DNA of 64,000 bases from Paracoccus bogoriensis (GTDB lineage: Bacteria > Pseudomonadota > Alphaproteobacteria > Rhodobacterales > Rhodobacteraceae): assembly GCF_019431455.1 (NCBI RefSeq), contig NZ_JAHYSR010000001.1, positions 62,001 through 126,000 of the forward strand. Reading direction: 5' to 3'. Position 1 is the first letter of the stretch. Every line of letters begins with the position of its first letter. Made by a program: the position numbers and the translations under genes. The notes beneath the pieces are model-generated. The model was not told where the DNA came from. It worked only from the letters and a program-made list of their open reading frames with translations, and ran no database searches. This document shows, piece after piece, positions 1 through 64,000 of this stretch.

Positions 1-307
1 TCGCGGCATCGGCCACGTCGCGGGTGGTGACCGAACCGTAAAGCGCGCCCGAATCCGAGGCCGAGCGGATGACCACGAAAGTCTGCCCGTCCAGTTTCTC
101 GGCCACGGCCTGCGCTTCGGCCTTGGTCTCGGCGTTGCGAGCCTCCAATTGCGCCTTCTGGCTCTCGAACGCCTTGATATTGGCGTCCGAGGCGCGCAGC
201 GCCTTGCCCTGCGGCAAGAGGAAATTGCGCGCATAGCCTTGCTTGACGTTCACCACGTCGCCCATCTGGCCCAGCTTGGCCACACGTTCCAGCAGGATGA
301 CTTGCAT
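1..307 (-). CDS. rplI: 50S ribosomal protein L9 (3' part outside the window)
   Basis: The N-terminal 102 residues of L9, a protein of the large ribosomal subunit that binds 23S rRNA near the L1 stalk. The start [13 protein letters not shown] and the following [17 protein letters not shown] stretch are the typical L9 N-terminal domain; the beginning of the long connecting helix (Ala/Glu/Lys-rich) follows. It is the last gene of rpsF-rpsR-rplI, 13 nt after rpsR, with AGGAGG-like purines (rev. comp. of CCTCC) before its ATG. The C-terminal domain lies beyond base 1. Confidence 0.96.
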
Positions 308-320
308 CTCTCAGGCCTCC

Positions 321-548
321 TTACTTCACGACATAGGGCAGCAGGGCAAGGAAGCGGGCGCGCTTGATCGCACGGGCCAGCTCGCGCTGCTTCTTGGCCG
401 AGACGGCGGTGATGCGCGAGGGCACGATCTTGCCGCGTTCGGAAATGTAGCGCTGCAACAGGCGCGTGTCCTTGTAGTCGATCACGGGCGCGTTCTCACC
501 CGAGAAGGGGCAGACCTTGCGGCGGCGGAAAAAGGGTTTGTTCGCCAT
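321..548 (-). CDS. rpsR: 30S ribosomal protein S18
   Basis: A 75-residue S18, which binds S6 and helps form the platform of the small subunit. [12 protein letters not shown] at the N-terminus, [19 protein letters not shown] and the basic [24 protein letters not shown]-terminal half are diagnostic. It sits 13 nt downstream of rpsF and 13 nt upstream of rplI, the usual bacterial order, so the three are almost certainly one transcript. Confidence 0.98.
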
Positions 549-561
549 GGTTCAGATCCTT

Positions 562-957
562 TCAGTTCCGCTCGCGGCGCTCGCCGCGGTCAGCACGATC
601 GCCACGGTCGCCGCGCGGACGGTCGCCACGCTCTTCGCGCTTCTGCATCTGGACCGACGGGCCTTCCTGATGCTCGTCCACGCGGACGGTCATCACGCGC
701 ATCACGTCGTCATGCAGGCGGGCCAGACGCTCCATCTCCTGCACGGCGGCCGAGGGGGCGTCCGAACGCAGGAAGGCGTAATGGCCCTTGCGGTTCTTGT
801 TGATCTTGTAGGCCAGGGTGCGCACGCCCCAGTATTCGTGGTCCACGACCTTGCCGCCATTATCGGCGAGAATGGTCGAGAAATGTTCGATCAGCCCTTC
901 GGCCTGCGTGTTCGACAGGTCCTGGCGGGCGATCAGCACATGCTCGTAGAGAGGCAT
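562..957 (-). CDS. rpsF: 30S ribosomal protein S6
   Basis: A 131-residue S6 starting [15 protein letters not shown], with [19 protein letters not shown] in the core fold. The last 20 or so residues are an Arg/Asp/Gly-rich tail ([14 protein letters not shown]), of the low-complexity kind common in alphaproteobacterial S6. The start at 957 was chosen over in-frame upstream codons because AAGGATC lies 5 nt before it and because it gives the family N-terminus. It is first gene of the rpsF-rpsR-rplI operon. Confidence 0.97.
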
Positions 958-990
958 GGCGATCCTTTCTGTATCCGGGCGCATTTCATC

Positions 991-1017
991 GACGGGCCAG
1001 ACCTTCCGCATCCCGTC
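991..1017 (-). promoter_or_regulatory. Leader hairpin of the rpsF operon, possible S6:S18 autoregulatory element
   Basis: Between the inferred transcription start and rpsF the leader can form a 6-bp stem, GACGGG (transcript 5' side, bases 1017-1012) with CCCGTC (996-991), closing a 15-nt purine-rich apical part. In many bacteria the S6:S18 pair binds a hairpin in its own mRNA leader. The position fits; the exact conserved bulge of that family was not verified, so the assignment is tentative. Confidence 0.35.
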
Positions 1018-1063
1018 ACGAGAGCCTGCGCCAGTTGGGTGAAACGCGGCGGAAGGATGCGGC

Positions 1064-1091
1064 TTTATAGAGGGACAAGCGGCAAATGCAA
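1064..1091 (-). promoter_or_regulatory. Probable sigma-70 promoter of rpsF-rpsR-rplI
   Basis: Read on the minus strand, a -35 element TTGCAT (bases 1091-1086) is separated by 16 nt from a -10 element TATAAA (1069-1064). The transcript would have a leader of roughly 100 nt. The same -35 hexamer and spacing recur before acpP at 32609. Confidence 0.6.
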
Positions 1092-1252
1092 GGCGATTCG
1101 GGGGGCGCGGCCGGGATGCGGGTCGGGGGCGGGATGCGGACGCTGCCCCGGCCGCGCTGTCGCGGAAAGTCTGACGGAAGATGTCTGCGCCCAAGGCACG
1201 CGGTTCGGAATGCGCAGGGTGGGGGGGTTGAAGATCGCGCGCGCCAAAATAT

Positions 1253-1268
1253 ATTCCCATTTACGAAT
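1253..1268. promoter_or_regulatory. Candidate SqrR/BigR-type operator (ATTC-N8-GAAT)
   Basis: ATTC (1253-1256) and GAAT (1265-1268) form an inverted repeat with an 8-nt spacer, in the only AT-rich patch of the intergenic region and just before the ribosome binding site of the hydrolase gene. ATTC-N8-GAAT is, as recalled, the operator of SqrR, the persulfide-sensing ArsR-family repressor of Rhodobacter capsulatus. A repressor bound here would block the gene at 1286. No sqrR-like gene is in the window. Confidence 0.45.
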
Positions 1269-1285
1269 GTGAAGGAGGCATGGCC

Positions 1286-2191
1286 ATGACGGTTCGGGAA
1301 AGTCTGTCGCGGGGGGCGGGGTCGCCCTCGGTCCTGGGGTTTCACGACAAGGCGACGGGAAGTTGCCAGTATCTTGTCTGGGACGAGGAGAGCCGCGATG
1401 CGGCCGTGATCGACCTGGTGCAGGAGTTCGATCCGCGCGGCGGCGCGGTCCGGCACCGGCATGGCGAATTCGTGCTGGACGAGATCGCCCGGCGCGGGTT
1501 GCGGCTGGCCTGGATCCTCGACACGCACCCCCATGCCGATCACCTGATGGACGGCGCCTGGCTGAAGGCGCGGACCGGCGCGCCCCATGCCATCGGCGAA
1601 AAGGTCGTCGAGATCGCCCGCCTCTGGGAAGACATCTACGGCACGCCCGGCGCCTTTGATCCGGCGCGCGATTTCGACCGGCTGTGGCGCGATGGCGAGA
1701 CGTTTGCGCTTGGCGGTCTGACGGTGCGGGTGATGCTGCATTCGGGCCATACGCTCGGTTCGGTCAGCTATGTGGTCGGGGATGCGGCCTTCGTGCACGA
1801 CACCTTCATGCAGCCCGATATCGGCACCAGCCGCGCCGATTTTCCGGGCGGCGATTCGGGGGCGCTTTACGACAGTCTCATGTCGATCCTGTCCCTGCCC
1901 GACGAGACGCGGATCTTCGTGGGCCATGATTACGGCGGGCCTGACCGCGAGGCGCCTGAATGGGAATCGACCGTGGCCGAGCAACGCGCGGCCAACAAAC
2001 ATGTCGGCGGCGGGGTGAGCCGCGAGGATTTCATCGCGCTGCGCGATGCGCGCGACGCGACGCTGCCGCTGCCCCATCGCATCCTGCAATCGCTGCAGGT
2101 GAACCTGCGCGGCGGGCGCCTGCCCGAGCCGGATGCCTCGGGCGTCAGGGCCTTTCGCTACCCGGTCGGGCGGTTCCCGTTCTTCGAGTGA
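1286..2191 (+). CDS. Metallo-beta-lactamase-fold hydrolase, persulfide dioxygenase-like (ETHE1/Blh type)
   Basis: A 301-residue MBL-fold protein. It shows the metal-binding THPHADH motif (about residues 80-86), GHTLGS (His155), the HDTFMQPDIGTSRADFPGGD block (Asp172) and GHDYGG (His214). The mono-iron glutathione persulfide dioxygenases (ETHE1, Blh) share the DTF..DIGTSRADFPGG signature and oxidise sulfane sulfur to sulfite. The second ATG (1286) was chosen because AAGGAGG (1272-1278) lies 7 nt before it but only 1 nt before the ATG at 1280. The upstream ATTC-N8-GAAT repeat supports a sulfide role. A different MBL hydrolase remains possible. Confidence 0.8.
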   Translation: MTVRESLSRGAGSPSVLGFHDKATGSCQYLVWDEESRDAAVIDLVQEFDPRGGAVRHRHGEFVLDEIARRGLRLAWILDTHPHADHLMDGAWLKARTGAPHAIGEKVVEIARLWEDIYGTPGAFDPARDFDRLWRDGETFALGGLTVRVMLHSGHTLGSVSYVVGDAAFVHDTFMQPDIGTSRADFPGGDSGALYDSLMSILSLPDETRIFVGHDYGGPDREAPEWESTVAEQRAANKHVGGGVSREDFIALRDARDATLPLPHRILQSLQVNLRGGRLPEPDASGVRAFRYPVGRFPFFE

Positions 2192-2253
2192 GGCCCTTGC
2201 GGGCGGCGGGCAGAGGTCGCACTCTGACGCCGGACCGCTGAAGGGAGGGCGCG

Positions 2254-3213
2254 ATGGCGCTGCAAGACGCGAAGACACAGGTGGATCAGGCCTTCACCCG
2301 GACCGACCGGCGCGGCCTGTCCTTCGAGAACGCCTTTGGCGGGGCTGTCAGCTTTCTGCGCCGCCGCTACAGCAAGGATCTGGCCGGGGCGGATGTCGCG
2401 GTGACGGGCATTCCCTTCGATCAGGCGGTCACGCACCGGCCCGGATCGCGCTTCGGGCCGAGGGCGATCCGCGAGGCCTCGACCCTGCAGGCCTTCGACG
2501 CGCCCTATGGCTGGGGCTATGATCCGTTCAGCCTGCTGGAGATCGTCGATTACGGCGACATGGCGTTCGATTATGCCGCCGTGGCAGAGGTGCCGGGGCG
2601 GATCGAGGCGCATCTGGGCGCGATCCTCGATGCGGGGGCGGCGCCGGTGACGCTTGGCGGGGATCACTTCATCACCCTGCCGATCCTGCGCGCGGTGGTG
2701 GCACGGCACGGGCCGGTGGCGCTGATCCAGTTCGACGCCCATTCCGATACCTGGGTGGATGACGACCCCGCGCGGATCGACCACGGGACGTTTCTCTACA
2801 AGGCGATCCGCGAGGGGCTGGTCGATCCCGCGGCCTCGGTCTCGGTCGGCATCCGCACGGACAATCCCGACACACTTGGGGTGACGATCCTCGATGCGGC
2901 CTCGGTTCACCGGGACGGGGTCGAGGCGACGCTGGCGCGCATCCGCGCGGTGGTGGGCGAGCGGCCCTGCTATCTGACCTTCGACATCGACGCGCTGGAC
3001 CCGGCCTTCGCGCCCGGCACGGGCACACCGGTCTGGGGCGGGCTGGCCAGCTGGCAGGCGGCGGCCTTGCTGCGCGGGCTGGCGGGCATCCGGCTGATCG
3101 GCGGCGACGTGGTCGAGGTCTCGCCGCCCTATGACACGACGGGCGCCACCGCGATCGCGGGCGCCCATGTCGCGGTCGAACTGATCGCGCTTCTGGGCTG
3201 GCACCGGCGCTGA
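2254..3213 (+). CDS. speB: Agmatinase-family ureohydrolase
   Basis: A 319-residue member of the arginase/agmatinase family, which removes urea from agmatine-like guanidino compounds using two Mn ions. Metal ligands are visible: GGDHF (His138), DAHSDT (Asp161, His163, Asp165) and DIDALDP (Asp244, Asp246). The N-terminal FLRRRYSKDL and GIPFDQAVTHRPGSRFGPRAIR stretch fits SpeB. GGGAGG precedes the ATG. The urea product could feed the urease encoded about 20 kb away. Guanidinobutyrase or another guanidino substrate cannot be excluded. Confidence 0.85.
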   Translation: MALQDAKTQVDQAFTRTDRRGLSFENAFGGAVSFLRRRYSKDLAGADVAVTGIPFDQAVTHRPGSRFGPRAIREASTLQAFDAPYGWGYDPFSLLEIVDYGDMAFDYAAVAEVPGRIEAHLGAILDAGAAPVTLGGDHFITLPILRAVVARHGPVALIQFDAHSDTWVDDDPARIDHGTFLYKAIREGLVDPAASVSVGIRTDNPDTLGVTILDAASVHRDGVEATLARIRAVVGERPCYLTFDIDALDPAFAPGTGTPVWGGLASWQAAALLRGLAGIRLIGGDVVEVSPPYDTTGATAIAGAHVAVELIALLGWHRR

Positions 3214-3243
3214 TCTGCGTGCTGCGGCACGATATGGGGCAGG

Positions 3244-3267
3244 CCGGGGGGCTGGGGCGCCCCCCGG
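3244..3267. repeat. GC-rich intergenic hairpin, copy A
   Basis: CCGGGGGG (3244-3251) pairs with CCCCCCGG (3260-3267) across a short loop and is followed by a run of ACCCCCCCC. It lies between speB and prfA. Similar hairpins with the same C-rich right flank lie at 31771, 45142 and 60648, and a relative at 16315. Confidence 0.6.
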
Positions 3268-3332
3268 ACCCCCCCCGCCGCATCATCTCGGCGCGGCTTG
3301 TCCTGCGGCAGGCCTGGTTGTAATCCGGTCCG

Positions 3333-4385
3333 ATGTTGCCCGAAGACCGCCTGACCCAGATCGTCCAGCGTTTCGAGTTTCTCGAGGCGCAATTGAATGC
3401 CGGGGCCGCCGCCGACCAGATCGCGCGGATCAGCCGCGAATATTCCGAACTGAAGCCCGTGGTCGAGCAGATCGCCCTGTGGCGCGCCGGTCAGGCCAAC
3501 CGTGCCGAGGCCGAGGCGATGCTGGCCGATCCCGAGATGCGGGATCTGGCCGCCGACGAGTTGCGCCGGCTGGAGGCCGAACTGCCGGCGCTTGAACAGG
3601 CGCTCCGCATCGCGCTGCTGCCCCGCGACGCGGCCGATGCGCGCCCCGCCATCCTCGAGATCCGCCCCGGCACCGGTGGGGACGAGGCGGCGCTGTTCGC
3701 GGGCGACCTGCTCGAGATGTATCGCCGCCATGCCGAGGCGCAGGGATGGGACTTTCAGATCCTGGAACTGACGCGGACGGAACTGGGCGGTGTGCGCGAG
3801 GCCGTGGTGCGGATCGCGGGCGAGGGGGTCTTTGCCCGGCTGAAATACGAATCCGGCGTGCACCGCGTCCAGCGCGTCCCGGAAACCGAATCAGGCGGGC
3901 GCATCCATACCTCGGCCGCGACCGTGGCGGTGCTGCCCGAGGCGGAAGAGGTGGATATCGACATCCCGGCCACCGATATCCGCATCGACACGATGCGCGC
4001 CTCGGGGGCGGGCGGCCAGCACGTCAACACGACCGATTCGGCGGTTCGGATCACGCATCTTCCCACTGGCATCGTCGTGACCAGCTCAGAGAAATCGCAG
4101 CACCAGAACCGCGCCAATGCCATGGCAGTCCTGCGCGCAAGGCTCTACGATGCCGAACGGATGCGCGCCGATGCCGAACGCGCCGCCGACCGCAAGAGCC
4201 AGGTCGGCAGCGGCGACCGCAGCGAACGCATCCGCACCTACAATTTTCCGCAGGGCCGCATGACCGATCACCGCATCAACCTGACGCTTTATGCACTGGA
4301 CCGGATCATGGCGGGCGACCTGTCCGAGATCATCGACGCACTGGTTGCACATGATCAGGCGGCCCGTCTGGCCATGGCGCAATGA
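3333..4385 (+). CDS. prfA: Peptide chain release factor 1
   Basis: A 350-residue class-I release factor that ends translation at UAA and UAG. The universal GGQ tripeptide is at 227-229 inside [16 protein letters not shown], the catalytic loop methylated by PrmC. The stop-codon-reading tripeptide position of RF1 (PxT) is PET at 183-185 in [14 protein letters not shown]. Full length for the family. prmC starts inside its stop codon (ATGA), so modifier and substrate are co-transcribed. The ATG has no strong Shine-Dalgarno sequence. Confidence 0.97.
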
Positions 4386-5206
4386 GGTTGTCGGACGCCC
4401 AGGCCGAGGGCGCGGCCCTTCTGCGCGCCGCAGGGATCGAGGGCGCCGCGCGCGACGCCGACCGCATCCTGGCCGCCGTCCTGGACATCGAACCGGGCGC
4501 CCTGCGGATGACCGAGGATCGCGCCCTGACCGCCGATCAGGCCGCCGCCTTCCGTCGCGGCATCGCCGCCCGCGCGCTGCGCCAGCCCGTCGCCCAGATC
4601 GTGGGCTACCGTGATTTCTGGGCGCATCGCTTCAAGGTCACGCGGGACACGCTTGACCCCCGCCCCGAAACCGAGGCCCTGGTCGAGGCCGCGCTGACCC
4701 TGCCCTGGCGCACGGTGCTGGATCTGGGCACCGGCACGGGCGCGATCCTCATTTCGCTTCTGGCCGCGCGGCCGGGGACGCGCGGCACCGGCACCGACCT
4801 TTCCGAGGCTGCGCTGGATGTCGCCCGCCACAATGCCCGCCGGATCGGTGTCGATGCCCGCTTCCGCCGCGCCGACTGGTTTCAGGGCATCGAGGGTGTC
4901 TTCGACCTGATCGTCTCGAACCCGCCCTATATCGCGGCCTCCGAGATGGCGGGCCTTGCCCCCGATATCCGCGACTGGGAACCCCATTCCGCCCTGACCG
5001 ATGGCGGCGACGGGCTGTCGGCCTATCGCGCCATCGCCTCGGGCTGCCGGGCGCATCTTGCACCGGGCGGGCATGTCCTGGTCGAGATCGGCGCCAGCCA
5101 GGGCGCCGATGTGGCGGCGATCTTTGCGGCGGCTGGGGCACGGGTCTCGATCCGGCCCGATCTGGACGGGCGCGACCGGGTGGTTGTGGCCGAATTCCCC
5201 GCCTGA
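4382..5206 (+). CDS. prmC: Release factor glutamine N5-methyltransferase
   Basis: A 274-residue PrmC/HemK, which methylates the Gln of the GGQ motif in release factors using S-adenosylmethionine. The SAM-binding glycine loop is DLGTGTG (114-120) and the glutamine-binding NPPY motif is at 180-183, followed by YIAASEM. The N-terminal helical domain occupies about residues 1-90. Its ATG overlaps the prfA stop by 4 nt, which gives translational coupling. Confidence 0.96.
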
Positions 5207-5471
5207 CCCGCCAATTGCCGCCCATCTGCGCCATTTAGCCAAGTTTTCGCTTGTCTCGGGGCGACAGGCGTGATTAGTCGGCTGCGTGACGAGGGGGAAA
5301 CCCCTCGCATCGGTCAGCCTGACAAAGCCGATACCGCAAGGGGCGCCCTGCGCGCCCATCGAGGGGCGAGGCAGGGCTGAGCGCATCGGCAAAGACGCCG
5401 ATGCTGCCGTCATCCAACGCCGTGCGTCGAAGCCTCTGCCAAGACGACCCGACAACCTGACAGACAGACTG

Positions 5472-6203
5472 ATGAGATCATCCAAATCACGTTCGCGCAG
5501 CAAGTCGAACCGCCAGCGTTCCCTTGGGAACATCGTCAACCGCGTGTTCGAAAGCTCGGGCCCCGAGGGCAAGGTGCGCGGCACGCCCCAGCAGATCATC
5601 GAGAAATACCTGACGCTGGCGCGCGACGCCCAGCTGTCCCATGACCGCGTGGCCGAGCAGAGCTTTCTGCAGCACGCCGAGCATTACACCCGCATGTTGG
5701 GCGAGGCTCAGCGCGAGATGGCCGAACGCCAGACCCAGCTGAACGGCAACGGGCAGCATGGCCATCAGGGCCATCAGGGCGGCCAGAACGGCGGTCATCA
5801 GGGCGGCCACGCCCAGCAGGGCCGCACCCAGGACGACGACCATCCGCGCGAGCATCATCCGCGCGAGCATCAGCCCCGCGACCAGGCACCCCGCGCGCCC
5901 GAGCCGCCCGCAGAACAGCGCCCCGAGCCCCTTCCCGAACCGGCCCCGGCCGAGGATGCGCCGGCCCTGCCCGATCCAGTGGGTGACGAGGTCGAGACCG
6001 GCCCGGTCGAGACACCCGAGGCCGCCGAGGCTCCGCACACCGCCGAAGCCAAGCCCCGGTCGCGCCGCAGCAGCCGCCCGCGCAGCGCCGGCGGCGAGGA
6101 AACGGCGCCGCGCAGCGCCCCGGCCCGCAGCCGGCGCAAGCCTGCCGCCGCCGCGGGCGCGCCCGTCGAAGCGCCGGCCTCCCCCGAAGGGTCCGGGGAC
6201 TAA
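5472..6203 (+). CDS. DUF4167 domain protein with long disordered His/Gly and Pro/Glu-rich tail
   Basis: A 243-residue protein of unknown function. Residues 1-90 form the DUF4167 module: a basic Ser/Arg/Lys N-terminus, then RQRSLGNIVNRVFESSGPEGKVRG and QQIIEKYLTLARDAQLSHDRVAEQSFLQHAEHY-type helices. After residue 90 it is low complexity: GHQGHQGG-like repeats, acidic Pro-rich stretches and an Arg/Ala-rich end. The basic N-terminus suggests nucleic-acid binding, which is inference. The ATG at 5472 gives the family start; the frame stays open upstream but there is no good ribosome site. A leader of up to 265 nt (5207-5471) without a gene precedes it. Confidence 0.8.
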   Translation: MRSSKSRSRSKSNRQRSLGNIVNRVFESSGPEGKVRGTPQQIIEKYLTLARDAQLSHDRVAEQSFLQHAEHYTRMLGEAQREMAERQTQLNGNGQHGHQGHQGGQNGGHQGGHAQQGRTQDDDHPREHHPREHQPRDQAPRAPEPPAEQRPEPLPEPAPAEDAPALPDPVGDEVETGPVETPEAAEAPHTAEAKPRSRRSSRPRSAGGEETAPRSAPARSRRKPAAAAGAPVEAPASPEGSGD

Positions 6204-6227
6204 GCTCCGCCGGATGGCACGAATGGA

Positions 6228-6257
6228 AAGGCCGCAGCCCCGCGCTGCGGCCTTTTT
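6228..6257. terminator. Bidirectional intrinsic terminator
   Basis: An 11-bp stem, AAAGGCCGCAG (6228-6238) with CTGCGGCCTTT (6245-6255), has a 6-nt loop. T runs follow on the plus strand, and A-rich bases on the other side supply the U run for the minus strand. It separates the convergent DUF4167 gene and rsmA. Confidence 0.88.
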
Positions 6258-6279
6258 CGTCGTGGCAAGGGAAAAGCCG

Positions 6280-7134
6280 TCAGGCCGGGCGGCGCGCTTC
6301 GGCCAGCGCGCGCGCCAGCGCGCAGAACCGGTCCAGCCCGATCTCTTCAGCGCGGGCGGTGGGCGGGATTCCGGCGGATTCCAGCAGGGCCTCGATCTGC
6401 GGATGCAACCCTTTCAGCGCCGCGCGCAGCATCTTGCGCCGCTGGTTGAAGGCCGCGCCCGTCACCTGCGACAGCACTGCCGGATCGGCGGGATGGCGCG
6501 GTTCGGGCAGGGCGGTCAGGTGCACCACGGCGGAATGGACCTTGGGGGCGGGCACGAAGGCCTCGGGGGGCAGGGACATGACGATCCGCGCCTCGGCCCG
6601 CCATTGCGCCAGCAGCGCCAGCCGCCCATAGGCCTTGTCGCCGGGCCGCGCGACGATGCGTTCGGCGACCTCCTTCTGGAACATCAGCGTCAGCGATTCC
6701 CAGAAGGGCGGCCATTGCGGCGGCGTCAGCCAGCGGATCAGCAATTCCGTCCCGACATTATAGGGCAGGTTCGCCGCGACCCGGATCGGCGGGGTCAGAT
6801 GCGCCAGCGGGTCGATCTGCAGCGCATCACCATGGATCACGGTCAGGCGGCCCGGATAGCGCGCGGCGATCTCGGCCAAGGCGGGCAAGGCGCGTTCGTC
6901 CTTTTCGATGGCCAGCACATGGCGCGCGCCCTCGGCCAGCAGGCCTCGGGTCAGCCCGCCGGGGCCTGGGCCGATCTCCAGCACGTCGCAGCCCGTCAGA
7001 TCGCCCGCCTGCCGCGCGATCTTGGCCGTCAGGTTCAGGTCCAGCAGAAAGTTCTGTCCCAGCTGCTTCCTGGCGCGCAGGTCATGCGTGGCGATCACCT
7101 GACGCAGCGGCGGAAGGTCGTCGATCGTGCTCAT
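6280..7134 (-). CDS. rsmA: 16S rRNA (adenine-1518/1519-N6) dimethyltransferase
   Basis: A 284-residue KsgA/RsmA that dimethylates two adenosines near the 3' end of 16S rRNA during 30S maturation. Motifs: KQLGQNFL (residues 24-31), the SAM loop [10 protein letters not shown], and the catalytic NLPY at 122-125. [16 protein letters not shown] is the usual motif VIII region. Its start codon overlaps the pdxA stop by 4 nt (ATGA), and it is the last gene of the lptF-rsmA series, ending at the bidirectional terminator. Confidence 0.96.
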
Positions 7135-8096
7135 GCGCGGGCCTTTGCCATCGCCTCGGCCATCTTCAGCGCCGCGATCGTGGATGAGGGATCGGCCAGC
7201 CCCTGGCCCGCGATGCCGAAGGCCGTTCCGTGATCGGGCGAGGTGCGGATGAAGGGCAGACCAAGCGTCACGTTCACGCCGCCCGCGAAATCCAGCGTCT
7301 TGATCGGGATCAGCGCCTGGTCGTGATAGGCGCAGACGGCCGCGTCGTAATGCGCGCGTGCGGGGGCGTGAAACATCGTGTCGGCGGGCAGGGGGCCGGT
7401 CACATGCAGGCCCTCGGCCCGCAGCCGCGCGATCAGGGGCGCGATCATCTGCTGTTCTTGCCGGCCCATCCGTCCGCCTTCGCCCGCATGGGGGTTCAGC
7501 CCGGCCACCGCGATCCGGGGCGCGCGGATGCCGAAATCGCGGATCAGCCCGGCATGGGTCAGCCGGATCGCCTGTTCCAGCGCCGCTTCCGTCAGCGCGT
7601 CGGGCACATCGGCCAGAGGGATATGGATCGTCGCGGGCACAACCCGGCAAGGTGGCGTGACCGTGGTCGAGACCAGCATCATCGCCACCGGCACATCGCC
7701 CGCCAGATGGGCCAGAAATTCGGTATGTCCAGGAAAGGCAAAGCCCGCCCCTGTCTGCAGCGCTTCCTTGCTGATCGGCGCGGTGACAATCGCCGCGACC
7801 TGGCCCGCCAGCGCCAGCCGGGCCGCGCGCTCGATCACCGCGACCGTCGCCGCCGCATTGGCCGGGTCGGGCTGGCCGGGACGCGCCGGGGCGGGAAAGT
7901 CGTGGCGCAGCACCGGCAGATGGCCAGGCGGCACCGGGTCCGAGGGTTCGGTGATCTCGGCCACCGGCGCGCCCTTCGGCAGGTGTCGCGGATCGCCCAG
8001 CCAGAGCAGATCGACGCCCGAGGCCAGCGCCAGCGGCGCCAGTTCCGGGCCGATCCCCGCCGGATCGCCCGAGGTCAGCAGGATGCGACCACCCAT
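7131..8096 (-). CDS. pdxA: 4-hydroxythreonine-4-phosphate dehydrogenase
   Basis: A 321-residue PdxA, the NAD-dependent enzyme of pyridoxal-5'-phosphate synthesis that acts on 4-phosphohydroxy-L-threonine. Typical segments are [12 protein letters not shown] at the start, [18 protein letters not shown], the [17 protein letters not shown] metal-binding region and [12 protein letters not shown], then [19 protein letters not shown]. It overlaps surA by 4 nt upstream and rsmA by 4 nt downstream. The surA-pdxA-rsmA order is conserved widely in proteobacteria. Confidence 0.96.
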
Positions 8097-9370
8097 CAGG
8101 GACGCCGGATCAGCGCATCGGCGCGCAGGTCGGCCAGAAGATTGTCCGCCGCCGCCGTGATCTTGCGGTTGAAAATCTGGTTGCGGATGTCCTCGCGCGC
8201 GGGGACGCCATCGGGGGTCGTGCCGATCCCGTCGGGCTGCTCGGCCGTCACCGGCACGTTCGGGGGCGGCAGCGGCGCCAGCGCCGGCTGGCGCGAGCAC
8301 AGCATCACCAACTCTGCCGTTCCGTCGCCCAGGGGCAGTGCGGTCGCCTCGTCCGGGTCCATCGAGGCCAGCCGCGTGGCGATCAGCGCCGGGATCGCCT
8401 CGGGCGCCTGGGTCTGGCGGCGGATCTGCGGGGCGGCGGCGCCCGCCTGGGTGTAAAGGTCGTCGCAATTGCGGGTGATCTGGGCCAGCCGCGCGGCCTC
8501 GGCCTCGCTCGCCAGACGCAGGGTCATGTAGTCCAGCAACTGAGCGCGCGCGCCCGGGCGCACCGTGCCAAGCGCGTCGCGCAGGAAGAACAGCACCACC
8601 GCCCCCTCGACCGTCAGCGGCTGCGTGACCTGACCCGGTTGCAGCGCCGTGATGATCGGCAGCAGCGAGGGCGGCAATTCGTTCAGCCGCACCACGTCCA
8701 GCCGCCCGCCCTGCCGGGCCGAGGGCACGGCCGAGAATTCGCGCGCGAAGGCTGCGAATTGCGCCTCGGTCGGGTTCGAGGCGACGATGCGCTGCGCGAT
8801 GGCCATGGCTTGCGCCTCTTGCCCCGGAGGCGCGGGGATGATCAGTTCCGACAGGGCCACGCGGTCGATGACCGGGGTTTCCAGGATGCGGCGCAATTCC
8901 TGTTCGACCTCGGCTTCGGAGACGCTGATCTGCGGCAACAGACGCGCGCGCACGACTTCGCGCCAGACGGTGCCCGCTTCGATGAAGTCGCGAAAGACCT
9001 GCGGCTCGATCCCGCCCTGCGCCAGTCGCTGGATCAGCTCGTCGGCGGTCAGGCCCGCGCGGCCGGCGAATTCCTCCTGTCCGGCGGCAAGTCCCTCGGG
9101 GGTGATCTCGATGCCAAGCCGGCGGGCCGCCTGAAGGCGCAGCCGGTCATCGACCAGGGCCTGCTGGGCATCGGCAGCGGTCGTGTCCGTCGCGCCCAGA
9201 AAGCGCATGAACCGTTGGCGCTGCTCGACCTCGTAGCGAGTCACGGCGCTGTCATTGACGTAGATGACCGGTTGGAACAGCCCCTGGGCCGCAGCCGGGC
9301 TTGCCACGGGCAGCGCAAGCGGAAGGCCAAGCGCCGCCGCCAGGATCATGCCGGATAGGAAATGCCGCAT
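8096..9370 (-). CDS. surA: Periplasmic SurA-like peptidyl-prolyl isomerase/chaperone
   Basis: A 424-residue exported protein for outer-membrane protein folding. A signal peptide (residues 1 to about 28, ending SPAAA-Q) is followed by a SurA N-terminal domain ([21 protein letters not shown]) and one recognisable parvulin-type domain ([28 protein letters not shown] region). ATG 9370 was chosen over an upstream TTG because AGAGGGCGGCG precedes it and the signal peptide starts there. It lies between lptD and pdxA, as expected for SurA. Confidence 0.88.
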
Positions 9371-9404
9371 TCGCCGCCCTCTTTCATTCGTCTTGCCGCG
9401 CAAT

Positions 9405-11765
9405 CTAGCGCATGCAGTTGCGCCGCGCCACCGTGCCGGGACCGCCGGGCGATTGCCCGAACCCCGCCAGCCGCACGGACAGGTCCAGACTGGTCTCGGG
9501 CCGCACCAGATCCGACGAGGTGAAGCGCCGCGTCACCCCCGTCTCGACCGCCAGACACTCGTTGCGATAGGTCACCCGCAGCGAGGCCCGCTGCGCGCGG
9601 TCGGCGGCAAAGTCATAGCGCGTTTCGGCCGTGCCCCACCAGCCATCGGCGATCTGCCAGCCGACCGTCGCGGCCAGTTCGCTGGTGTCGCTGGCGCGGC
9701 CTTCCTGGGCATCGCTGGCGATCCACAGATGTCCCGCCGACAATTGCAGGTCGGGCCGCAGCCAGCCAAGCCGCAATTCGTTGCGCGACACGGTCAGCGA
9801 ATCGTCGAACAGCGCCCGGTTGGCGATGGCCAGCCCCGTGCCGCTGTCGAAATGGGCCGCCAGCAGCCAGTCGGATTGCCGCCCCGCCAGCGGTCCCGCC
9901 CGCGAGAACGTTTCCTGAGAGCGCGCCCGGAAGACGCGCCCCCCCGTCAGCCCGATCGACCAGCCCGCCGGGTCCAGCCGCGTCCAGGTTGTGCCGATAT
10001 TGGCGCGCAGGCCGGTCTCGCGCGCATCCCAGCCCGGAAAGCGGTTGGCGGAAAACAGGTTGCCCTCGTCGAACTCGATCAGGCGGCTGTCCTCGTTGGG
10101 GATGTCGTCGTCGCTGCCCTGCGGCGAATAGAGAAGCTGGATTACTGGCTCGACCAGATGAGTGGCCGCGCCCGTGCCGCCCGCCAGCGGCCAGCGCAGT
10201 TCGGCGCCGATCAGCGGGTCCAGCCGCCCCACGACCGGCTCGAATCCGTCATCCTGCGCGATCCGGTAAAGATCGGCCTTCAGCGCAGTCAGCGCGGCGG
10301 CTACCACGCCGCCCGGCAGGATCGCATGGCGCCGCCAATCCACCCCGACCGAGCCGCGCGCCACGTCGCGGCCCAGGATGTTCTCGTCCGAGGGGCGGCG
10401 ATGGGCGTGGACCGACCATTCCAGCAGCGCCTCGCCGCCGATCAGGTCGGGGCTCATCCGGCGCACCCAGATCGCGGTGGCGACCTGGGCGGGAGATGTC
10501 GCGTTGTCCTCGTCCTCGCGCAGCGAATGGTAATTGCCGACCCGGCCCCAGAACAGCCGGTCGCGGCGCACCCTTTCGACCGAGACGCCCGACCACAGCC
10601 GGTCGGCATTCGTCACGCCGTAATCCAGCAGATAGGCGCGGTCGGTCGCGGCCTGCAATTGTGCCGCCAGCCGGTAGCCGCGCGCCAGATCGAACAGGGC
10701 CGCGCCAAAGACATAGCCGCGCGTCTCGCCGGGGCGCAGGTCGTCGCGGCTGATCGCGCCGTTCCATTCGGTCGCGCCATTGGCGAAGGCATGGCGATAG
10801 CGCGCCTCCAGCGTGCGGGTGCGGCCAAAGGACAGATAGGGCGTCAGCGTCACATCCGCCTGATCGCCAAGCGTTTGAAAATAAGGCAATTTCAACCCGA
10901 AGCCCAGCCCCGAGGTCGTGCGGATCTGCGGGCGCAGGAAACCGCTTTGCCGCGCAACGGTCGGATCGGGCGCAGTGATCGTGAAGGGCAGCTGCGCCAG
11001 CGGGAGGCCGAAGGCGCGGAATTGCGGATGCTCGAAGGACAAACGCCGTGCTTCGGCGTCATGGGTGATGCTGCGGGCGCGGATTTCCCAGAGGGGGGCG
11101 GGATCGCCCGCGCAGATCCGGCAGGACGAGGCCGCGACCCGGCGCAGCGTGGTGATGCGCCCGCCTTGGCTGCGTTCGGCCTGGGACGCGGCCAGCTGCA
11201 ATTCGCGGGCGATGACCATGCGCGCGCCGCGCAGGATGCCGTCCTGCAATTCGCCGTCGATCTGGCCCGCGTCGGCGATCAGCACGGCCTCGGCATCGGG
11301 GTCCGTGGCGCCGGGGCGCGACAGGTGGATCGGCCCTTCCAGCGTCAGATCGCCCGAGGCGCCGTCCACGATGATGCGCGAGGCGACCAGACGCGCGCCC
11401 TGATACCAGACCACCACCCCGCCCGAGGCGATCAGCGTCCGGTCCCCCCGCAGCGCGACGTGATCGGCCAGGACCGTGGCCGCGCCGCCCTGCCGCGCGC
11501 CCGCCGAGCCGGGCAGGGTGACACGCTGGTCGGGATCGACGGCTTCGGGGTTGGCGGGCGTGGGTGTGCGGTCGCCCACCGGGGCGCTGCCCAGTTCCTG
11601 CGCGGCGGGGGCAAGGGCAGCCCCTCCGCTGCGATCGGCCAGCGGCGTGCCCGTCATCACCGACATGTCGATGAAAGGCGCCTCGGGACCGGGTTGCGCC
11701 CCGGCTGAGGCCGCCCCGATCATCAGGGCCAGCGCCGAGGTCAGGATCAGGCTCTTGCGGGTCAT
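9405..11765 (-). CDS. lptD: LPS-assembly outer-membrane protein LptD
   Basis: A 786-residue outer-membrane protein that inserts lipopolysaccharide into the outer leaflet with LptE. A signal peptide (MTRKSLILTSALALMIGAASA-GA) leads into an OstA-like jellyroll domain (about residues 90-220, with LVASRIIVDGASGDLTLEGPI) and then a C-terminal beta-barrel of about 500 residues ending RRNCMR. Two Cys occur in SSCRICAGDP and a third in the C-terminal strand region (NECLAVETG), which could form inter-domain disulfides. Start overlaps the lptG stop by 4 nt. Confidence 0.94.
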   Translation of the reverse strand: MTRKSLILTSALALMIGAASAGAQPGPEAPFIDMSVMTGTPLADRSGGAALAPAAQELGSAPVGDRTPTPANPEAVDPDQRVTLPGSAGARQGGAATVLADHVALRGDRTLIASGGVVVWYQGARLVASRIIVDGASGDLTLEGPIHLSRPGATDPDAEAVLIADAGQIDGELQDGILRGARMVIARELQLAASQAERSQGGRITTLRRVAASSCRICAGDPAPLWEIRARSITHDAEARRLSFEHPQFRAFGLPLAQLPFTITAPDPTVARQSGFLRPQIRTTSGLGFGLKLPYFQTLGDQADVTLTPYLSFGRTRTLEARYRHAFANGATEWNGAISRDDLRPGETRGYVFGAALFDLARGYRLAAQLQAATDRAYLLDYGVTNADRLWSGVSVERVRRDRLFWGRVGNYHSLREDEDNATSPAQVATAIWVRRMSPDLIGGEALLEWSVHAHRRPSDENILGRDVARGSVGVDWRRHAILPGGVVAAALTALKADLYRIAQDDGFEPVVGRLDPLIGAELRWPLAGGTGAATHLVEPVIQLLYSPQGSDDDIPNEDSRLIEFDEGNLFSANRFPGWDARETGLRANIGTTWTRLDPAGWSIGLTGGRVFRARSQETFSRAGPLAGRQSDWLLAAHFDSGTGLAIANRALFDDSLTVSRNELRLGWLRPDLQLSAGHLWIASDAQEGRASDTSELAATVGWQIADGWWGTAETRYDFAADRAQRASLRVTYRNECLAVETGVTRRFTSSDLVRPETSLDLSVRLAGFGQSPGGPGTVARRNCMR

Positions 11766-12862
11766 CCGTCCTCTCGCTTCAGGATCAGGGCGACGGCCAG
11801 GGCCGCGCCCACGGCGGGCGGGGTCCAGGCGGCCATTTCCGGCGTGATCTGGCCGTTGTCGCCCAGAACCTGCGCCAGATTGCGCAGGAAGAACAGCGCA
11901 ATCCCTCCGCCAAAGGCCATCAGCACCGCCGCGCCCGTATTGCGGCCGCGCACATGCTGCATCGTGAAGGCCGCCGCAATCAGGATCATCGCGGCCATCA
12001 TCGCGGGCCGAGCCAGTTCCATCTGGAACCAGACCTTGTGGCGGGCGGCGGAAAAGCCCGCGCGTTCCAGCCCGTCGATGAAGGCGGGCAATTGCCAGAC
12101 CGGCACAGAGTCGGGCCGCCCGAACCCCTCGCGGATGCGCTGCGCGGTCAGATCCGAGGGCAGGCGCAATTCATCCCGCACCACCATTGCGGCCTGCGGA
12201 TTGGGCGCGTCCAGCGGAAAGTCGCGCGCGTCCGTCAGCACCCATTCGCCAGGCTCCAGCCGCGCCTCGCGTGCCTCGATCCGGCGGACGGGGCCGCGGC
12301 TTTCGTCAAAGATCAGGAAGCTGGCCTGATACAGCACTGCCGCATCGGGGCTGGTCCGCGCGGCGCGGATCACGACCTGCCCGCCGCCCTGCGGGAAGCC
12401 CTGACGAAGCCAGACCTCGCTTTCGCCCAGACTGACCGTCTGTTGCCCGTTCCGGTCGATCGCGGCCACCGCATCGTCGTAAAGTCCGCCCGTCACCGCG
12501 ACCAGCGGGTTCACCAGCGCGACCGCCAACACCCCCACCGCCGCCGCCGTCAGCGCGGGCACGGCCACGCATCGCAGGGCGGACCGCCCGGAGGCGCGGA
12601 TCGCCACCATCTCGGACGACCGGGCCAGCCCGATGAACAACGCAATTCCCGACAGGACCGTGATCAGCGGCAGGATGGAATAGAAGCTGCCCGTCACGTT
12701 CAGCGCGGCAATGCCCGCGGCCTCGGACAGGCCGATGCCCCGGCCCGAAAAGCGGCGGACCGTCTCGATCATGTCGATCAGGAACAGGATCAGCCCGAAC
12801 ACTGCCGCGATCAGCGTCAGAACCCGCAGATAGCGCCGCGCCAGATACCGCGCCAGGATCAC
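11762..12862 (-). CDS. lptG: LPS export ABC transporter permease LptG
   Basis: A 366-residue YjgP/YjgQ-family permease of the LptB2FG complex that extracts LPS from the inner membrane. Membrane segments lie near the N-terminus (LTLIAAVFGLILFLIDMIE and the SFYSILPLITVLSGIALFIGL region), then a periplasmic domain, then C-terminal segments. The frame runs 33 codons further upstream, but GTG at 12862 overlaps the lptF stop (GTGA) and yields the family start (V/M)ILARYLARRYLRV. The ATPase LptB is not in the window. Confidence 0.94.
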   Translation of the reverse strand: MILARYLARRYLRVLTLIAAVFGLILFLIDMIETVRRFSGRGIGLSEAAGIAALNVTGSFYSILPLITVLSGIALFIGLARSSEMVAIRASGRSALRCVAVPALTAAAVGVLAVALVNPLVAVTGGLYDDAVAAIDRNGQQTVSLGESEVWLRQGFPQGGGQVVIRAARTSPDAAVLYQASFLIFDESRGPVRRIEAREARLEPGEWVLTDARDFPLDAPNPQAAMVVRDELRLPSDLTAQRIREGFGRPDSVPVWQLPAFIDGLERAGFSAARHKVWFQMELARPAMMAAMILIAAAFTMQHVRGRNTGAAVLMAFGGGIALFFLRNLAQVLGDNGQITPEMAAWTPPAVGAALAVALILKREDG

Positions 12863-13974
12863 GACGCGCCCCCTTTCGGCCCGCGCGCCCGCCCGGCCAG
12901 CCACAGCAGCGCGACCGACAGGAACCCGCCGACCAGCGCCGGGACGTAAAGCAGCGGCCACAGGCCTGGATTGCGGCCGACCTGCCCGGCGGCCAGATTC
13001 GACAGGAACTGCACCAGGATCAGGCCCAGGATCGCCCAGCCCACCTGCCGCCAGACCCCGAACCGCGAGAACCCGCCGATCAGCAGCGTCGCAAAGCCCA
13101 GCATCGCGGCAACCGGAGACAGCAGGGGTTGGGCGATCCGCTCATGCGCCTCGGCCCGCGCGGCGCCGGCGCTGGCGCCCGTGGCCTCCAGCAGCGCCTG
13201 ATCGGGCGCCAGCAGGCGCAGCGTGCCGTAATCGCGCAGATCGCGCCCCCGTTCGGACCGGCCCCCGGTCAGCGCGCCGATATCATAGCTGAACTCGGCA
13301 AAACGCGTCACGGCCAGCCCGGGACCGTCCTCGCGCAGTGTCTGGATCATGCCGTTCAGCAGGACCAGGACCGGCCCGGTCTGGGTCCGCACGACCAGAG
13401 CCTCTTCCGAGGAATAGGTCACGGCGGCGCGCGGATTGCGCCGGTCCTCGATGAACAGGTCCAGCAGCCGCCCGTCGGCGGCCACGTCGCGGACAAACAG
13501 CGTGATCCCCCGCGCCGGATACTGGAACGCGCCGGGGCGCAGGAATTGCGCGGCCACGTTTTCGGCGATCTCGGCCTGCCGGTCGGCCAGCCGCGCCCGC
13601 GCCATGGGCACCAGCTCGTGGACCAGCACCGCCACCATCAGCGCGACCATCACGCCGAAGACCGCAACCGGCCGCGCCAGCCGCCAGGGCGACAGCCCTG
13701 CCGCCTGCATGGCGACCAGCTCGGATTCGTTCGACAGCCGGTTCGTGCCATAGGCCGTCGCCGCGAAGGCCGCGACCGGCAGGACGGTGGCGATCACGAT
13801 GGGCAGGGTCAGCGCGGTGAATTCCAGCACGACCAGCGCGGTCTGCCCGTCATTCAGCAAATCGTCGAACAGCCGCACCGCCCGGTTGATCCAGTAAACC
13901 GAGACCAGGACCAGCGCGAAGAACCCGAAAAGGGTCGTCAGCAGGCCAAGCATGTATCGGTCGATCTGGCGCAT
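12859..13974 (-). CDS. lptF: LPS export ABC transporter permease LptF
   Basis: A 371-residue partner permease of LptG. It starts MRQIDRYMLGLLTTLFGFFALVLVS (first membrane helix), has NRLSNESELVAMQAAGLSPWRLARP (coupling-helix region) and a C-terminal membrane block (LVGGFLSVALLWLAG). An upstream ATG at 14010 is possible, but 13974 gives the family N-terminus and has GGGCGGGG close by. It is the first gene of lptF-lptG-lptD-surA-pdxA-rsmA and is divergent from pepA, with 121 nt between the starts for both promoters. Confidence 0.94.
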   Translation of the reverse strand: MRQIDRYMLGLLTTLFGFFALVLVSVYWINRAVRLFDDLLNDGQTALVVLEFTALTLPIVIATVLPVAAFAATAYGTNRLSNESELVAMQAAGLSPWRLARPVAVFGVMVALMVAVLVHELVPMARARLADRQAEIAENVAAQFLRPGAFQYPARGITLFVRDVAADGRLLDLFIEDRRNPRAAVTYSSEEALVVRTQTGPVLVLLNGMIQTLREDGPGLAVTRFAEFSYDIGALTGGRSERGRDLRDYGTLRLLAPDQALLEATGASAGAARAEAHERIAQPLLSPVAAMLGFATLLIGGFSRFGVWRQVGWAILGLILVQFLSNLAAGQVGRNPGLWPLLYVPALVGGFLSVALLWLAGRARGPKGGAS

Positions 13975-14095
13975 CCCCGCCCTTTGCCCCCGCCCTATGC
14001 CGCGTGACATTCCGCCCTGCTTAGCCGCAAGGGCGGCTCTGGAAAAGGGCCGGGCGCGGGTCTAGGGTCATGCGCAACCAGACGTGAGGACAACG

Positions 14096-15574
14096 ATGAC
14101 ACAGCCCGTCCAGATCAGCTTCACCGAAACCGCCGCCGACCGGCTTGCCACGCATGAAGGCCGCGCCGCCCTGATCCTGGGCGCCGACGGCAAGCTGCCC
14201 GGCCGCCTGCCGCGCGCGCTGCGCGAGGCGGTGACGCGGGCGCTGGGCTCCAAGGCGGGCAAGGCGCTGAAACCCGGTCAGGCGCTGGAACTGGCCTTCC
14301 CCGCGGGCCTGCGGGTCGAGACGCTGCTGCTGGTCAACCTGCCTGCCGGCGCCTCGGTCTTGGATGCGCGCCGGGCGGGCGCGGCCATCGGCGCGCGGCT
14401 GGGCGGCCAGCACATGCTGGTCATGGCGGGCGCGCATAAGCGCGCGGGCGACATCGCGCTGGGCCTTGCGCTGCGCGGATACGACTTTGACGCCTACCGC
14501 AGCAAGCGCGACGATGACGAGAACGGCGCGCCCTTGCAGCCCCGCGTGACCTTCATGGTCAAGGATCCGGAATCGCTGGCGAAATCCGCAGCCGACGCGG
14601 CGGCTCTGGCCGAGGGCGTGTTCTTCACCCGCGATCTGGTCAACGAACCGGCCAATGTCCTGACCACGACCGATTTCGCCGACCGCCTGCTGGCCATGCG
14701 CGAACTGGGCCTTGAAGTCGAGGTGATCGAGGAAAAGAAGCTGGCCAAGCTGGGTATGCGCGCGCTTCTTGCGGTGGGGCAGGGCAGCGAATCGCCCTCC
14801 AGGGTCGTGGTGATGCGCTGGAACGGCGCGGGCGATCAGGCCCCGCTGGCGCTGGTCGGCAAGGGCGTCGTCTTCGATTCGGGCGGCATCTCGATCAAGC
14901 CCGCTGCCGGGATGGAAGAAATGACGATGGATATGGGCGGCGCGGGCGTCGTGGCGGGCGTCATGCGCACGCTGGCGCTGCGCCGCGCCAAGGCCAATGT
15001 CGTGGGCCTTGTCGGCCTGGTCGAGAACATGCCCGACGGTCGCGCCCAACGCCCCGGCGACATCGTGAAATCCATGAAGGGCGACACGATCGAGGTCATC
15101 AATACCGATGCCGAAGGCCGCCTCGTCCTGGCCGACGTGCTCTGGTATGCCCAGCAGGAATACAAGCCCGCCGCCGTGATCGACCTGGCGACCCTGACCG
15201 GCGCGGTCATCATCGCATTGGGCCATGAGAATGCGGGCGTCTTCGCCAATGACGACGCGCTGGCCGACAGCATCCTGGCAGCCGCAAGGGCCGAGGGCGA
15301 GGGCGCATGGCGCCTGCCGCTGGGTCCGTCCTATGACAGCCTGATCAAGTCGCGTCTGGCGGACATGAAGAATACCGGCGGCCGCGCGGCAGGATCGATC
15401 ACGGCGGCGCAGTTCCTGCAGCGCTTCATCGCCGAGGGTCAGCCCTGGGCGCATATCGACATCGCGGGCGTGACCCTGCCGCCTTCGGCCACGGATCTGG
15501 CGCCCAAGGGCGCGACGGGCTGGGGCGTGATGACGCTCGACCGCCTCATCCGCGACCGGTTCGAAAGCAAGTGA
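14096..15574 (+). CDS. pepA: Leucyl aminopeptidase (M17)
   Basis: A 492-residue cytosolic M17 aminopeptidase with two metal ions, cleaving N-terminal residues from peptides. The catalytic C-terminal domain shows GKGVVFDSGGISIKP, MDMGGAGVV and the signature NTDAEGRLVLADVL. Residues 1-170 form the N-terminal macro-like domain. The ATG at 14096 was preferred over an in-frame GTG at 14084 because GAGGA (14086-14090) lies 5 nt before it. In some bacteria PepA also binds DNA; nothing here tests that. Confidence 0.96.
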   Translation: MTQPVQISFTETAADRLATHEGRAALILGADGKLPGRLPRALREAVTRALGSKAGKALKPGQALELAFPAGLRVETLLLVNLPAGASVLDARRAGAAIGARLGGQHMLVMAGAHKRAGDIALGLALRGYDFDAYRSKRDDDENGAPLQPRVTFMVKDPESLAKSAADAAALAEGVFFTRDLVNEPANVLTTTDFADRLLAMRELGLEVEVIEEKKLAKLGMRALLAVGQGSESPSRVVVMRWNGAGDQAPLALVGKGVVFDSGGISIKPAAGMEEMTMDMGGAGVVAGVMRTLALRRAKANVVGLVGLVENMPDGRAQRPGDIVKSMKGDTIEVINTDAEGRLVLADVLWYAQQEYKPAAVIDLATLTGAVIIALGHENAGVFANDDALADSILAAARAEGEGAWRLPLGPSYDSLIKSRLADMKNTGGRAAGSITAAQFLQRFIAEGQPWAHIDIAGVTLPPSATDLAPKGATGWGVMTLDRLIRDRFESK

Positions 15575-15603
15575 CCCCGGCCCCGCATCCCCTTGCACCG
15601 ACA

Positions 15604-15625
15604 GGCCGCGCCCCCGGGCGCGGCC
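15604..15625. terminator. Hairpin after pepA
   Basis: GGCCGCGCC (15604-15612) pairs perfectly with GGCGCGGCC (15617-15625) around a 4-nt loop, 30 nt after the pepA stop. No T run follows, so it may protect or pause the transcript rather than terminate it. The rest of 15575-15803 shows no gene. Confidence 0.45.
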
Positions 15626-15803
15626 CCTGCGCCTGCGGAACGACCCCAGGCAGAGGACAGGCGACCCACGCGGAATGCACGCCCGGCGCGGGCCCCATCA
15701 GTGCCGCAAGCAAGCAATTCCTGGGACATATTCCCCTTGCGGCCGTCACCGCCCTGGATCTCTCGCGCGCCCTCGTTGCGGGTCAGGAGATCGCGGCCTG
15801 ACA

Positions 15804-16253
15804 ATGGGCAAGGCACTTTTCTATCATCTCACCCGCTCCCCGGCCGAGGATCTTCTGCCGCAACTTCTCAGCCGGGCCCTTGCCGCAGGCTGGCGCGTGG
15901 AATTGCGCGCCATGTCCCCCGCCCGACTGGAACGGCTTGATCTGCATCTGTGGCAGGGCGACGGCTTTTTGCCCCACGGCCTTGCGGGTGGCCCTCATAA
16001 CGACCGACAGCCGGTCCTTCTGACCCTGCCGCACCAGCAAGCGACGAACGCTCCTTCCTGTCTGATGACGCTGGACGGCCCGCCCCTCGATCCTGCGCAA
16101 ATCGCCCGGCTGAACCGAACATGTATCCTCTTCGACGGCAGCGATACGACCGCCGTGAACACGGCCCGCGATCAGTGGCGCCAGCTCTCCGCCGCGGGGA
16201 TCGCAGCAGAATACTGGTCCGAAGAATCAGGCCGTTGGGAAAGAAAGCGCTAG
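15804..16253 (+). CDS. holC: DNA polymerase III chi subunit
   Basis: A 149-residue HolC, the clamp-loader accessory subunit that links the polymerase III holoenzyme to SSB. Signature features: start MGKALFYHLTRSP, a basic middle (RLDLHLWQGDGFLPHG), VLLTLPHQQ, and TCILFDGSDTTAVNTARDQWRQL near the end. The start was set at the ATG giving this N-terminus; the frame runs upstream but carries nothing recognisable. Divergent pepA-lpt and linked pepA-holC is a common proteobacterial order. Confidence 0.93.
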   Translation: MGKALFYHLTRSPAEDLLPQLLSRALAAGWRVELRAMSPARLERLDLHLWQGDGFLPHGLAGGPHNDRQPVLLTLPHQQATNAPSCLMTLDGPPLDPAQIARLNRTCILFDGSDTTAVNTARDQWRQLSAAGIAAEYWSEESGRWERKR

Positions 16254-16314
16254 GCCAGCCAGACCTTTGCCTTGGTCCAGACATCCACGGGGGGTGAATT
16301 GGCCGCAGGCCAAG

Positions 16315-16334
16315 AGGGGGGCAGTCAGCCCCCT
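16315..16334. repeat. GC-rich intergenic hairpin, copy E (weaker)
   Basis: AGGGGGGC (16315-16322) can pair with GCCCCCT (16328-16334) with one unpaired G, and the right flank is TTCCCC. It lies between the convergent holC and urtE genes, where a shared terminator would be expected. Confidence 0.4.
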
Positions 16335-16357
16335 TTCCCCGCCCGCGGCAACGTTCC

Positions 16358-17065
16358 TCAGGCTGCCTGATGGCCCGCCAGAAGCCCGTGCAGATCGTCG
16401 CGGGACAGACGCTCCTTCGGCCCCTGCACGACCGCGCGGCCGCGCTCCATCACCAGGAAGGTGTCGCCCAGATCCCAGGCGAAATCGAAGAACTGCTCGA
16501 CCAGAACGATCGCCATGTCGCCCCGGTCGCGCAGGGCGGCGATGACGCGGCCGATCTGGGCGATGATGTTGGGCTGGATCCCCTCGGTCGGCTCGTCCAG
16601 CAGCAGCACGCGCGGCCGCGTGATCAGCGCCCGGGCGATGGCAAGCTGCTGCTGCTGTCCGCCCGACAGATCGCCACCCCGCCGATGCGCCATCTCGGCC
16701 AGCACGGGGAAGCTGTCAAAGATCTCATCGGGAATGGCGCGCTCGGCGCGGGGCAGGCAGGCGAAGCCTGTCTCCAGATTCTCGCGCACGGTCAGCATCG
16801 GAAAGATCGCGCGGCCCTGTGGGACATAGCCCACGCCCATCCGCGCCATGGCCTGCGCGCTGATCCGGCCCAGGGGCTTGCCGTCCAGCGACAGATTCCC
16901 CCCGGACCGCGGATGTCGTCCCGCCAGCAGATTCATCAGCGAGGTCTTGCCGACCCCGTTGCTGCCCATCACGCAGGTCACTGCGCCGGGCCGGGCGGTG
17001 ATGTCGATGCCGTGCAGGATCTGGCTGCCGCCGTAATGCAGGGTCAGGTTCGTGGCTTCCAGCAT
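16358..17065 (-). CDS. urtE: Urea ABC transporter ATP-binding protein UrtE
   Basis: A 235-residue LivF-like ATPase of the urea importer. Walker A is GSNGVGKTS (about 34-42), the signature is LSGGQQQQLAIARAL, Walker B is VLLLDEPTEGIQPNI, and the switch His is replaced by Gln-containing LVEQ as usual for UrtE/LivF. Last gene of urtABCDE, 1 nt after the urtD stop. Subfamily assignment rests on position beside urtD and the urease operon as well as sequence. Confidence 0.95.
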   Translation of the reverse strand: MLEATNLTLHYGGSQILHGIDITARPGAVTCVMGSNGVGKTSLMNLLAGRHPRSGGNLSLDGKPLGRISAQAMARMGVGYVPQGRAIFPMLTVRENLETGFACLPRAERAIPDEIFDSFPVLAEMAHRRGGDLSGGQQQQLAIARALITRPRVLLLDEPTEGIQPNIIAQIGRVIAALRDRGDMAIVLVEQFFDFAWDLGDTFLVMERGRAVVQGPKERLSRDDLHGLLAGHQAA

Positions 17066-17066
17066 C

Positions 17067-17807
17067 TTATCGCCCCAGATAGACTTCGATCACATCGGGA
17101 TTGCGCGTCACATGGTCCAGCGAGCCCTCGGCCAGGACCGATCCCTGATGCAGCACCGTCACGCGGCAATTCAGGCGGCGCACGAAATCCATGTCGTGTT
17201 CCACCACCACCACGGCCCGCGTCTCGGCCAGACGGCAGAGCAGCGTCGTCGTCTGCTCGCGCTCGGCCAGGGTCATGCCGGCCGCCGGCTCGTCCACCAG
17301 CAGCAGGCGCGGGTCCGAGGCCAAGAGCATCCCGATCTCCAGCCATTGCTTCTGGCCGTGGCTCAGCTCGCCCGCCTTGCGCTCTATGTGATCGGACAGT
17401 CCGACCTCGGCGGCCAGCTCCGCCACCCGCGCCTCGCTGTCGGGCGAGGGCCGCCAGCGCAGCACCGCAAGGGGGCCGCGCTCGGCCTTCAGCGCCATGG
17501 TCAGGTTCTCGGCCACGGTCTGGTCCTCGAAGACGGTCGGGCGCTGGAACTTGCGGCCGATCCCCTCGCGGGCGATCTGGGCCTCGTTCATCCGCAGCAG
17601 CGATTTCGACCCCTCGGCCCACAGGACTTCGCCCTCGTCGGGGCGGGTCTTGCCGGTCACGATATCCATGAAGGTCGTCTTGCCCGCCCCGTTCGGCCCG
17701 ATCACCGCGCGCAGTTCCGCCGCGCCGATGGAAAAGGACAGGTTGTTGATCGCCTTGAACCCGTCAAAGGTCTTGCTGATCCCGCGGACTTCCAGAAGCG
17801 CGCTCAT
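17067..17807 (-). CDS. urtD: Urea ABC transporter ATP-binding protein UrtD
   Basis: A 246-residue LivG-like ATPase. Walker A GPNGAGKTTF (about 39-48), FQRPTVFEDQTVAENL Q-loop region, LSHGQKQWLEIGMLL in place of a canonical LSGGQ signature (typical of UrtD), Walker B RLLLVDEPAAGMT, and VVEHDMDFVR with the switch His. ATG at 17807 overlaps the urtC stop by 4 nt. Confidence 0.95.
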   Translation of the reverse strand: MSALLEVRGISKTFDGFKAINNLSFSIGAAELRAVIGPNGAGKTTFMDIVTGKTRPDEGEVLWAEGSKSLLRMNEAQIAREGIGRKFQRPTVFEDQTVAENLTMALKAERGPLAVLRWRPSPDSEARVAELAAEVGLSDHIERKAGELSHGQKQWLEIGMLLASDPRLLLVDEPAAGMTLAEREQTTTLLCRLAETRAVVVVEHDMDFVRRLNCRVTVLHQGSVLAEGSLDHVTRNPDVIEVYLGR

Positions 17808-19039
17808 GCCGTGGCCTCTTTCTCCTGAAGGGCGCCCTGATCCGGGCCCAGATCGCGGCCATGGCGGCGCGGCGGCAGGATGCCCGATAGCCGGTCGAAC
17901 AGGCCCGCGATGCCCTTGGGCGCAAACAGCGTGACCAGCACGAAGGTCAGGCCAAGCGCCACCTGCCACCAATCGACCCAGTTCACCACATAGCCCGGCA
18001 GATGGATCGAGGGCGCCCGCCCGCCGGTGAACCAGCTGGACAGCAGCGACACGATCACCGCCCCGATCACCGCGCCGTAAAGCCGCCCGCGCCCGCCGAT
18101 TGCCACCCAGACCGCCAGATAGATCGAGGCGATGGGCATCAGCTCTGCCGGGTTGATGATCCCCGCCTGCGGGTAATAGAGCGCCCCCGCCACGGCCGTC
18201 ATCATCGCGGCGATGGTGAAGACGGCCAGCTTGAACCCCTCGACCGGGTAGCCCAGGAACCGCACGCGCGTCTCGTCGTCGCGGATCGCGCGCACGACGC
18301 TGCCGAACTTGCCGCTGACCAGCCAGGCGGCCAGCGCATAGCCCAGGGCCAGCGCCAGCGCCGAGGCCCAGAGGAACCAGACCGACAGCGTGGCCTGCCC
18401 GACATGGTCTAGGCCCGGAATGTTCTGCAGGCCCGACAGCCCGTTATTGCCCCGAAACCCGCTGTCGTTCTGGAAGAGCCACAGCGCCAGCGCCAGCGTC
18501 ATCGCCTGCGTCAGGATGGACAGATAGACGCCGTTCACGCGGCTTCGGAAGGCCAGCCATCCAAAGACCAGCGCCAGAAGACCCGGCACGGCCAGAACAA
18601 GGATCAGTTGCGCCGTCAACGAATGGGCGAAGCTCCAGACCAGCGGCAATTCGGACGATCCGACCACGCCGAAGATCTGATTGGTCACCGCATCCTGCAA
18701 TTCCTGCGCGGTGGCGGGAATGGGCTGCTGGGCCAGTTGGGCCGCGACAATGGTCTCGGTCCGGGCATACATCAGCCATTGCCCGATCATGTAGCCACCC
18801 AGCCCGAAGAACGCCATCTGGCCAAGCGACAGGATGCCCAGATAGCCCCAGACCAGATCCATCGCCACGGCGGCCAGCGCAAGGCACAGCGTCTTGCCCA
18901 ACAGCTTGATCATCGAGACCGGTATCGCGCCCGATCCATAGGCCGCGCTGCCCGCCGTGACTGCGGCGGTAAAGACCGCCAGCACCGTCAGCACGACCAG
19001 CACCGAGGGGTGACGCAGCACGAAGGGGGTGCGTGTCAT
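17804..19039 (-). CDS. urtC: Urea ABC transporter permease UrtC
   Basis: A 411-residue LivM-like permease with about ten hydrophobic segments. SLGQMAFFGLGGYMIGQWLM and the long extracellular insert are typical of UrtC, and IYLAVWVAIGGRGRLYGAVIGAVIV is the conserved region that couples to the ATPase. Stop overlaps urtD by 4 nt; it begins 3 nt after urtB ends. Pairs with UrtB to form the membrane channel. Confidence 0.95.
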   Translation of the reverse strand: MTRTPFVLRHPSVLVVLTVLAVFTAAVTAGSAAYGSGAIPVSMIKLLGKTLCLALAAVAMDLVWGYLGILSLGQMAFFGLGGYMIGQWLMYARTETIVAAQLAQQPIPATAQELQDAVTNQIFGVVGSSELPLVWSFAHSLTAQLILVLAVPGLLALVFGWLAFRSRVNGVYLSILTQAMTLALALWLFQNDSGFRGNNGLSGLQNIPGLDHVGQATLSVWFLWASALALALGYALAAWLVSGKFGSVVRAIRDDETRVRFLGYPVEGFKLAVFTIAAMMTAVAGALYYPQAGIINPAELMPIASIYLAVWVAIGGRGRLYGAVIGAVIVSLLSSWFTGGRAPSIHLPGYVVNWVDWWQVALGLTFVLVTLFAPKGIAGLFDRLSGILPPRRHGRDLGPDQGALQEKEATA

Positions 19040-19042
19040 GGC

Positions 19043-20965
19043 TCAGACCTCTGCCGCGCGGCCCTTTTGCGGGATGATCCCGCGGGGCCGGAACTGGATG
19101 AAGATGATGATGAACAGGATCATGAAGGTCTGCGCCGCCAGCGTGTTGCTGGGGTTCAGCGATTCGATGACCTTGGACAGCCCGCCGATCAGCGTGGCGC
19201 CCGCCAGCGTGCCCCAGATATTGCCGACGCCGCCGACGACAACGGTCATGAAGCTTTGGACGATGTATTGCTGGCCCAGCTCGGACGTGACCTGCGCGAA
19301 AAGCCCGATGGCCACCCCCGCGATCCCCGCGATGCCCGACCCAAGGCCGAAGGTCATCATGGCGATCCGGTCGGGATTGATGCCCATGCTGGCCGCCATG
19401 CCGGGGTTCTGGGTGACGGCGCGGACCTCCAGCCCCAAGCGCGTGCGCTTCATGATGAACAGGAACAGCGCCAGGAACATCAGCGCCAGCACGAAGATCG
19501 CCACCCGGATCGAGCTGATCCCGATCACGTCGTTGATGACGATGGACCCTTCCAGCCATGTGGGCGCCGTCAGGGGCCGGGCCTGGGTGCCGAAGATGTT
19601 CTTGGCCAGCTGTTGCAGCGCGATGGAGACCCCGAACGTTGCCAGCAGCGTTTCCAGCGGGCGATGCGCCAGATGGCGGATCACCAGCCGGTAAAGCACC
19701 ACCCCCGCCCCGAAGGTCACGACAAAGGCCAAAGGCAGCGCCACGATCAGCGACAGCGTGCGGTCCGCGATCAGCGTCTGGACGGTAAAGCCCGTATAGG
19801 CGCCCATCATGATGAATTCGCCATGCGCCATGTTGATCACGCGCATCACGCCGAAGGTGATCGCCAGACCGATCGCGGCAAGGAAATAGATCGAGGCCAG
19901 CGACAGCGCGTCCAGCGCCAGGTCGATGCCCTGCATCGCGGCCAGACGCACCTGCGCGCGGATCTGCGCGGCCTTGGCGGCATCGGTCACGGCGGGGTCG
20001 GGCTCGGCATAGAGGTCAAAGAAGCGGTGCGTCTCCAGCGCCGCGTCGATTTCGGCGGCGGTCGCGGCGGGGGGGACGGCGCCTGCGGCCTCCAGCGCCT
20101 CGTAGGCGCGGTCGCGGGCGGTCGGGTCGGAAAGCTGCGCGACGGGGATGCCGCCCACGCTGCCATTCGTGATGTTGGCGACCAGCCGGGCGCGTTGTTC
20201 GGCGGGCGTCAGGGCCGGGTCCAGCGCGCCTTCCTGGATCAGCAGCGCAATCGCCGCCTCGCGCGGCAGATCCTTGCTGCCGGGGCTCAGTTCATCGGCG
20301 ATATTGCCCTGCGGCTCGGTGGTCGAGACGACGCGGCGGGTCGCGAGCAGCGGGTTCAGCGCGGCGCGGAAGTCAAGCCCCACATCGCCGGCCATGTCCT
20401 CGATGGCAGCGACGCGGGCGGCACTGTCGGGGTCGTGCCGAATGGTCAGCAGCCGTTCCAGCCGCGCCTTGCGGGCGGCGAGCGCCGGGTCGGGATCGTC
20501 CAGTGCGGCCCGCAGCGCGGCCAGCCCCTCGGCATCGGCGCTGCGCGACAGGCTGTCCAGCGCGGCGGCGCGGCGGGCGGGGTCGGGATCGGTCAGCGCA
20601 CCGGCGGCCAGCGCGGCCTCGATCACGCTGCGCACGCCGGAATTGGGGCGCAGCATCTTCGGATCGCCCGTGACCGGGGCGCCGGTCGCGGCGTCGGTCA
20701 GCGCATCGCCATCGGCGATCACCGCGCGTCCGTCCAGCAGGCCCAGCCTGCGGTCGGCCCAGGCCTGCAACAGCGCCAGCCCTTCGGGGCCGGTGGCGGC
20801 GATGCTGGCCACCAGAGGCTCGACCGTCCGGCGCGAGGGCTGGTCGATCTGGTCGATATTCTCGGAGATCAGCGTCTCGAGCGCGGGGTTTGCGGCGGCG
20901 GGGGCGGCAAGGCCCGCCAGCATCAGCACCGCCAGCAGCGGGGCGATCAGGAAAAACCGGGGCAC
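19043..20965 (-). CDS. urtB: Urea ABC transporter permease UrtB with large periplasmic N-terminal domain
   Basis: A 640-residue protein. Residues 1-25 are a signal peptide (VPRFFLIAPLLAVLMLAGLAAPAAA), residues 26 to about 345 a soluble helical region with repeated short Ala/Leu/Asp-rich helices (DPDPARRAAALDSL, DPDPALAARKARL) that look HEAT-like, and the rest a LivH-type permease (LASIYFLAAIGLAITFGVMRVINMAHGE). GTG at 20965 was chosen because AAAGGAT lies 7 nt upstream and it starts the signal peptide. The extra domain occurs in many proteobacterial UrtB proteins; its role is unknown. Confidence 0.93.
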   Translation of the reverse strand: MPRFFLIAPLLAVLMLAGLAAPAAANPALETLISENIDQIDQPSRRTVEPLVASIAATGPEGLALLQAWADRRLGLLDGRAVIADGDALTDAATGAPVTGDPKMLRPNSGVRSVIEAALAAGALTDPDPARRAAALDSLSRSADAEGLAALRAALDDPDPALAARKARLERLLTIRHDPDSAARVAAIEDMAGDVGLDFRAALNPLLATRRVVSTTEPQGNIADELSPGSKDLPREAAIALLIQEGALDPALTPAEQRARLVANITNGSVGGIPVAQLSDPTARDRAYEALEAAGAVPPAATAAEIDAALETHRFFDLYAEPDPAVTDAAKAAQIRAQVRLAAMQGIDLALDALSLASIYFLAAIGLAITFGVMRVINMAHGEFIMMGAYTGFTVQTLIADRTLSLIVALPLAFVVTFGAGVVLYRLVIRHLAHRPLETLLATFGVSIALQQLAKNIFGTQARPLTAPTWLEGSIVINDVIGISSIRVAIFVLALMFLALFLFIMKRTRLGLEVRAVTQNPGMAASMGINPDRIAMMTFGLGSGIAGIAGVAIGLFAQVTSELGQQYIVQSFMTVVVGGVGNIWGTLAGATLIGGLSKVIESLNPSNTLAAQTFMILFIIIFIQFRPRGIIPQKGRAAEV

Positions 20966-21025
20966 GCGCGTATCCTTTGGGTCATTCGGCAATCGGGGCG
21001 GCGCGATACCGCCCCGCGCAAGCAA

Positions 21026-22309
21026 TCAGTAATTCGACTGGATCTGCACGCAGCTTTCGGTTTCGGTGTTCCACATGCCGCAGCCCTTGCCCGGCCAGTC
21101 GGCTTCCAGAACCGCCGATTCCGGCAGGAAGTCGGTCCAGGCATCGCCCGGCACCGGTTCGGTCTGACTGACGATGTCGAACTGCCCGTCGGCGCGGATC
21201 TCGCCGATCAGGACGGGCTTGGTCAGGTGGTGGTTGGGCAGGACGGTGGCGGTGCCGCCGGTCAGGTTCGGAACCTCGATGCCCACGATGGCGTCGCGCA
21301 CGGCGTCCACATCGGTCGTGCCGGCGGCCTCGACGGCGGCGACCCATGCGCTGAAGCCGATCATGGTGGCTTCCATCGGGTCATTGGTCACGCGGCTCGG
21401 ATCGCCGGTAAAGGCGTGCCAGCCCTGGATGAAGGCGGCGTTCTCGGGCGTGTCCGCCGACTGGAAGTAGTTCCAGGCGGCCAGGTGGCCGACCAGGTTG
21501 GTCGTGTCCAGACCGGACAGTTCTTCCTCGCCGACCGAGAAGGCCATGACCGGGATGTCGTCCGAGGAAATCCCCGCCGCTGCCAGTTCCTTGTAGAAGC
21601 CCACATTCGCATCGCCGTTGATGGTCGAGACGACGCCGACCTTCTTGCCGCCTGCGCCAAGCGCCACGACATCGGCCACGATCCGCGACCAGTCGGAATG
21701 ACCGAACGGCGTGTAGTTCACGAAGATGTCCTCGGCGGCAACGCCCTTCGATTTCAGATAGGCGTCAAGGATGTTGTTCGTGGTGCGCGGATAAACGTAG
21801 TCGGTTCCCAGAAGCGCCCAGCTTTCGACGCCCAGTTCCTCCATCATGTAATCGACGGCCGGGATCGCCTGCTGGTTCGGCGCGGCGCCGGTATAGATCA
21901 CGTTGCGCGAGGATTCCTCGCCCTCGTATTGCACCGGATAGAACAGCAGGCCGTTCAGTTCCTCGATCACGGGCAGCACGGCCTTGCGGCTGACGCTGGT
22001 CCAGCAGCCGAAGATCACATCAACATTGCTGACGGTCAGCAATTCGCGCGCCTTTTCCGCAAAGAGCGGCCAGTCCGAGGCCGGGTCCACGACCACGGCC
22101 TCCAACGGGCGGCCCAGCACGCCGCCCTTGGCGTTCTGCTGTTCCACCATCATCAGGACGGTGTCCTTCAGCGTCGTTTCCGAAATCGCCATCGTGCCGG
22201 ACAGCGAATGCAGCACGCCGATCCTGATCGGCTCGCCTTCCTGCGCATGGGCCATGCCAGCCAGCGCAAGGGCGCTGGTCGTCATCAGCAATCGCGTTGT
22301 CTTGATCAT
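21026..22309 (-). CDS. urtA: Urea ABC transporter substrate-binding protein UrtA
   Basis: A 427-residue periplasmic binding protein. Signal peptide MIKTTRLLMTTSALALAGMAHA-QE, then IRIGVLHSLSGTMAISETTLKD, the hallmark UrtA start. CWTSVSRKAVLPVIEELNGLLFYPVQYEGEES-type segments distinguish UrtA from branched-chain amino-acid binders. GGGGGAG lies 8 nt before the ATG. It opens urtABCDE, 184 nt downstream of ureG, so the importer may have its own promoter or share the urease transcript. Confidence 0.96.
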   Translation of the reverse strand: MIKTTRLLMTTSALALAGMAHAQEGEPIRIGVLHSLSGTMAISETTLKDTVLMMVEQQNAKGGVLGRPLEAVVVDPASDWPLFAEKARELLTVSNVDVIFGCWTSVSRKAVLPVIEELNGLLFYPVQYEGEESSRNVIYTGAAPNQQAIPAVDYMMEELGVESWALLGTDYVYPRTTNNILDAYLKSKGVAAEDIFVNYTPFGHSDWSRIVADVVALGAGGKKVGVVSTINGDANVGFYKELAAAGISSDDIPVMAFSVGEEELSGLDTTNLVGHLAAWNYFQSADTPENAAFIQGWHAFTGDPSRVTNDPMEATMIGFSAWVAAVEAAGTTDVDAVRDAIVGIEVPNLTGGTATVLPNHHLTKPVLIGEIRADGQFDIVSQTEPVPGDAWTDFLPESAVLEADWPGKGCGMWNTETESCVQIQSNY

Positions 22310-22449
22310 CGTCAAACTCCCCCGGTCTGGCCGGATGTCCCTGTTGTCCCTGTGGAAGGCAGCGCCTTCGCAGATGCAGAAAAATCGCAAATCGGGCAGA
22401 TGAATAGGATTCGGGCAGGGCGGGGGCGGGTCGCGCAGGCTTTGGCGCG

Positions 22450-22483
22450 GCGGCAGGCATCGCCAGAGGCAGATGCCTGCCGC
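22450..22483. terminator. Perfect 12-bp hairpin between ureG and urtA
   Basis: GCGGCAGGCATC (22450-22461) pairs without mismatch with GATGCCTGCCGC (22472-22483) around a 10-nt loop, 11 nt after the ureG stop on the transcribed strand. No U run follows, so it is not a clear intrinsic terminator. It could set the urease-to-transporter mRNA ratio by pausing, Rho action or protection from 3' decay. Confidence 0.5.
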
Positions 22484-22493
22484 AGGGGCAGTT

Positions 22494-23117
22494 TCAGGCC
22501 GCGCGGGGCGTCAGACCGCCCTGTTCGATCAGGAAATCGACGATCTGCTGCACGCCATGGCCGTGGCGCAGCTGCGCCATCACGACCGGACGCGGACCGC
22601 GTGCATCCCGTGCGTCCTTTTCAAGCTGCACGGGATCGACGCCCACATGCGGTGCCAGATCGGTCTTGTTCACCACCAGAAGGTCGGATCGCGCAAGGCC
22701 CGGGCCACGTTTGCGTGGAATGTCCTGCCCCGCCGCCGTGTCGATCACATAGATCGTCAGATCCGCCAGTTCCGGGCTGAAGGTCGCGGCCAGGTTGTCG
22801 CCCCCCGATTCGATCAGGACCAGGTCCAGATCGGGAAAGGTCTCGGTCAGATCGGCGATGGCCGCCAGGTTGATGCTGGCATCCTCGCGGATGGCGGTAT
22901 GGGGGCAGCCGCCGGTCTCGACTCCGCGGATGCGGTCTGCGGGCAGCACCTGGGCGCGCATCAGCGCCTCGGCATCCTCGCGGGTATAGATGTCGTTGGT
23001 GACGACGGCCATGGAGAGGCGTGGCGCCAGGGCGCGGGCAATCTGTTCGGTCAGCGTCGTCTTGCCGGCGCCGACGGGGCCGCCGATGCCGACACGCAGG
23101 GGTCCGTTAAGGCTCAT
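22494..23117 (-). CDS. ureG: Urease accessory GTPase UreG
   Basis: A 207-residue GTPase that drives nickel delivery to urease. P-loop GPVGAGKT (13-20), the nickel-binding CPH motif at 71-73 in [26 protein letters not shown], and NKTD (150-153) for guanine recognition. The start overlaps the ureF stop by 4 nt. It ends the accessory block ureE-ureF-ureG. Confidence 0.98.
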
Positions 23118-23770
23118 GAGCGAAAAATCCTTGTGGTCATGGTTTCGTGGCGCATGGCGGCGATATCTGCACCCCAGGTCGCGCTGGCAAGCGCGTCCTG
23201 ATCGGCCGTCGCGGCCCATTCGGCGCGCGCCAGGATGCCGGGCCGCATCGCGGCCAGCAGGCGCTGCCCCTGCAATGGCCCAAGCGGCATGAAGCGCACC
23301 GCCGCGCTGATCAGACCCGTCGCCTGCGTCAGCAGCCAGGCTGCGACGATTTCGGGGCGAGGCAAGGGCAGGGCGGCGCAGGCCCGCCCAAAGGCCACCG
23401 GCAGCGTCAGGGGCGGCAGGTCCGCCCCGGTCAGTGCGGCCAGGCTGGCGGTCAGGGCGGCGCCCTGTTCCTGCGTCTCGGTCAGGCGCTGGCAGGTCAG
23501 GCAGGCGGCGCGGGCCAGATCGTCCAGGCCCTCGTGATCCGCCCCGGGCCGCAGCGCCAGTGCCACCAGCAGCGCGTCGGCGCGCCCGGTCCCGTGATCC
23601 AGCCAATCGGCCAGCCAGACGGGCAGCGTCGTCCGCGTCACCGCGCCCTGATCCATCGCCCATTCCAGCCCTTGCGACCAGGCAAAACCACCCACCGGAA
23701 AGGCGGGCGACAGGATCTGTTGCAGGAACAACCGCGCCGCCTCAGGCGTGGCTATGGGCGCGGTCGTCAT
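23114..23770 (-). CDS. ureF: Urease accessory protein UreF
   Basis: A 218-residue UreF, which with UreD (UreH) and UreG forms the complex that activates apo-urease. Typical features are [24 protein letters not shown] near the start, [17 protein letters not shown], and a C-terminal TTRIF. The start is uncertain: several ATGs lie upstream in frame. ATG 23770 gives the family N-terminus and overlaps the ureE 3' end by 29 nt; earlier starts would read deeper into the His-tail coding part of ureE. Confidence 0.9.
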
Positions 23771-24266
23771 GGTGGTGATGGCGATGACCATTGGCATGGT
23801 GATGGCCATCGCCACGGCCTCGGTCAGGCCCGTGATCATGGCCGAAGGTGCGGCCATGGCCATAGGCGCCGCCTTCGGGACGGAAGGGCAATTCCTTGCG
23901 GCAGATCTCGGCGCCCAGTTTCGTCAACATCGCTTCCAGCACGTGATCCTGTCGGATGATCAGGCGATCGGCCTCGATCCGGCAGGGGGTGTGCCGGTTG
24001 CCGATATGCCAAGCCAGCCGGGCCAGATGGCCGCGGATGACCAGGACCGGCTCGGGCGCGGCACGCACGGCGATCATGCGGCCGTCCGACAGCTCGAAGG
24101 CGTCGCCATCTTCGACGCTGGTGACTTCGGGCAGATCCACCAGAAAGTCGCCACCCTCGCAGGGCAGACGCTTGCGGCGCAGCAGGCGGCTTTCATAGTC
24201 CAGCGAGACCGTTGCGTCAAAGGGGCCGGGGGCGTTGCGGATAATGGCATGTGCGGTTGCAATCAT
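23742..24266 (-). CDS. ureE: Urease accessory nickel carrier UreE with His-rich tail
   Basis: A 174-residue nickel metallochaperone. Residues 1-75 form the peptide-binding domain, 76-135 the metal-binding domain with RLAWHIGNRHTP (His87, His92) and RQDHVLEAMLTKLGA. From about residue 136 to the end is a tail with 13 His, including HHH and HHHH runs, suited to binding several Ni ions. GGAGGAC lies 7 nt before the ATG. The His-tail codons overlap the start of ureF. Confidence 0.95.
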   Translation of the reverse strand: MIATAHAIIRNAPGPFDATVSLDYESRLLRRKRLPCEGGDFLVDLPEVTSVEDGDAFELSDGRMIAVRAAPEPVLVIRGHLARLAWHIGNRHTPCRIEADRLIIRQDHVLEAMLTKLGAEICRKELPFRPEGGAYGHGRTFGHDHGPDRGRGDGHHHANGHRHHHHDDRAHSHA

Positions 24267-24280
24267 GGAAAAGTCCTCCC

Positions 24281-25962
<1,682 letters not shown>

Positions 25963-25966
<4 letters not shown>

Positions 25967-26268
25967 AGCGCACCCCCGATCCGGCCGCGAAAGCCGTGCA
26001 CGATCCGGTCGCCCGCATAGGCCACCAGCGTCACCTCGCGCGACTGGCCGGGCTCGAACCGGATGGCGGTGCCTGCGGGGATGGCCAGGCGCATACCGCG
26101 CGCGGCCTCGCGGTCGAAGGCCAGCGCGGCGTTGGTCTCGGCGAAATGATAATGGCTGCCGACCTGGATGGGCCGGTCGCCGGTATTGGCCACCATCAGC
26201 GTGACCGTCGCGCGGCCTGCGTTCAGGGCGATGGTGCCAGGGGCGGGAAAGACCTCTCCGGGGATCAT
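25963..26268 (-). CDS. ureB: Urease beta subunit
   Basis: A 101-residue UreB starting [19 protein letters not shown], with the conserved [22 protein letters not shown] and [23 protein letters not shown] blocks. It is a structural subunit of the (ABC)3 urease trimer. It lies 1 nt after ureJ and overlaps ureC by 4 nt. Confidence 0.98.
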
Positions 26269-26269
26269 G

Positions 26270-26839
26270 TCACGCCACCGCCAGCGCGAAGCCCGCCAGC
26301 GCGGTGCCGCCGCCCAGAACGCGCAGCTCCAGCCCCCGCGACAGCAGGCGACCGAAACCGATGCCCGCCAGATGCAGCGCCAGGGTCGCCAGCGCAAAGC
26401 CTGCCGCATAGAGGGGCAGACCCGTCGCCGGACCCTCGGCCCCATGCGCCCAGCCATGGGCCGCGCCAAAGACCGCGACCATCGGCAGCAGCGCCGCCAT
26501 CGGCAGGCGCGCGGCCATCGCCACCAGCACGCCCAGGATCACGACCGAGGCGAGGATCATCGGCTCGACCGCCGGAAACCCCATGCCGCCCGCGCCCATC
26601 GCGCCGCCCGCCAGCATCGCGCCGATAAAGGTCAAGGGCAGCGCCCAGACCGCGCGCCCGCCCATCTGCGCGGCCAGAAGGCCAAGCGCGACCATCGCCA
26701 GCAGGTGATCGGCCCCGCCGATCGGGTGCATCAGGCCGTGCAGGAACTGGCCCTGATCGTGGACATGGCCGGGATGGGCCAGCGCGGCCGAGGGCAGAAG
26801 CCACGCGGCAAGGACAAGCGGTGTGATCTGGCGTTTCAT
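26270..26839 (-). CDS. ureJ: HupE/UreJ family membrane protein, probable nickel transporter
   Basis: A 189-residue inner-membrane protein with a signal-like N-terminus ([17 protein letters not shown]) and about six hydrophobic segments. [28 protein letters not shown] carries the His/Asp motif of HupE/UreJ, and a second [11 protein letters not shown] motif follows. HupE/UreJ proteins are thought to import nickel or cobalt for hydrogenase or urease. Its place inside the urease operon, between ureA and ureB with a 4-nt overlap to ureA, supports nickel supply. Confidence 0.9.
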
Positions 26840-27150
26840 TCTGCGGCCTCGCGGATGGGGTGGTGGACGGTGACCAGCTTGGTGCCGTCGGGAAAGGTCG
26901 CCTCGACCTGGACGGATTCGATCATGGCGGGGATGCCGGGCATACATTGATCGGCGCGGATCACATGCGCGCCCGCCTGCATCAGGTCAGCGACGCTGCG
27001 CCCGTCGCGCGCGCCCTCGACCACGAAATCGGTAATCAGCGCGATGGCCTCGGGGTGGTTCAACTTGACGCCGCGCGCCAAGCGGCTGCGCGCTACCATG
27101 GCGGCGACCGAGACCAGCAGCTTTTCGCGTTCACGGGGGGTAAGGTTCAT
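26836..27150 (-). CDS. ureA: Urease gamma subunit
   Basis: A 104-residue UreA starting [27 protein letters not shown], with [29 protein letters not shown] and the C-terminal [17 protein letters not shown], all highly conserved. It starts 3 nt after the ureD stop and overlaps ureJ by 4 nt. Structural subunit of urease. Confidence 0.98.
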
Positions 27151-27153
27151 GGC

Positions 27154-27969
27154 TCAGACCTGCCAGATGCGGGGAAGGGGATCGGGGCGCAGGGCGCGCA
27201 GCAATCTGTTGATCTGCCGCCGCAGGGGCCAGCCGTCGGCCGCCAGCAGGCGGATGACCAAACGACCGGGGGGCGCGCTGGCGGCGGCGGTGACGCCGGG
27301 CTCGGCCAGCGCGGCGCGGGCGGCGGCCAACAGGTCCGGCGCATGGGGCGCGATCATGGCCAGCGTCGCCATGGCGGGTGCGCCGCCGGTCATCGCCGCG
27401 CTGGTCATACGGGCCAGCGCGTCATCATCCAGCGCCAGCGCGTCGTGATGGATGACACGGCCCCCGCGGCGGACCACGCGGCGGTCGCGCAGATGCAGGT
27501 GCCTGGGGCTTTCGCCCATGGCCAGACGGCCCAGCACGATCATCTCCAGAAGCAGGCAGCCCGCATCCGGGGCCAGATCGACGGTCGTGTCGCGCTCCAG
27601 CCGGGTGCCGTCATAGAGGATCGTCTCTTGCGGCAGCCAGTCCAGCCAGGCGCCCGTGCCGAGATTCAGCGCGATCTCGGCACGGGCGGGGGCGGCTTCG
27701 GCACGATAGGCGCGTTCGGCCGTCTGGGTGGTGGCCAGCGCGCGGGTCCCCGCCCGCAGATCCACCGCGAAACGCAGCCGGTCGCCCGAGGCCAGCCCCC
27801 CGGATGTGTTCAGAAAGACGATCTCGGGCAGGCCCGCAGTCATGCGCGGCAGCATCGCCTTGGCCGAGCCGCGCTGCGAAAGGTCGATCAGCCCGCGCGC
27901 GCCCATGACCACATGCGCGGCACCGTGGCTGCGCTGCATGAGGGGTGCGGGATCGGTCCTGTCGAACAT
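27154..27969 (-). CDS. ureD: Urease accessory protein UreD (UreH)
   Basis: A 271-residue UreD, which scaffolds UreF and UreG on apo-urease during nickel insertion. Recognisable parts are LPRMTAGLPEIVFLNTSGGLASGDRL, TTQTAERAYRA, LDWLPQETILYDG and LLEMIVLGRLAMGE. It opens the operon. The start is uncertain: ATG 27969 gives the usual length, whereas an in-frame ATG at 28074 would add 35 residues; neither has a good Shine-Dalgarno sequence. Confidence 0.92.
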   Translation of the reverse strand: MFDRTDPAPLMQRSHGAAHVVMGARGLIDLSQRGSAKAMLPRMTAGLPEIVFLNTSGGLASGDRLRFAVDLRAGTRALATTQTAERAYRAEAAPARAEIALNLGTGAWLDWLPQETILYDGTRLERDTTVDLAPDAGCLLLEMIVLGRLAMGESPRHLHLRDRRVVRRGGRVIHHDALALDDDALARMTSAAMTGGAPAMATLAMIAPHAPDLLAAARAALAEPGVTAAASAPPGRLVIRLLAADGWPLRRQINRLLRALRPDPLPRIWQV

Positions 27970-28132
27970 GAGGGCAAGGGGCGCCCGGCAGAACGCGAGG
28001 TCAACAGTCGGGGCCGCGCCATGTGCCTGCGCGACGGGCAGGGCGGACCGCTCTGCCCGATTTCGCGGCGACATGCCTGCGCCGCAGGCGGTGCGATAAC
28101 GGAAACTGGTGCGATCCGAGGCAGTAGCGGCC

Positions 28133-28897
28133 TCAGGCCGGACGCTCGGCCAAGGCGTGCAGCAGGCGGCGGCGCGCCGGCGGGATCGTGCGAATCTCAA
28201 GCCCTGTAAAGACGTGCATCGTCCGCAGCGCCGGATCGACGACCGCGTGATCGCTGACCCAACCCCCCATCGCCAGATAGCTGCGCAGCAAAGGCGGCAT
28301 CGCGGCCATGGCGCGCCGCGCATCGGGCTTGCGCAGGCGGAAGGCGCGGGCAAAGCGGAAAACACGCGGCGCCTTGACGCGCGGCCACCAGCGGCGCGGG
28401 GCCAGATGGCGTTCCTTGAGCATCACGAAGGCCTCGGCATGGGTCTCGGGCTCGCAGCCGATGAAGCTGGAACAGCCGAACAGCATCTCGATTCCGCTTT
28501 CCTCGACGAAGCGGGTCATGGCCGCCCATGCGATGCGCACGATGTCGGGGTCGTGGTGGTCGGGGTGGGTGCAGAAGCGCCCTATCTCGACCATGGGGCC
28601 GTCGAATCCCTCCAGCGCGCGCAGGTCGTAGAATTGCGCCGAATAGCTGCGCGCGATCTGCGAGCCGTCGGCCAGCGGCAGGAAGCGGAAGCAGCAGACC
28701 AGTGCGCCGGTGGCCACATCCTCGACCAGCATGTGGCGGCATTCCGCGTCCATCCCGTCGCTGTCCAGGGCCTGCCCGTCATCGGGAACGCCGTTGCGCC
28801 CGTGAAAGCACAGCCAGCGCAGGCGTTGTGCGCTCCGCAGGTCGTTGTCATCCTGCGCCAGTCGCGCCCGGTAACGGCCTCTGAGGATCGGCTGCAT
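28133..28897 (-). CDS. olsB: Ornithine-acyl[ACP] N-acyltransferase (OlsB-like, GNAT fold)
   Basis: A 254-residue acyltransferase of the OlsB/hemolysin-like family. OlsB adds a 3-hydroxyacyl chain from ACP to the alpha-amino group of ornithine, the first step of phosphate-free ornithine lipids. Supporting segments: LRWLCFHGRNG, DSDGMDAECRHMLVEDVATGALVCCFRF, and VEIGRFCTHPDHHDPDIVRIAWAAMTRFVEESG. OlsA is not adjacent. ATG 28897 was preferred over a GTG 9 nt upstream. Its distance from ureD (163 nt) makes it a separate transcription unit. Confidence 0.75.
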   Translation of the reverse strand: MQPILRGRYRARLAQDDNDLRSAQRLRWLCFHGRNGVPDDGQALDSDGMDAECRHMLVEDVATGALVCCFRFLPLADGSQIARSYSAQFYDLRALEGFDGPMVEIGRFCTHPDHHDPDIVRIAWAAMTRFVEESGIEMLFGCSSFIGCEPETHAEAFVMLKERHLAPRRWWPRVKAPRVFRFARAFRLRKPDARRAMAAMPPLLRSYLAMGGWVSDHAVVDPALRTMHVFTGLEIRTIPPARRRLLHALAERPA

Positions 28898-28996
28898 CCC
28901 TGTCACCCTTGGTGAGTCCGACGCCAGGTTAGCCTATCCATGTGTCACAATCACGAAACCGTCAACCTTCGGCACGCCGCCCTGTCCGCTGCGGCA

Positions 28997-30094
28997 TCAA
29001 TCCAGGTCGTCGCCCAGCACATCCTCGACATAGGCGCGCTGGATCAGCACGATCAGCACGACCAGAAGGGGCGTGGCCAGCAGCACACCGGCCAGACCGA
29101 AGAGGCTGCCGAAGGCCATGATCCCGACGACCGTCAGCGCCGGCGGCAGGCTGACCGCGAATCGCTGGATCAGCGGCAGGATGATCTCGCCGTCGATCAG
29201 CTGGATCACGATGAACAGGATCGCCACCTGCAGCGCAAGGTCGAATCCCTGGGTAAAGGCGAACAGCACCGCGATAGCGCCCGAGATGAACGGCCCGATG
29301 ATCGGGATGATGTTCGTCACCGCCGCGATCAGCGCCAGGATGAAGGCCAGCGGCACATCCAGAAGCCACAGCCCGACCCCCGCCATGATGCCCACGGCCA
29401 GCATGTCCAGCGCCTGCCCCCCCAGCCACAGGCCCAGTTTGCCGCCCATCTCGTCCAGGATCGACAAGGCGCGGGCGCGGTGGCGGATCGGCAGCAGGCG
29501 AACGGCGCCTGCGCGGTAACGCTCGGCCTCCAACGCAAGATAAAGCGCCACGATCAGCATCAGAAAGACCGACATGATCCCGCCCACCGTTGAATTCACC
29601 GCCCCCGAAACGGTGCCGATCAGGTCAGGCAGGCGCTGCGCCATCTCGACGGCGCTGTCGCCCAGATCCGCGCCCTCCTCCATCCGGGCCTGGACGGCCT
29701 CGCCCATCGTGGTGCCGGAAAGCCAGCGGTTCAGGGCCTCCCACGAATCGGGAAGCGTGCCGATAAGCTGATCGAACTGTTCGCGGATTGCCGGCCCGGC
29801 CAGAGCCGCCACGCCCACGATGGCGCCGATGACCAGCAGCACCACAGCCAGCACGCCGATCTTGATGTTCAGCCCCACCAGCCGGTGCAGGCCACGCGCC
29901 CCTGCCCGCAAGGCGACAGCCAGCAGGATCGCGCCGAAGGTCAGCAGCAGCACGTCGGACCAGAACCAGGCCGCCACCGCCAGGAGTGCCAGAAGCAGCG
30001 CGGCGATGATCGAGGCCGGTGCGATCGCGCGCTCGGGCGCAGGCTGAGCAGACGGCGCGGGGGCGGGCAGCGCGCGGTCGGGCGTATCGGACAT
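28997..30094 (-). CDS. AI-2E family transporter (PerM-like permease)
   Basis: A 365-residue inner-membrane protein of the AI-2E transporter family. Hydrophobic segments pair near the N-terminus (ASIIAALLLALLAVAAWFW, VLLLTFGAILLAVAL), a soluble amphipathic region follows (REQFDQLIGTLPDSWEALNRWL), then a C-terminal membrane block with VTNIIPIIGPFISGAIAVLFAF and FGLAGVLLATPLLVVL. Substrate is unknown; members export autoinducer-2, other metabolites or ions. It is divergent from ndk. Confidence 0.85.
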   Translation of the reverse strand: MSDTPDRALPAPAPSAQPAPERAIAPASIIAALLLALLAVAAWFWSDVLLLTFGAILLAVALRAGARGLHRLVGLNIKIGVLAVVLLVIGAIVGVAALAGPAIREQFDQLIGTLPDSWEALNRWLSGTTMGEAVQARMEEGADLGDSAVEMAQRLPDLIGTVSGAVNSTVGGIMSVFLMLIVALYLALEAERYRAGAVRLLPIRHRARALSILDEMGGKLGLWLGGQALDMLAVGIMAGVGLWLLDVPLAFILALIAAVTNIIPIIGPFISGAIAVLFAFTQGFDLALQVAILFIVIQLIDGEIILPLIQRFAVSLPPALTVVGIMAFGSLFGLAGVLLATPLLVVLIVLIQRAYVEDVLGDDLD

Positions 30095-30275
30095 GGGACA
30101 CCGGGCTTGGGATCTGTTGCCCAGACAAGCCGCCAAGGGGCGCAGGGTTCCCGACAGGCCACGCCTTGCCGGGCGGCACCAAGCCTGTTAACCGGGCGCG
30201 GATCGGCGCGGGCGTGACAGCCCGTCCCCCGCAACGTTGCTGAATATGTGACCCCTACAGGACAAGGTGAACATC

Positions 30276-30698
30276 ATGGCCATCGAACGCACGCTTTCCA
30301 TCATCAAGCCTGACGCGACCCGCCGCAACCTGACCGGCAAGATCAATGCCAAGTTCGAGGAAGCGGGCCTGCGCATCATCGCGCAGAAGCGCATCAAGCT
30401 GTCGGCCGAGCAGGCGGGCAAGTTCTACGAGGTCCACAAGGACCGCCCCTTCTATGGCGAACTGGTCGAATTCATGGCCTCGGGGCCGGTCGTGGTGCAG
30501 GTTCTGGAAGGCGAAAATGCAATCGCCCGGAACCGCGAAGTGATGGGCGCCACCAACCCGGCCCAGGCAGACGAAGGCACGATCCGCAAGGAATTCGCCC
30601 TGTCGGTCGGCGAAAACTCGGTCCATGGCTCGGATGCGCCGGAAACTGCCGCGCAGGAAATCGCCTTTTTCTTCTCGGGGCTGGAACTGGTCGGCTGA
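30276..30698 (+). CDS. ndk: Nucleoside diphosphate kinase
   Basis: A 140-residue Ndk that transfers the gamma-phosphate of ATP to nucleoside diphosphates through a phosphohistidine. The catalytic His117 is in [28 protein letters not shown] and [17 protein letters not shown] are standard. AAGGTGA precedes the ATG; an ATG-less start three codons earlier is possible but atypical. A strong terminator follows. Confidence 0.98.
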
Positions 30699-30721
30699 GC
30701 GCCTGCCGTATCCCGATGACC

Positions 30722-30745
30722 AAGGGGGCCTTTCGGCCCCCTTTT
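30722..30745 (+). terminator. Intrinsic terminator of ndk
   Basis: AAGGGGGCC (30722-30730) pairs with GGCCCCCTT (30735-30743) over a TTTC tetraloop, followed by TT and a T-rich tail. It starts 23 nt after the ndk stop codon. Confidence 0.92.
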
Positions 30746-30836
30746 GTTTGCTTGCGTGCGCAGCGCAGGCGGTCGGTTGCGGCAGGGGCTGCCAGCGGCT
30801 ATGCCCGTCGGGACGGTTTGATATCAGGGGGGTGCC

Positions 30837-31763
30837 ATGCGGGCATTCGTGTTTCCGGGCCAAGGCGCCCAGTCCATCGGCATGGGCCACGAACTGGCCC
30901 AGACCTATCCCGCCGCAAAGGCGGTCTTTGACGAGGTTGACGAGGCGCTTGGCGAAAAGCTGTCCGCGCTGATCTGGGAGGGTGACGCCGAGACGCTGAC
31001 CCTGACCCGGAATGCCCAGCCCGCATTGATGGCGACCTCGATCGCGGCCATGCGCGCGCTTGAAGCCGAGGGCTTCGGCATCGGTGACGCCGATTTCGTG
31101 GCCGGGCATTCGCTTGGCGAATATTCGGCGCTCTGTGCGGCCGGGGCGCTGAGCCTTGCAGACACGGCGCGCCTGCTGCGCCTGCGCGGTCAGGCCATGC
31201 AGGAGGCGGTGCCGGTCGGCCTGGGCGCAATGGCCGCGATCCTCGGGCTGGATTTCGAAACGGTGGACCGCATCGCCCGCGACATAAGCGGCGACGAGGT
31301 CGTGCAGGCGGCCAATGACAACGATCCGGCGCAGGTGGTCATCTCGGGCCACAAGGGCGCGGTCGAGACCGCTGTCGAGGCGATGAAGGCCGCAGGCGCC
31401 AGGCGGGCGCTGATGCTGCCCGTTTCGGCACCGTTCCATTCGGTGCTGATGCAGCCCGCCGCCGCCGTGATGGCCGACGCGCTGGCTGCTGTGGAGATCC
31501 AGGCGCCTGCGGTGCCGGTCTTTGCCAATGTCCGCGCCGAGCCCGTGAGCGATCCGGGCGCAATCCGCCGCCTTCTGGTCGAGCAGGTCACTGGCACTGT
31601 CCGTTGGCGCGAGAGCGTCGCCAACATGGCGGCCAGCGGCGTCACCGAATTCTGGGAGATCGGGGCCGGAAAGGCGCTGTCGGGCATGATCAGGCGTATC
31701 GCCAGGAACGCGGTCGTGTGCAATGTTGGCGCTCCGGCGGATATTGCGGCGCTGAAGCGTTGA
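30837..31763 (+). CDS. fabD: Malonyl-CoA:ACP transacylase
   Basis: A 308-residue FabD that loads malonate from CoA onto acyl carrier protein. The nucleophile Ser92 is in AGHSLGEYSALC; MRAFVFPGQGAQSIGMG, the catalytic His in PVSAPFHS and GNxx-type VTEFWEIGAGKALSGMIRR are typical. First gene of the fabD-fabG-acpP fatty-acid series. AUG follows GGGGGGTGCC-rich sequence. Confidence 0.97.
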   Translation: MRAFVFPGQGAQSIGMGHELAQTYPAAKAVFDEVDEALGEKLSALIWEGDAETLTLTRNAQPALMATSIAAMRALEAEGFGIGDADFVAGHSLGEYSALCAAGALSLADTARLLRLRGQAMQEAVPVGLGAMAAILGLDFETVDRIARDISGDEVVQAANDNDPAQVVISGHKGAVETAVEAMKAAGARRALMLPVSAPFHSVLMQPAAAVMADALAAVEIQAPAVPVFANVRAEPVSDPGAIRRLLVEQVTGTVRWRESVANMAASGVTEFWEIGAGKALSGMIRRIARNAVVCNVGAPADIAALKR

Positions 31764-31770
31764 GGGCGGA

Positions 31771-31787
31771 CCGGGGCTCTGCCCCGG
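31771..31787. repeat. GC-rich intergenic hairpin, copy B
   Basis: CCGGGGC and GCCCCGG pair around a TCT loop (31771-31787), followed by ACCCCGGGGTATTTGG. It lies in the 61-nt gap between the co-directional fabD and fabG. Same architecture as the hairpins at 3244, 45142 and 60648, but shorter. Confidence 0.6.
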
Positions 31788-31824
31788 ACCCCGGGGTATT
31801 TGGACAACGAAGAAGGGCATCAGG

Positions 31825-32562
31825 ATGTTCGATCTGACGGGAAAGACCGCGCTGGTGACCGGCGCTTCGGGCGGGATCGGCGGCGCGGTCGCCGAGGCGC
31901 TGCATCGGGCCGGCGCCACCGTGACGCTGTCGGGCACGCGCGAGGCGCCGCTGCGCGAACTGGCCGAGAGGCTGGGCGAGCGGGCGCATGTGGTGACGGC
32001 GAATCTGGGCGATGCGGAATCGGTTCTGGCGCTGCCCAAGGCGGCCGCCGAGGCAATGGGATCGGTCGATATCCTGGTGAACAATGCCGGGATCACACGG
32101 GACAACCTGTTCATGCGCATGTCCGACGAAGAATGGGCGCAGGTTCTGGATGTGAACCTGACCAGTGTCTTCAAGCTGTCGCGCGCCGTGCTGCGGGGCA
32201 TGATGAAGGCGCGTTGGGGGCGGATCGTCAACATCACCTCGGTCGTGGGGGCGACGGGCAATCCGGGGCAGGGCAATTACGCTGCCGCCAAGGCGGGTCT
32301 GGTCGGCATGTCGAAATCGCTGGCCCATGAAGTTGCGAGCCGCGGGATCACCGTGAACTGCGTGGCGCCCGGCTTCATCGCGACCGCCATGACCGACAAG
32401 CTGAATGACGAGCAGAAGGGTAAGATCCTGACCCAGATCCCCGCCGGGCAGATGGGTAGCCCTGAGGATATCGCCGCTGCCGTCCTGTACCTGGCCAGCC
32501 GCGAGGCTGGTTATGTGACTGGCGCCACGCTGCATGTGAATGGCGGCATGGCGATGATCTGA
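31825..32562 (+). CDS. fabG: 3-oxoacyl-[ACP] reductase
   Basis: A 245-residue short-chain dehydrogenase that reduces beta-ketoacyl-ACP with NADPH. TGASGGIGG (12-20) binds the cofactor, NNAGITRDNLFMRM and the triad Ser139, Tyr152, Lys156 (QGNYAAAKAG) are intact. Position between fabD and acpP identifies it as the fatty-acid synthesis enzyme rather than another SDR. Confidence 0.97.
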   Translation: MFDLTGKTALVTGASGGIGGAVAEALHRAGATVTLSGTREAPLRELAERLGERAHVVTANLGDAESVLALPKAAAEAMGSVDILVNNAGITRDNLFMRMSDEEWAQVLDVNLTSVFKLSRAVLRGMMKARWGRIVNITSVVGATGNPGQGNYAAAKAGLVGMSKSLAHEVASRGITVNCVAPGFIATAMTDKLNDEQKGKILTQIPAGQMGSPEDIAAAVLYLASREAGYVTGATLHVNGGMAMI

Positions 32563-32608
32563 GCCGGGCCAGGCACTCGGCCGTCGCCATGTCCGGTTGC
32601 AAAAGCGG

Positions 32609-32636
32609 TTGCATGAACGTCGCCCGGTGCTATATC
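32609..32636 (+). promoter_or_regulatory. Probable sigma-70 promoter of acpP
   Basis: TTGCAT (32609-32614), 16-nt spacer, TATATC (32631-32636). It would give acpP its own transcript with a leader of about 90 nt, as expected for one of the most abundant proteins. The same TTGCAT-N16 layout occurs before rpsF. Confidence 0.55.
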
Positions 32637-32733
32637 CCGGCCCTTGGCAGCAGGGGAGCCGCCCTGTGCTTGAACGTTCCTTTCGGGGGGCGTGCAGAAC
32701 TTGGGCGGATGCCCGCGACAATGAGGATATGAC

Positions 32734-32967
32734 ATGAGCGATATCGCTGATCGCGTGAAGAAGATCGTGGTCGAGCATCTGGGTGTCGATGAGGACAAGG
32801 TGGTCGAATCCGCTTCGTTCATCGACGATCTGGGCGCCGACAGCCTCGACACCGTCGAGCTGGTCATGGCTTTCGAGGAGGAGTTCGGGATCGAGATCCC
32901 CGATGACGCCGCCGAGACAATCCAGACGGTCGGTGATGCGGTGAACTTCATCAAGGGCGCGGTCTGA
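32734..32967 (+). CDS. acpP: Acyl carrier protein
   Basis: A 77-residue acidic carrier of growing fatty acyl chains. Ser37 in [21 protein letters not shown] is the phosphopantetheine attachment site. [23 protein letters not shown] is the usual start. GAGGAT lies before the ATG. Two hairpins follow the stop. Confidence 0.99.
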
Positions 32968-32986
32968 AGCCGCGCTGGTCGCGGCT
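32968..32986 (+). terminator. Short hairpin directly after acpP
   Basis: AGCCGCG (32968-32974) pairs with CGCGGCT (32980-32986), starting at the acpP stop codon. It has no T run and precedes the better terminator at 33004, so it may act as a 3' stabiliser. Confidence 0.4.
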
Positions 32987-33003
32987 CTGGCCGTGATGAC
33001 CTG

Positions 33004-33034
33004 AACGGCGCCCGCCCCGCGAGGCGCCGTTTCT
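33004..33034 (+). terminator. Probable intrinsic terminator of acpP
   Basis: AACGGCGCC (33004-33012) pairs with GGCGCCGTT (33023-33031), followed by TCTC after the TTT at the stem end. It separates acpP from the dps-like gene. Confidence 0.7.
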
Positions 33035-33100
33035 CATGCCGGAACCTGTTCGCGGCCCGCCGTGTTGATGAAGCGGTTCCATCGTAACAGGAGGCGCATC

Positions 33101-33577
33101 ATGCCGGTCAATCTGGAAGGTCTTACCGACAATGCCCGCAAGACGGCCATCGACGAACTGAACGCCCGTCTGGCCGATGGCCTGGCGCTGGCTTTGGCGA
33201 TCAAGCAGGCGCATTGGAACGTGAAGGGCCGCAACTTCATCGCCATTCATGAACTGTTCGACACGGTGCGAGCCAATCTGGACGCGCATCTGGACGAATT
33301 CGCAGAGCGCGTGCAGCAGCTTGACGGCACAGCGCGCGGGACCGCCGAGATCGTGGCCGAGACATCGGCTCTGGAGCCCTATCCGGCCAATCTGACCGCC
33401 ACCGAAGATCATTTGCGCGAGATCTGTTCCCGGATGCGGGCGCACGGTGCCAATCTGCGCAAGGGTATCGACACTGTAGGCGATGCCGGCGACGAAGCCA
33501 CCGCAGATATCCTGACCGCGGCCTCGCGCACCGCCGACAAGGATCTGTGGTTCATGGAAAGCCATCTGGAGGCCTGA
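33101..33577 (+). CDS. dps: Dps-like ferritin (DNA-binding/iron-storage protein)
   Basis: A 158-residue Dps-family protein, which forms 12-subunit shells that oxidise and store iron and guard DNA under stress. The ferroxidase signature is intact: KQAHWNVKGRNFIAIHELFD and DAHLDEFAERVQQL. No long Lys-rich N-terminal tail is seen. AGGAGG lies 6 nt before the ATG at 33101. It is convergent with the sulfotransferase gene, only 15 nt apart. Alternative name: YciE-unlike stress ferritin. Confidence 0.9.
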   Translation: MPVNLEGLTDNARKTAIDELNARLADGLALALAIKQAHWNVKGRNFIAIHELFDTVRANLDAHLDEFAERVQQLDGTARGTAEIVAETSALEPYPANLTATEDHLREICSRMRAHGANLRKGIDTVGDAGDEATADILTAASRTADKDLWFMESHLEA

Positions 33578-33592
33578 GCTGGCCACCAGGGC

Positions 33593-34411
33593 TTACCGGC
33601 CCAGTTTGGCGTGAACCTCGTCCAGATCGACCTCTCCCAGCGGCATCTTGTTGTCGGGATCGTCGAAATCGTAGCGGAAAAGCTGGAAATCGTCCTTGTA
33701 GATTTCCCAGATCAGGTGACGCGAGAGGTCATCGAAGTAATCGCTGACCTTGTGCGCGCGTCTGGGGCCATGGCCTTCGGATTCGTTGAAACGTGGAACC
33801 TCGGTCAGGTCCAGCTTGACCGGGGTTTCAGCCGCGTCCAGAACCTTGGCCATGCCGTCGTTGAATGCTTCGGTGAAGAAGATCTGGTCGTAGCGGCCGC
33901 CATTCACGATGAAGGTCGAGATATGGCCAGACATGGAGGACCAGTGGATGTCCGGCTCCATCGGTTTGCGAAAGCGGATCGTGTCGCGCGCGAACAGGAG
34001 AAAGCGCCGGAAGCTGGCGATCTGGTCGAAGTCGAAGCCGTTTTCGGGACTGCCCACGTCAATACCGTAGCGCTGGATCAATTGCGGCACGAGGTTGCCG
34101 CGGTAGCGCCGGCCATTGCGCTGGATGCCCGCGATCTTGTCGAAGAACGAGGACAGGATGCGCGCGTAAGGGTTGCGCACGCAGGTGAATGTCACCGCCT
34201 CGCCGGCATGGACCGCGCGTTCGATCGGCGCCTGGCTGTGATCCTGAGCCCATTTGTGCAGGCCTTCGGTGCTGTCGTGGATGTCGCCGTCAAAAAACCG
34301 TCCGTGATCCGAATAGAACATGATCTGTCCGATGGTCGAGCAGGCGCATTTCGGCACCACCCGATAGATCATGCTTTCGCTTTCCGTCATCCAGACGCCG
34401 GGAAAACCCAT
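33593..34411 (-). CDS. Sulfotransferase family 2-like protein
   Basis: A 272-residue putative carbohydrate sulfotransferase that would use PAPS. The 5'-phosphosulfate-binding loop is VVPKCACST (about 18-26) and the 3'-phosphate loop is TCVRNPYARILSSFFDK (about 76-92), in the right order and spacing for the Sulfotransfer_2 family. It has no signal peptide or membrane segment. Start 34411 has GGGGGC nearby; GTG 34429 and ATG 34390 are alternatives. It is divergent from a GT14-like glycosyltransferase with 160 nt between them, which suggests joint action on a glycan. Acceptor unknown. Confidence 0.78.
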   Translation of the reverse strand: MGFPGVWMTESESMIYRVVPKCACSTIGQIMFYSDHGRFFDGDIHDSTEGLHKWAQDHSQAPIERAVHAGEAVTFTCVRNPYARILSSFFDKIAGIQRNGRRYRGNLVPQLIQRYGIDVGSPENGFDFDQIASFRRFLLFARDTIRFRKPMEPDIHWSSMSGHISTFIVNGGRYDQIFFTEAFNDGMAKVLDAAETPVKLDLTEVPRFNESEGHGPRRAHKVSDYFDDLSRHLIWEIYKDDFQLFRYDFDDPDNKMPLGEVDLDEVHAKLGR

Positions 34412-34571
34412 GCTGCCCCCATTCCGCACCCGGGCCTTGGGCGAACCGCCACCGGCTGCTGCCTTGCTTGCCCCACTGGCAAAAACGTTTACACAGACAA
34501 AGCAAAACCGGACGCGTTTTTCAACGCTTTACGTCGATCTGTCGCGAAACAACCAGAGCCCGGTCTGCCTC

Positions 34572-36149
34572 ATGGTCCGCATCGCCTTCATTCTTCTGAC
34601 CCACAAGGATCCGCAGGGCGTGGTCGAGCAGGCAAGGCGCCTGACCTCGACCGGAGATTTCGTGGCGATCCATTTCGACAAGCGCGCGCCGCGGGCGATG
34701 TATCAGCAGTTGCGCGATGCGCTTGAGGATCACCCCAATGTTGTCTTTGCGCCACGCCGGCTGAAATGCGGTTGGGGCGAATGGTCGCTGGTCGCCGCCA
34801 GTCTCGAGGCGCTGAGGGCGGCCGAGGCCGCCTTTCCCCAGGCCACGCATTTCTACATGCTGTCGGGCGATTGCATGCCCATCAAATCGGCGGAATTTGC
34901 CCGCAATTTTCTGGATGGCGAGGATTGCGACTATATCGAAAGTTTCGATTTCTTCAAAAGCGACTGGATCAAGACAGGCTTCAAGGAGGAACGCCTGATC
35001 TATCGGCACTGGTTCAACGAACGCACCCAGAAATGGCTGTTCTATACCAGCTTTGCCATCCAGAAGCGACTTGGCCTGACCCGCAGGATCCCCGAGGATC
35101 TGCAGGTCAGGATCGGGTCGCAATGGTGGTGCCTGCGCCGCCGAACGGTCGAGACGATCCTGGAACTGGTGCGTCAGCGCCCCGAGATCACGCGCTTCTT
35201 CGCAACGACCTGGATCCCCGACGAGACGTTTTTCCAGACCTTGGTCGCCCATGTCGTGCCGCGCACGCAGATCAGGACGCGCACACTGACCTTTCTGATC
35301 TTTACCGATTACGGGATGCCGGTGACGTTCTACAACGACCATTATGACCTGCTTTTGCGCCAGAACTACCTGTTTGCCCGCAAGATCAGCCCCGAGGCGC
35401 TGGACCTTCGTGCCAGGCTGGGCGCGCTGTGGCAAGCCGAGGGTCAGGATTTCGCCATCACCGCAGAGGGGCGCAAGCTGTTCGATTTTCTCGTCGGGCG
35501 CGGGCGCATCGGGCGGCGGTTCGCGCCTCGGTTCTGGGAAACCGATGGCTCGCTTGGCGCGGGGCGAAAGCTGACGATCGTCGTGGCGAAGAAATGGCAT
35601 GTCGCCAAGCGTCTGACCGAAAGGTTGCGCGCGCTGACCGACATTCCGGCGGTCGATTATCTGTTCAATGAACAAGAGGCGAACCTGCCCGATACCGGCG
35701 GTATTGCGAATACCCTGGCCAAGCGCGAACGCCATCGCAAGGCGCTGATCAAGCTGCTCTTCGATCAGTTCGAAAGCGACCGGCTGGTGCTCTGCGCGGA
35801 CCCTTCGGCGCTGAGCCTCATCACGGATCTGGTGAATGACCGCGCCCGGGTCGGGGTGCTGTTTCTGGATTGCGACTTTGATGAAGCCTATCTGCGCGGC
35901 CATATGGCGCGGGTCGGCCTGGTCAGCGAGACCGCGCCGGAAGCGCTCATCGCCCGCCTTCTGCCTATCGTGAAACGCGATCTGGAATACGAGGCCGAGC
36001 GGCTGCGAGACAGTGATTTTCCGCTTTTCGCGTCGGTCTCGGCGGGGGCATCGGCCGATGAGAACGCTGCCGCCATCGCGCGCATCCTGGACCTGCCCGA
36101 GCCCTTGGCCCGTGAACTGGCCGAGACGCCTTATCTCTTTGCCGATTGA
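34572..36149 (+). CDS. GT14-like (core-2/I-branching) glycosyltransferase with extra C-terminal domain
   Basis: A 525-residue protein. Residues 1 to about 320 resemble beta-1,6-N-acetylglucosaminyltransferase/xylosyltransferase-type GT14 enzymes: MVRIAFILLTHKDP, VAIHFDKRAP, LKCGWGEWSLVAASLEAL, FYMLSGDCMPIKSAE, GSQWWCLRR and TWIPDETFFQTLV. Residues after about 360 form a separate domain (RKLTIVVAKKWHVAKRL, LVLCADPSALSLITDLV, VLFLDCDFDEAYLRGHM) that I do not recognise. No membrane anchor is seen. HIT gene follows after 17 nt. Divergent from the sulfotransferase gene. Confidence 0.78.
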   Translation: MVRIAFILLTHKDPQGVVEQARRLTSTGDFVAIHFDKRAPRAMYQQLRDALEDHPNVVFAPRRLKCGWGEWSLVAASLEALRAAEAAFPQATHFYMLSGDCMPIKSAEFARNFLDGEDCDYIESFDFFKSDWIKTGFKEERLIYRHWFNERTQKWLFYTSFAIQKRLGLTRRIPEDLQVRIGSQWWCLRRRTVETILELVRQRPEITRFFATTWIPDETFFQTLVAHVVPRTQIRTRTLTFLIFTDYGMPVTFYNDHYDLLLRQNYLFARKISPEALDLRARLGALWQAEGQDFAITAEGRKLFDFLVGRGRIGRRFAPRFWETDGSLGAGRKLTIVVAKKWHVAKRLTERLRALTDIPAVDYLFNEQEANLPDTGGIANTLAKRERHRKALIKLLFDQFESDRLVLCADPSALSLITDLVNDRARVGVLFLDCDFDEAYLRGHMARVGLVSETAPEALIARLLPIVKRDLEYEAERLRDSDFPLFASVSAGASADENAAAIARILDLPEPLARELAETPYLFAD

Positions 36150-36166
36150 AGAAAGGAACGACACCC

Positions 36167-36547
36167 ATGCCCGCTTATGACGACAGCAATATCTTTGCCC
36201 GCATCCTGCGCGGAGAGATTCCTGCAACCCGGGTGGCCGAGAATGATCACGCTCTGGCCTTCCGCGACATCGCACCCCGTGCGCCGACCCATGTGCTGGT
36301 GATCCCCAAGCGCGCCTATGTCGATTTCGCCGATTTTGCCGCGAATGCGGGCGCAGACGAGATCACGGGCTTCATGCGGCTCTGCGCCGAGGTCTGCGCG
36401 GCCGAGGGGGTCGATCCGGCCTCGGGCGGGAAAGGATTCCGCGCGATCACCAATGCCGGGCCGGACGGTGTTCAGGAAGTGCCGCATTTCCACCTGCACA
36501 TCATCGGCGGACGCATGACCGGCCCGATGCTGAGCCTGCGCGACTGA
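36167..36547 (+). CDS. HIT family protein (HINT-like nucleotide hydrolase)
   Basis: A 126-residue histidine-triad protein. The triad is His107-Phe-His109-Leu-His111 in VPHFHLHIIGGR; NIFARILRGEIPATRV and APTHVLVIPKR are typical of HINT proteins, which hydrolyse adenosine phosphoramidates and AMP-lysine adducts. AAAGGAACG precedes the ATG. It follows the glycosyltransferase closely and converges on the ABC ATPase gene. Confidence 0.93.
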   Translation: MPAYDDSNIFARILRGEIPATRVAENDHALAFRDIAPRAPTHVLVIPKRAYVDFADFAANAGADEITGFMRLCAEVCAAEGVDPASGGKGFRAITNAGPDGVQEVPHFHLHIIGGRMTGPMLSLRD

Positions 36548-36567
36548 TCCGGGCGGCGCGGCCGGCA

Positions 36568-37491
36568 CTAGCGGCTGGTCAGTTCGACGAAGACCTGTTC
36601 CAGGTCGGGCTGCTCGGTCGCCACGTCGATGATCGGGATGCCCGCGCCGCGCAGCAGGTCGATGATCCGGTCGGCCCTGAGCCGCGAGGGCGGATAGAAG
36701 ACCGCCAGCCGCCCGTCGCTGCGCCACTCGGCCCGGACGCCTTCGGGCAGGTCGGGCAAATCGACGGGGCCGCCCGTGTCCATCACCAGCGTCTTGCCGT
36801 CGGTCCGAGCGAGAAGGTCGCGCGTGGGCTGGCGGATGACCAGTTCGCCATGGTTGATGATGGCAATTTCGTCGCACATCTGTTCGGCTTCCTCGAGGTA
36901 ATGCGTGGTCAGGATGATCGTCATGCCCTGCCGGTTGAGTTCGCGCACATTCGCCCAGAGCATCTGGCGCAGGGTGATGTCCACCCCTGCCGTCGGTTCG
37001 TCCAGGACCAGGATCTGGGGGCGGTGGACCAGTGCCTTGGCCAGCAGAAGCCGTCTTTTCATGCCCCCCGAAAGGTTGCGCGCATAGGCGCCCGCCTGAT
37101 CGGTCAGCCCCACCATTGCCAGAAGTTCATCCGTCCAACGTTCGGATTTGGGAACGCCATAAAGGCCGGCCTGCACTTCGAGGCTGGCGCGGGGTGTGAA
37201 GAACGGGTCCATGTTCAGTTCCTGCGGCATCACCCCGATGGCGGCGCGGGACTGGCGCGGGTTCACGTCCTGGTCGAAGCCCCAGATGCTGACGCGCCCG
37301 GCGGTTTTGGTGACAAGGCCAGCCAGAATGTTGATCAGCGTGGACTTGCCCGCGCCATTGGGGCCAAGCAGGCCGAAGATGCTGCCCGCGGGGATCGTCA
37401 GGTCGATGCCCTTCAGCGCTTCCTTGGCGGGGGCGCCCCCCTGGGCGGCATAGGTCTTGCGCAGACCCTCGATCTGGATGGCGTGGCTCAT
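36568..37491 (-). CDS. ABC transporter ATP-binding protein (ABC-2/drug-export type), permease not adjacent
   Basis: A 307-residue ATPase. Walker A GPNGAGKST (43-51), MPQELNMDPFFTPRASL Q-loop, signature NLSGGMKRRLLLAKAL, Walker B ILVLDEPTAGVD, TTHYLEEAEQMCDEIAII switch. The C-terminal about 75 residues (VDLPDLPEGVRAEWRSDGRL) match the accessory domain of CcmA/DrrA/NatA-like exporters, and DVATEQPDLEQVFVELTSR is a usual end. The expected permease is missing: a convergent HIT gene follows and a zinc-finger gene is divergent. Confidence 0.9.
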   Translation of the reverse strand: MSHAIQIEGLRKTYAAQGGAPAKEALKGIDLTIPAGSIFGLLGPNGAGKSTLINILAGLVTKTAGRVSIWGFDQDVNPRQSRAAIGVMPQELNMDPFFTPRASLEVQAGLYGVPKSERWTDELLAMVGLTDQAGAYARNLSGGMKRRLLLAKALVHRPQILVLDEPTAGVDITLRQMLWANVRELNRQGMTIILTTHYLEEAEQMCDEIAIINHGELVIRQPTRDLLARTDGKTLVMDTGGPVDLPDLPEGVRAEWRSDGRLAVFYPPSRLRADRIIDLLRGAGIPIIDVATEQPDLEQVFVELTSR

Positions 37492-37582
37492 GGTCTCGGA
37501 CTTGCAATGCTTGCGGTGGCAGGCCGGGCTGCGATAGTGAAGGTTAGACCAGATGATGCAAGCCGCCACAAGAAGGCCAGCC

Positions 37583-37828
37583 ATGACCCTGCACATGACG
37601 CCCGAAAACTCGCTTTCGACCGAGACGGGCCCCGAGGCCCTGAAGATCCCCGCCCCCGTCACCCAGGTCGTGACGCGCTGGCGGGTGTGCTGCGATGGCG
37701 ACGATGCGGCCGGTCTGGGCCATCCCCGCGTCTGGCTGGCGATCAGCCCCGAGACGGGTTTTGTCGATTGCGGCTATTGCGACAAGCGTTTCGTGATCGA
37801 CCGCGACCACGCCCAGGGCGACCACTGA
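37583..37828 (+). CDS. Zinc-finger domain protein, CHCC type (NDUFS6-like)
   Basis: An 81-residue protein with [14 protein letters not shown] and [10 protein letters not shown], giving Cys36/37, His47, Cys63 and Cys66 as likely zinc ligands. The zf-CHCC domain is shared with the NDUFS6 subunit of mitochondrial complex I and with small alphaproteobacterial proteins linked to it. A role in complex I is plausible but not shown here. The frame is open further upstream; ATG 37583 has AAGGCC before it. Confidence 0.88.
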
Positions 37829-37870
37829 CTGTCGGGGCGCGACATTCCGTCCCGTCCCGGCACGGATCTC

Positions 37871-37889
37871 GGGCCCCGTCGAGGGGCCC
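37871..37889. terminator. Hairpin between convergent small genes
   Basis: GGGCCCC (37871-37877) pairs with GGGGCCC (37883-37889) in the 61-nt gap between the zinc-finger gene and the DUF2256 gene. No long T run follows, so the termination role is inferred from position. Confidence 0.45.
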
Positions 37890-38078
37890 TCAATCCGGGG
37901 CGGCCGTGCCGCCCGGCGCGGCCCTCGTGTCCTTGCGCTTAGATTTGGACCGGCACCTGTCCGAGCAATAACGCACCCGATCCCAATCGCGCTTCCATTT
38001 CTTGCGCCAGGTGAACGGCAGCCCGCAGGTGGCGCAGGTCTTTTGCGGAAGGTCTGACTTGCGGCGCATCCTTGCCAT
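37890..38078 (-). CDS. DUF2256 small zinc-binding protein
   Basis: A 62-residue basic protein, [38 protein letters not shown], with two Cys pairs (15/18 and 38/42) that probably bind zinc. The family is uncharacterised and often lies near photolyase or cryptochrome genes; here it is divergent from polA, which keeps the DNA-repair flavour. Start could also be the ATG at 38069. Confidence 0.8.
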
Positions 38079-38153
38079 GTTCTGTCCCGGGTGGCTGGCG
38101 AAATCCGGCGGCCCGTGGCACAAGACGGGCCGGACCAGCAAGATGAGGTGAGC

Positions 38154-40967
38154 ATGGGCGACGCATTCGGCAAGGGCTGCCATCTGCATCTGATCGACGG
38201 GTCGGCCTTCATCTTCCGGGCCTATCACGCGCTGCCCCCGTTGACGCGCAAATCCGACGGTCTGCCGGTCGGCGCCGTTGCGGGTTTCTGCAACATGTTG
38301 TGGAAATACGTCCAGGACGGCAATGGCAGCGACGCGCCGACCCATGCGGCGGTGATCTTCGACCATTCCTCGAAGACCTTTCGCAACGAGATCTATCCCG
38401 CCTACAAGGCGAACCGCCCCGAGCCGCCCGAGGATCTGCGCCCGCAATTCCCGCTGACCCGCGACGCGACCCGCGCCCTCAACATCGCCTGCATCGAGAC
38501 CGAGGGTTACGAGGCCGACGACATCATCGCCGCCTATGTCCGCCATGCCCGCGAGGCCGGGGGCCGCGTCACCATCGTCAGCAGCGACAAGGATCTGATG
38601 CAGCTGGTGGGCAACGGGGTCGAGATGCTGGACCCGATCAAGGGCAAGACGATCGGCCCCGACGAGGTGTTCGAGAAATTCGGCGTCGGCCCCGACCGCG
38701 TGGTCGATGTGCAGGCGCTGGCCGGCGATTCGGTGGACAACGTCCCCGGCGCCCCCGGTATCGGGATCAAGACCGCGGCCCTGCTGATCCAGGAATTCGG
38801 CGATCTGGACACGCTGCTGGATCGTGCCTCCGAGATCAAGCAGCCCAAGCGCCGTCAGACCCTGATCGACCATGCCGAACAGATTCGCATTTCGCGCCGC
38901 CTGGTGCAGCTGGACGGGGATACCCCGTTGGACCGTCCGCTGGAGGAACTGGGCGTCCGTCCGCCCGAGGCCGAACGCCTGCTGGCCTTCCTGTCCCAGA
39001 TGGAGTTCCGCACCCTGACCGCTCGCGTGGCCGAGAAGCTGGGCGTCGAGGCTCCGGCGGTTCAGGCCGCGCCGCGCAGCCAGGCGCCTGTCGCGCCGGA
39101 TCTGCCCCCTATCGACGCATCCGCCTATGAGACCGTCACCGACATGGCCACGCTGGAGGCCTGGATTGCCGACATTCGCGAAGCCGGAGCCGTTGCCATC
39201 GACACCGAGACGACCAGCCTCGACGAGATGCAAGCCGATCTGGTCGGGATCGCGCTTGCGGTGGCGCCGGGTCGGGCCTGTTATGTGCCGCTGAACCATG
39301 TGGCGGGGGGCGATGACCTCTTTGGCCAGTCGGCCCGCGTGCCGGGCCAGCTTGACCCGCAAGCAGTTCTGGCCGCGCTGAAGCCGATGCTTGAGGATCC
39401 CGCCACGCTGAAGATCGGCCAGAACCTGAAATACGACTGGAAGATCCTGGCCCGTCAGCTTCCGGAATTGGGGGGCATCCGCATGGCGCCGGTCGCGGAT
39501 ACGATGCTGATGTCCTATGCCCTGAACGCAGGCACTCACAATCACGGCATGGACGAGTTGGCCGAGCGTTACCTTGGCCACAAATGCATCCCGATCAAGG
39601 ATCTGATCGGGTCGGGCAAAAGCCAGATCAGCTTTGCCCAGGTCGCCATAGACAAGGCCGCGCCCTATGCCGCCGAGGATGCGGACGTGACGCTGCGGCT
39701 CTATCGCCATTTCGCGCCGATGCTGCCGGTCGAGCGTGTGACGACCGCCTATCAGACGCTGGAAGCGCCGATGATCCCCGTCCTGGCCGAGATGGAAATG
39801 ACGGGCATCCGCATCGACACCGAAGTCCTGGGGCGCATGTCGGACGCCTTTGCGCAGAAGATGGCAGAGCTGGAGACCGAGATTCACGAATTGGCTGGAA
39901 GTCCCTTCAACATCGCCAGCCCCAGACAGCTGGGCGAGATCCTGTTCGACCGCCTAGGTCTGGCGGGCGGCAAGCAGGGCAAGACCGGCGCCTTCTCCAC
40001 CAGCGCCGACGTGCTGGAAGATCTGGCCGCCGAGGGGCATGACCTGCCCGCCCGCGTTCTGGACTGGCGCCAGATTGCCAAGCTGAAATCCACCTATACG
40101 GATGCGCTGCCGACCTATGTGAACCCGGAAACCGGCCGCGTTCATACCAGCTATTCCATCGCGGGCGCGCAGACCGGGCGGCTGGCCTCGACCGATCCGA
40201 ACCTGCAGAACATCCCGGTCCGCAGCGAGGAGGGGCGGCGCATCCGTCAGGCCTTTGTTGCGGCGTCAGGGCACCGCCTGGTCGCGCTGGATTACAGCCA
40301 GATCGAATTGCGCATCCTGGCCCATGTCGCAGACATTCCGGCGCTGAAACAGGCCTTCCGCGAGGGGATCGACATCCACGCCATGACCGCCAGCCAGATG
40401 TTCGGCGTCCCGGTCGAGGGGATGGATCCGATGATCCGCCGTCAGGCCAAGGCGATCAATTTCGGGGTGATCTACGGAATCTCGAGCTTTGGCCTGTCGC
40501 GCAATCTGCGCATCCCGCGCAACGAGGCGCAGAACTTCATCGACACCTATTTCCAGCGCTTCCCTGAAATCCGCGCCTATATGGATCGCACGGTGGCGGA
40601 TGCGAAGGCGGAGGGCTCGGTCCGCACCCTGTTCGGGCGGCGCATCAATACGCCGGGCATCAATCAGTCGGGTCCGGCGGCAGGCGGTGCGCGGCGCGCG
40701 GCAATCAACGCGCCCATTCAGGGCGCGGCCGCCGACATCATCCGCCGCGCGATGATCCGGATGCCCGCCGCCATTGCGGACCTGCCCGCGCGGATGCTGC
40801 TGCAGGTCCATGACGAACTGGTCTTCGAGGTGGCCGAGGATGCGGTTGATCGCCTCATCGCCCGCGCGCGCGAGGTGATGGAGGCCGCCGCCGAACCCGC
40901 GGTCAAGCTGTCCGTGCCGCTGGTCGTGGATGCCGGTCACGGCCTGAACTGGGCCGAGGCGCACTGA
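38154..40967 (+). CDS. polA: DNA polymerase I
   Basis: A 937-residue PolA for Okazaki-fragment processing and repair. Residues 1-290 are the 5'-3' exonuclease ([41 protein letters not shown]). The proofreading domain is active-looking: DTET at 350-353, [13 protein letters not shown] and [13 protein letters not shown]. The polymerase has motif [13 protein letters not shown] (about 712), motif [15 protein letters not shown] and motif [11 protein letters not shown] (about 883). ATG 38154 is preceded by GAGGTGAGC; convergent with hemN, 7 nt apart. Confidence 0.98.
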
Positions 40968-40974
40968 GCCGCCT

Positions 40975-42330
40975 TCAGATTGCCGGGGAATGGCCGCCCT
41001 TGGCCGCGGCATAGGCATCCAGCCCCTGCGCCACGACCCGTGTCAGGGGCCGACCCTCTGGCGCGATGCTCAGCGCGCCCGCTTCCAGTTTCAGCACGGC
41101 CCCGAACTGCTCCAGCAGCGGCGCGAACAATGCGCGTTGGCGGTTCTCGGTGACGCCGAAACGATCGGCGATTTCTGCCATGTCGATGCGGAAATCGCAC
41201 ATCAGCATCTCGATCATGCGGCCGCGCCACAGATCCTCGGCGCTGAAGGCATGGCCCCGCGCGACGGGCAGCAGGCCCGCACGGATCGCGGCGGTATAAA
41301 CCCCGGTCGCTGGTGCATTCTGGGCATAACCTTGCGGAAAGCGCGAGATCGAGGACGCCCCCAGCCCCAGCAGGATCGGGGCCGAGTCGTCGGTGTAACC
41401 CTGGAAATTGCGCCGCAGCCGGCCCTCGGCCGAGGCGCGGGCCAGACCATCGGTGGGGCTGGCGAAATGGTCGATCCCGATCTGGGTCATTCCGTCGGCC
41501 AAGAACAGCGCGCGAGCGGTGTCGAACAGGTCCAGCCGTGCCTCGCCATCGGGTAGGGCATGGTCGGGGATCATCACCTGCCGCCTGGACATCCACGGCA
41601 CATGGGCATAGCCATATAGCGCCACCCGGTCGGGTTGCAGGGCCAGCACCTTCTGCACTGTGTCGGACATACGCGCGCGGTTCTGATGAGGCAGGCCGTA
41701 AAGCAGATCGACATTCAGGCTGTCGATGCCATGGCCACGGATGAGTTCCGCGGCTTCGGCGGTCAGCGCGAATCCCTGCGGCCTGCCGATCGTCTCCTGG
41801 ATCAGCGGGTCGAAATCCTGCACCCCGATCGAGGCGCGGTTCATCCCCGCCGCGGCCAACGCCGCCATCCGCGGCGCGTCGATCTCGGACGGGTCGATCT
41901 CGACCGAGAATTCGCCGCCTGCGATCATCGGAAAGGCGGCATGGATTGCACCGGCCAGCGCGGCGATCATGTCCGGCGCCAGAAGCGTGGGCGTCCCGCC
42001 GCCCCAATGCAGCCGCGACAGCCGCACGCCCGGCGCCATCCGCGCCCGCAGAGCCGCGATCTCGGCCAGAAGCGTGTCCAGATAGGCGCGCACGGGGTCC
42101 ATGCTCTGCGTGCCCTGCGTGCGGCAGGCGCAGAACCAGCACAACCTGCGGCAGAACGGCACATGGACATAAAGCGAAATCGTCGCGCCTGCGGGGATGG
42201 CGCCGATCCAGCCCGCCACCATGGACGCATCGACCGCCGGCCCGAATTGCGTCGCGGGCGGATAGCTCGTGTAGCGCGGGGCACGGGCCTCGAACAAACC
42301 GAGTCGTCTGAGTTGCGAAATCGTGGTCAT
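40975..42330 (-). CDS. hemN: Oxygen-independent coproporphyrinogen III oxidase
   Basis: A 451-residue radical-SAM enzyme that oxidises coproporphyrinogen III without oxygen in haem synthesis. The cluster motif is CRRLCWFCAC (Cys60, 64, 67, with Cys69 as in HemN). RYTSYPPATQFGP, LHWGGGTPTLL and SIGVQDFDP are typical; the C-terminal HemN domain is present. An FNR box is centred 41.5 bp upstream of its ATG, so expression should rise when oxygen falls. No clear Shine-Dalgarno sequence. Confidence 0.96.
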   Translation of the reverse strand: MTTISQLRRLGLFEARAPRYTSYPPATQFGPAVDASMVAGWIGAIPAGATISLYVHVPFCRRLCWFCACRTQGTQSMDPVRAYLDTLLAEIAALRARMAPGVRLSRLHWGGGTPTLLAPDMIAALAGAIHAAFPMIAGGEFSVEIDPSEIDAPRMAALAAAGMNRASIGVQDFDPLIQETIGRPQGFALTAEAAELIRGHGIDSLNVDLLYGLPHQNRARMSDTVQKVLALQPDRVALYGYAHVPWMSRRQVMIPDHALPDGEARLDLFDTARALFLADGMTQIGIDHFASPTDGLARASAEGRLRRNFQGYTDDSAPILLGLGASSISRFPQGYAQNAPATGVYTAAIRAGLLPVARGHAFSAEDLWRGRMIEMLMCDFRIDMAEIADRFGVTENRQRALFAPLLEQFGAVLKLEAGALSIAPEGRPLTRVVAQGLDAYAAAKGGHSPAI

Positions 42331-42364
42331 GTCGCTATCTCTACGAGGAATGAGCCAACAGACC

Positions 42365-42378
42365 TTGACCCAGATCAA
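42365..42378. promoter_or_regulatory. FNR box between hemN and fnrP
   Basis: TTGACCCAGATCAA, a near-perfect match to the FNR consensus TTGAT-N4-ATCAA. Its centre (42371.5) is exactly 41.5 bp from the hemN start codon, the class-II activation distance normally measured to the transcription start. For fnrP it lies 7 nt before the likely ATG, so FnrP binding would more likely block than activate its own gene. Confidence 0.8.
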
Positions 42379-42385
42379 CAGCTGC

Positions 42386-43126
42386 ATGACCTCTGCCCCT
42401 CATGGTGATGCCAGCTGTTCCGAATGTCCGATCCGCTACCGGGCCGTCTGCGCGCATTGCGAAGGCGACGAATTGCAGCGTCTCGAGGACATCAAGTTCT
42501 ACCGCAGCTACGAGGCCGGCCAGCCCATCGTCTGGGAAGGCGACCGGATGGATTTCGTGGGCTCGATCGTTTCGGGGGTCGCGACGCTGACCCAGACGCT
42601 TGAGGATGGGCGCACCCAGATGGTCGGGCTGCTGCTGCCAAGCGACTTTCTGGGCCGTCCGGGCCGCGACCGCGCGGCCTATAACGCGACGGCCACGACG
42701 CGGGTCACGCTGTGCTGCTTCCGCCGCCGCCCCTTCGACGATCTGATGCGCAAGACGCCCCATATCGCGCATCGGCTGCTGGAAATGACGCTTGATGAAC
42801 TGGACGCGGCGCGCGAATGGATGCTGCTTCTGGGCCGCAAGACCGCGCGCGAGAAGATCGCATCCTTCATCGCCATCATCGCCCGGCGCGAGGCGTCCCT
42901 GCACAAGCGCCAGCCCGGCGGCCGGATGGAACTGGAACTGCCCCTGACGCGTGAGGCGATGGCCGATTATCTTGGCCTGACGCTGGAAACGGTCAGCCGT
43001 CAGGTCAGCGCGCTGAAACGCGACGGAGTGATCCAGCTTCAGGGCAAGCGCGGGGTGATCCTGCCCGATTTCGCGCGTCTGGTAGAGGAATCCGGCGACG
43101 ACTCCGACGGCGGCTGGCTTGGCTGA
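42386..43126 (+). CDS. fnrP: FNR-type oxygen-sensing transcription regulator
   Basis: A 246-residue Crp/Fnr regulator with an N-terminal 4Fe-4S site. Cysteines at 11, 14, 22 and 25 (CSECPIRYRAVCAHC) plus Cys110/111 (VTLCCFRRRPF) can bind the cluster. RTQMVGLLLPSDFLGRPGR is the effector-domain region, and the recognition helix LETVSRQVSALKRDG keeps the E--SR residues that read TTGA. ATG 42386 is the latest start that keeps all Cys; upstream in-frame starts at 42350 or 42329 would place the FNR box inside the coding region. In Paracoccus this regulator controls the cco genes. Confidence 0.95.
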   Translation: MTSAPHGDASCSECPIRYRAVCAHCEGDELQRLEDIKFYRSYEAGQPIVWEGDRMDFVGSIVSGVATLTQTLEDGRTQMVGLLLPSDFLGRPGRDRAAYNATATTRVTLCCFRRRPFDDLMRKTPHIAHRLLEMTLDELDAAREWMLLLGRKTAREKIASFIAIIARREASLHKRQPGGRMELELPLTREAMADYLGLTLETVSRQVSALKRDGVIQLQGKRGVILPDFARLVEESGDDSDGGWLG

Positions 43127-43269
43127 CCCTCTCCTGCCGCTTTGCCTTGGCTCGAATATCCCAAGATGAATCGCGCCCCGCGGATGGGGGGCAGCGCCTC
43201 CCCTGAAACCCGTCGGTCGCCGCGCCGCCCGGCCCTTTTCGTCGCCGCCCGTTCCTGCTAAGGGCACTC

Positions 43270-43306
43270 TCCCGGTCGCAGCCTACCCGGGTTACAAAAA
43301 CAAGGG
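43270..43306 (+). promoter_or_regulatory. PreQ1 class-I riboswitch upstream of queC
   Basis: Stem P1 is CCCGG (43271-43275) with CCGGG (43287-43291). The loop begins UCGCAG (43276-43281) and the A-rich tail is ACAAAAACAAGG (43294-43305). The layout and these segments closely match the preQ1-I aptamer known from Thermoanaerobacter tengcongensis. The tail's AAGGGT is also the ribosome binding site, 6 nt before the queC ATG, so ligand binding should hide it and stop translation of queC when preQ1 is plentiful. Confidence 0.82.
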
Positions 43307-43312
43307 TCACAT

Positions 43313-44017
43313 ATGAAAACTGCTCTCGTCTGCTCGGGCGGGCTGGACTCTGTCTCGCTTGCCCATGTCCTTGCCGCGCAGGGGCGGCTTTCGCGCATTG
43401 TCAGCTTCGATTACGCTCAGCGCCATCGCAAGGAACTGAACCATGCCCGCGCCTGCGCCGAGAGGCTTGCTGTGCCTTTTCATCTTGTCGATCTCTCCGG
43501 CCTTGGCGCGGCGCTGACCGGGTCGGCGCTGACCGACGATGTCGCGGTGCCAGACGGCCATTACGCCGAGGAAACCATGCGCGTCACCCTTGTGCCGAAC
43601 CGTAATGCGATCATGCTGACCATTGCCTTCGGCATCGCGGCCGCGAATGGCGATCAGGCGGTCGCGGCGGCAGTCCATGGCGGCGATCACTTCATCTATC
43701 CGGATTGCCGTCCGGGCTTCACCGAGGCCTTCGCCGCCATGCAGAAGGCTGCGCTGGACGGCTACGCCGAAATTGCCCTGCACGTTCCCTTTGTCCGCGC
43801 CACCAAGGCCGACATAGTCGCAGCGGGCGCGCAAGCCGGCACGCCCTTTGCGCAGACCTGGTCCTGCTACAAGGGCGGGGCGCGCCATTGCGGGCGCTGC
43901 GGCACCTGCGTCGAGCGGCGCGAGGCCTTCGATCTGGCGGGCATCCCCGATCCGACCGAGTATGACGATCCCGATTTCTGGCGCGCGGCGGTCGCGTCGC
44001 GGCAGGGGGCGGCGTGA
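43313..44017 (+). CDS. queC: 7-cyano-7-deazaguanine synthase
   Basis: A 234-residue QueC that makes preQ0 from 7-carboxy-7-deazaguanine with ATP and ammonia. The PP-loop SGGLDS is at 8-13, and the zinc site is [16 protein letters not shown] near residue 185-200. It opens queC-queD-queE; queD starts one base before the queC stop ends (TGATG). Translation is probably controlled by the riboswitch just upstream. Confidence 0.97.
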
Positions 44018-44370
44018 TGTTCCGGATCAGCAAGGAATTCCACTTCAGCGCCTCGCACCGGCTGGACCATCTGTCGCCCGATCACCAATGCGCCCGCCTG
44101 CACGGCCACAACTACATCGTTGTCGTCGAACTGGCCGCGCCCGATCTGAACCCCGACGGCTTCGTGCGCGATTATCACGAGCTGAAGCCGCTGAAGGACT
44201 ATATCGACGGCCATTTCGACCACCGGCATCTGAACGACCTGCTGGCGGTCCCCTCGACGGCCGAGAACCTGGCCCGGCACTTCTTCGACTGGTGCCGCGC
44301 CCGCTGGCCCGAGACCAGCGCCGTCAAGGTCAGCGAGACGCCCAGGACCTGGGCCGAGTATCGGCCATGA
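44017..44370 (+). CDS. queD: 6-carboxy-5,6,7,8-tetrahydropterin synthase
   Basis: A 117-residue QueD acting on dihydroneopterin triphosphate, the first dedicated step of the deazapurine pathway. Zinc ligands His14, His29 and His31 ([17 protein letters not shown]) and catalytic Cys25 are in place; the C-terminal [10 protein letters not shown] matches the family. The ATG shares a base with the queC stop codon, and queE overlaps its own stop by 4 nt. Confidence 0.96.
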
Positions 44371-45077
44371 GCGCCCTGCGAATCGCCGAGATCTTCGGCC
44401 CGACCATCCAGGGTGAGGGCGTCCTGATCGGCGAACCCACGATCTTTGTCCGCGCGGGGGGCTGTGATTACCGCTGTTCCTGGTGCGATTCGATCCATGC
44501 GGTGGACAGCGCCTATCGCGACCAATGGGCGGCCATGTCGCCCGAGGCCGTCTGGGCCGAGGTTACGCGCCTGTCGGGCGGGCGGCCTCTGACGGTCTCG
44601 ATTTCGGGGGGCAATCCGGCGATTCAGGATTTCCGGCCGTTGATCGCGCTTGGCCGGGACGCAGGCTACCGGTTTGCGCTGGAAACACAGGGTTCCATCG
44701 CGCGGGACTGGTTCGGGGCGCTGGACGTGCTGGTCCTCAGCCCCAAGCCCCCTTCCAGCGGCGAGACGCCCGACCGTGCGGCCCTGGCGGCCTGTATCGC
44801 GGCGGGGCAGGGGGCGGGGCAGGTGGTGCTGAAGATCGTGGTGTTCGACCGGCACGATTACGATTGGGCGCGGGCGCTGGCCGAGGATTGGCCGGACCTG
44901 CCGCTTTACCTGCAACCGGGCAATCCTGATGTGCACCCCGAAAGCCCGGTTGCGGCGCAGGATGTGGCCGACCGGCTGCGCTGGCTGGTCGAGAGGGTGA
45001 CCGAGGACCGATGGTTCCGGCCCCGTGTGCTGCCGCAGCTTCACGTGCTGCTCTGGGGCAACCTGCGCGGCGTCTGA
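44367..45077 (+). CDS. queE: 7-carboxy-7-deazaguanine synthase
   Basis: A 236-residue radical-SAM enzyme that contracts the pterin ring in preQ0 synthesis. The cluster motif is CDYRCSWC (Cys33, 37, 40), after the family signature [32 protein letters not shown] replaces the common TGGEP-like segment but fits alphaproteobacterial QueE. The gene overlaps queD by 4 nt. queF is not in the cluster. Confidence 0.95.
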
Positions 45078-45141
45078 GGCGCCGCCCCGCCTGCGTTCAG
45101 CAAGGCATCGGCGCGCGCGGCGAATTGCGTCCCGCGACGGG

Positions 45142-45166
45142 CCGGGGGGACTGACCGTCCCCCCGG
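45142..45166. repeat. GC-rich intergenic hairpin, copy C
   Basis: CCGGGGGGAC (45142-45151) pairs perfectly with GTCCCCCCGG (45157-45166) around a 5-nt loop; ACCCCCC follows. It sits between the convergent queE and uspA genes. The left flank TTGCGTCCCGCGACG is also present before copy D at 60648, so the two share more than the hairpin. Confidence 0.65.
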
Positions 45167-45202
45167 ACCCCCCTGCGCCCGGCCCCGCGGGCCGCGCGCG
45201 GT

Positions 45203-46039
45203 TCAGCGGGCCATCAGCACCGGCACGGCGGACTTTTCCAGCATGTTGCGCGTCGCCCCGCCCAGGATCGCCTGCCGGAAACGCGAATGGCCATAGGCCC
45301 CCATCACGATGAGATCGGCGCCGATCTCGACCGCGCGGCGGTTCAGCTCGTCGCTGATCGTGGGTGCCGTGCGCGCCAGAACCGCGATTTCCGCGCGCAC
45401 CCCGTGGCGGACCAGCATCTGCGCCAACAATCCGCCCGGATCCGAATTCTCTGGGCTGTTGCGGCGCGGGTCGATGCAGGTCACCTCGACCCGATCGGCG
45501 GCGCGTAGCAGAGGCAGCGCGCGGCGAATCGCGGCCAGAGCCTCGGACGACTGGTTCCAGGCGACCAGGATCTGGCGCAGATGGGCCGGGATCCGGGCAT
45601 CGGGCAGGACGAGGACGGGGCAGCCGCCCTCGAACAGGGCAGCCTCGGCGATGATCTCGGCCTCGGGGGGCTGGCCCTTGGCGTAGGGGCTGACCAGCAC
45701 GGTGAGATCCGCGAAACGCGCCCGCAGACCGACCAGGGCCGGGATGCCGCCGCTTTGCGCAACCGCGCTGTCCACCGACCAGCGCAGGTCGCTGGCAGGT
45801 GCCAGACGTGCGCGAACGGCTTCTTCCAGCCGTTCGGCATCGGCTAGGGCGGTGTCGATGGCGTCCTGGAGCATGTAGGCGGTGCCGCCGGGGAAGAAAT
45901 ATCCCGGCTGGCTGAGGTCGATACCGAGGCACAGCACTTCGAGATGGGCGTCCTCGCGCACGGCAAGCTTGGCTGCCGCGTCAAGCTGGGGCATCTGTGC
46001 CGAATCGGTCAGGATGGTGAGGATCGTCTTGTAGGCCAT
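45203..46039 (-). CDS. Universal stress protein, two UspA domains
   Basis: A 278-residue tandem UspA protein. The first domain spans about 1-140 and the second about 145-278, ending with GAYGHSRFRQAILGGATRNMLEKSAVPVLMAR, where the G-x-x-G-(9x)-G(S/T) nucleotide-binding pattern is visible as GHSRFRQAILGGATR. AAAGGAG lies 7 nt before the ATG. It is divergent from ccoN with FNR boxes between them, matching the Paracoccus locus where a uspA gene adjoins cco genes and probably helps under low oxygen. Confidence 0.93.
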   Translation of the reverse strand: MAYKTILTILTDSAQMPQLDAAAKLAVREDAHLEVLCLGIDLSQPGYFFPGGTAYMLQDAIDTALADAERLEEAVRARLAPASDLRWSVDSAVAQSGGIPALVGLRARFADLTVLVSPYAKGQPPEAEIIAEAALFEGGCPVLVLPDARIPAHLRQILVAWNQSSEALAAIRRALPLLRAADRVEVTCIDPRRNSPENSDPGGLLAQMLVRHGVRAEIAVLARTAPTISDELNRRAVEIGADLIVMGAYGHSRFRQAILGGATRNMLEKSAVPVLMAR

Positions 46040-46093
46040 GGGGGGCTCCTTTCGGTCACGATGGCATCCTGGGCGCTGATGCGACCTTTTGCC

Positions 46094-46107
46094 TTGATCC
46101 GCGTCAA
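46094..46107. promoter_or_regulatory. FNR box 1 in the uspA-ccoN intergenic region
   Basis: TTGATCCGCGTCAA, centred at 46100.5. It lies 61.5 bp from the uspA start codon; class-II spacing would put the uspA transcript start about 20 nt before its ATG, with CAGGAT as -10 element (46071-46066, minus strand). Confidence 0.8.
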
Positions 46108-46116
46108 TCCCCGGAT

Positions 46117-46130
46117 TTGACCCAGATCAA
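46117..46130. promoter_or_regulatory. FNR box 2 in the uspA-ccoN intergenic region
   Basis: TTGACCCAGATCAA, identical to the box between hemN and fnrP, centred at 46123.5 and 23 bp from box 1. Class-II spacing would place the cco transcript start near 46165, with TATCCC (46153-46158) as -10 and a leader of about 77 nt. Confidence 0.82.
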
Positions 46131-46241
46131 GGATTCAAGAGCCGCCGATCCCTATCCCCCGACCATCGACAGCCCTGCGCCGAAGCGATTCGGCGCGGGC
46201 GCAGATGGGAACGCGACGCCGATGCGAACGGGGGCAGCAAG

Positions 46242-47843
46242 ATGAATTACGTGAAACTGATCCTGCTGGGCGGGATAGCCTTGTTTGCAGCGATCGCGGC
46301 CAACATGGCCCGCGATCTGGCCTATCAGGTCAATGCACTGACCGTCATGCTGGCTGCGGGCGGTCTGTTCCTGTGGACCCTGCGCCGCATCGACGAACCT
46401 CTGCCCGTTCACAATCCGCGCGAATACATGGACGGCGTCGTGCGCGCCGGCGTGATCGCCACGATGTTCTGGGGCGTGGTCGGCTTTCTGGTCGGCGTGG
46501 TCATCGCCTTTCAGCTGGCCTTTCCGGTGCTGAACTTCAGCGACCTGACACAGGGCTACCTGAATTTCGGCAAGTTGCGCCCGCTGCATACCAGCGCCGT
46601 GATCTTCGCCTTCGGCGGCAATGCCCTGATCGCGACCTCGTTCTATGTGGTCCAGCGGACCTCGGCGGCGCGGCTCTGGGGCGGGAATGCGGCCTGGTTC
46701 GTGTTCTGGGGCTATAACTTCTTCATCGTGCTGGCGGCGACGGGCTACATCCTGGGCGCGACCCAATCCAAGGAATATGCCGAGCCGGAATGGTATGCGG
46801 ACTGGTGGCTGACCATCGTCTGGGTCACCTATCTGGCGGTCTTTCTGGGCACGATCATCAAGCGCAAGGAGCCCCATATCTACGTCGCCAACTGGTTCTA
46901 TCTGGCCTTCATCGTGACCATCGCGATGCTGCATGTGGTAAACAACCTGTCGCTGCCGGTCAGCATCTGGGGCAGCAAGTCCGTGCAATTGTTCAGCGGC
47001 GTGCAGGATGCGATGGTCCAGTGGTGGTATGGCCACAACGCGGTGGGCTTCTTCCTGACGGCGGGCTTTCTGGGGATGATGTATTACTTCATCCCGAAAC
47101 AGGCCGAGCGGCCGGTCTATAGCTACAAGCTGTCCATCATCCACTTCTGGGCGCTGATTTTCCTCTATATCTGGGCCGGCCCGCACCACCTGCACTATAC
47201 GGCGCTGCCGGAATGGGCCGCGACCCTGGGGATGGTGTTTTCGGTCATGCTGTGGATGCCCTCGTGGGGCGGCATGATCAACGGCCTGATGACGCTGTCG
47301 GGGGCTTGGGACAAGCTGCGGACCGATCCGATCATCCGCATGATGGTCGTCGCTGTTGGTTTCTACGGCATGGCGACCTTCGAGGGCCCGATGATGTCGA
47401 TCAAGTCGGTGAACTCGCTGTCGCACTATACCGACTGGACCATCGGCCACGTCCATTCCGGCGCGCTTGGCTGGAACGGCATGATCACCTTCGGCGCGCT
47501 CTATTACCTGGTGCCGCGTCTGTGGGGGCGCGAGCGGCTGTATAGCCTGTCGCTGGTCAGCTGGCATTTCTGGCTCGCCACCATCGGGATCGTCCTCTAC
47601 GCGGCCTCGATGTGGGTCACGGGCATCATGGAGGGCCTGATGTGGCGCGAGGTCGATCAGCACGGCTACCTGGTCAACGCCTTCGCCGACACGGTCAGCG
47701 CCAAGTTCCCGATGTATGTCGTGCGCGGTCTGGGCGGCGTCCTTTACCTGACAGGCGCGATCATCATGGCCTGGAACCTGTGGGCGACGGTTGCCCGGCA
47801 GCCCAAGGCCCAATCCACCGCCATTGCGGTTCCGGCAGAATAA
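46242..47843 (+). CDS. ccoN: cbb3-type cytochrome c oxidase subunit I
   Basis: A 533-residue haem-copper oxidase with about 12 membrane helices that reduces oxygen at very low concentrations. Metal-ligand His are visible in [56 protein letters not shown] and [12 protein letters not shown]. First gene of ccoNOQP, behind two FNR boxes. GGGGCAGC precedes the ATG. Confidence 0.98.
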
Positions 47844-47854
47844 GGGGGCTTTCG

Positions 47855-48580
47855 ATGCGCATTCTCGAAAAGCACAAGATCCTTGAAAAGAACGCCACGC
47901 TGCTGCTGGTCTTTTCGTTCCTGGTCGTCACCATCGGCGGCATCGTCCAGATCACGCCCCTGTTCTATCTTGAGAACACGATCGAGAAAGTCGAGGGCGT
48001 CCGCCCCTACACGCCGCTGGAACTGACAGGCCGCGACATCTACATCCGCGAGGGCTGCTATGTCTGCCACAGCCAGATGATACGCCCCATGCGCGACGAG
48101 GTCGAGCGTTACGGCCATTACAGCCTGGCCGCCGAATCGATGTATGACCACCCGTTCCAGTGGGGATCGAAACGCACCGGGCCGGATCTGGCGCGGGTCG
48201 GCGGGCGCTATTCGGACGAATGGCACATCGACCACCTGCGCGACCCGCAATCGGTGGTGCCGGAATCGATCATGCCGAAATACGGCTTCCTGCTGGACCG
48301 GGTGATCCACCCCAATCACATCCGGCAGCGTCTGCTGGCCGACCGCCGCGTGGGCGTGCCCTATACCGACGAGATGATCCAGAACGCCGTGGCCGATTTC
48401 CGCACCCAGGCCGATGAGTTCGGCGATGTGGCTGCGCTGCAATCGCGCTATCCCGGCGCGCAGGTCCGAAACTTCGACCGTCAGCCGCAGCTGACCGAGA
48501 TGGACGCCCTGATCGCCTATCTCCAGGTGCTTGGCACGATGGTCGATTTCTCGACCTTCGAGCCCGATCCGAACCGCTGA
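47855..48580 (+). CDS. ccoO: cbb3-type cytochrome c oxidase subunit II (mono-haem)
   Basis: A 241-residue membrane-anchored cytochrome c. One N-terminal helix ([20 protein letters not shown]) is followed by the haem site CYVCH (68-72) and [28 protein letters not shown]; the axial Met is likely in SIMPKYGFL. It starts 11 nt after ccoN and passes electrons from CcoP to CcoN. Confidence 0.98.
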
Positions 48581-48587
48581 GGACGCC

Positions 48588-48782
48588 ATGGAAACCTATA
48601 CCTTCCTGCGTGCCATGGCCGATAGCTGGGCGCTTCTGGTCCTGGTCCTGATCTTCCTGGGCGTGATTGCCTTCGTGTTCCGCCCCGGATCGCGCCGCGT
48701 CCAGAAGGATGCCGCCGAAAGCATCTTTCGCAACGAATCCCGTCCTGCCGCCGAGGACGACGAGAACAAGGAGGGCCGTTGA
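48588..48782 (+). CDS. ccoQ: cbb3-type cytochrome c oxidase subunit CcoQ
   Basis: A 64-residue single-helix protein, [36 protein letters not shown], followed by a charged tail. CcoQ stabilises the complex. It starts 7 nt after ccoO, and its TGA overlaps the ccoP ATG (TGATG). Confidence 0.94.
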
Positions 48783-49819
48783 TGTCCGACGACACCAGGA
48801 AGCCGGCGGATGACGTGGCATCGCCCGCCAATCCCGACAATCAGATCAACCTGCGCCGCCAGGCCGCCGATGCCGATCATGCCGGCAAGATCGGGGGCGC
48901 CATCCCGCCCCGGCCCGCCCCGGACAAGCCCGTCGCGCCCAGCCATCGCCGCAAGGGCCGCCATGGCGTCGGTCTGAAGGAAACGCCCTCGACCGGGCAT
49001 GAATGGGACGGGATCACCGAATACGACAACCCGATGCCGCGCTGGTGGCTGTGGACCTTCTACGCCACCATCGTCTGGGCCATCGGCTACATGATCGCCT
49101 ATCCCGCCATTCCGCTGGTGACGCAGGCGACCCAGGGCCTGCTGCGCACCAATGCCCGCGCCGAGGTCGCCGCCGAGATCGAGCGCTTTGCTGCCGCCAA
49201 TGCGCCGATCCGGGCGGCGCTGGTGCAGACCGATCTGTCCGCCATCCCCGAAGATCCCGACCTGATGAGCTATGCCACCAATGCCGGCGCGGCGCTTTAC
49301 CGGACCTGGTGCGCGCAATGTCACGGCGCGGGCGCGGCCGGGGCGCGGGGCTATCCGAACCTGCTGGACGACGACTGGCTTTGGGGCGGCAGCATGGAGG
49401 ATATCCACCTGACGCTGATGCACGGCATCCGCGACCCGCAGGATCCCGACACCCGCTATTCGCAGATGCCGCGCTATGGTGTGGATGGCCTCTTGACCCG
49501 GCGAGAGATCGACCGCGTCGTTCATTACGTCCTGTCACTGTCCGATCAGCCCCATGACGCTGAGCTGGCCGCACGCGGTGCTTCGATCTATGCCGAGAAT
49601 TGCACCGCCTGCCACGGCGATGCGGGCCAGGGCGATCGCAGCCAGGGCGCGCCTGCGCTGAACGATCAGGTCTGGCTTTACGGCAGCGAGCCCGAGACCC
49701 TGCACCGGATCATCTCGGAAGGCCCCTATGGCGTCATGCCCGCCTGGTCGAACCGCCTGACCGAGGCCGAGATCCGGGCGCTGACCGTCTATGTCCACGG
49801 GCTTGGTGGCGGCGAATAG
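48782..49819 (+). CDS. ccoP: cbb3-type cytochrome c oxidase subunit III (di-haem)
   Basis: A 345-residue membrane-anchored di-haem cytochrome c. Haem sites are CAQCH (177-181) and CTACH (274-278). The single helix is at about 88-110 ([25 protein letters not shown]). The conserved [18 protein letters not shown] comes after about 70 extra hydrophilic residues on the cytoplasmic side, longer than many CcoP proteins. The first ATG is supported by the TGATG coupling with ccoQ. Confidence 0.97.
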
Positions 49820-49830
49820 CCGCCCCGCCC

Positions 49831-49905
49831 CACCGGTTCCGCGCGCTCCACCCGCGCGGCAGTCCCGGCCCCCCGTCCTGTTCGCGCGTTCCTCGGGGGG
49901 CCGGC
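49831..49905. repeat. Hairpin unit 1 of a diverged tandem repeat
   Basis: Begins CACCGGTTCCGCGC and ends in an 11-bp stem CCGGCCCCCCG (49865-49875) / CGGGGGGCCGG (49894-49904) with an 18-nt loop containing TCGCGCGTTCC. It matches the unit at 49936 with an offset of 105 nt, with ends aligning without gaps. Lies between convergent ccoP and miaB. Confidence 0.65.
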
Positions 49906-49935
49906 GATCCATCTGCAAGGCTCATGGCCCTGCAC

Positions 49936-50010
49936 CACCGCTTCCGCGCAGGCCTGTCCGCGTGGAAGGCCGGCCCCCGACACTCGTCGCGCGTTCCACC
50001 GGGGGCCGGC
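49936..50010. repeat. Hairpin unit 2 of a diverged tandem repeat
   Basis: Begins CACCGCTTCCGCGC and ends in an 11-bp stem GCCGGCCCCCG (49969-49979) / CGGGGGCCGGC (50000-50010) with a 20-nt loop that again contains TCGCGCGTTCC. A CTCTTTCTT tract follows on the plus strand. Both stem arms differ from unit 1 in length in a compensated way. Confidence 0.65.
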
Positions 50011-50032
50011 TCTTTCTTCCGCAAGGGATGCC

Positions 50033-51364
50033 TCAGCCGACCAGTTCGCCTCGCAGCGAATTCGGCGCGCTTTCCACGATGCGGACCTGGACCAGATCGC
50101 CGATCCGCGCCTGCGGTGCCTCGACAAAGACCGAATGCAGGTAATCCGACTTGCCGACCATCTGCCCCGGTTCGCGGCCCGGTTTCTCGAACAGGACGCC
50201 GACGGTCCGGCCCAACATGGATTGCTGCGCGGCCTGTTGCTGACGATTCAGCAGCGCCTGCAACTCCTGTAGCCGGGCATCGGCCACGGCGCCGTCCACC
50301 TCGGGGCGGTCATAGGCGGGGGTGCCGGGGCGAGGCGAATACTTGAAGCTGAAGGCCGTGCCGAAGCCGACCTGTTCGATCAGGCGCAGCGTGTCGGCAT
50401 GGTCCTGGTCGGTCTCGCCCGGGAAACCCACGATGAAGTCGCTGGTCAGCAGGATGTCGGGCCGCGCCGCGCGGATGCGGTCGATCAGGCGCAGATACTG
50501 CTCGGCCGTGTGCTTGCGGTTCATCGCCTTCAGGATGCGGTCGCTGCCCGACTGCACCGGCAGATGCAGATAAGGCATCAGCTGCGGGATGTCGCGATGC
50601 GCCTCGATCAGGTCGTCGGCCATGTCGTTGGGATGGCTGGTCGTATAGCGGATGCGGTCCAGGCCGTCGATTTCGGCCAGCGCGCGGATCAGGCGGCCAA
50701 AGCCCCATTCGCCGCCCGCGCCCGCGCCGTGCCAGCCATTGACGTTCTGACCCAAGAGCGTGATCTCGCGCACGCCGCGGGCGACCAGGTCGCGGGCCTC
50801 GGCCAGGATGCGGTCCACGGGGCGGCTGACCTCGGCCCCGCGGGTATAGGGGACGACGCAGAAGGCGCAGAACTTGTCGCAGCCTTCCTGCACGGTCAGG
50901 AAGGCCGCGGGCGCGCGGCGGGTGGCGCGGCGTTCGGGCAGGTGGTCGAACTTGTCCTCGGGCGGGAACTCGGTCAGGATCGCGGGTGCCTCGCCGCGCA
51001 GCATCGCGGGCAGGCGGTGATAGGTCTGCGGGCCGACGACCAGATCGACCAGCGGCATCCGGCGGACGATCTCTTCGCCCTCGGCCTGGGCGACGCAGCC
51101 GGCAACCCCGATCTTCAGGTCGGGGCGCGCGGCCTTCAGCGGCTTCAGCCGGCCCAGATCGGAATAGAGCTTCTCGGCCGCCTTTTCCCGGATATGGCAG
51201 GTGTTCAGCAGGACCATGTCGGCCTGCGACTGGTCCTCGGTCAGTTCATAGCCCTCGGCGCCCATCGCCTCGGCCATGCGCTGGCTGTCATAGACGTTCA
51301 TCTGGCAGCCATAGGTCTTGATGAAAAGCTTCTTCGCGGCCGTGGCGCGGGCGTCCTGGGTCAT
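50033..51364 (-). CDS. miaB: tRNA-2-methylthio-N6-dimethylallyladenosine synthase
   Basis: A 443-residue radical-SAM methylthiotransferase modifying A37 of tRNAs that read UNN codons. The N-terminal domain has three Cys ([34 protein letters not shown]), the radical-SAM motif is [16 protein letters not shown], and a TRAM domain ends the protein ([27 protein letters not shown]). AAGGACAGC lies upstream of ATG 51364. The frame extends upstream without recognisable sequence. Confidence 0.97.
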
Positions 51365-51427
51365 GTCATGCTGTCCTTGAGATCGGCCCCGCGATACAGC
51401 AAAGTCAGACTTTTGGAAAGGCACGGG

Positions 51428-51754
51428 ATGGAGAGCGACCTGACCGCGATCCCCAATATCGGCCCGGCCACCGCCCGGTCCTTGATCGCGGCGGGCATCC
51501 CGGACGCGGCGCGGCTGCGCGCCCTGGGCGCGCACGAGGCCTATCGCGCGCTGCTGGTCTCGGGCGAGCGGCCGCATTTCATCGGCTATTACGTCCTGCA
51601 CATGGCGCTGCAGGGGAGGCCCTGGAACGATTGCAAGGGCGCCGAAAAGGACGCCCTGCGCGCCCGCTTCGACGCGCTGGTCGCGGAAGTCCGCGCCGCG
51701 CCCCTGTCGGGGATCGAGGCCGAGCTGGACGCGCTTGGCCTCAGGCGGCCCTGA
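51428..51754 (+). CDS. TfoX C-terminal domain-like helix-hairpin-helix protein
   Basis: A 108-residue protein resembling the C-terminal domain of TfoX/Sxy: [39 protein letters not shown], a helix-hairpin-helix type segment, followed by [28 protein letters not shown]. TfoX regulates competence in gamma-proteobacteria; here only this domain exists, so regulation of competence is not implied. Divergent from miaB. Its stop codon directly abuts the stop of the convergent esterase (TGATCA). Confidence 0.82.
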
Positions 51755-53044
51755 TCAGCGGCCCGCCTCGCGGGTCTCGAAGGCCAGGCCCACGGCACTG
51801 CGTTGGGCAAAACCCGCCCAGTAGCTATGCGCCTCGTCAGGGTTGCCATCCGCATCGACCGACCACAGGCCCGCATCCGCGTCGCGGATCAGGTCCAGAT
51901 ATTCGCCCCGCGCAGCCTCGTCCTTGAGATGCAGGTCCAGAAAGGCCGTCGCGAAATGCTGGAGGATGTTGTTCATCCGCACGCTGTCCCAGACCGGATC
52001 GGCATAATGGTCAAACGGCGCGCGGCCCAGGCTTTCGGAATGCGCCCAGGCCTCGGCCGGAGCGGGGATGGGCGCGGCCGCATTGTGATTGGCGTTCTCG
52101 AAGGTCAGCAGGTGGCGCGTCGTGCCGGTCGTCTCGTCCAGGATCTGCCGGATCGAATCATAGGGTGACACATCATCCACACTGCCCGCGACCAGCATCA
52201 GGGGCACGGTCACGCCGGCCAGCCCGTCCGCATCCCAGAAGTCGAATTGCCGCCCCCAAGGCGCGATGGCGATGACGGCCCGGATGCGCGGATCGACCAG
52301 CGCGGCGTGATCCTCGGACCCGGCACCCAGCCGGGCCAGCGTGTCCGAGGGTGGCACAAAGGCGGCGGGCTCGGTCCGTTCCAGCGCGGTGCGCGACAGG
52401 CCCGCACCACCAAAGATCAGCGCGCCGTAGCCGCCCATCGAATAGCCGACGACCGCGGTCCGGTCGGCATCGGTGATCGCGCCGATTCCGTCCTCGAGCC
52501 CGGCCATGCTGTCCAGCAGGAAGCGCTGATCCAGCGCGCGGTTCACCAGCGTCGAGGCAAAGGCCTGCTGGTCGTCATAGGTGCTTTCAGGATGGTCGGC
52601 CGCCACCACGACATAGCCTTTCGAGGCGAGATTCTCGGCCAGATGGCTCATCAGGTAGCGATTGCCCGGATAGCCATGCGACAGGATCACCAGCGGAAAC
52701 GAACCGTCGGCGGGGTCCGCGTCGCGGGCCGCGCTGCCCGCCAGCGTGGTCGCTGTCACCCCGTCGCGCAGAATGGTGTCATAGGTGGTGCCGGGCTCGG
52801 TCCCCTCGGCGGCGGGATACCAGATCTCGGCCAGCAGCGACCGATCGCGGACGGGGGCACCGCCCGCCTGCGCGGCGATCACGTCGATCCGCTCGGGATC
52901 CGTGAAGCGCGCCTCGCGCACGCCGACGGGATGGGGGCCGGGATGGGCCAGTTCGGGCGCGTCCGGGCGGATCAGGTCGATGCGGTTCTCGGCGATTGCA
53001 GGCATCGCGGTCAGGGCCATGGCGGCGATCAGCAGGTGTCTCAC
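51755..53044 (-). CDS. Exported alpha/beta-hydrolase (PAF-acetylhydrolase/dienelactone-hydrolase-like)
   Basis: A 429-residue secreted hydrolase with signal peptide VRHLLIAAMALTAMPAIA-EN. The nucleophile elbow is GYSMGGYG (Ser202), preceded by SHGYPGNRYLMSHLAENLASKGYVVVAADHPES (oxyanion region). Acid and base are likely Asp in VAGSVDDVSPYD and His in FENANHNAAA. GTG 53044 is chosen because AAAGGAG lies 6 nt upstream and the signal peptide begins there. Substrate unknown; ester or lipid hydrolysis is likely. Confidence 0.82.
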   Translation of the reverse strand: MRHLLIAAMALTAMPAIAENRIDLIRPDAPELAHPGPHPVGVREARFTDPERIDVIAAQAGGAPVRDRSLLAEIWYPAAEGTEPGTTYDTILRDGVTATTLAGSAARDADPADGSFPLVILSHGYPGNRYLMSHLAENLASKGYVVVAADHPESTYDDQQAFASTLVNRALDQRFLLDSMAGLEDGIGAITDADRTAVVGYSMGGYGALIFGGAGLSRTALERTEPAAFVPPSDTLARLGAGSEDHAALVDPRIRAVIAIAPWGRQFDFWDADGLAGVTVPLMLVAGSVDDVSPYDSIRQILDETTGTTRHLLTFENANHNAAAPIPAPAEAWAHSESLGRAPFDHYADPVWDSVRMNNILQHFATAFLDLHLKDEAARGEYLDLIRDADAGLWSVDADGNPDEAHSYWAGFAQRSAVGLAFETREAGR

Positions 53045-53179
53045 GGGCGCTCCTTTGGCAATCTCGCGATGATCTTGCGAATTTTGCACGACCTGCACAA
53101 GAACCCTGGCAATCCGCCCCATTGAATGCGCCATTTCGCCCGGCTAGCCTTGCTGCAAAGGTATTGAGGAGCCGACAGC

Positions 53180-54541
53180 ATGAACAAGCCGCAAACCTGG
53201 CAAGCACGGGCCGACGAATTTTCGCTTTATGGCTTCACCGACCTGCCAAGCGTGCGCCAGCGCGGTGCGGTCGTACTGACCCATGGCGAGGGGCCTTACG
53301 TCGTTGACGTGAACGGCAATCGCTATCTTGATGCCAATTCCGGCCTGTGGAACATGGTCGCGGGCTTCGACCACAAGGGCCTGACCGAAGCCGCCAAGGC
53401 GCAATACGATCGCTTTCCCGGCTATCACGCGTTCTTCGGGCGGATGTCGGACCAGACGGTGATGCTGTCGGAAAAGCTGGTCGAGGTCTCGCCCTTTGCG
53501 CGCGGGAAGGTATTCTACACCAACTCGGGCTCTGAAGCGAACGACACCATGGTCAAGATGCTGTGGTTCCTGCACGCCAGCGAGGGCAATCCGCAAAAGC
53601 GCAAGATCCTGACGCGCTGGAACGCCTATCACGGGGTCACGGCGGTCTCGGCCAGCATGACCGGCAAGCCTTATAACGAGGTCTTTGGCCTGCCGCTGCC
53701 GGGCTTCATCCACCTGACCTGCCCGCATTACTGGCGCTATGGCAAGGACGGCGAGACCGAGGAACAGTTCACGCAGCGCCTCGCGCGCGAGCTGGAGGAG
53801 GTAATCCAGCGCGAGGGCGCCGATACCATCGCGGGCTTTTTCGCCGAACCCGTGCAGGGCGCGGGCGGGGTGATTCCGCCCTCCGAAGGGTATTTCCAGG
53901 CGATCCTGCCAGTGCTGAAAAAGCACGGCATCCCGATGATCGCGGACGAGGTCATCTGCGGCTTCGGGCGGACGGGCAACACCTGGGGCTCGATCACCTA
54001 TGATTTCGTGCCCGACGCGATCATCAGTTCCAAGAACCTGACGGCGGGGCTGTTTCCGATGGGCGCCGTGATCCTGGGCCCCGAACTGACCGACCGTCTG
54101 CAAGCCGCCATCGACAGGATCGAGGAATTTCCGCATGGCTTCACCGCCTCGGGTCATCCGGTCGGCTGCGCCATCGCGCTGAAGGCCATCGACGTGGTGA
54201 TGAACGAAGGGCTGGCGCAGAACGTCATCGACCTGGCGCCGCGCTTCGAGGATGGGCTGCGCGAATTGGCCAAGAACCCCAATATCGGCGAATATCGCGG
54301 CGTCGGCTTCATGTGGGCGCTGGAGGCTGTGCGTGACAAGGCGACCAAGACACCCTTCGAGGGGCATCTGTCGGTCAGCGAGCGCATCGCCAATACCTGC
54401 ACCGACATGGGCCTGATCTGCCGGCCGCTTGGCCAGTCGATCGTGCTCTGCCCGCCCTTCATCCTGACCACCGACCAGATGGACGAGATGTTCGACAAGC
54501 TGGACAAGGCGCTGACCAAGGTCTTTGCCGAACTGGCCTGA
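53180..54541 (+). CDS. Class III omega-aminotransferase (beta-alanine/amine:pyruvate type)
   Basis: A 453-residue PLP enzyme. The Schiff-base Lys285 is in DAIISSKNLTAG, YTNSGSEANDTMVKM binds the phosphate, and WNAYHGVT and DEVICGFGRTGNTWG are class-III motifs. The N-terminus MNKPQTWQARADEFSLYGFTDLPSV and the FPHGFTASGHPVGCAIALKAIDVV block are much like the omega-transaminase of Paracoccus denitrificans as I recall it. The natural substrate is not evident from context. Start is close to the canonical length. Confidence 0.92.
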   Translation: MNKPQTWQARADEFSLYGFTDLPSVRQRGAVVLTHGEGPYVVDVNGNRYLDANSGLWNMVAGFDHKGLTEAAKAQYDRFPGYHAFFGRMSDQTVMLSEKLVEVSPFARGKVFYTNSGSEANDTMVKMLWFLHASEGNPQKRKILTRWNAYHGVTAVSASMTGKPYNEVFGLPLPGFIHLTCPHYWRYGKDGETEEQFTQRLARELEEVIQREGADTIAGFFAEPVQGAGGVIPPSEGYFQAILPVLKKHGIPMIADEVICGFGRTGNTWGSITYDFVPDAIISSKNLTAGLFPMGAVILGPELTDRLQAAIDRIEEFPHGFTASGHPVGCAIALKAIDVVMNEGLAQNVIDLAPRFEDGLRELAKNPNIGEYRGVGFMWALEAVRDKATKTPFEGHLSVSERIANTCTDMGLICRPLGQSIVLCPPFILTTDQMDEMFDKLDKALTKVFAELA

Positions 54542-54605
54542 CAGAGCTTGCGAAGAGGGGTGGGACGCGTTACGCCCGTGATGCATTCTAGGAAGGGAAT
54601 GTGAC

Positions 54606-54857
54606 GTGATTCCAGCCCGATTTGCCCCGATCCTGTTCGGCTTTTTCCTGTCCGGCCTGATGTCTGCGCTTGTTTCGGGTGTCTCGACGCTGCGGGCGGT
54701 GGGCCTGACAGATGGGGTGGTGGCCTTGTGGCTGGGCAACTGGCTGTCCAGTTGGGCTGTCGCCTTTCCCGCCGTGCTGATCGTGGCGCCTCTGGCCCGA
54801 CGGCTGGTCGCATGGCTGACGACGCCGCGCGCTCAGCGCGGACGCAGCGCGGGCTGA
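54606..54857 (+). CDS. DUF2798 small membrane protein
   Basis: An 83-residue protein with two hydrophobic helices: FAPILFGFFLSGLMSALVSGVSTL and GNWLSSWAVAFPAVLIVAPLARRLV, then a short basic tail. This matches DUF2798, of unknown function. It starts with GTG; AGGAAGGG lies about 9 nt before it. Its 3' end overlaps the convergent comEC gene by 25 nt. Confidence 0.8.
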   Translation: MIPARFAPILFGFFLSGLMSALVSGVSTLRAVGLTDGVVALWLGNWLSSWAVAFPAVLIVAPLARRLVAWLTTPRAQRGRSAG

Positions 54858-56965
54858 GTCTCGGCCACGCTGCGCCAGACGGGGCCGTCGGGCGTCATCT
54901 CTCCTGCCAGCGCGCCCGTGCGGCGCAGGCGCGGCGGATCCCAGATCTCGCAAACGCCGCGCGTCTCGACCCGCTCGGTCGCAACGATGATCGTGCGCGG
55001 CTGGCACAGAGGCGCCGCGCGCGCGCCAGCACCCTTGCCCGTCAAGTGCAGGATGCGCCAGCCATGCGGCAGATCGGCCTGGCGGTCCCTTTGGTCGCCC
55101 GTCCAGCCGGACCGCGCGGCCGAGACCGCTTGAGTTGCTGTGTCGCCATCCTCGATCAACCAGGTCGAAACCACAAAGGCTCCGCCTGCCGGTTTCGACA
55201 CCGCCCGCCCGGCCGGGGTCATCAGCCCCACGGCCTCGCCCTCGGGGGCGATGAGAATCAGCGGGCGTTTTGCGGTCAGCCACAATGCAAAGCCGCCGAC
55301 CACCAGCGCTGCCGACAGCGCCGTGCCGATCATCGGTGCGCCGCCCGACCCCGAACGGCGCCAGCACAGGATCAGCCCGACCGAGCCGAAGCCCAGCAAT
55401 GGCAGCACCGGCCCCGGCGCCATCGGGATCGCTGCCACGGCGCCCTCAAGCCCGGCGACAAAGCCCGCCACCGCCAGGATCCATGCCGTGCCGAGGCCCA
55501 TGACCCACAGGCCCACGCCCTCCAGCCCCAGGGGTGCCAGAAGCAGCGCGATCACCCCCGAGGGCATGACCAGCGTTCCCATCACCGGCACAGCCAGAAT
55601 GTTGGCCAGCAGCCCGTATTGCGACATGCGGTTGAAATGCGCAGCCCCGATCGGCGCGGTCGCCAGCCCCGCGACCAGGGATGAGATCAGCAGCATGACC
55701 ACAGGCCGCAGCACGCGGGGCAGCCGAGCGGCATGGCGGTTCCAGGGATCGAAGGTCAGGATCAGCGCGATCGTCGCAGCAAAGCTCATCTGGAAACCGG
55801 GCGAGGTCAGCGCCTCGGGGCTGAGAATCAGGATTGCCGTTGCGGCCAAGGCAACCGTTCTGAGCGAGATTGCCCGGCGGTCGGCCAGAATCGCCAGCAG
55901 CATCACCGCAACCGTTACAAAGGCCCGCTGGGTTGCTACGCTGGCGCCCGACAGCCACAGATAGGTTCCCGCCGCGACCAGCGCCCCAAGCGCGGCCATC
56001 TTGTGCGCGGGCAGGGGCAGTTGTGCGCCAAGACCCTGCGCCAGCACCAGCGCCAGCCGCAGCGCGCCATAGACAAAGCCGGTCAGCAGCCCCATGTGCA
56101 GGCCTGAAATCGCGATCACATGCGCGAGGTTCGAGGCGCGCATCACTTCGGTCGTGGCTTCGTCGATGCCCGATCGGTCCCCCGTCATCAGCGCGGCGGC
56201 CACCGCGCCGGGCTGGCCGGGGATGCGTTCGCGGATCTCTTTCGCCAGCGCCATGCGGGTCCGGTGCAGATGCCACGCCCCGCCTTCGGGCGCGGCGACG
56301 GCCATGACGGGGCTGCGGCTGTAGCCGACTGCGCCCAGTCCCTGAAACCATGCGTTCAGGCGGAAGTCGAAGCTGCCGGGCGAGGCCGGGCCGGGCGGCG
56401 GCCCCAGATGGCCGGTCAGCATCACGCGCTGGCCGATCGGTGGCACATCCTGCCCCACCGAAAGCGACAGGCGGACACGGCGCGGCACGCCCTCGGGCGG
56501 GATGTCGCGCAGCCGCACCTCGTCCAGCGTCAGGCGCAGCAGGTCGCGGCTGGATCGGTCCAGATGCACGACGCGCCCCTCGACCGGGCCGTAATAGCGC
56601 CAGTCCAGCACCGGCCCCGCCACCCACGCCGCCCGCGCACCCGCCAGCGCCACCCCGCAGGCCATCAGCACCAGCGCCAGCCCCGCCAGTCGCAGAAGGT
56701 CGGCCCAAGCCCAGTCGATCCGTCCGCGCAGTGCAAGGCGGGGCGCGCTCAGCGCAGCAACGCCCGCGATGAAGGCCAAGGCCCCAAGCCCGGCCCATTG
56801 CGGCGCCGTCAGCAGGGCAGGTCGCAGGAACCACAGCCCGATTCCCGCCGCCAGACAGACCGGCACCCAGGCAAACAGCCCCGCACGCGGCGCAGCGGCG
56901 GGCCGCTGCGCGACATGGCTGCGCCTGTGGGGCGGCGCCGGCAGGGCGACCGGCTGGAGCAACAT
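54833..56965 (-). CDS. comEC: ComEC/Rec2 family DNA-uptake or metal-dependent membrane protein
   Basis: A 710-residue polytopic protein. After two N-terminal helices, an OB-like soluble part ([31 protein letters not shown]) and the competence domain follow, with [27 protein letters not shown] and [29 protein letters not shown]. The C-terminal beta-lactamase-like domain of long ComEC forms looks absent; only a short soluble tail remains. In competent bacteria ComEC carries ssDNA across the inner membrane. Divergent from gltX. Confidence 0.9.
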
Positions 56966-56967
56966 CC

Positions 56968-56996
56968 TTGTCCTTTCGCGGTTCGGACTCTATCAC
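56968..56996 (+). promoter_or_regulatory. Possible promoter of gltX
   Basis: TTGTCC (56968-56973), 17-nt spacer, TATCAC (56991-56996), in the 105-nt gap between comEC and gltX. The -10 element is only a fair match, but spacing and position fit. Confidence 0.35.
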
Positions 56997-57070
56997 TTGC
57001 CGCAGAATGGCAGGCCCTGCTTACCAAAGCGTTAACGCCGCCCCACAAGCCCCATCTTCCGAAGGCCCAG

Positions 57071-58468
57071 ATGACCCAGACCGCCCCCGTCGTGACCCGT
57101 TTTGCCCCCTCGCCGACCGGCTATCTGCATATCGGCGGCGCCCGGACGGCACTGTTCAACTGGCTTTACGCGCGCGGGCGCGGCGGCAGGTTCCTGCTGC
57201 GGATCGAGGATACGGACCGTGCGCGTTCGACGCCCGAGGCGACCGAGGCGATCCTCAAGGGGCTGGAATGGCTGGGTCTCGACTGGGACGGAGAGCCCGT
57301 CAGCCAGTTCGCCCGCAAGGACCGCCATGCCGAGGTCGCGCGCCAGATGCTGGCGGATGGCACGGCCTACAAGTGCTTTTCCACCACCGACGAGATCGCG
57401 GCCTGGCGCGAGGCCAATCCCCGCCAGCCCTTCGCCAGCCCGTGGCGCGACGCGACCGACCTGCCCGACGCGCCCTATGCCATCCGCCTGAAGGCCCCGC
57501 GGCAGGGCGAGACGGTCATCCACGATCAGGTGCAGGGCGATGTGCGCGTGGCGAATGATCAGCTTGACGACATGATCCTGTTGCGCAGCGACGGCACGCC
57601 CACCTACATGCTGGCCGTCGTCGTCGATGATCACGACATGGGCGTGACGCATGTGATCCGGGGCGACGACCACCTGACCAACACCGCCCGCCAGATCCAG
57701 ATTTACGATGCGATGGGCTGGGACCGCCCGGTCTTTGCCCATATCCCGCTGATCCATGGCGAGGACGGCAAGAAGCTGTCCAAGCGTCACGGCGCGGTGG
57801 GGCTGCACGAATTCGCGGCGCTTGGCTACCCGGCGGCCGCAATGCGGAATTATCTGGCGCGCCTGGGCTGGAGCCATGGCGACGACGAATTGTTCGACGA
57901 TGCGCAGGCGCGCGAGTGGTTCGACCTTTCCGGGATCGGCCGTGCCCCCGCGCGTCTGGATTTCAGGAAGCTCGAACATGTGAGCGGCCACCACCTGCGG
58001 CACATGACGCCCGAAGCGCTGTTCCCTGCGCTGGAGGGCTACCTGGCCGAGACCGGCGCCCAGCCCCTGACGCCGCAGCAGCGGGACCGGATGGCTGCCG
58101 CCCTGCCGGCCCTGACCGAAAAGGCAAGAACGTTTCCCCAACTGATTGAACAGGCTCGATTTGCTCTGATCGAAAGACCCATCCAGCCAGACGACAAGGC
58201 CGCCAGGCACCTGGATACGGTATCCCGTGGTATGCTGAGATCGTTGACTGCCGCATTGCAGCATGTTAGCTGGACGCGAGACGATCTGGAGGAGGCGGCC
58301 AGGCGGATCGCCGAGGAACATGGCGTCGGTTTGGGCAAGATTGCGGGGCCCTTGCGCGCCGCCTTGTCCGGGACCAGCGTCACCCCCTCTGTGTTCGACA
58401 TGATGACGGCGCTCGGCCGCGAGGAATCGCTGGCCCGGCTGCGTGACCAGACAGATCCGGCAGGCTGA
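57071..58468 (+). CDS. gltX: Glutamyl-tRNA synthetase
   Basis: A 465-residue class-I synthetase. The HIGH-type signature is [18 protein letters not shown] and the KMSKS-type loop is [21 protein letters not shown] starts the catalytic domain, and the C-terminal anticodon-binding domain follows from about 330. Whether it is the discriminating or the non-discriminating form is not settled here. The frame runs far upstream, antisense to comEC, without meaning. Confidence 0.97.
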
Positions 58469-58545
58469 CCGCCTGCCCCCACATGCCAGGGCAACCCCCC
58501 AGCATCATGCGGGCGGGGCCCGGCCAAGCCGGAAAGGACGCATAG

Positions 58546-59835
58546 ATGGCCGACAAGATTGCCAAGCTGCGCATCGACGATTCGGAATATGACCTGCCGG
58601 TCATGAGCCCGACCCAAGGGCCGGACGTGCTGGATATCCGCAAGCTCTATGCCCAGGCGGATGTCTTCACCTTCGATCCGGGCTTCACCTCGACGGCCAG
58701 CTGCGAATCGAAGATCACCTATATCGACGGTGACAAGGGCGAATTGTGGTATCGCGGCTATCCGATCGAGCAACTGGCCGCCAAGTCGCATTACCTCGAA
58801 GTCTGCTATCTGCTGCTTTACGGCGAACTGCCCACCCAGCAGCAGATGGAGGATTTCGAGACCCGTGTGACCCGTCACACGATGGTTCACGAGCAGATGC
58901 ACAACTTCTTCCGCGGATTCCGCCGCGATGCGCATCCGATGGCCACGCTGGTCGGTGTGATCGGCGCGATGTCGGCCTTCTACCACGATTCGACCGATGT
59001 GAACGATCCCTGGCAGCGTGAGGTCGCGGCGATCCGCCTGATTGCCAAAGTGCCGACGATCGCGGCCATGGCCTACAAGTATTCGATCGGCCAGCCCTTC
59101 GTCTATCCGCGCAACGATCTGGATTACGCCAGCAATTTCCTGCACATGTGTTTTTCGGTCCCGGCCGAGAAATACGAGGTGGACCCGGCCTTGGCCCGTG
59201 CCATGGACCGCATCTTCACGCTTCATGCCGATCACGAACAGAACGCCTCGACCTCGACCGTGCGGCTGGCGGGCTCGTCGGGGGCAAACCCCTTTGCCTG
59301 CATTGCGGCGGGGATCGCCTGCCTGTGGGGGCCGGCCCATGGCGGCGCGAACCAGGCCTGTCTGGAGATGCTGCGCGAGATCGGGACCGTTGACCGCATC
59401 CCCGAATATATCGCCCGCGCCAAGGACAAGAGCGATCCGTTCAAGCTGATGGGCTTCGGGCACCGGGTTTACAAGAACTTCGACCCGCGCGCCAAGGTGA
59501 TGAAGGAATCCGCCGACGAGGTGCTGGACCTGCTGGGGATCAAGGACAACCCGACGCTGCAGGTCGCCAAGGAGCTGGAAAAGATCGCTCTGGAGGACCC
59601 GTATTTCATCGAGAAGAAGCTCTATCCCAACGTGGATTTCTATTCGGGCATCATTCTCGAGGCGATGGGCTTCCCCACCTCGATGTTCACCCCGATCTTC
59701 GCGCTGTCGCGCACGGTGGGCTGGGTCGCGCAGTGGAAGGAGATGATCGGCGATCCGCAAAACAAGATCGGCCGCCCGCGTCAGCTTTATGTCGGCAACG
59801 TCAAGCGCGACTACAAGGATGTCGCGGACCGCTGA
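58546..59835 (+). CDS. gltA: Citrate synthase (type II)
   Basis: A 429-residue hexameric-type citrate synthase, first enzyme of the citric acid cycle. His residues of the active site are in [44 protein letters not shown] and [17 protein letters not shown] (catalytic Asp in PNVDFYSG). The N-terminal [20 protein letters not shown] is characteristic of the Gram-negative form, which NADH can inhibit. GGAAAGGAC precedes the ATG. A terminator follows. Confidence 0.98.
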
Positions 59836-59856
59836 GCGGTTTTGCGAAGCGCAGCG

Positions 59857-59881
59857 AAGGCCCCCGGATGGGGGCCTTTTT
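59857..59881 (+). terminator. Intrinsic terminator of gltA
   Basis: AAGGCCCCC (59857-59865) pairs with GGGGGCCTT (59870-59878) over a GGAT loop, ending in a T run. A smaller ACCGC-TGA-GCGGT hairpin also spans the gltA stop codon just upstream. Confidence 0.92.
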
Positions 59882-59946
59882 CATGGCCGTCCGCCCCGTG
59901 CCACGAGGGCTTGCGCGGCGGGCAGGCCGGTGGCAATGGAGCGGGC

Positions 59947-60618
59947 ATGAGCAATCCGAACGATCCGGTGGCGCCCCGTCTGGCGCTGGTGACAGGGGCC
60001 TCGCGCGGTCTGGGCGCGGCCCTGGCCGAGGAACTGGCCCTGCGCGGCTATCACGTCCTGGCGGTGGCACGCACCGTCGGCGGGCTGGAGGAGCTGGACG
60101 ACCGAATCCGGCAGGCGGGCGGTCAGGCGACGTTGGCGCCGATGGATGTGGCCGAGCCTGCGGCGATGCAGCAACTGGTCGAGGCGGTGGCCGGCCGTTG
60201 GGGCGGCGTCGATCTGTGGGCGCATTGCGCCATCCATGCCGCGCCCATGGCGCCCGCGCCTCATGTCAACGGCAAGGATTGGTCGAAATCGCTCTTGATC
60301 AACGCGGATGTCACGCGGGGCCTGATTGCGCTGATCGAACCCTTGCTGCGCCAGAAGAATGGCACGGCCTTGTTCTTCGACGACCCGCAGGCGGGGCGCA
60401 AGTTCATGGGCGCCTATGGCGCGACCAAGGCGGCGCAGATTGCCTTGGCGCGCAGTTGGCAGGCCGAGACGGCCCGGATCGGCCCGCGCATCGTGATCGA
60501 GACTCCCGCGCCCATGCCGACTGCCGTGCGCGCGCGCTTCTATCCGGGCGAGGATCGCAGCGCGCTGACGCCCTGCCGCGACGAGGCGCGCCGCATTCTG
60601 GACGCGCTGCCGGCCTGA
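59947..60618 (+). CDS. SDR family protein lacking the canonical catalytic serine
   Basis: A 223-residue Rossmann-fold short-chain dehydrogenase-like protein. TGASRGLG binds the cofactor and MGAYGATKAA carries Tyr and Lys. The Ser normally 13 residues before Tyr is missing: the segment is ALFFDDPQAGRKF. The C-terminal part is short. It may be an atypical reductase or a non-enzymatic NAD(P)-binding protein. GGAGC lies before the ATG. Convergent with zapE. Confidence 0.82.
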   Translation: MSNPNDPVAPRLALVTGASRGLGAALAEELALRGYHVLAVARTVGGLEELDDRIRQAGGQATLAPMDVAEPAAMQQLVEAVAGRWGGVDLWAHCAIHAAPMAPAPHVNGKDWSKSLLINADVTRGLIALIEPLLRQKNGTALFFDDPQAGRKFMGAYGATKAAQIALARSWQAETARIGPRIVIETPAPMPTAVRARFYPGEDRSALTPCRDEARRILDALPA

Positions 60619-60647
60619 TCCGCGCGCTTTTTGCGTCCCGCGACGCG

Positions 60648-60670
60648 GCGGGGGGCTGGCTGCCCCCCGC
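60648..60670. repeat. GC-rich intergenic hairpin, copy D
   Basis: GCGGGGGGC (60648-60656) pairs with GCCCCCCGC (60662-60670) around TGGCT; ACCCCCC follows. It lies between convergent SDR and zapE genes. The left flank TTGCGTCCCGCGACG repeats that of copy C. Confidence 0.65.
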
Positions 60671-60705
60671 ACCCCCCGCCATCGCGCGACCCGCCGGGGC
60701 GCGTG

Positions 60706-61818
60706 CTAGTCGGGCCGCCCGCCCCAGGCGGCATCCTGCATCTCGCGCAGGCGGCTGGAGGTGCGTTCGAATTCGAAACTGCCCTCGCCTTCATTATAAA
60801 GCTGCTCGGGCTGGTCTGCGGCGCTGGCGATCAGGCGGACGCGGGCCTCATAGAGGGCGTCGATCAGCGTCACGAAGCGTTTGGCCTCGTTATAGTTCGA
60901 CGCCGACAGGCGCGGGATGGCGTCGATGAACAGCGTGTCCACCGCCTCAGAGATGGCCAGATAATCGGCAGGGCCAAGCGGCTTGCCGCAGAGATCCCAG
61001 AAGCCCGCCCGCGCCACCCGGCCCGAGGCGGCTGGCAGGTCCACGACCCGGCCCTTGACCTCGATCCTCAGGGGCGCGGTCGCCTTGCCCCCGGTCAGGT
61101 CCGACCACAGCGCATCCATCGCGGCCCTGGCCTCGGCATCGGCAGGAGCGAACCAGACCTGACCACCGGTCCGGCGGTTCTGGCGATAATCGGTGCGGCT
61201 GTCGAGGCATGTGACCTGCATCCGCGCGCGGATCAGCGCGATGAAGGGCAGGAAAAGCTGCCGGTTCAGCCCGTGCTTGTAGAGATCCTCGGGCGCTCGA
61301 TTCGAGGTCGTCACCACCGTCACGCCGTGATCGAACAGGATCTGGAACAGCCGCCCCACGATCATCGCATCCGCGATGTCGGTGATCTGCATTTCGTCGA
61401 AGCACAGAAGCCGGACCTGACGCGCCACCTGTTGCGCGACGGGGCGGACGGTGTCCTGTTCGGCGCGCTTGCGCGCGGCCTCCAGCCCGGCCTGAATCTC
61501 CTGCATGAATTCATGGAAATGGACCCGCCGACAGGGGATGCCCGCCTCTTGCGCAGTCTCGGCCATCAGGTCCATCAGCATCGACTTGCCGCGCCCGACG
61601 CCGCCCCACAGATAGAGGCCGCGCGCAGGCGCGGCCGCCGCATCGCCGCCGCCCACGCCCAGAAGCGCCCGCCAGCCGGACCGGGGACGGGGCGCGGGGG
61701 CGGCCAGCATCTCGGTCAGGACACGGTCGAGATCGGGCAGCACCGCCTCTTGCGCGGGGTCGGGGCGCAGCGCGCCCGAGGCCACCCGGTCGCGGTATCG
61801 CGTGCTGATCCTGCCCAT
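60706..61818 (-). CDS. zapE: Cell-division AFG1-like ATPase ZapE
   Basis: A 370-residue P-loop ATPase. Walker A is GGVGRGKS (about 72-79) and Walker B is LLCFDEMQ (Asp141, Glu142); FHEFMQEIQ and TSNRAPEDLYKHGLNRQLFLPFI are typical. ZapE associates with the Z-ring in E. coli under stress, while the eukaryotic relative Afg1 acts in mitochondrial protein quality control. AGGAAGGG precedes ATG 61818; upstream in-frame starts were rejected. Confidence 0.93.
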   Translation of the reverse strand: MGRISTRYRDRVASGALRPDPAQEAVLPDLDRVLTEMLAAPAPRPRSGWRALLGVGGGDAAAAPARGLYLWGGVGRGKSMLMDLMAETAQEAGIPCRRVHFHEFMQEIQAGLEAARKRAEQDTVRPVAQQVARQVRLLCFDEMQITDIADAMIVGRLFQILFDHGVTVVTTSNRAPEDLYKHGLNRQLFLPFIALIRARMQVTCLDSRTDYRQNRRTGGQVWFAPADAEARAAMDALWSDLTGGKATAPLRIEVKGRVVDLPAASGRVARAGFWDLCGKPLGPADYLAISEAVDTLFIDAIPRLSASNYNEAKRFVTLIDALYEARVRLIASAADQPEQLYNEGEGSFEFERTSSRLREMQDAAWGGRPD

Positions 61819-61954
61819 TGCTGCAATCCCTTCCTGCCCGTTCCGCACGAACCCCTGCCACAGCGGCCCGCGCCGCTGCAAGGGGCATTGACCGGCCTGC
61901 ATCGCGCATGTCACCCCTCGGGCAAACCCGCCGAAAATCCGGACAGGAGCCATG

Positions 61955-62587
61955 ATGACCCAAGCCCGCCCCGACCTGATCGCCGGCCTGCCGGTCCTGT
62001 TCGTGATGGCGGCGCGCGCCGAATACGGGCCCGCTCTGGCCGCCCGGATCAACCCGCTGATCACCGGGATCGGCCCGATCGAGGCCGCGGTGCAACTGAC
62101 CGCCGCGCTGGCCGCAATGGCCGAACGCCCGCGCCTGATTGTCTCGCTTGGCTCGGCGGGGTCGGCGCGGCTGGTGCAGGGGCAGGTCTATCAGGTCAGC
62201 CGCGTCGCCTGGCGCGATATCGACGCCTCGGCCCTTGGCTTTCCGCGCGGCACGGTGCCGTTTCTGGACCTGCCCGAAGAGGTCGCGCTGCCCCTGCGCA
62301 TTGCGGGCATCCCCGAAGCAAGCCTGTCCACCGGGGGTAATATCGTCAGCGGGGCAGCCTATGACGCCATCGCGCAAGACATGGTCGATATGGAGACCTT
62401 TGCCCATCTGCGCGCGGCCCAATGGGCGGGCGTGCCGCTGATCGGGCTGCGCGGGATCTCGGACGGGGCCGAGGAATTGCGCGAACTGGCGGACTGGACG
62501 CAATATCTGGACGTGATCGACAACAGGCTGGCGGAGGCCGTCGATGCGCTGGCCCAAGGCATCGCCTCGGGCGCCATCGCGCCCTGA
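61955..62587 (+). CDS. MTA/SAH nucleosidase-like (PNP/UDP phosphorylase superfamily)
   Basis: A 210-residue protein of the MTA/SAH nucleosidase group, which cleaves adenine from 5'-methylthioadenosine or S-adenosylhomocysteine. Visible motifs are INPLITGIGPIEAAVQLTAAL, VSLGSAGSARLVQGQVYQVSRV and the purine-site block ALGFPRGTVPF; DMVDMETFAHLRAAQWAGVPLIGLRGISDGA contains the typical M-E/D catalytic end. ATG 61955 lies 5 nt after AGGAG. Substrate preference not resolved. Confidence 0.85.
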   Translation: MTQARPDLIAGLPVLFVMAARAEYGPALAARINPLITGIGPIEAAVQLTAALAAMAERPRLIVSLGSAGSARLVQGQVYQVSRVAWRDIDASALGFPRGTVPFLDLPEEVALPLRIAGIPEASLSTGGNIVSGAAYDAIAQDMVDMETFAHLRAAQWAGVPLIGLRGISDGAEELRELADWTQYLDVIDNRLAEAVDALAQGIASGAIAP

Positions 62588-62660
62588 GCGCGGCAGGGTG
62601 CCGCGCTTGTTTCCGCGCCCGCCGCCGCCTAAACGGGGGGCACAAGCAAGGAAGGCGACC

Positions 62661-64000
62661 ATGGCACGCGGCACCAGCAACCTCGAGGAACGGCCCGGCA
62701 GCCGCAAGCTGGGGGCGCTGGCCGCCTTGTGGCCCTTTGTGCGGCCCTATCGTGGGCAGGTCGGCCTGGGCCTCGGCGCGCTGGTCGTGACCTCGGTCAT
62801 CAGCCTCATCCTGCCCCTGGCCGTGCGCCGGGTGGTGGATAATTTCGACGACGGCGCGGGGCTGCTGGACCAGTATTTCGGCGCGGCGCTGCTGGTCGTG
62901 GCGGGCCTGGCGCTGGGCACGGCCGCGCGCTATTTTTTCGTGACGCGGCTGGGGGAACGGGTCGTGGCCGATATTCGCAAGGCGGTCTTTGCCCGCGTCA
63001 TCACCCTGTCGCCCGCCTTTTTCGAGCGCGTGATGACCGGCGAGATCCTGTCGCGCATCACCACTGACACGACGTTGATCCAGTCGGTTGTGGGATCAAG
63101 CCTGTCGATCGCGCTGCGCAACCTGCTGCTGCTGACGGGCGGGCTGGCGATGTTGGCCGTCACCTCGATCAAGCTGACGGGGCTGGTCCTGCTGATCGTG
63201 CCGGCGATCCTGATCCCGATCATCGTGCTGGGGCGCCGCCTCAGGCGGTTGTCACGCGCCAATCAGGACTGGATCGCGGCCTCCTCGGGCGCGGCGTCCG
63301 AGGCGCTTCTGTCGGCGCAGACGGTGCAGGCCTATACCCATGAGCGGCGCAGCATCGACGGCTTCGACCGGGTGACCGAACGCTCTTACCGGTCGGCCAT
63401 GCAGCGCGTAAGAACGCGGGCGGTGCTGACCGCCATCGTGATCTTTCTGGTCTTTGCGGGGGTGATCGGGGTCTTGTGGATCGGGGCGCGTGACGTTCGC
63501 GAAGGGGTGATGAGCGCGGGCGAGCTGGTGCAGTTCGTCATTTACGCCATCCTGGTCGCCGGTGCCGCGGGCGCCTTGTCCGAGGTCTGGAGCGAATTGC
63601 AACGCGCAGCCGGCGCGACCGAGCGTCTGTCCGAATTGCTGTCGGCCGAAGATACGCTGGCCGATCCCGTCGCGCCCCTGCCGCTGCCGCACCCCTTGCG
63701 CGGCGAGATCGCGCTTGAGGGTGTGTCCTTCCGCTTCCCCTCGCGCCCGGATGCGCCAGCCCTGAAGGGTCTGGACCTGCGGATCAGGCCGGGCGAGACG
63801 GTTGCCCTGGTGGGGCCGTCAGGGGCGGGCAAGACGACCGTGATCCAGCTCATCCAGCGTTTCTGGGATCCGCAGGAGGGGCGTGTGACGCTGGACGGGA
63901 TCGACCTGCGCGACATGGCGCGGGCCGATTTCCGCGCGCAGATGGCGTTGGTCCCGCAGGATCCGGTGATCTTCGCCGCCACTGCGCGCGATAATATCAG
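62661..64000 (+). CDS. ABC exporter, fused permease-ATPase (3' end outside the window)
   Basis: The first 446 residues of an MsbA-like half-transporter. Residues 1 to about 310 hold six membrane helices (LGLGALVVTSVISLILPLAVRRVV, AALLVVAGLALGTAARYFF, LLLLTGGLAMLAVT), and RLGERVVADIRKAVFARVITLSPAFFE with ERVMTGEILSRITTDTTLIQ is the intracellular loop signature. The nucleotide-binding domain starts near 340: Walker A GPSGAGKTT at about 385-393 and the Q-loop region VPQDPVIF; the window ends before the signature motif. AAGGAAGG precedes the ATG. Substrate (lipid or drug) unknown. Confidence 0.93.
   Translation, partial: MARGTSNLEERPGSRKLGALAALWPFVRPYRGQVGLGLGALVVTSVISLILPLAVRRVVDNFDDGAGLLDQYFGAALLVVAGLALGTAARYFFVTRLGERVVADIRKAVFARVITLSPAFFERVMTGEILSRITTDTTLIQSVVGSSLSIALRNLLLLTGGLAMLAVTSIKLTGLVLLIVPAILIPIIVLGRRLRRLSRANQDWIAASSGAASEALLSAQTVQAYTHERRSIDGFDRVTERSYRSAMQRVRTRAVLTAIVIFLVFAGVIGVLWIGARDVREGVMSAGELVQFVIYAILVAGAAGALSEVWSELQRAAGATERLSELLSAEDTLADPVAPLPLPHPLRGEIALEGVSFRFPSRPDAPALKGLDLRIRPGETVALVGPSGAGKTTVIQLIQRFWDPQEGRVTLDGIDLRDMARADFRAQMALVPQDPVIFAATARDNI

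Follow-up and report, generated by a model that had tools for sequence, protein, structure and literature searches.

Class-I preQ1 riboswitches have been described in Thermoanaerobacter tengcongensis (Tte; type II), Bacillus subtilis (Bsu; type II) and Escherichia coli (Eco; type III), where type II is defined by the dinucleotide AC before the 3' strand of helix P1 (PMC11625349). The Tte riboswitch (CUGGGUCGCAGUAACCCCAGUUAACAAAACAAGGG; PMC10639078) has a transporter gene as its target and controls translation, and its tail end ACAAGGG doubles as the Shine-Dalgarno sequence (PMC10639078, PMC11625349); in its structure, preQ1 binding buries two Shine-Dalgarno bases (PMC11625349). The Bsu riboswitch of queCDEF has a fully canonical P2 and acts through a transcription terminator. 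In Eco, where the target is yhhQ, the Shine-Dalgarno AAGG is buried in P2, and the type III aptamer is marked by a UU on top of the 5' strand of P1, together with a short loop rich in pyrimidines and a longer linker. The wild-type Tte and Eco aptamers are a 33-mer and a 36-mer, respectively (PMC10622847). Direct use of the tail as the ribosome-binding site is unusually frequent among preQ1 riboswitches (PMC2258182), and type II sequences are reported from Pseudomonadota in the passage of PMC11625349 that goes back to a 2014 survey.

The window analysed here, 64,000 nucleotides of Paracoccus bogoriensis DNA, carries a class-I, type-II preQ1 aptamer of 35 nt (43271-43305) whose 3' end, read directly, is the Shine-Dalgarno sequence of queC. 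We consider it highly likely from the sequence comparisons that it is part of a riboswitch acting on queC translation; the element is very probably a translational OFF switch, with preQ1 as the predicted ligand. It is preceded by a gene that looks like a CRP/FNR-type regulator and followed by these three genes:

43313..44017, + strand: queC, 7-cyano-7-deazaguanine (preQ0) synthase (TIGR00364, 168 bits against a cut-off of 150)
44017..44370, + strand: queD, 6-carboxytetrahydropterin synthase (TIGR03367, 89.5 against a cut-off of 89.25); its start overlaps the queC stop
44367..45077, + strand: queE, 7-carboxy-7-deazaguanine synthase (TIGR03365, 348 against a cut-off of 206); its start overlaps the queD stop

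The start codons of the operon thus overlap as the original prediction had described, by TGATG at 44015-44019 (queC/queD) and by ATGA at 44367-44370 (queD/queE). The same prediction had named QueE as the enzyme that makes preQ0; this step belongs to QueC. The host also has QueF, confirmed by TIGR03139, tgt and a yhhQ-family gene. The parts of the aptamer and of the queC ribosome-binding site are as follows:

43271..43275, + strand: 5' strand of P1, CCCGG (direct reading; the outer pair covaries among relatives)
43276..43281, + strand: UCGCAG, the U of L1 followed by the 5' side of P2 (direct reading; the same letters in Tte)
43282..43285, + strand: L2, CCUA (direct reading; CCUA or CCCA in almost all relatives)
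43286, + strand: C, the predicted preQ1 specificity base (the A before it is the type II signature; invariant in 38 distinct sequences)
43287..43291, + strand: 3' strand of P1, CCGGG (direct reading and covariation)
43292..43300, + strand: L3, the A-rich loop UUACAAAAA (direct reading; its length tracks that of P1 among relatives)
43301..43305, + strand: 3' side of P2, CAAGG (the same as in Tte; invariant in the 38-sequence alignment)
43302..43306, + strand: queC Shine-Dalgarno AAGGG, overlapping P2, 6 nt 5' of the ATG at 43313

Direct reading of 43271-43306 agrees with the stem CCCGG/CCGGG, the loop UCGCAG, the A-rich tail and the AAGGG six nucleotides ahead of the queC ATG that had been claimed, while the claimed start at 43270 is one base too early, that base being an unpaired U outside P1. 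Class I aptamers have a P1 of about 4-6 bp with a conserved G-C closing pair, a U in L1, a C 5' of the P1 3' strand, an A-rich L3 and linkage to genes for queuosine synthesis or uptake. The corresponding elements here are CCCGG/CCGGG, U43276 and C43286 (neither varies in the alignment), UUACAAAAA with an invariant AAAAC, and the positions at queC, queD, queF and a queF-yhhQ operon. The assignment to type II follows from A43285 and C43286 before the P1 3' strand, where relatives also have AC rather than UC. By analogy with the Tte structure, the P2 5' pairing positions C9 and G11 are placed at 43279 and 43281, and L3 would contact P1.

Compared with the known systems, the queC aptamer most resembles that of Tte in its parts. 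The two share a 5-bp P1, the AC before the P1 3' strand and, in accord with the likeness to Thermoanaerobacter noted originally, an identical loop UCGCAG and an identical end ACAAGGG that serves as a Shine-Dalgarno sequence (PMC10639078); translational control, known for Tte, is predicted here. They differ in P1 sequence, in L2, which is UAA in Tte and one base longer in the queC aptamer, and in the target, which is queCDE here. The Bsu riboswitch is of the same class and type and controls genes of the same pathway, but the queC aptamer overlaps the ribosome-binding site directly. Eco is proteobacterial too and shares an AAGG Shine-Dalgarno within P2, whose burial is predicted here, but P1 here is followed by U and C, and the loop UCGCAGCCUAC has neither a flanking UU nor the short pyrimidine-rich form of type III. 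What is distinctive in the sequences compared here is the L2 CCYA, the near-invariant core and naturally occurring short versions, about 30 nt long, in which P1 has 4 bp.

A default Rfam scan of the window gave no PreQ1 report at the queC start. A permissive cmscan of 43150-43400 matched RF00522 with 24.8 bits and an E-value of 0.0035, and the whole 45-position model aligned to 43266-43309 with no truncation. The gathering cut-off of RF00522 is 39 bits, which is a curated threshold for database listing and not a property of the RNA, and standard annotation therefore misses the queC aptamer. The Rfam check that had been proposed for this element thus gave a match, the best in the genome, at a score below the gathering value. 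When the 3 Mb host genome was searched with RF00522, the queC aptamer ranked first (E-value of 0.0096), followed by matches of 15.4 bits, one of the two being a real second copy at queF; the exact core also occurs twice in this genome, before queC and before queF. In 40 related loci scanned with Rfam, no PreQ1 match reached the gathering score, and the cut-off was reached in none of 298 Rhodobacteraceae genomes. Apart from those at queC, the weak RF00522 matches in the other Rhodobacteraceae genomes (about 26 bits or less) have no core inside and were dismissed as chance. The RF00522 consensus has UC before the P1 3' strand, the type I signature, where the queC aptamer has AC. Elsewhere in the window, 25528-25817 (+ strand) matches the 5' ureB sRNA (RF02514) with 55.3 bits against a cut-off of 40.

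Among related loci of named genomes, CCGGUCGCAGCC[U/C]ACCCGG...AAAACAAGG lies directly before queC in 79 of 80; in these 79, an A-rich stretch and CAAGG come after the core, and AAGG precedes the start codon by 7-11 nt. Paracoccus genomes are the closest among the named relatives. The outer P1 pair varies among the 79 loci (A-U 44, C-G 15, U-A 11, G-C 3, G-U 3, U-G 2 and one mismatch), and the second pair is mostly C-G, with G-C, A-U and G-U also occurring. In 38 distinct sequences, the covariation score of the outer pair was matched by none of 500 shuffles, and a one-column shift of the partner lowered the paired cells from 100% to 50-54%. Conservation of P1 pairing in related genomes, the absence of which had been named as evidence against the riboswitch, is therefore present, with compensated changes in both the outer and the second pair. 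The P2 pairs C9-G and G11-C can form in all 38 sequences, and the invariance of their columns leaves P2 itself without support from covariation.

The H-type pseudoknot makes a further prediction, because L3 must span P1 and a shorter stem should accompany a shorter L3. Of 61 distinct cores, 41 have a long L3 (8 nt or more, counting from the outer 3' base) and 20 a short one; the fifth (outer) P1 pair is possible in 40 of the former and in 4 of the latter (Fisher p 4e-10, a value that overstates independence because the sequences, though distinct, are related). The same association is found within Rhodobacteraceae alone (17/17 long, 0/6 short) and within Rhizobiaceae alone (9/9 and 3/14), and the correlation indirectly backs the pseudoknot topology. 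The RF00522 match that is the best in the genome and the conservation of the element support the prediction of a class I preQ1 aptamer, which would fold as an H-type pseudoknot.

These patterns also bear on whether the conserved element is a DNA operator, in which the inverted repeat CCCGG-N11-CCGGG would bind a repressor of the queuosine pathway and the A-rich stretch would simply be a good ribosome-binding site. Its near-invariant core, palindromic ends and adjoining predicted promoter suit an operator, but the predicted -10 is upstream of the repeat, which at queC is always directly adjacent to the Shine-Dalgarno sequence, the loop and tail of the element are conserved as much as its arms and equal those of Tte, and an operator predicts neither the G-U tolerance at the outer position nor the tracking of stem and tail lengths, both of which are observed. 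We regard an operator as extremely unlikely.

Pseudoknot-free folding was dropped as structural proof of the aptamer, because its minimum for the host sequence is a different, unconserved fold in which the Shine-Dalgarno sequence (GGGU) pairs with the ACCC of L2/P1 (-9.2 kcal/mol, compared with -7.3 kcal/mol for P1 alone). This nearest-neighbour minimum is what an ON switch would need, with the ligand-free fold hiding the Shine-Dalgarno sequence and the ligand freeing it. However, the folding model ignores the pseudoknot, the Shine-Dalgarno partners in relatives are scattered over six regions or absent, and an end product that activates its own biosynthesis is poor logic; there is hardly any likelihood left for an ON switch. 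A conserved anti-Shine-Dalgarno in L2 (CCU with AGG) was likewise rejected: the U or C of L2 paralleled AAGGGATC in the first six cases, but the rule is broken by locus L138 and by the queF copy.

With respect to the expression platform, the tail had been proposed to serve directly as the Shine-Dalgarno sequence of queC, and AAGG 7-11 nt before the start in 79 of 79 loci bears this out; the arrangement itself is already known and frequent among preQ1 riboswitches (PMC2258182). The same spacing leaves no space for a terminator before queC, which argues against transcription attenuation as in B. subtilis in place of Shine-Dalgarno hiding. Attenuation is used by some class-I type-II aptamers (PMC11625349), and several queF and queD copies in relatives lie tens to more than 100 nt from the start codon, but for queC we rate it as very improbable. 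An aptamer that abuts both the Shine-Dalgarno sequence and the start codon, as at queC, suits translational repression as the platform. A scan with the consensus CTTGAC-N17-CTATAT placed a putative promoter immediately upstream of the aptamer:

43235..43240, + strand: putative -35, CTTTTC (consensus scan; weak here, supported by position in 81 loci)
43258..43263, + strand: putative -10, CTAAGG, 7 nt upstream of P1

In 63% of 81 loci, the best predicted -10 precedes P1 by 5-11 nt, compared with 11% of shuffled controls, and this position across the loci indicates that the transcript probably begins at the aptamer. With such a start, the leader would probably consist of the aptamer and the ribosome-binding site only.

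We propose that transcription starts at or just before P1 and yields this minimal leader. When preQ1 is scarce, AAGGG would be accessible and queC translated, with translation of queD and queE coupled to it through the overlapping start codons. When preQ1 is abundant, it would pair with C43286, and the tail CAAGG would dock onto the loop UCGCAG as P2, so that the first Shine-Dalgarno bases are buried and less preQ0 is synthesized. The queF copy in the host would let the same signal govern the final step towards preQ1. Whether the main signal for the same aptamer might be preQ0, the product of QueC and of the operon, deserves consideration, given that Tte prefers preQ1 over preQ0 only 17-fold (PMC10622847). 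Both Tte and Eco nevertheless prefer preQ1, and the aptamer is also found on queF, the consumer of preQ0, where repression by the substrate would be poor logic; preQ0 as the main signal is accordingly improbable, and preQ1 is the predicted ligand.

The distribution of the element was followed in 298 Rhodobacteraceae genomes, almost all of different genera. Only 30 of them have queC, and the exact core lies upstream of it in 23 of these 30. The queC of genome G281 has the compensated variant GCGG/CCGC. The remaining exact cores in the set are both on queF, in the host and in G047, the sole genome with an exact core but no queC; the gene after the G047 queF reads by eye as yhhQ, and an NCBIfam scan of the fragment assigned no family. 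The host queF copy, CCGGUCGCAGCCCACCCGGACAAAACAGGAG, lies directly at the queF start (contig C10, 25872-25903; loci L114 and L158) and has a 4-bp P1 and a 6-nt L3, shorter than in the queC copy. Rhodobacteraceae QueC homologues without an upstream aptamer are few (L163/L074 in G169, L162 in G054 and L164 in G261). In G273 (L166), a sequence that by eye looks like the tail end of an IS3-type transposase gene stands in place of the 5' half of the aptamer before queC, and CCGG-tail-AAGG remains; the locus reads as a natural loss of the switch.

Beyond Rhodobacteraceae, the element was found at an E-value of 0.01 before queC, queF or queD in 47 of 219 genomes of the family of G768, which is taken to be Rhizobiaceae because the queC of its members resembles that of Sinorhizobium and Rhizobium. 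At some queF (L132, L279, L280, L283, L286 and L304) and queD (L266, L300, L307, L310 and L311) copies, the aptamer lies tens to more than 100 nt from the gene, a distance that makes a different expression platform likely. In G1096 (L273), a short, degenerate stretch resembling queC separates the aptamer from queD, as would be expected if queC had decayed and the switch had persisted. Aptamer-bearing queCDE operons are patchy and often plasmid-borne (L038, L104 and L260-L262), and the QueC of Fulvimarina is 82% identical to that of the window, nearer than many Rhodobacteraceae QueC, which together suggest horizontal transfer of the operon with its switch. A plasmid collection yielded 140 matching records for the aptamer and 137 for QueC, and the organism counts of the two agree closely. 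A contig labelled as the actinobacterium Nocardioides marinus (L058) has a Rhodobacteraceae-type queC with the aptamer and is probably mislabelled. Phage-borne copies were considered and dismissed: of 83 viral-contig matches to a 15-mer, only two (L218 and L234) have the tail, and in L218 queC-queD-queE adjoin ribonucleotide reductase genes that appear cellular by eye. Matches of our own model outside Alphaproteobacteria (L255 and L257) are without the core and were taken as chance, and one-mismatch matches such as CCGGTCGCCGCCCACCCGG have neither the tail nor a que gene.

Among the Rhizobiaceae, pSymB of Sinorhizobium meliloti 1021 carries CUCCGGUCGCAGCCUACCCGGUCAAAACAAGGACACCUGUC-AUG at queC (exsB), a short form (about 30 nt; P1 of 4 bp, L3 of 6 nt). 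The S. meliloti queCDE cluster, formerly exsBCD, is required for effective nitrogen-fixing nodules; symbiosis is impaired in mutants of queC, queF or tgt, and external preQ1 rescues the queC and queF mutants in a cell assay (PMC3568095). A riboswitch is not mentioned in that study, and our literature search, which did not extend to the 2014 survey of preQ1 classes, found no description of the element in Rhodobacteraceae or S. meliloti; some alphaproteobacterial copies may already be listed in that survey. The element is conserved and very probably belongs to a known class, here represented in a clade that standard annotation overlooks. We think it rather probable that these sequences form a large, unlisted alphaproteobacterial branch of preQ1-I with the near-invariant core CCGGUCGCAGCCYACCCGG, whose forms of about 30 nt (4-bp P1, 6-nt L3) are among the smallest natural aptamers, and which controls queuosine genes needed for nodule symbiosis. 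The wild-type Tte 33-mer and Eco 36-mer are both longer than the host queF and S. meliloti queC forms, and the variation of P1 and L3 lengths in nature provides ready material for testing the minimum size of a ligand-binding RNA. With annotation at the Rfam threshold, these bacteria seem to lack preQ1 riboswitches, yet almost all queC genes of this type that were examined start with one. In S. meliloti, a feedback switch at queCDE, if present, would explain how these symbiosis genes are controlled.
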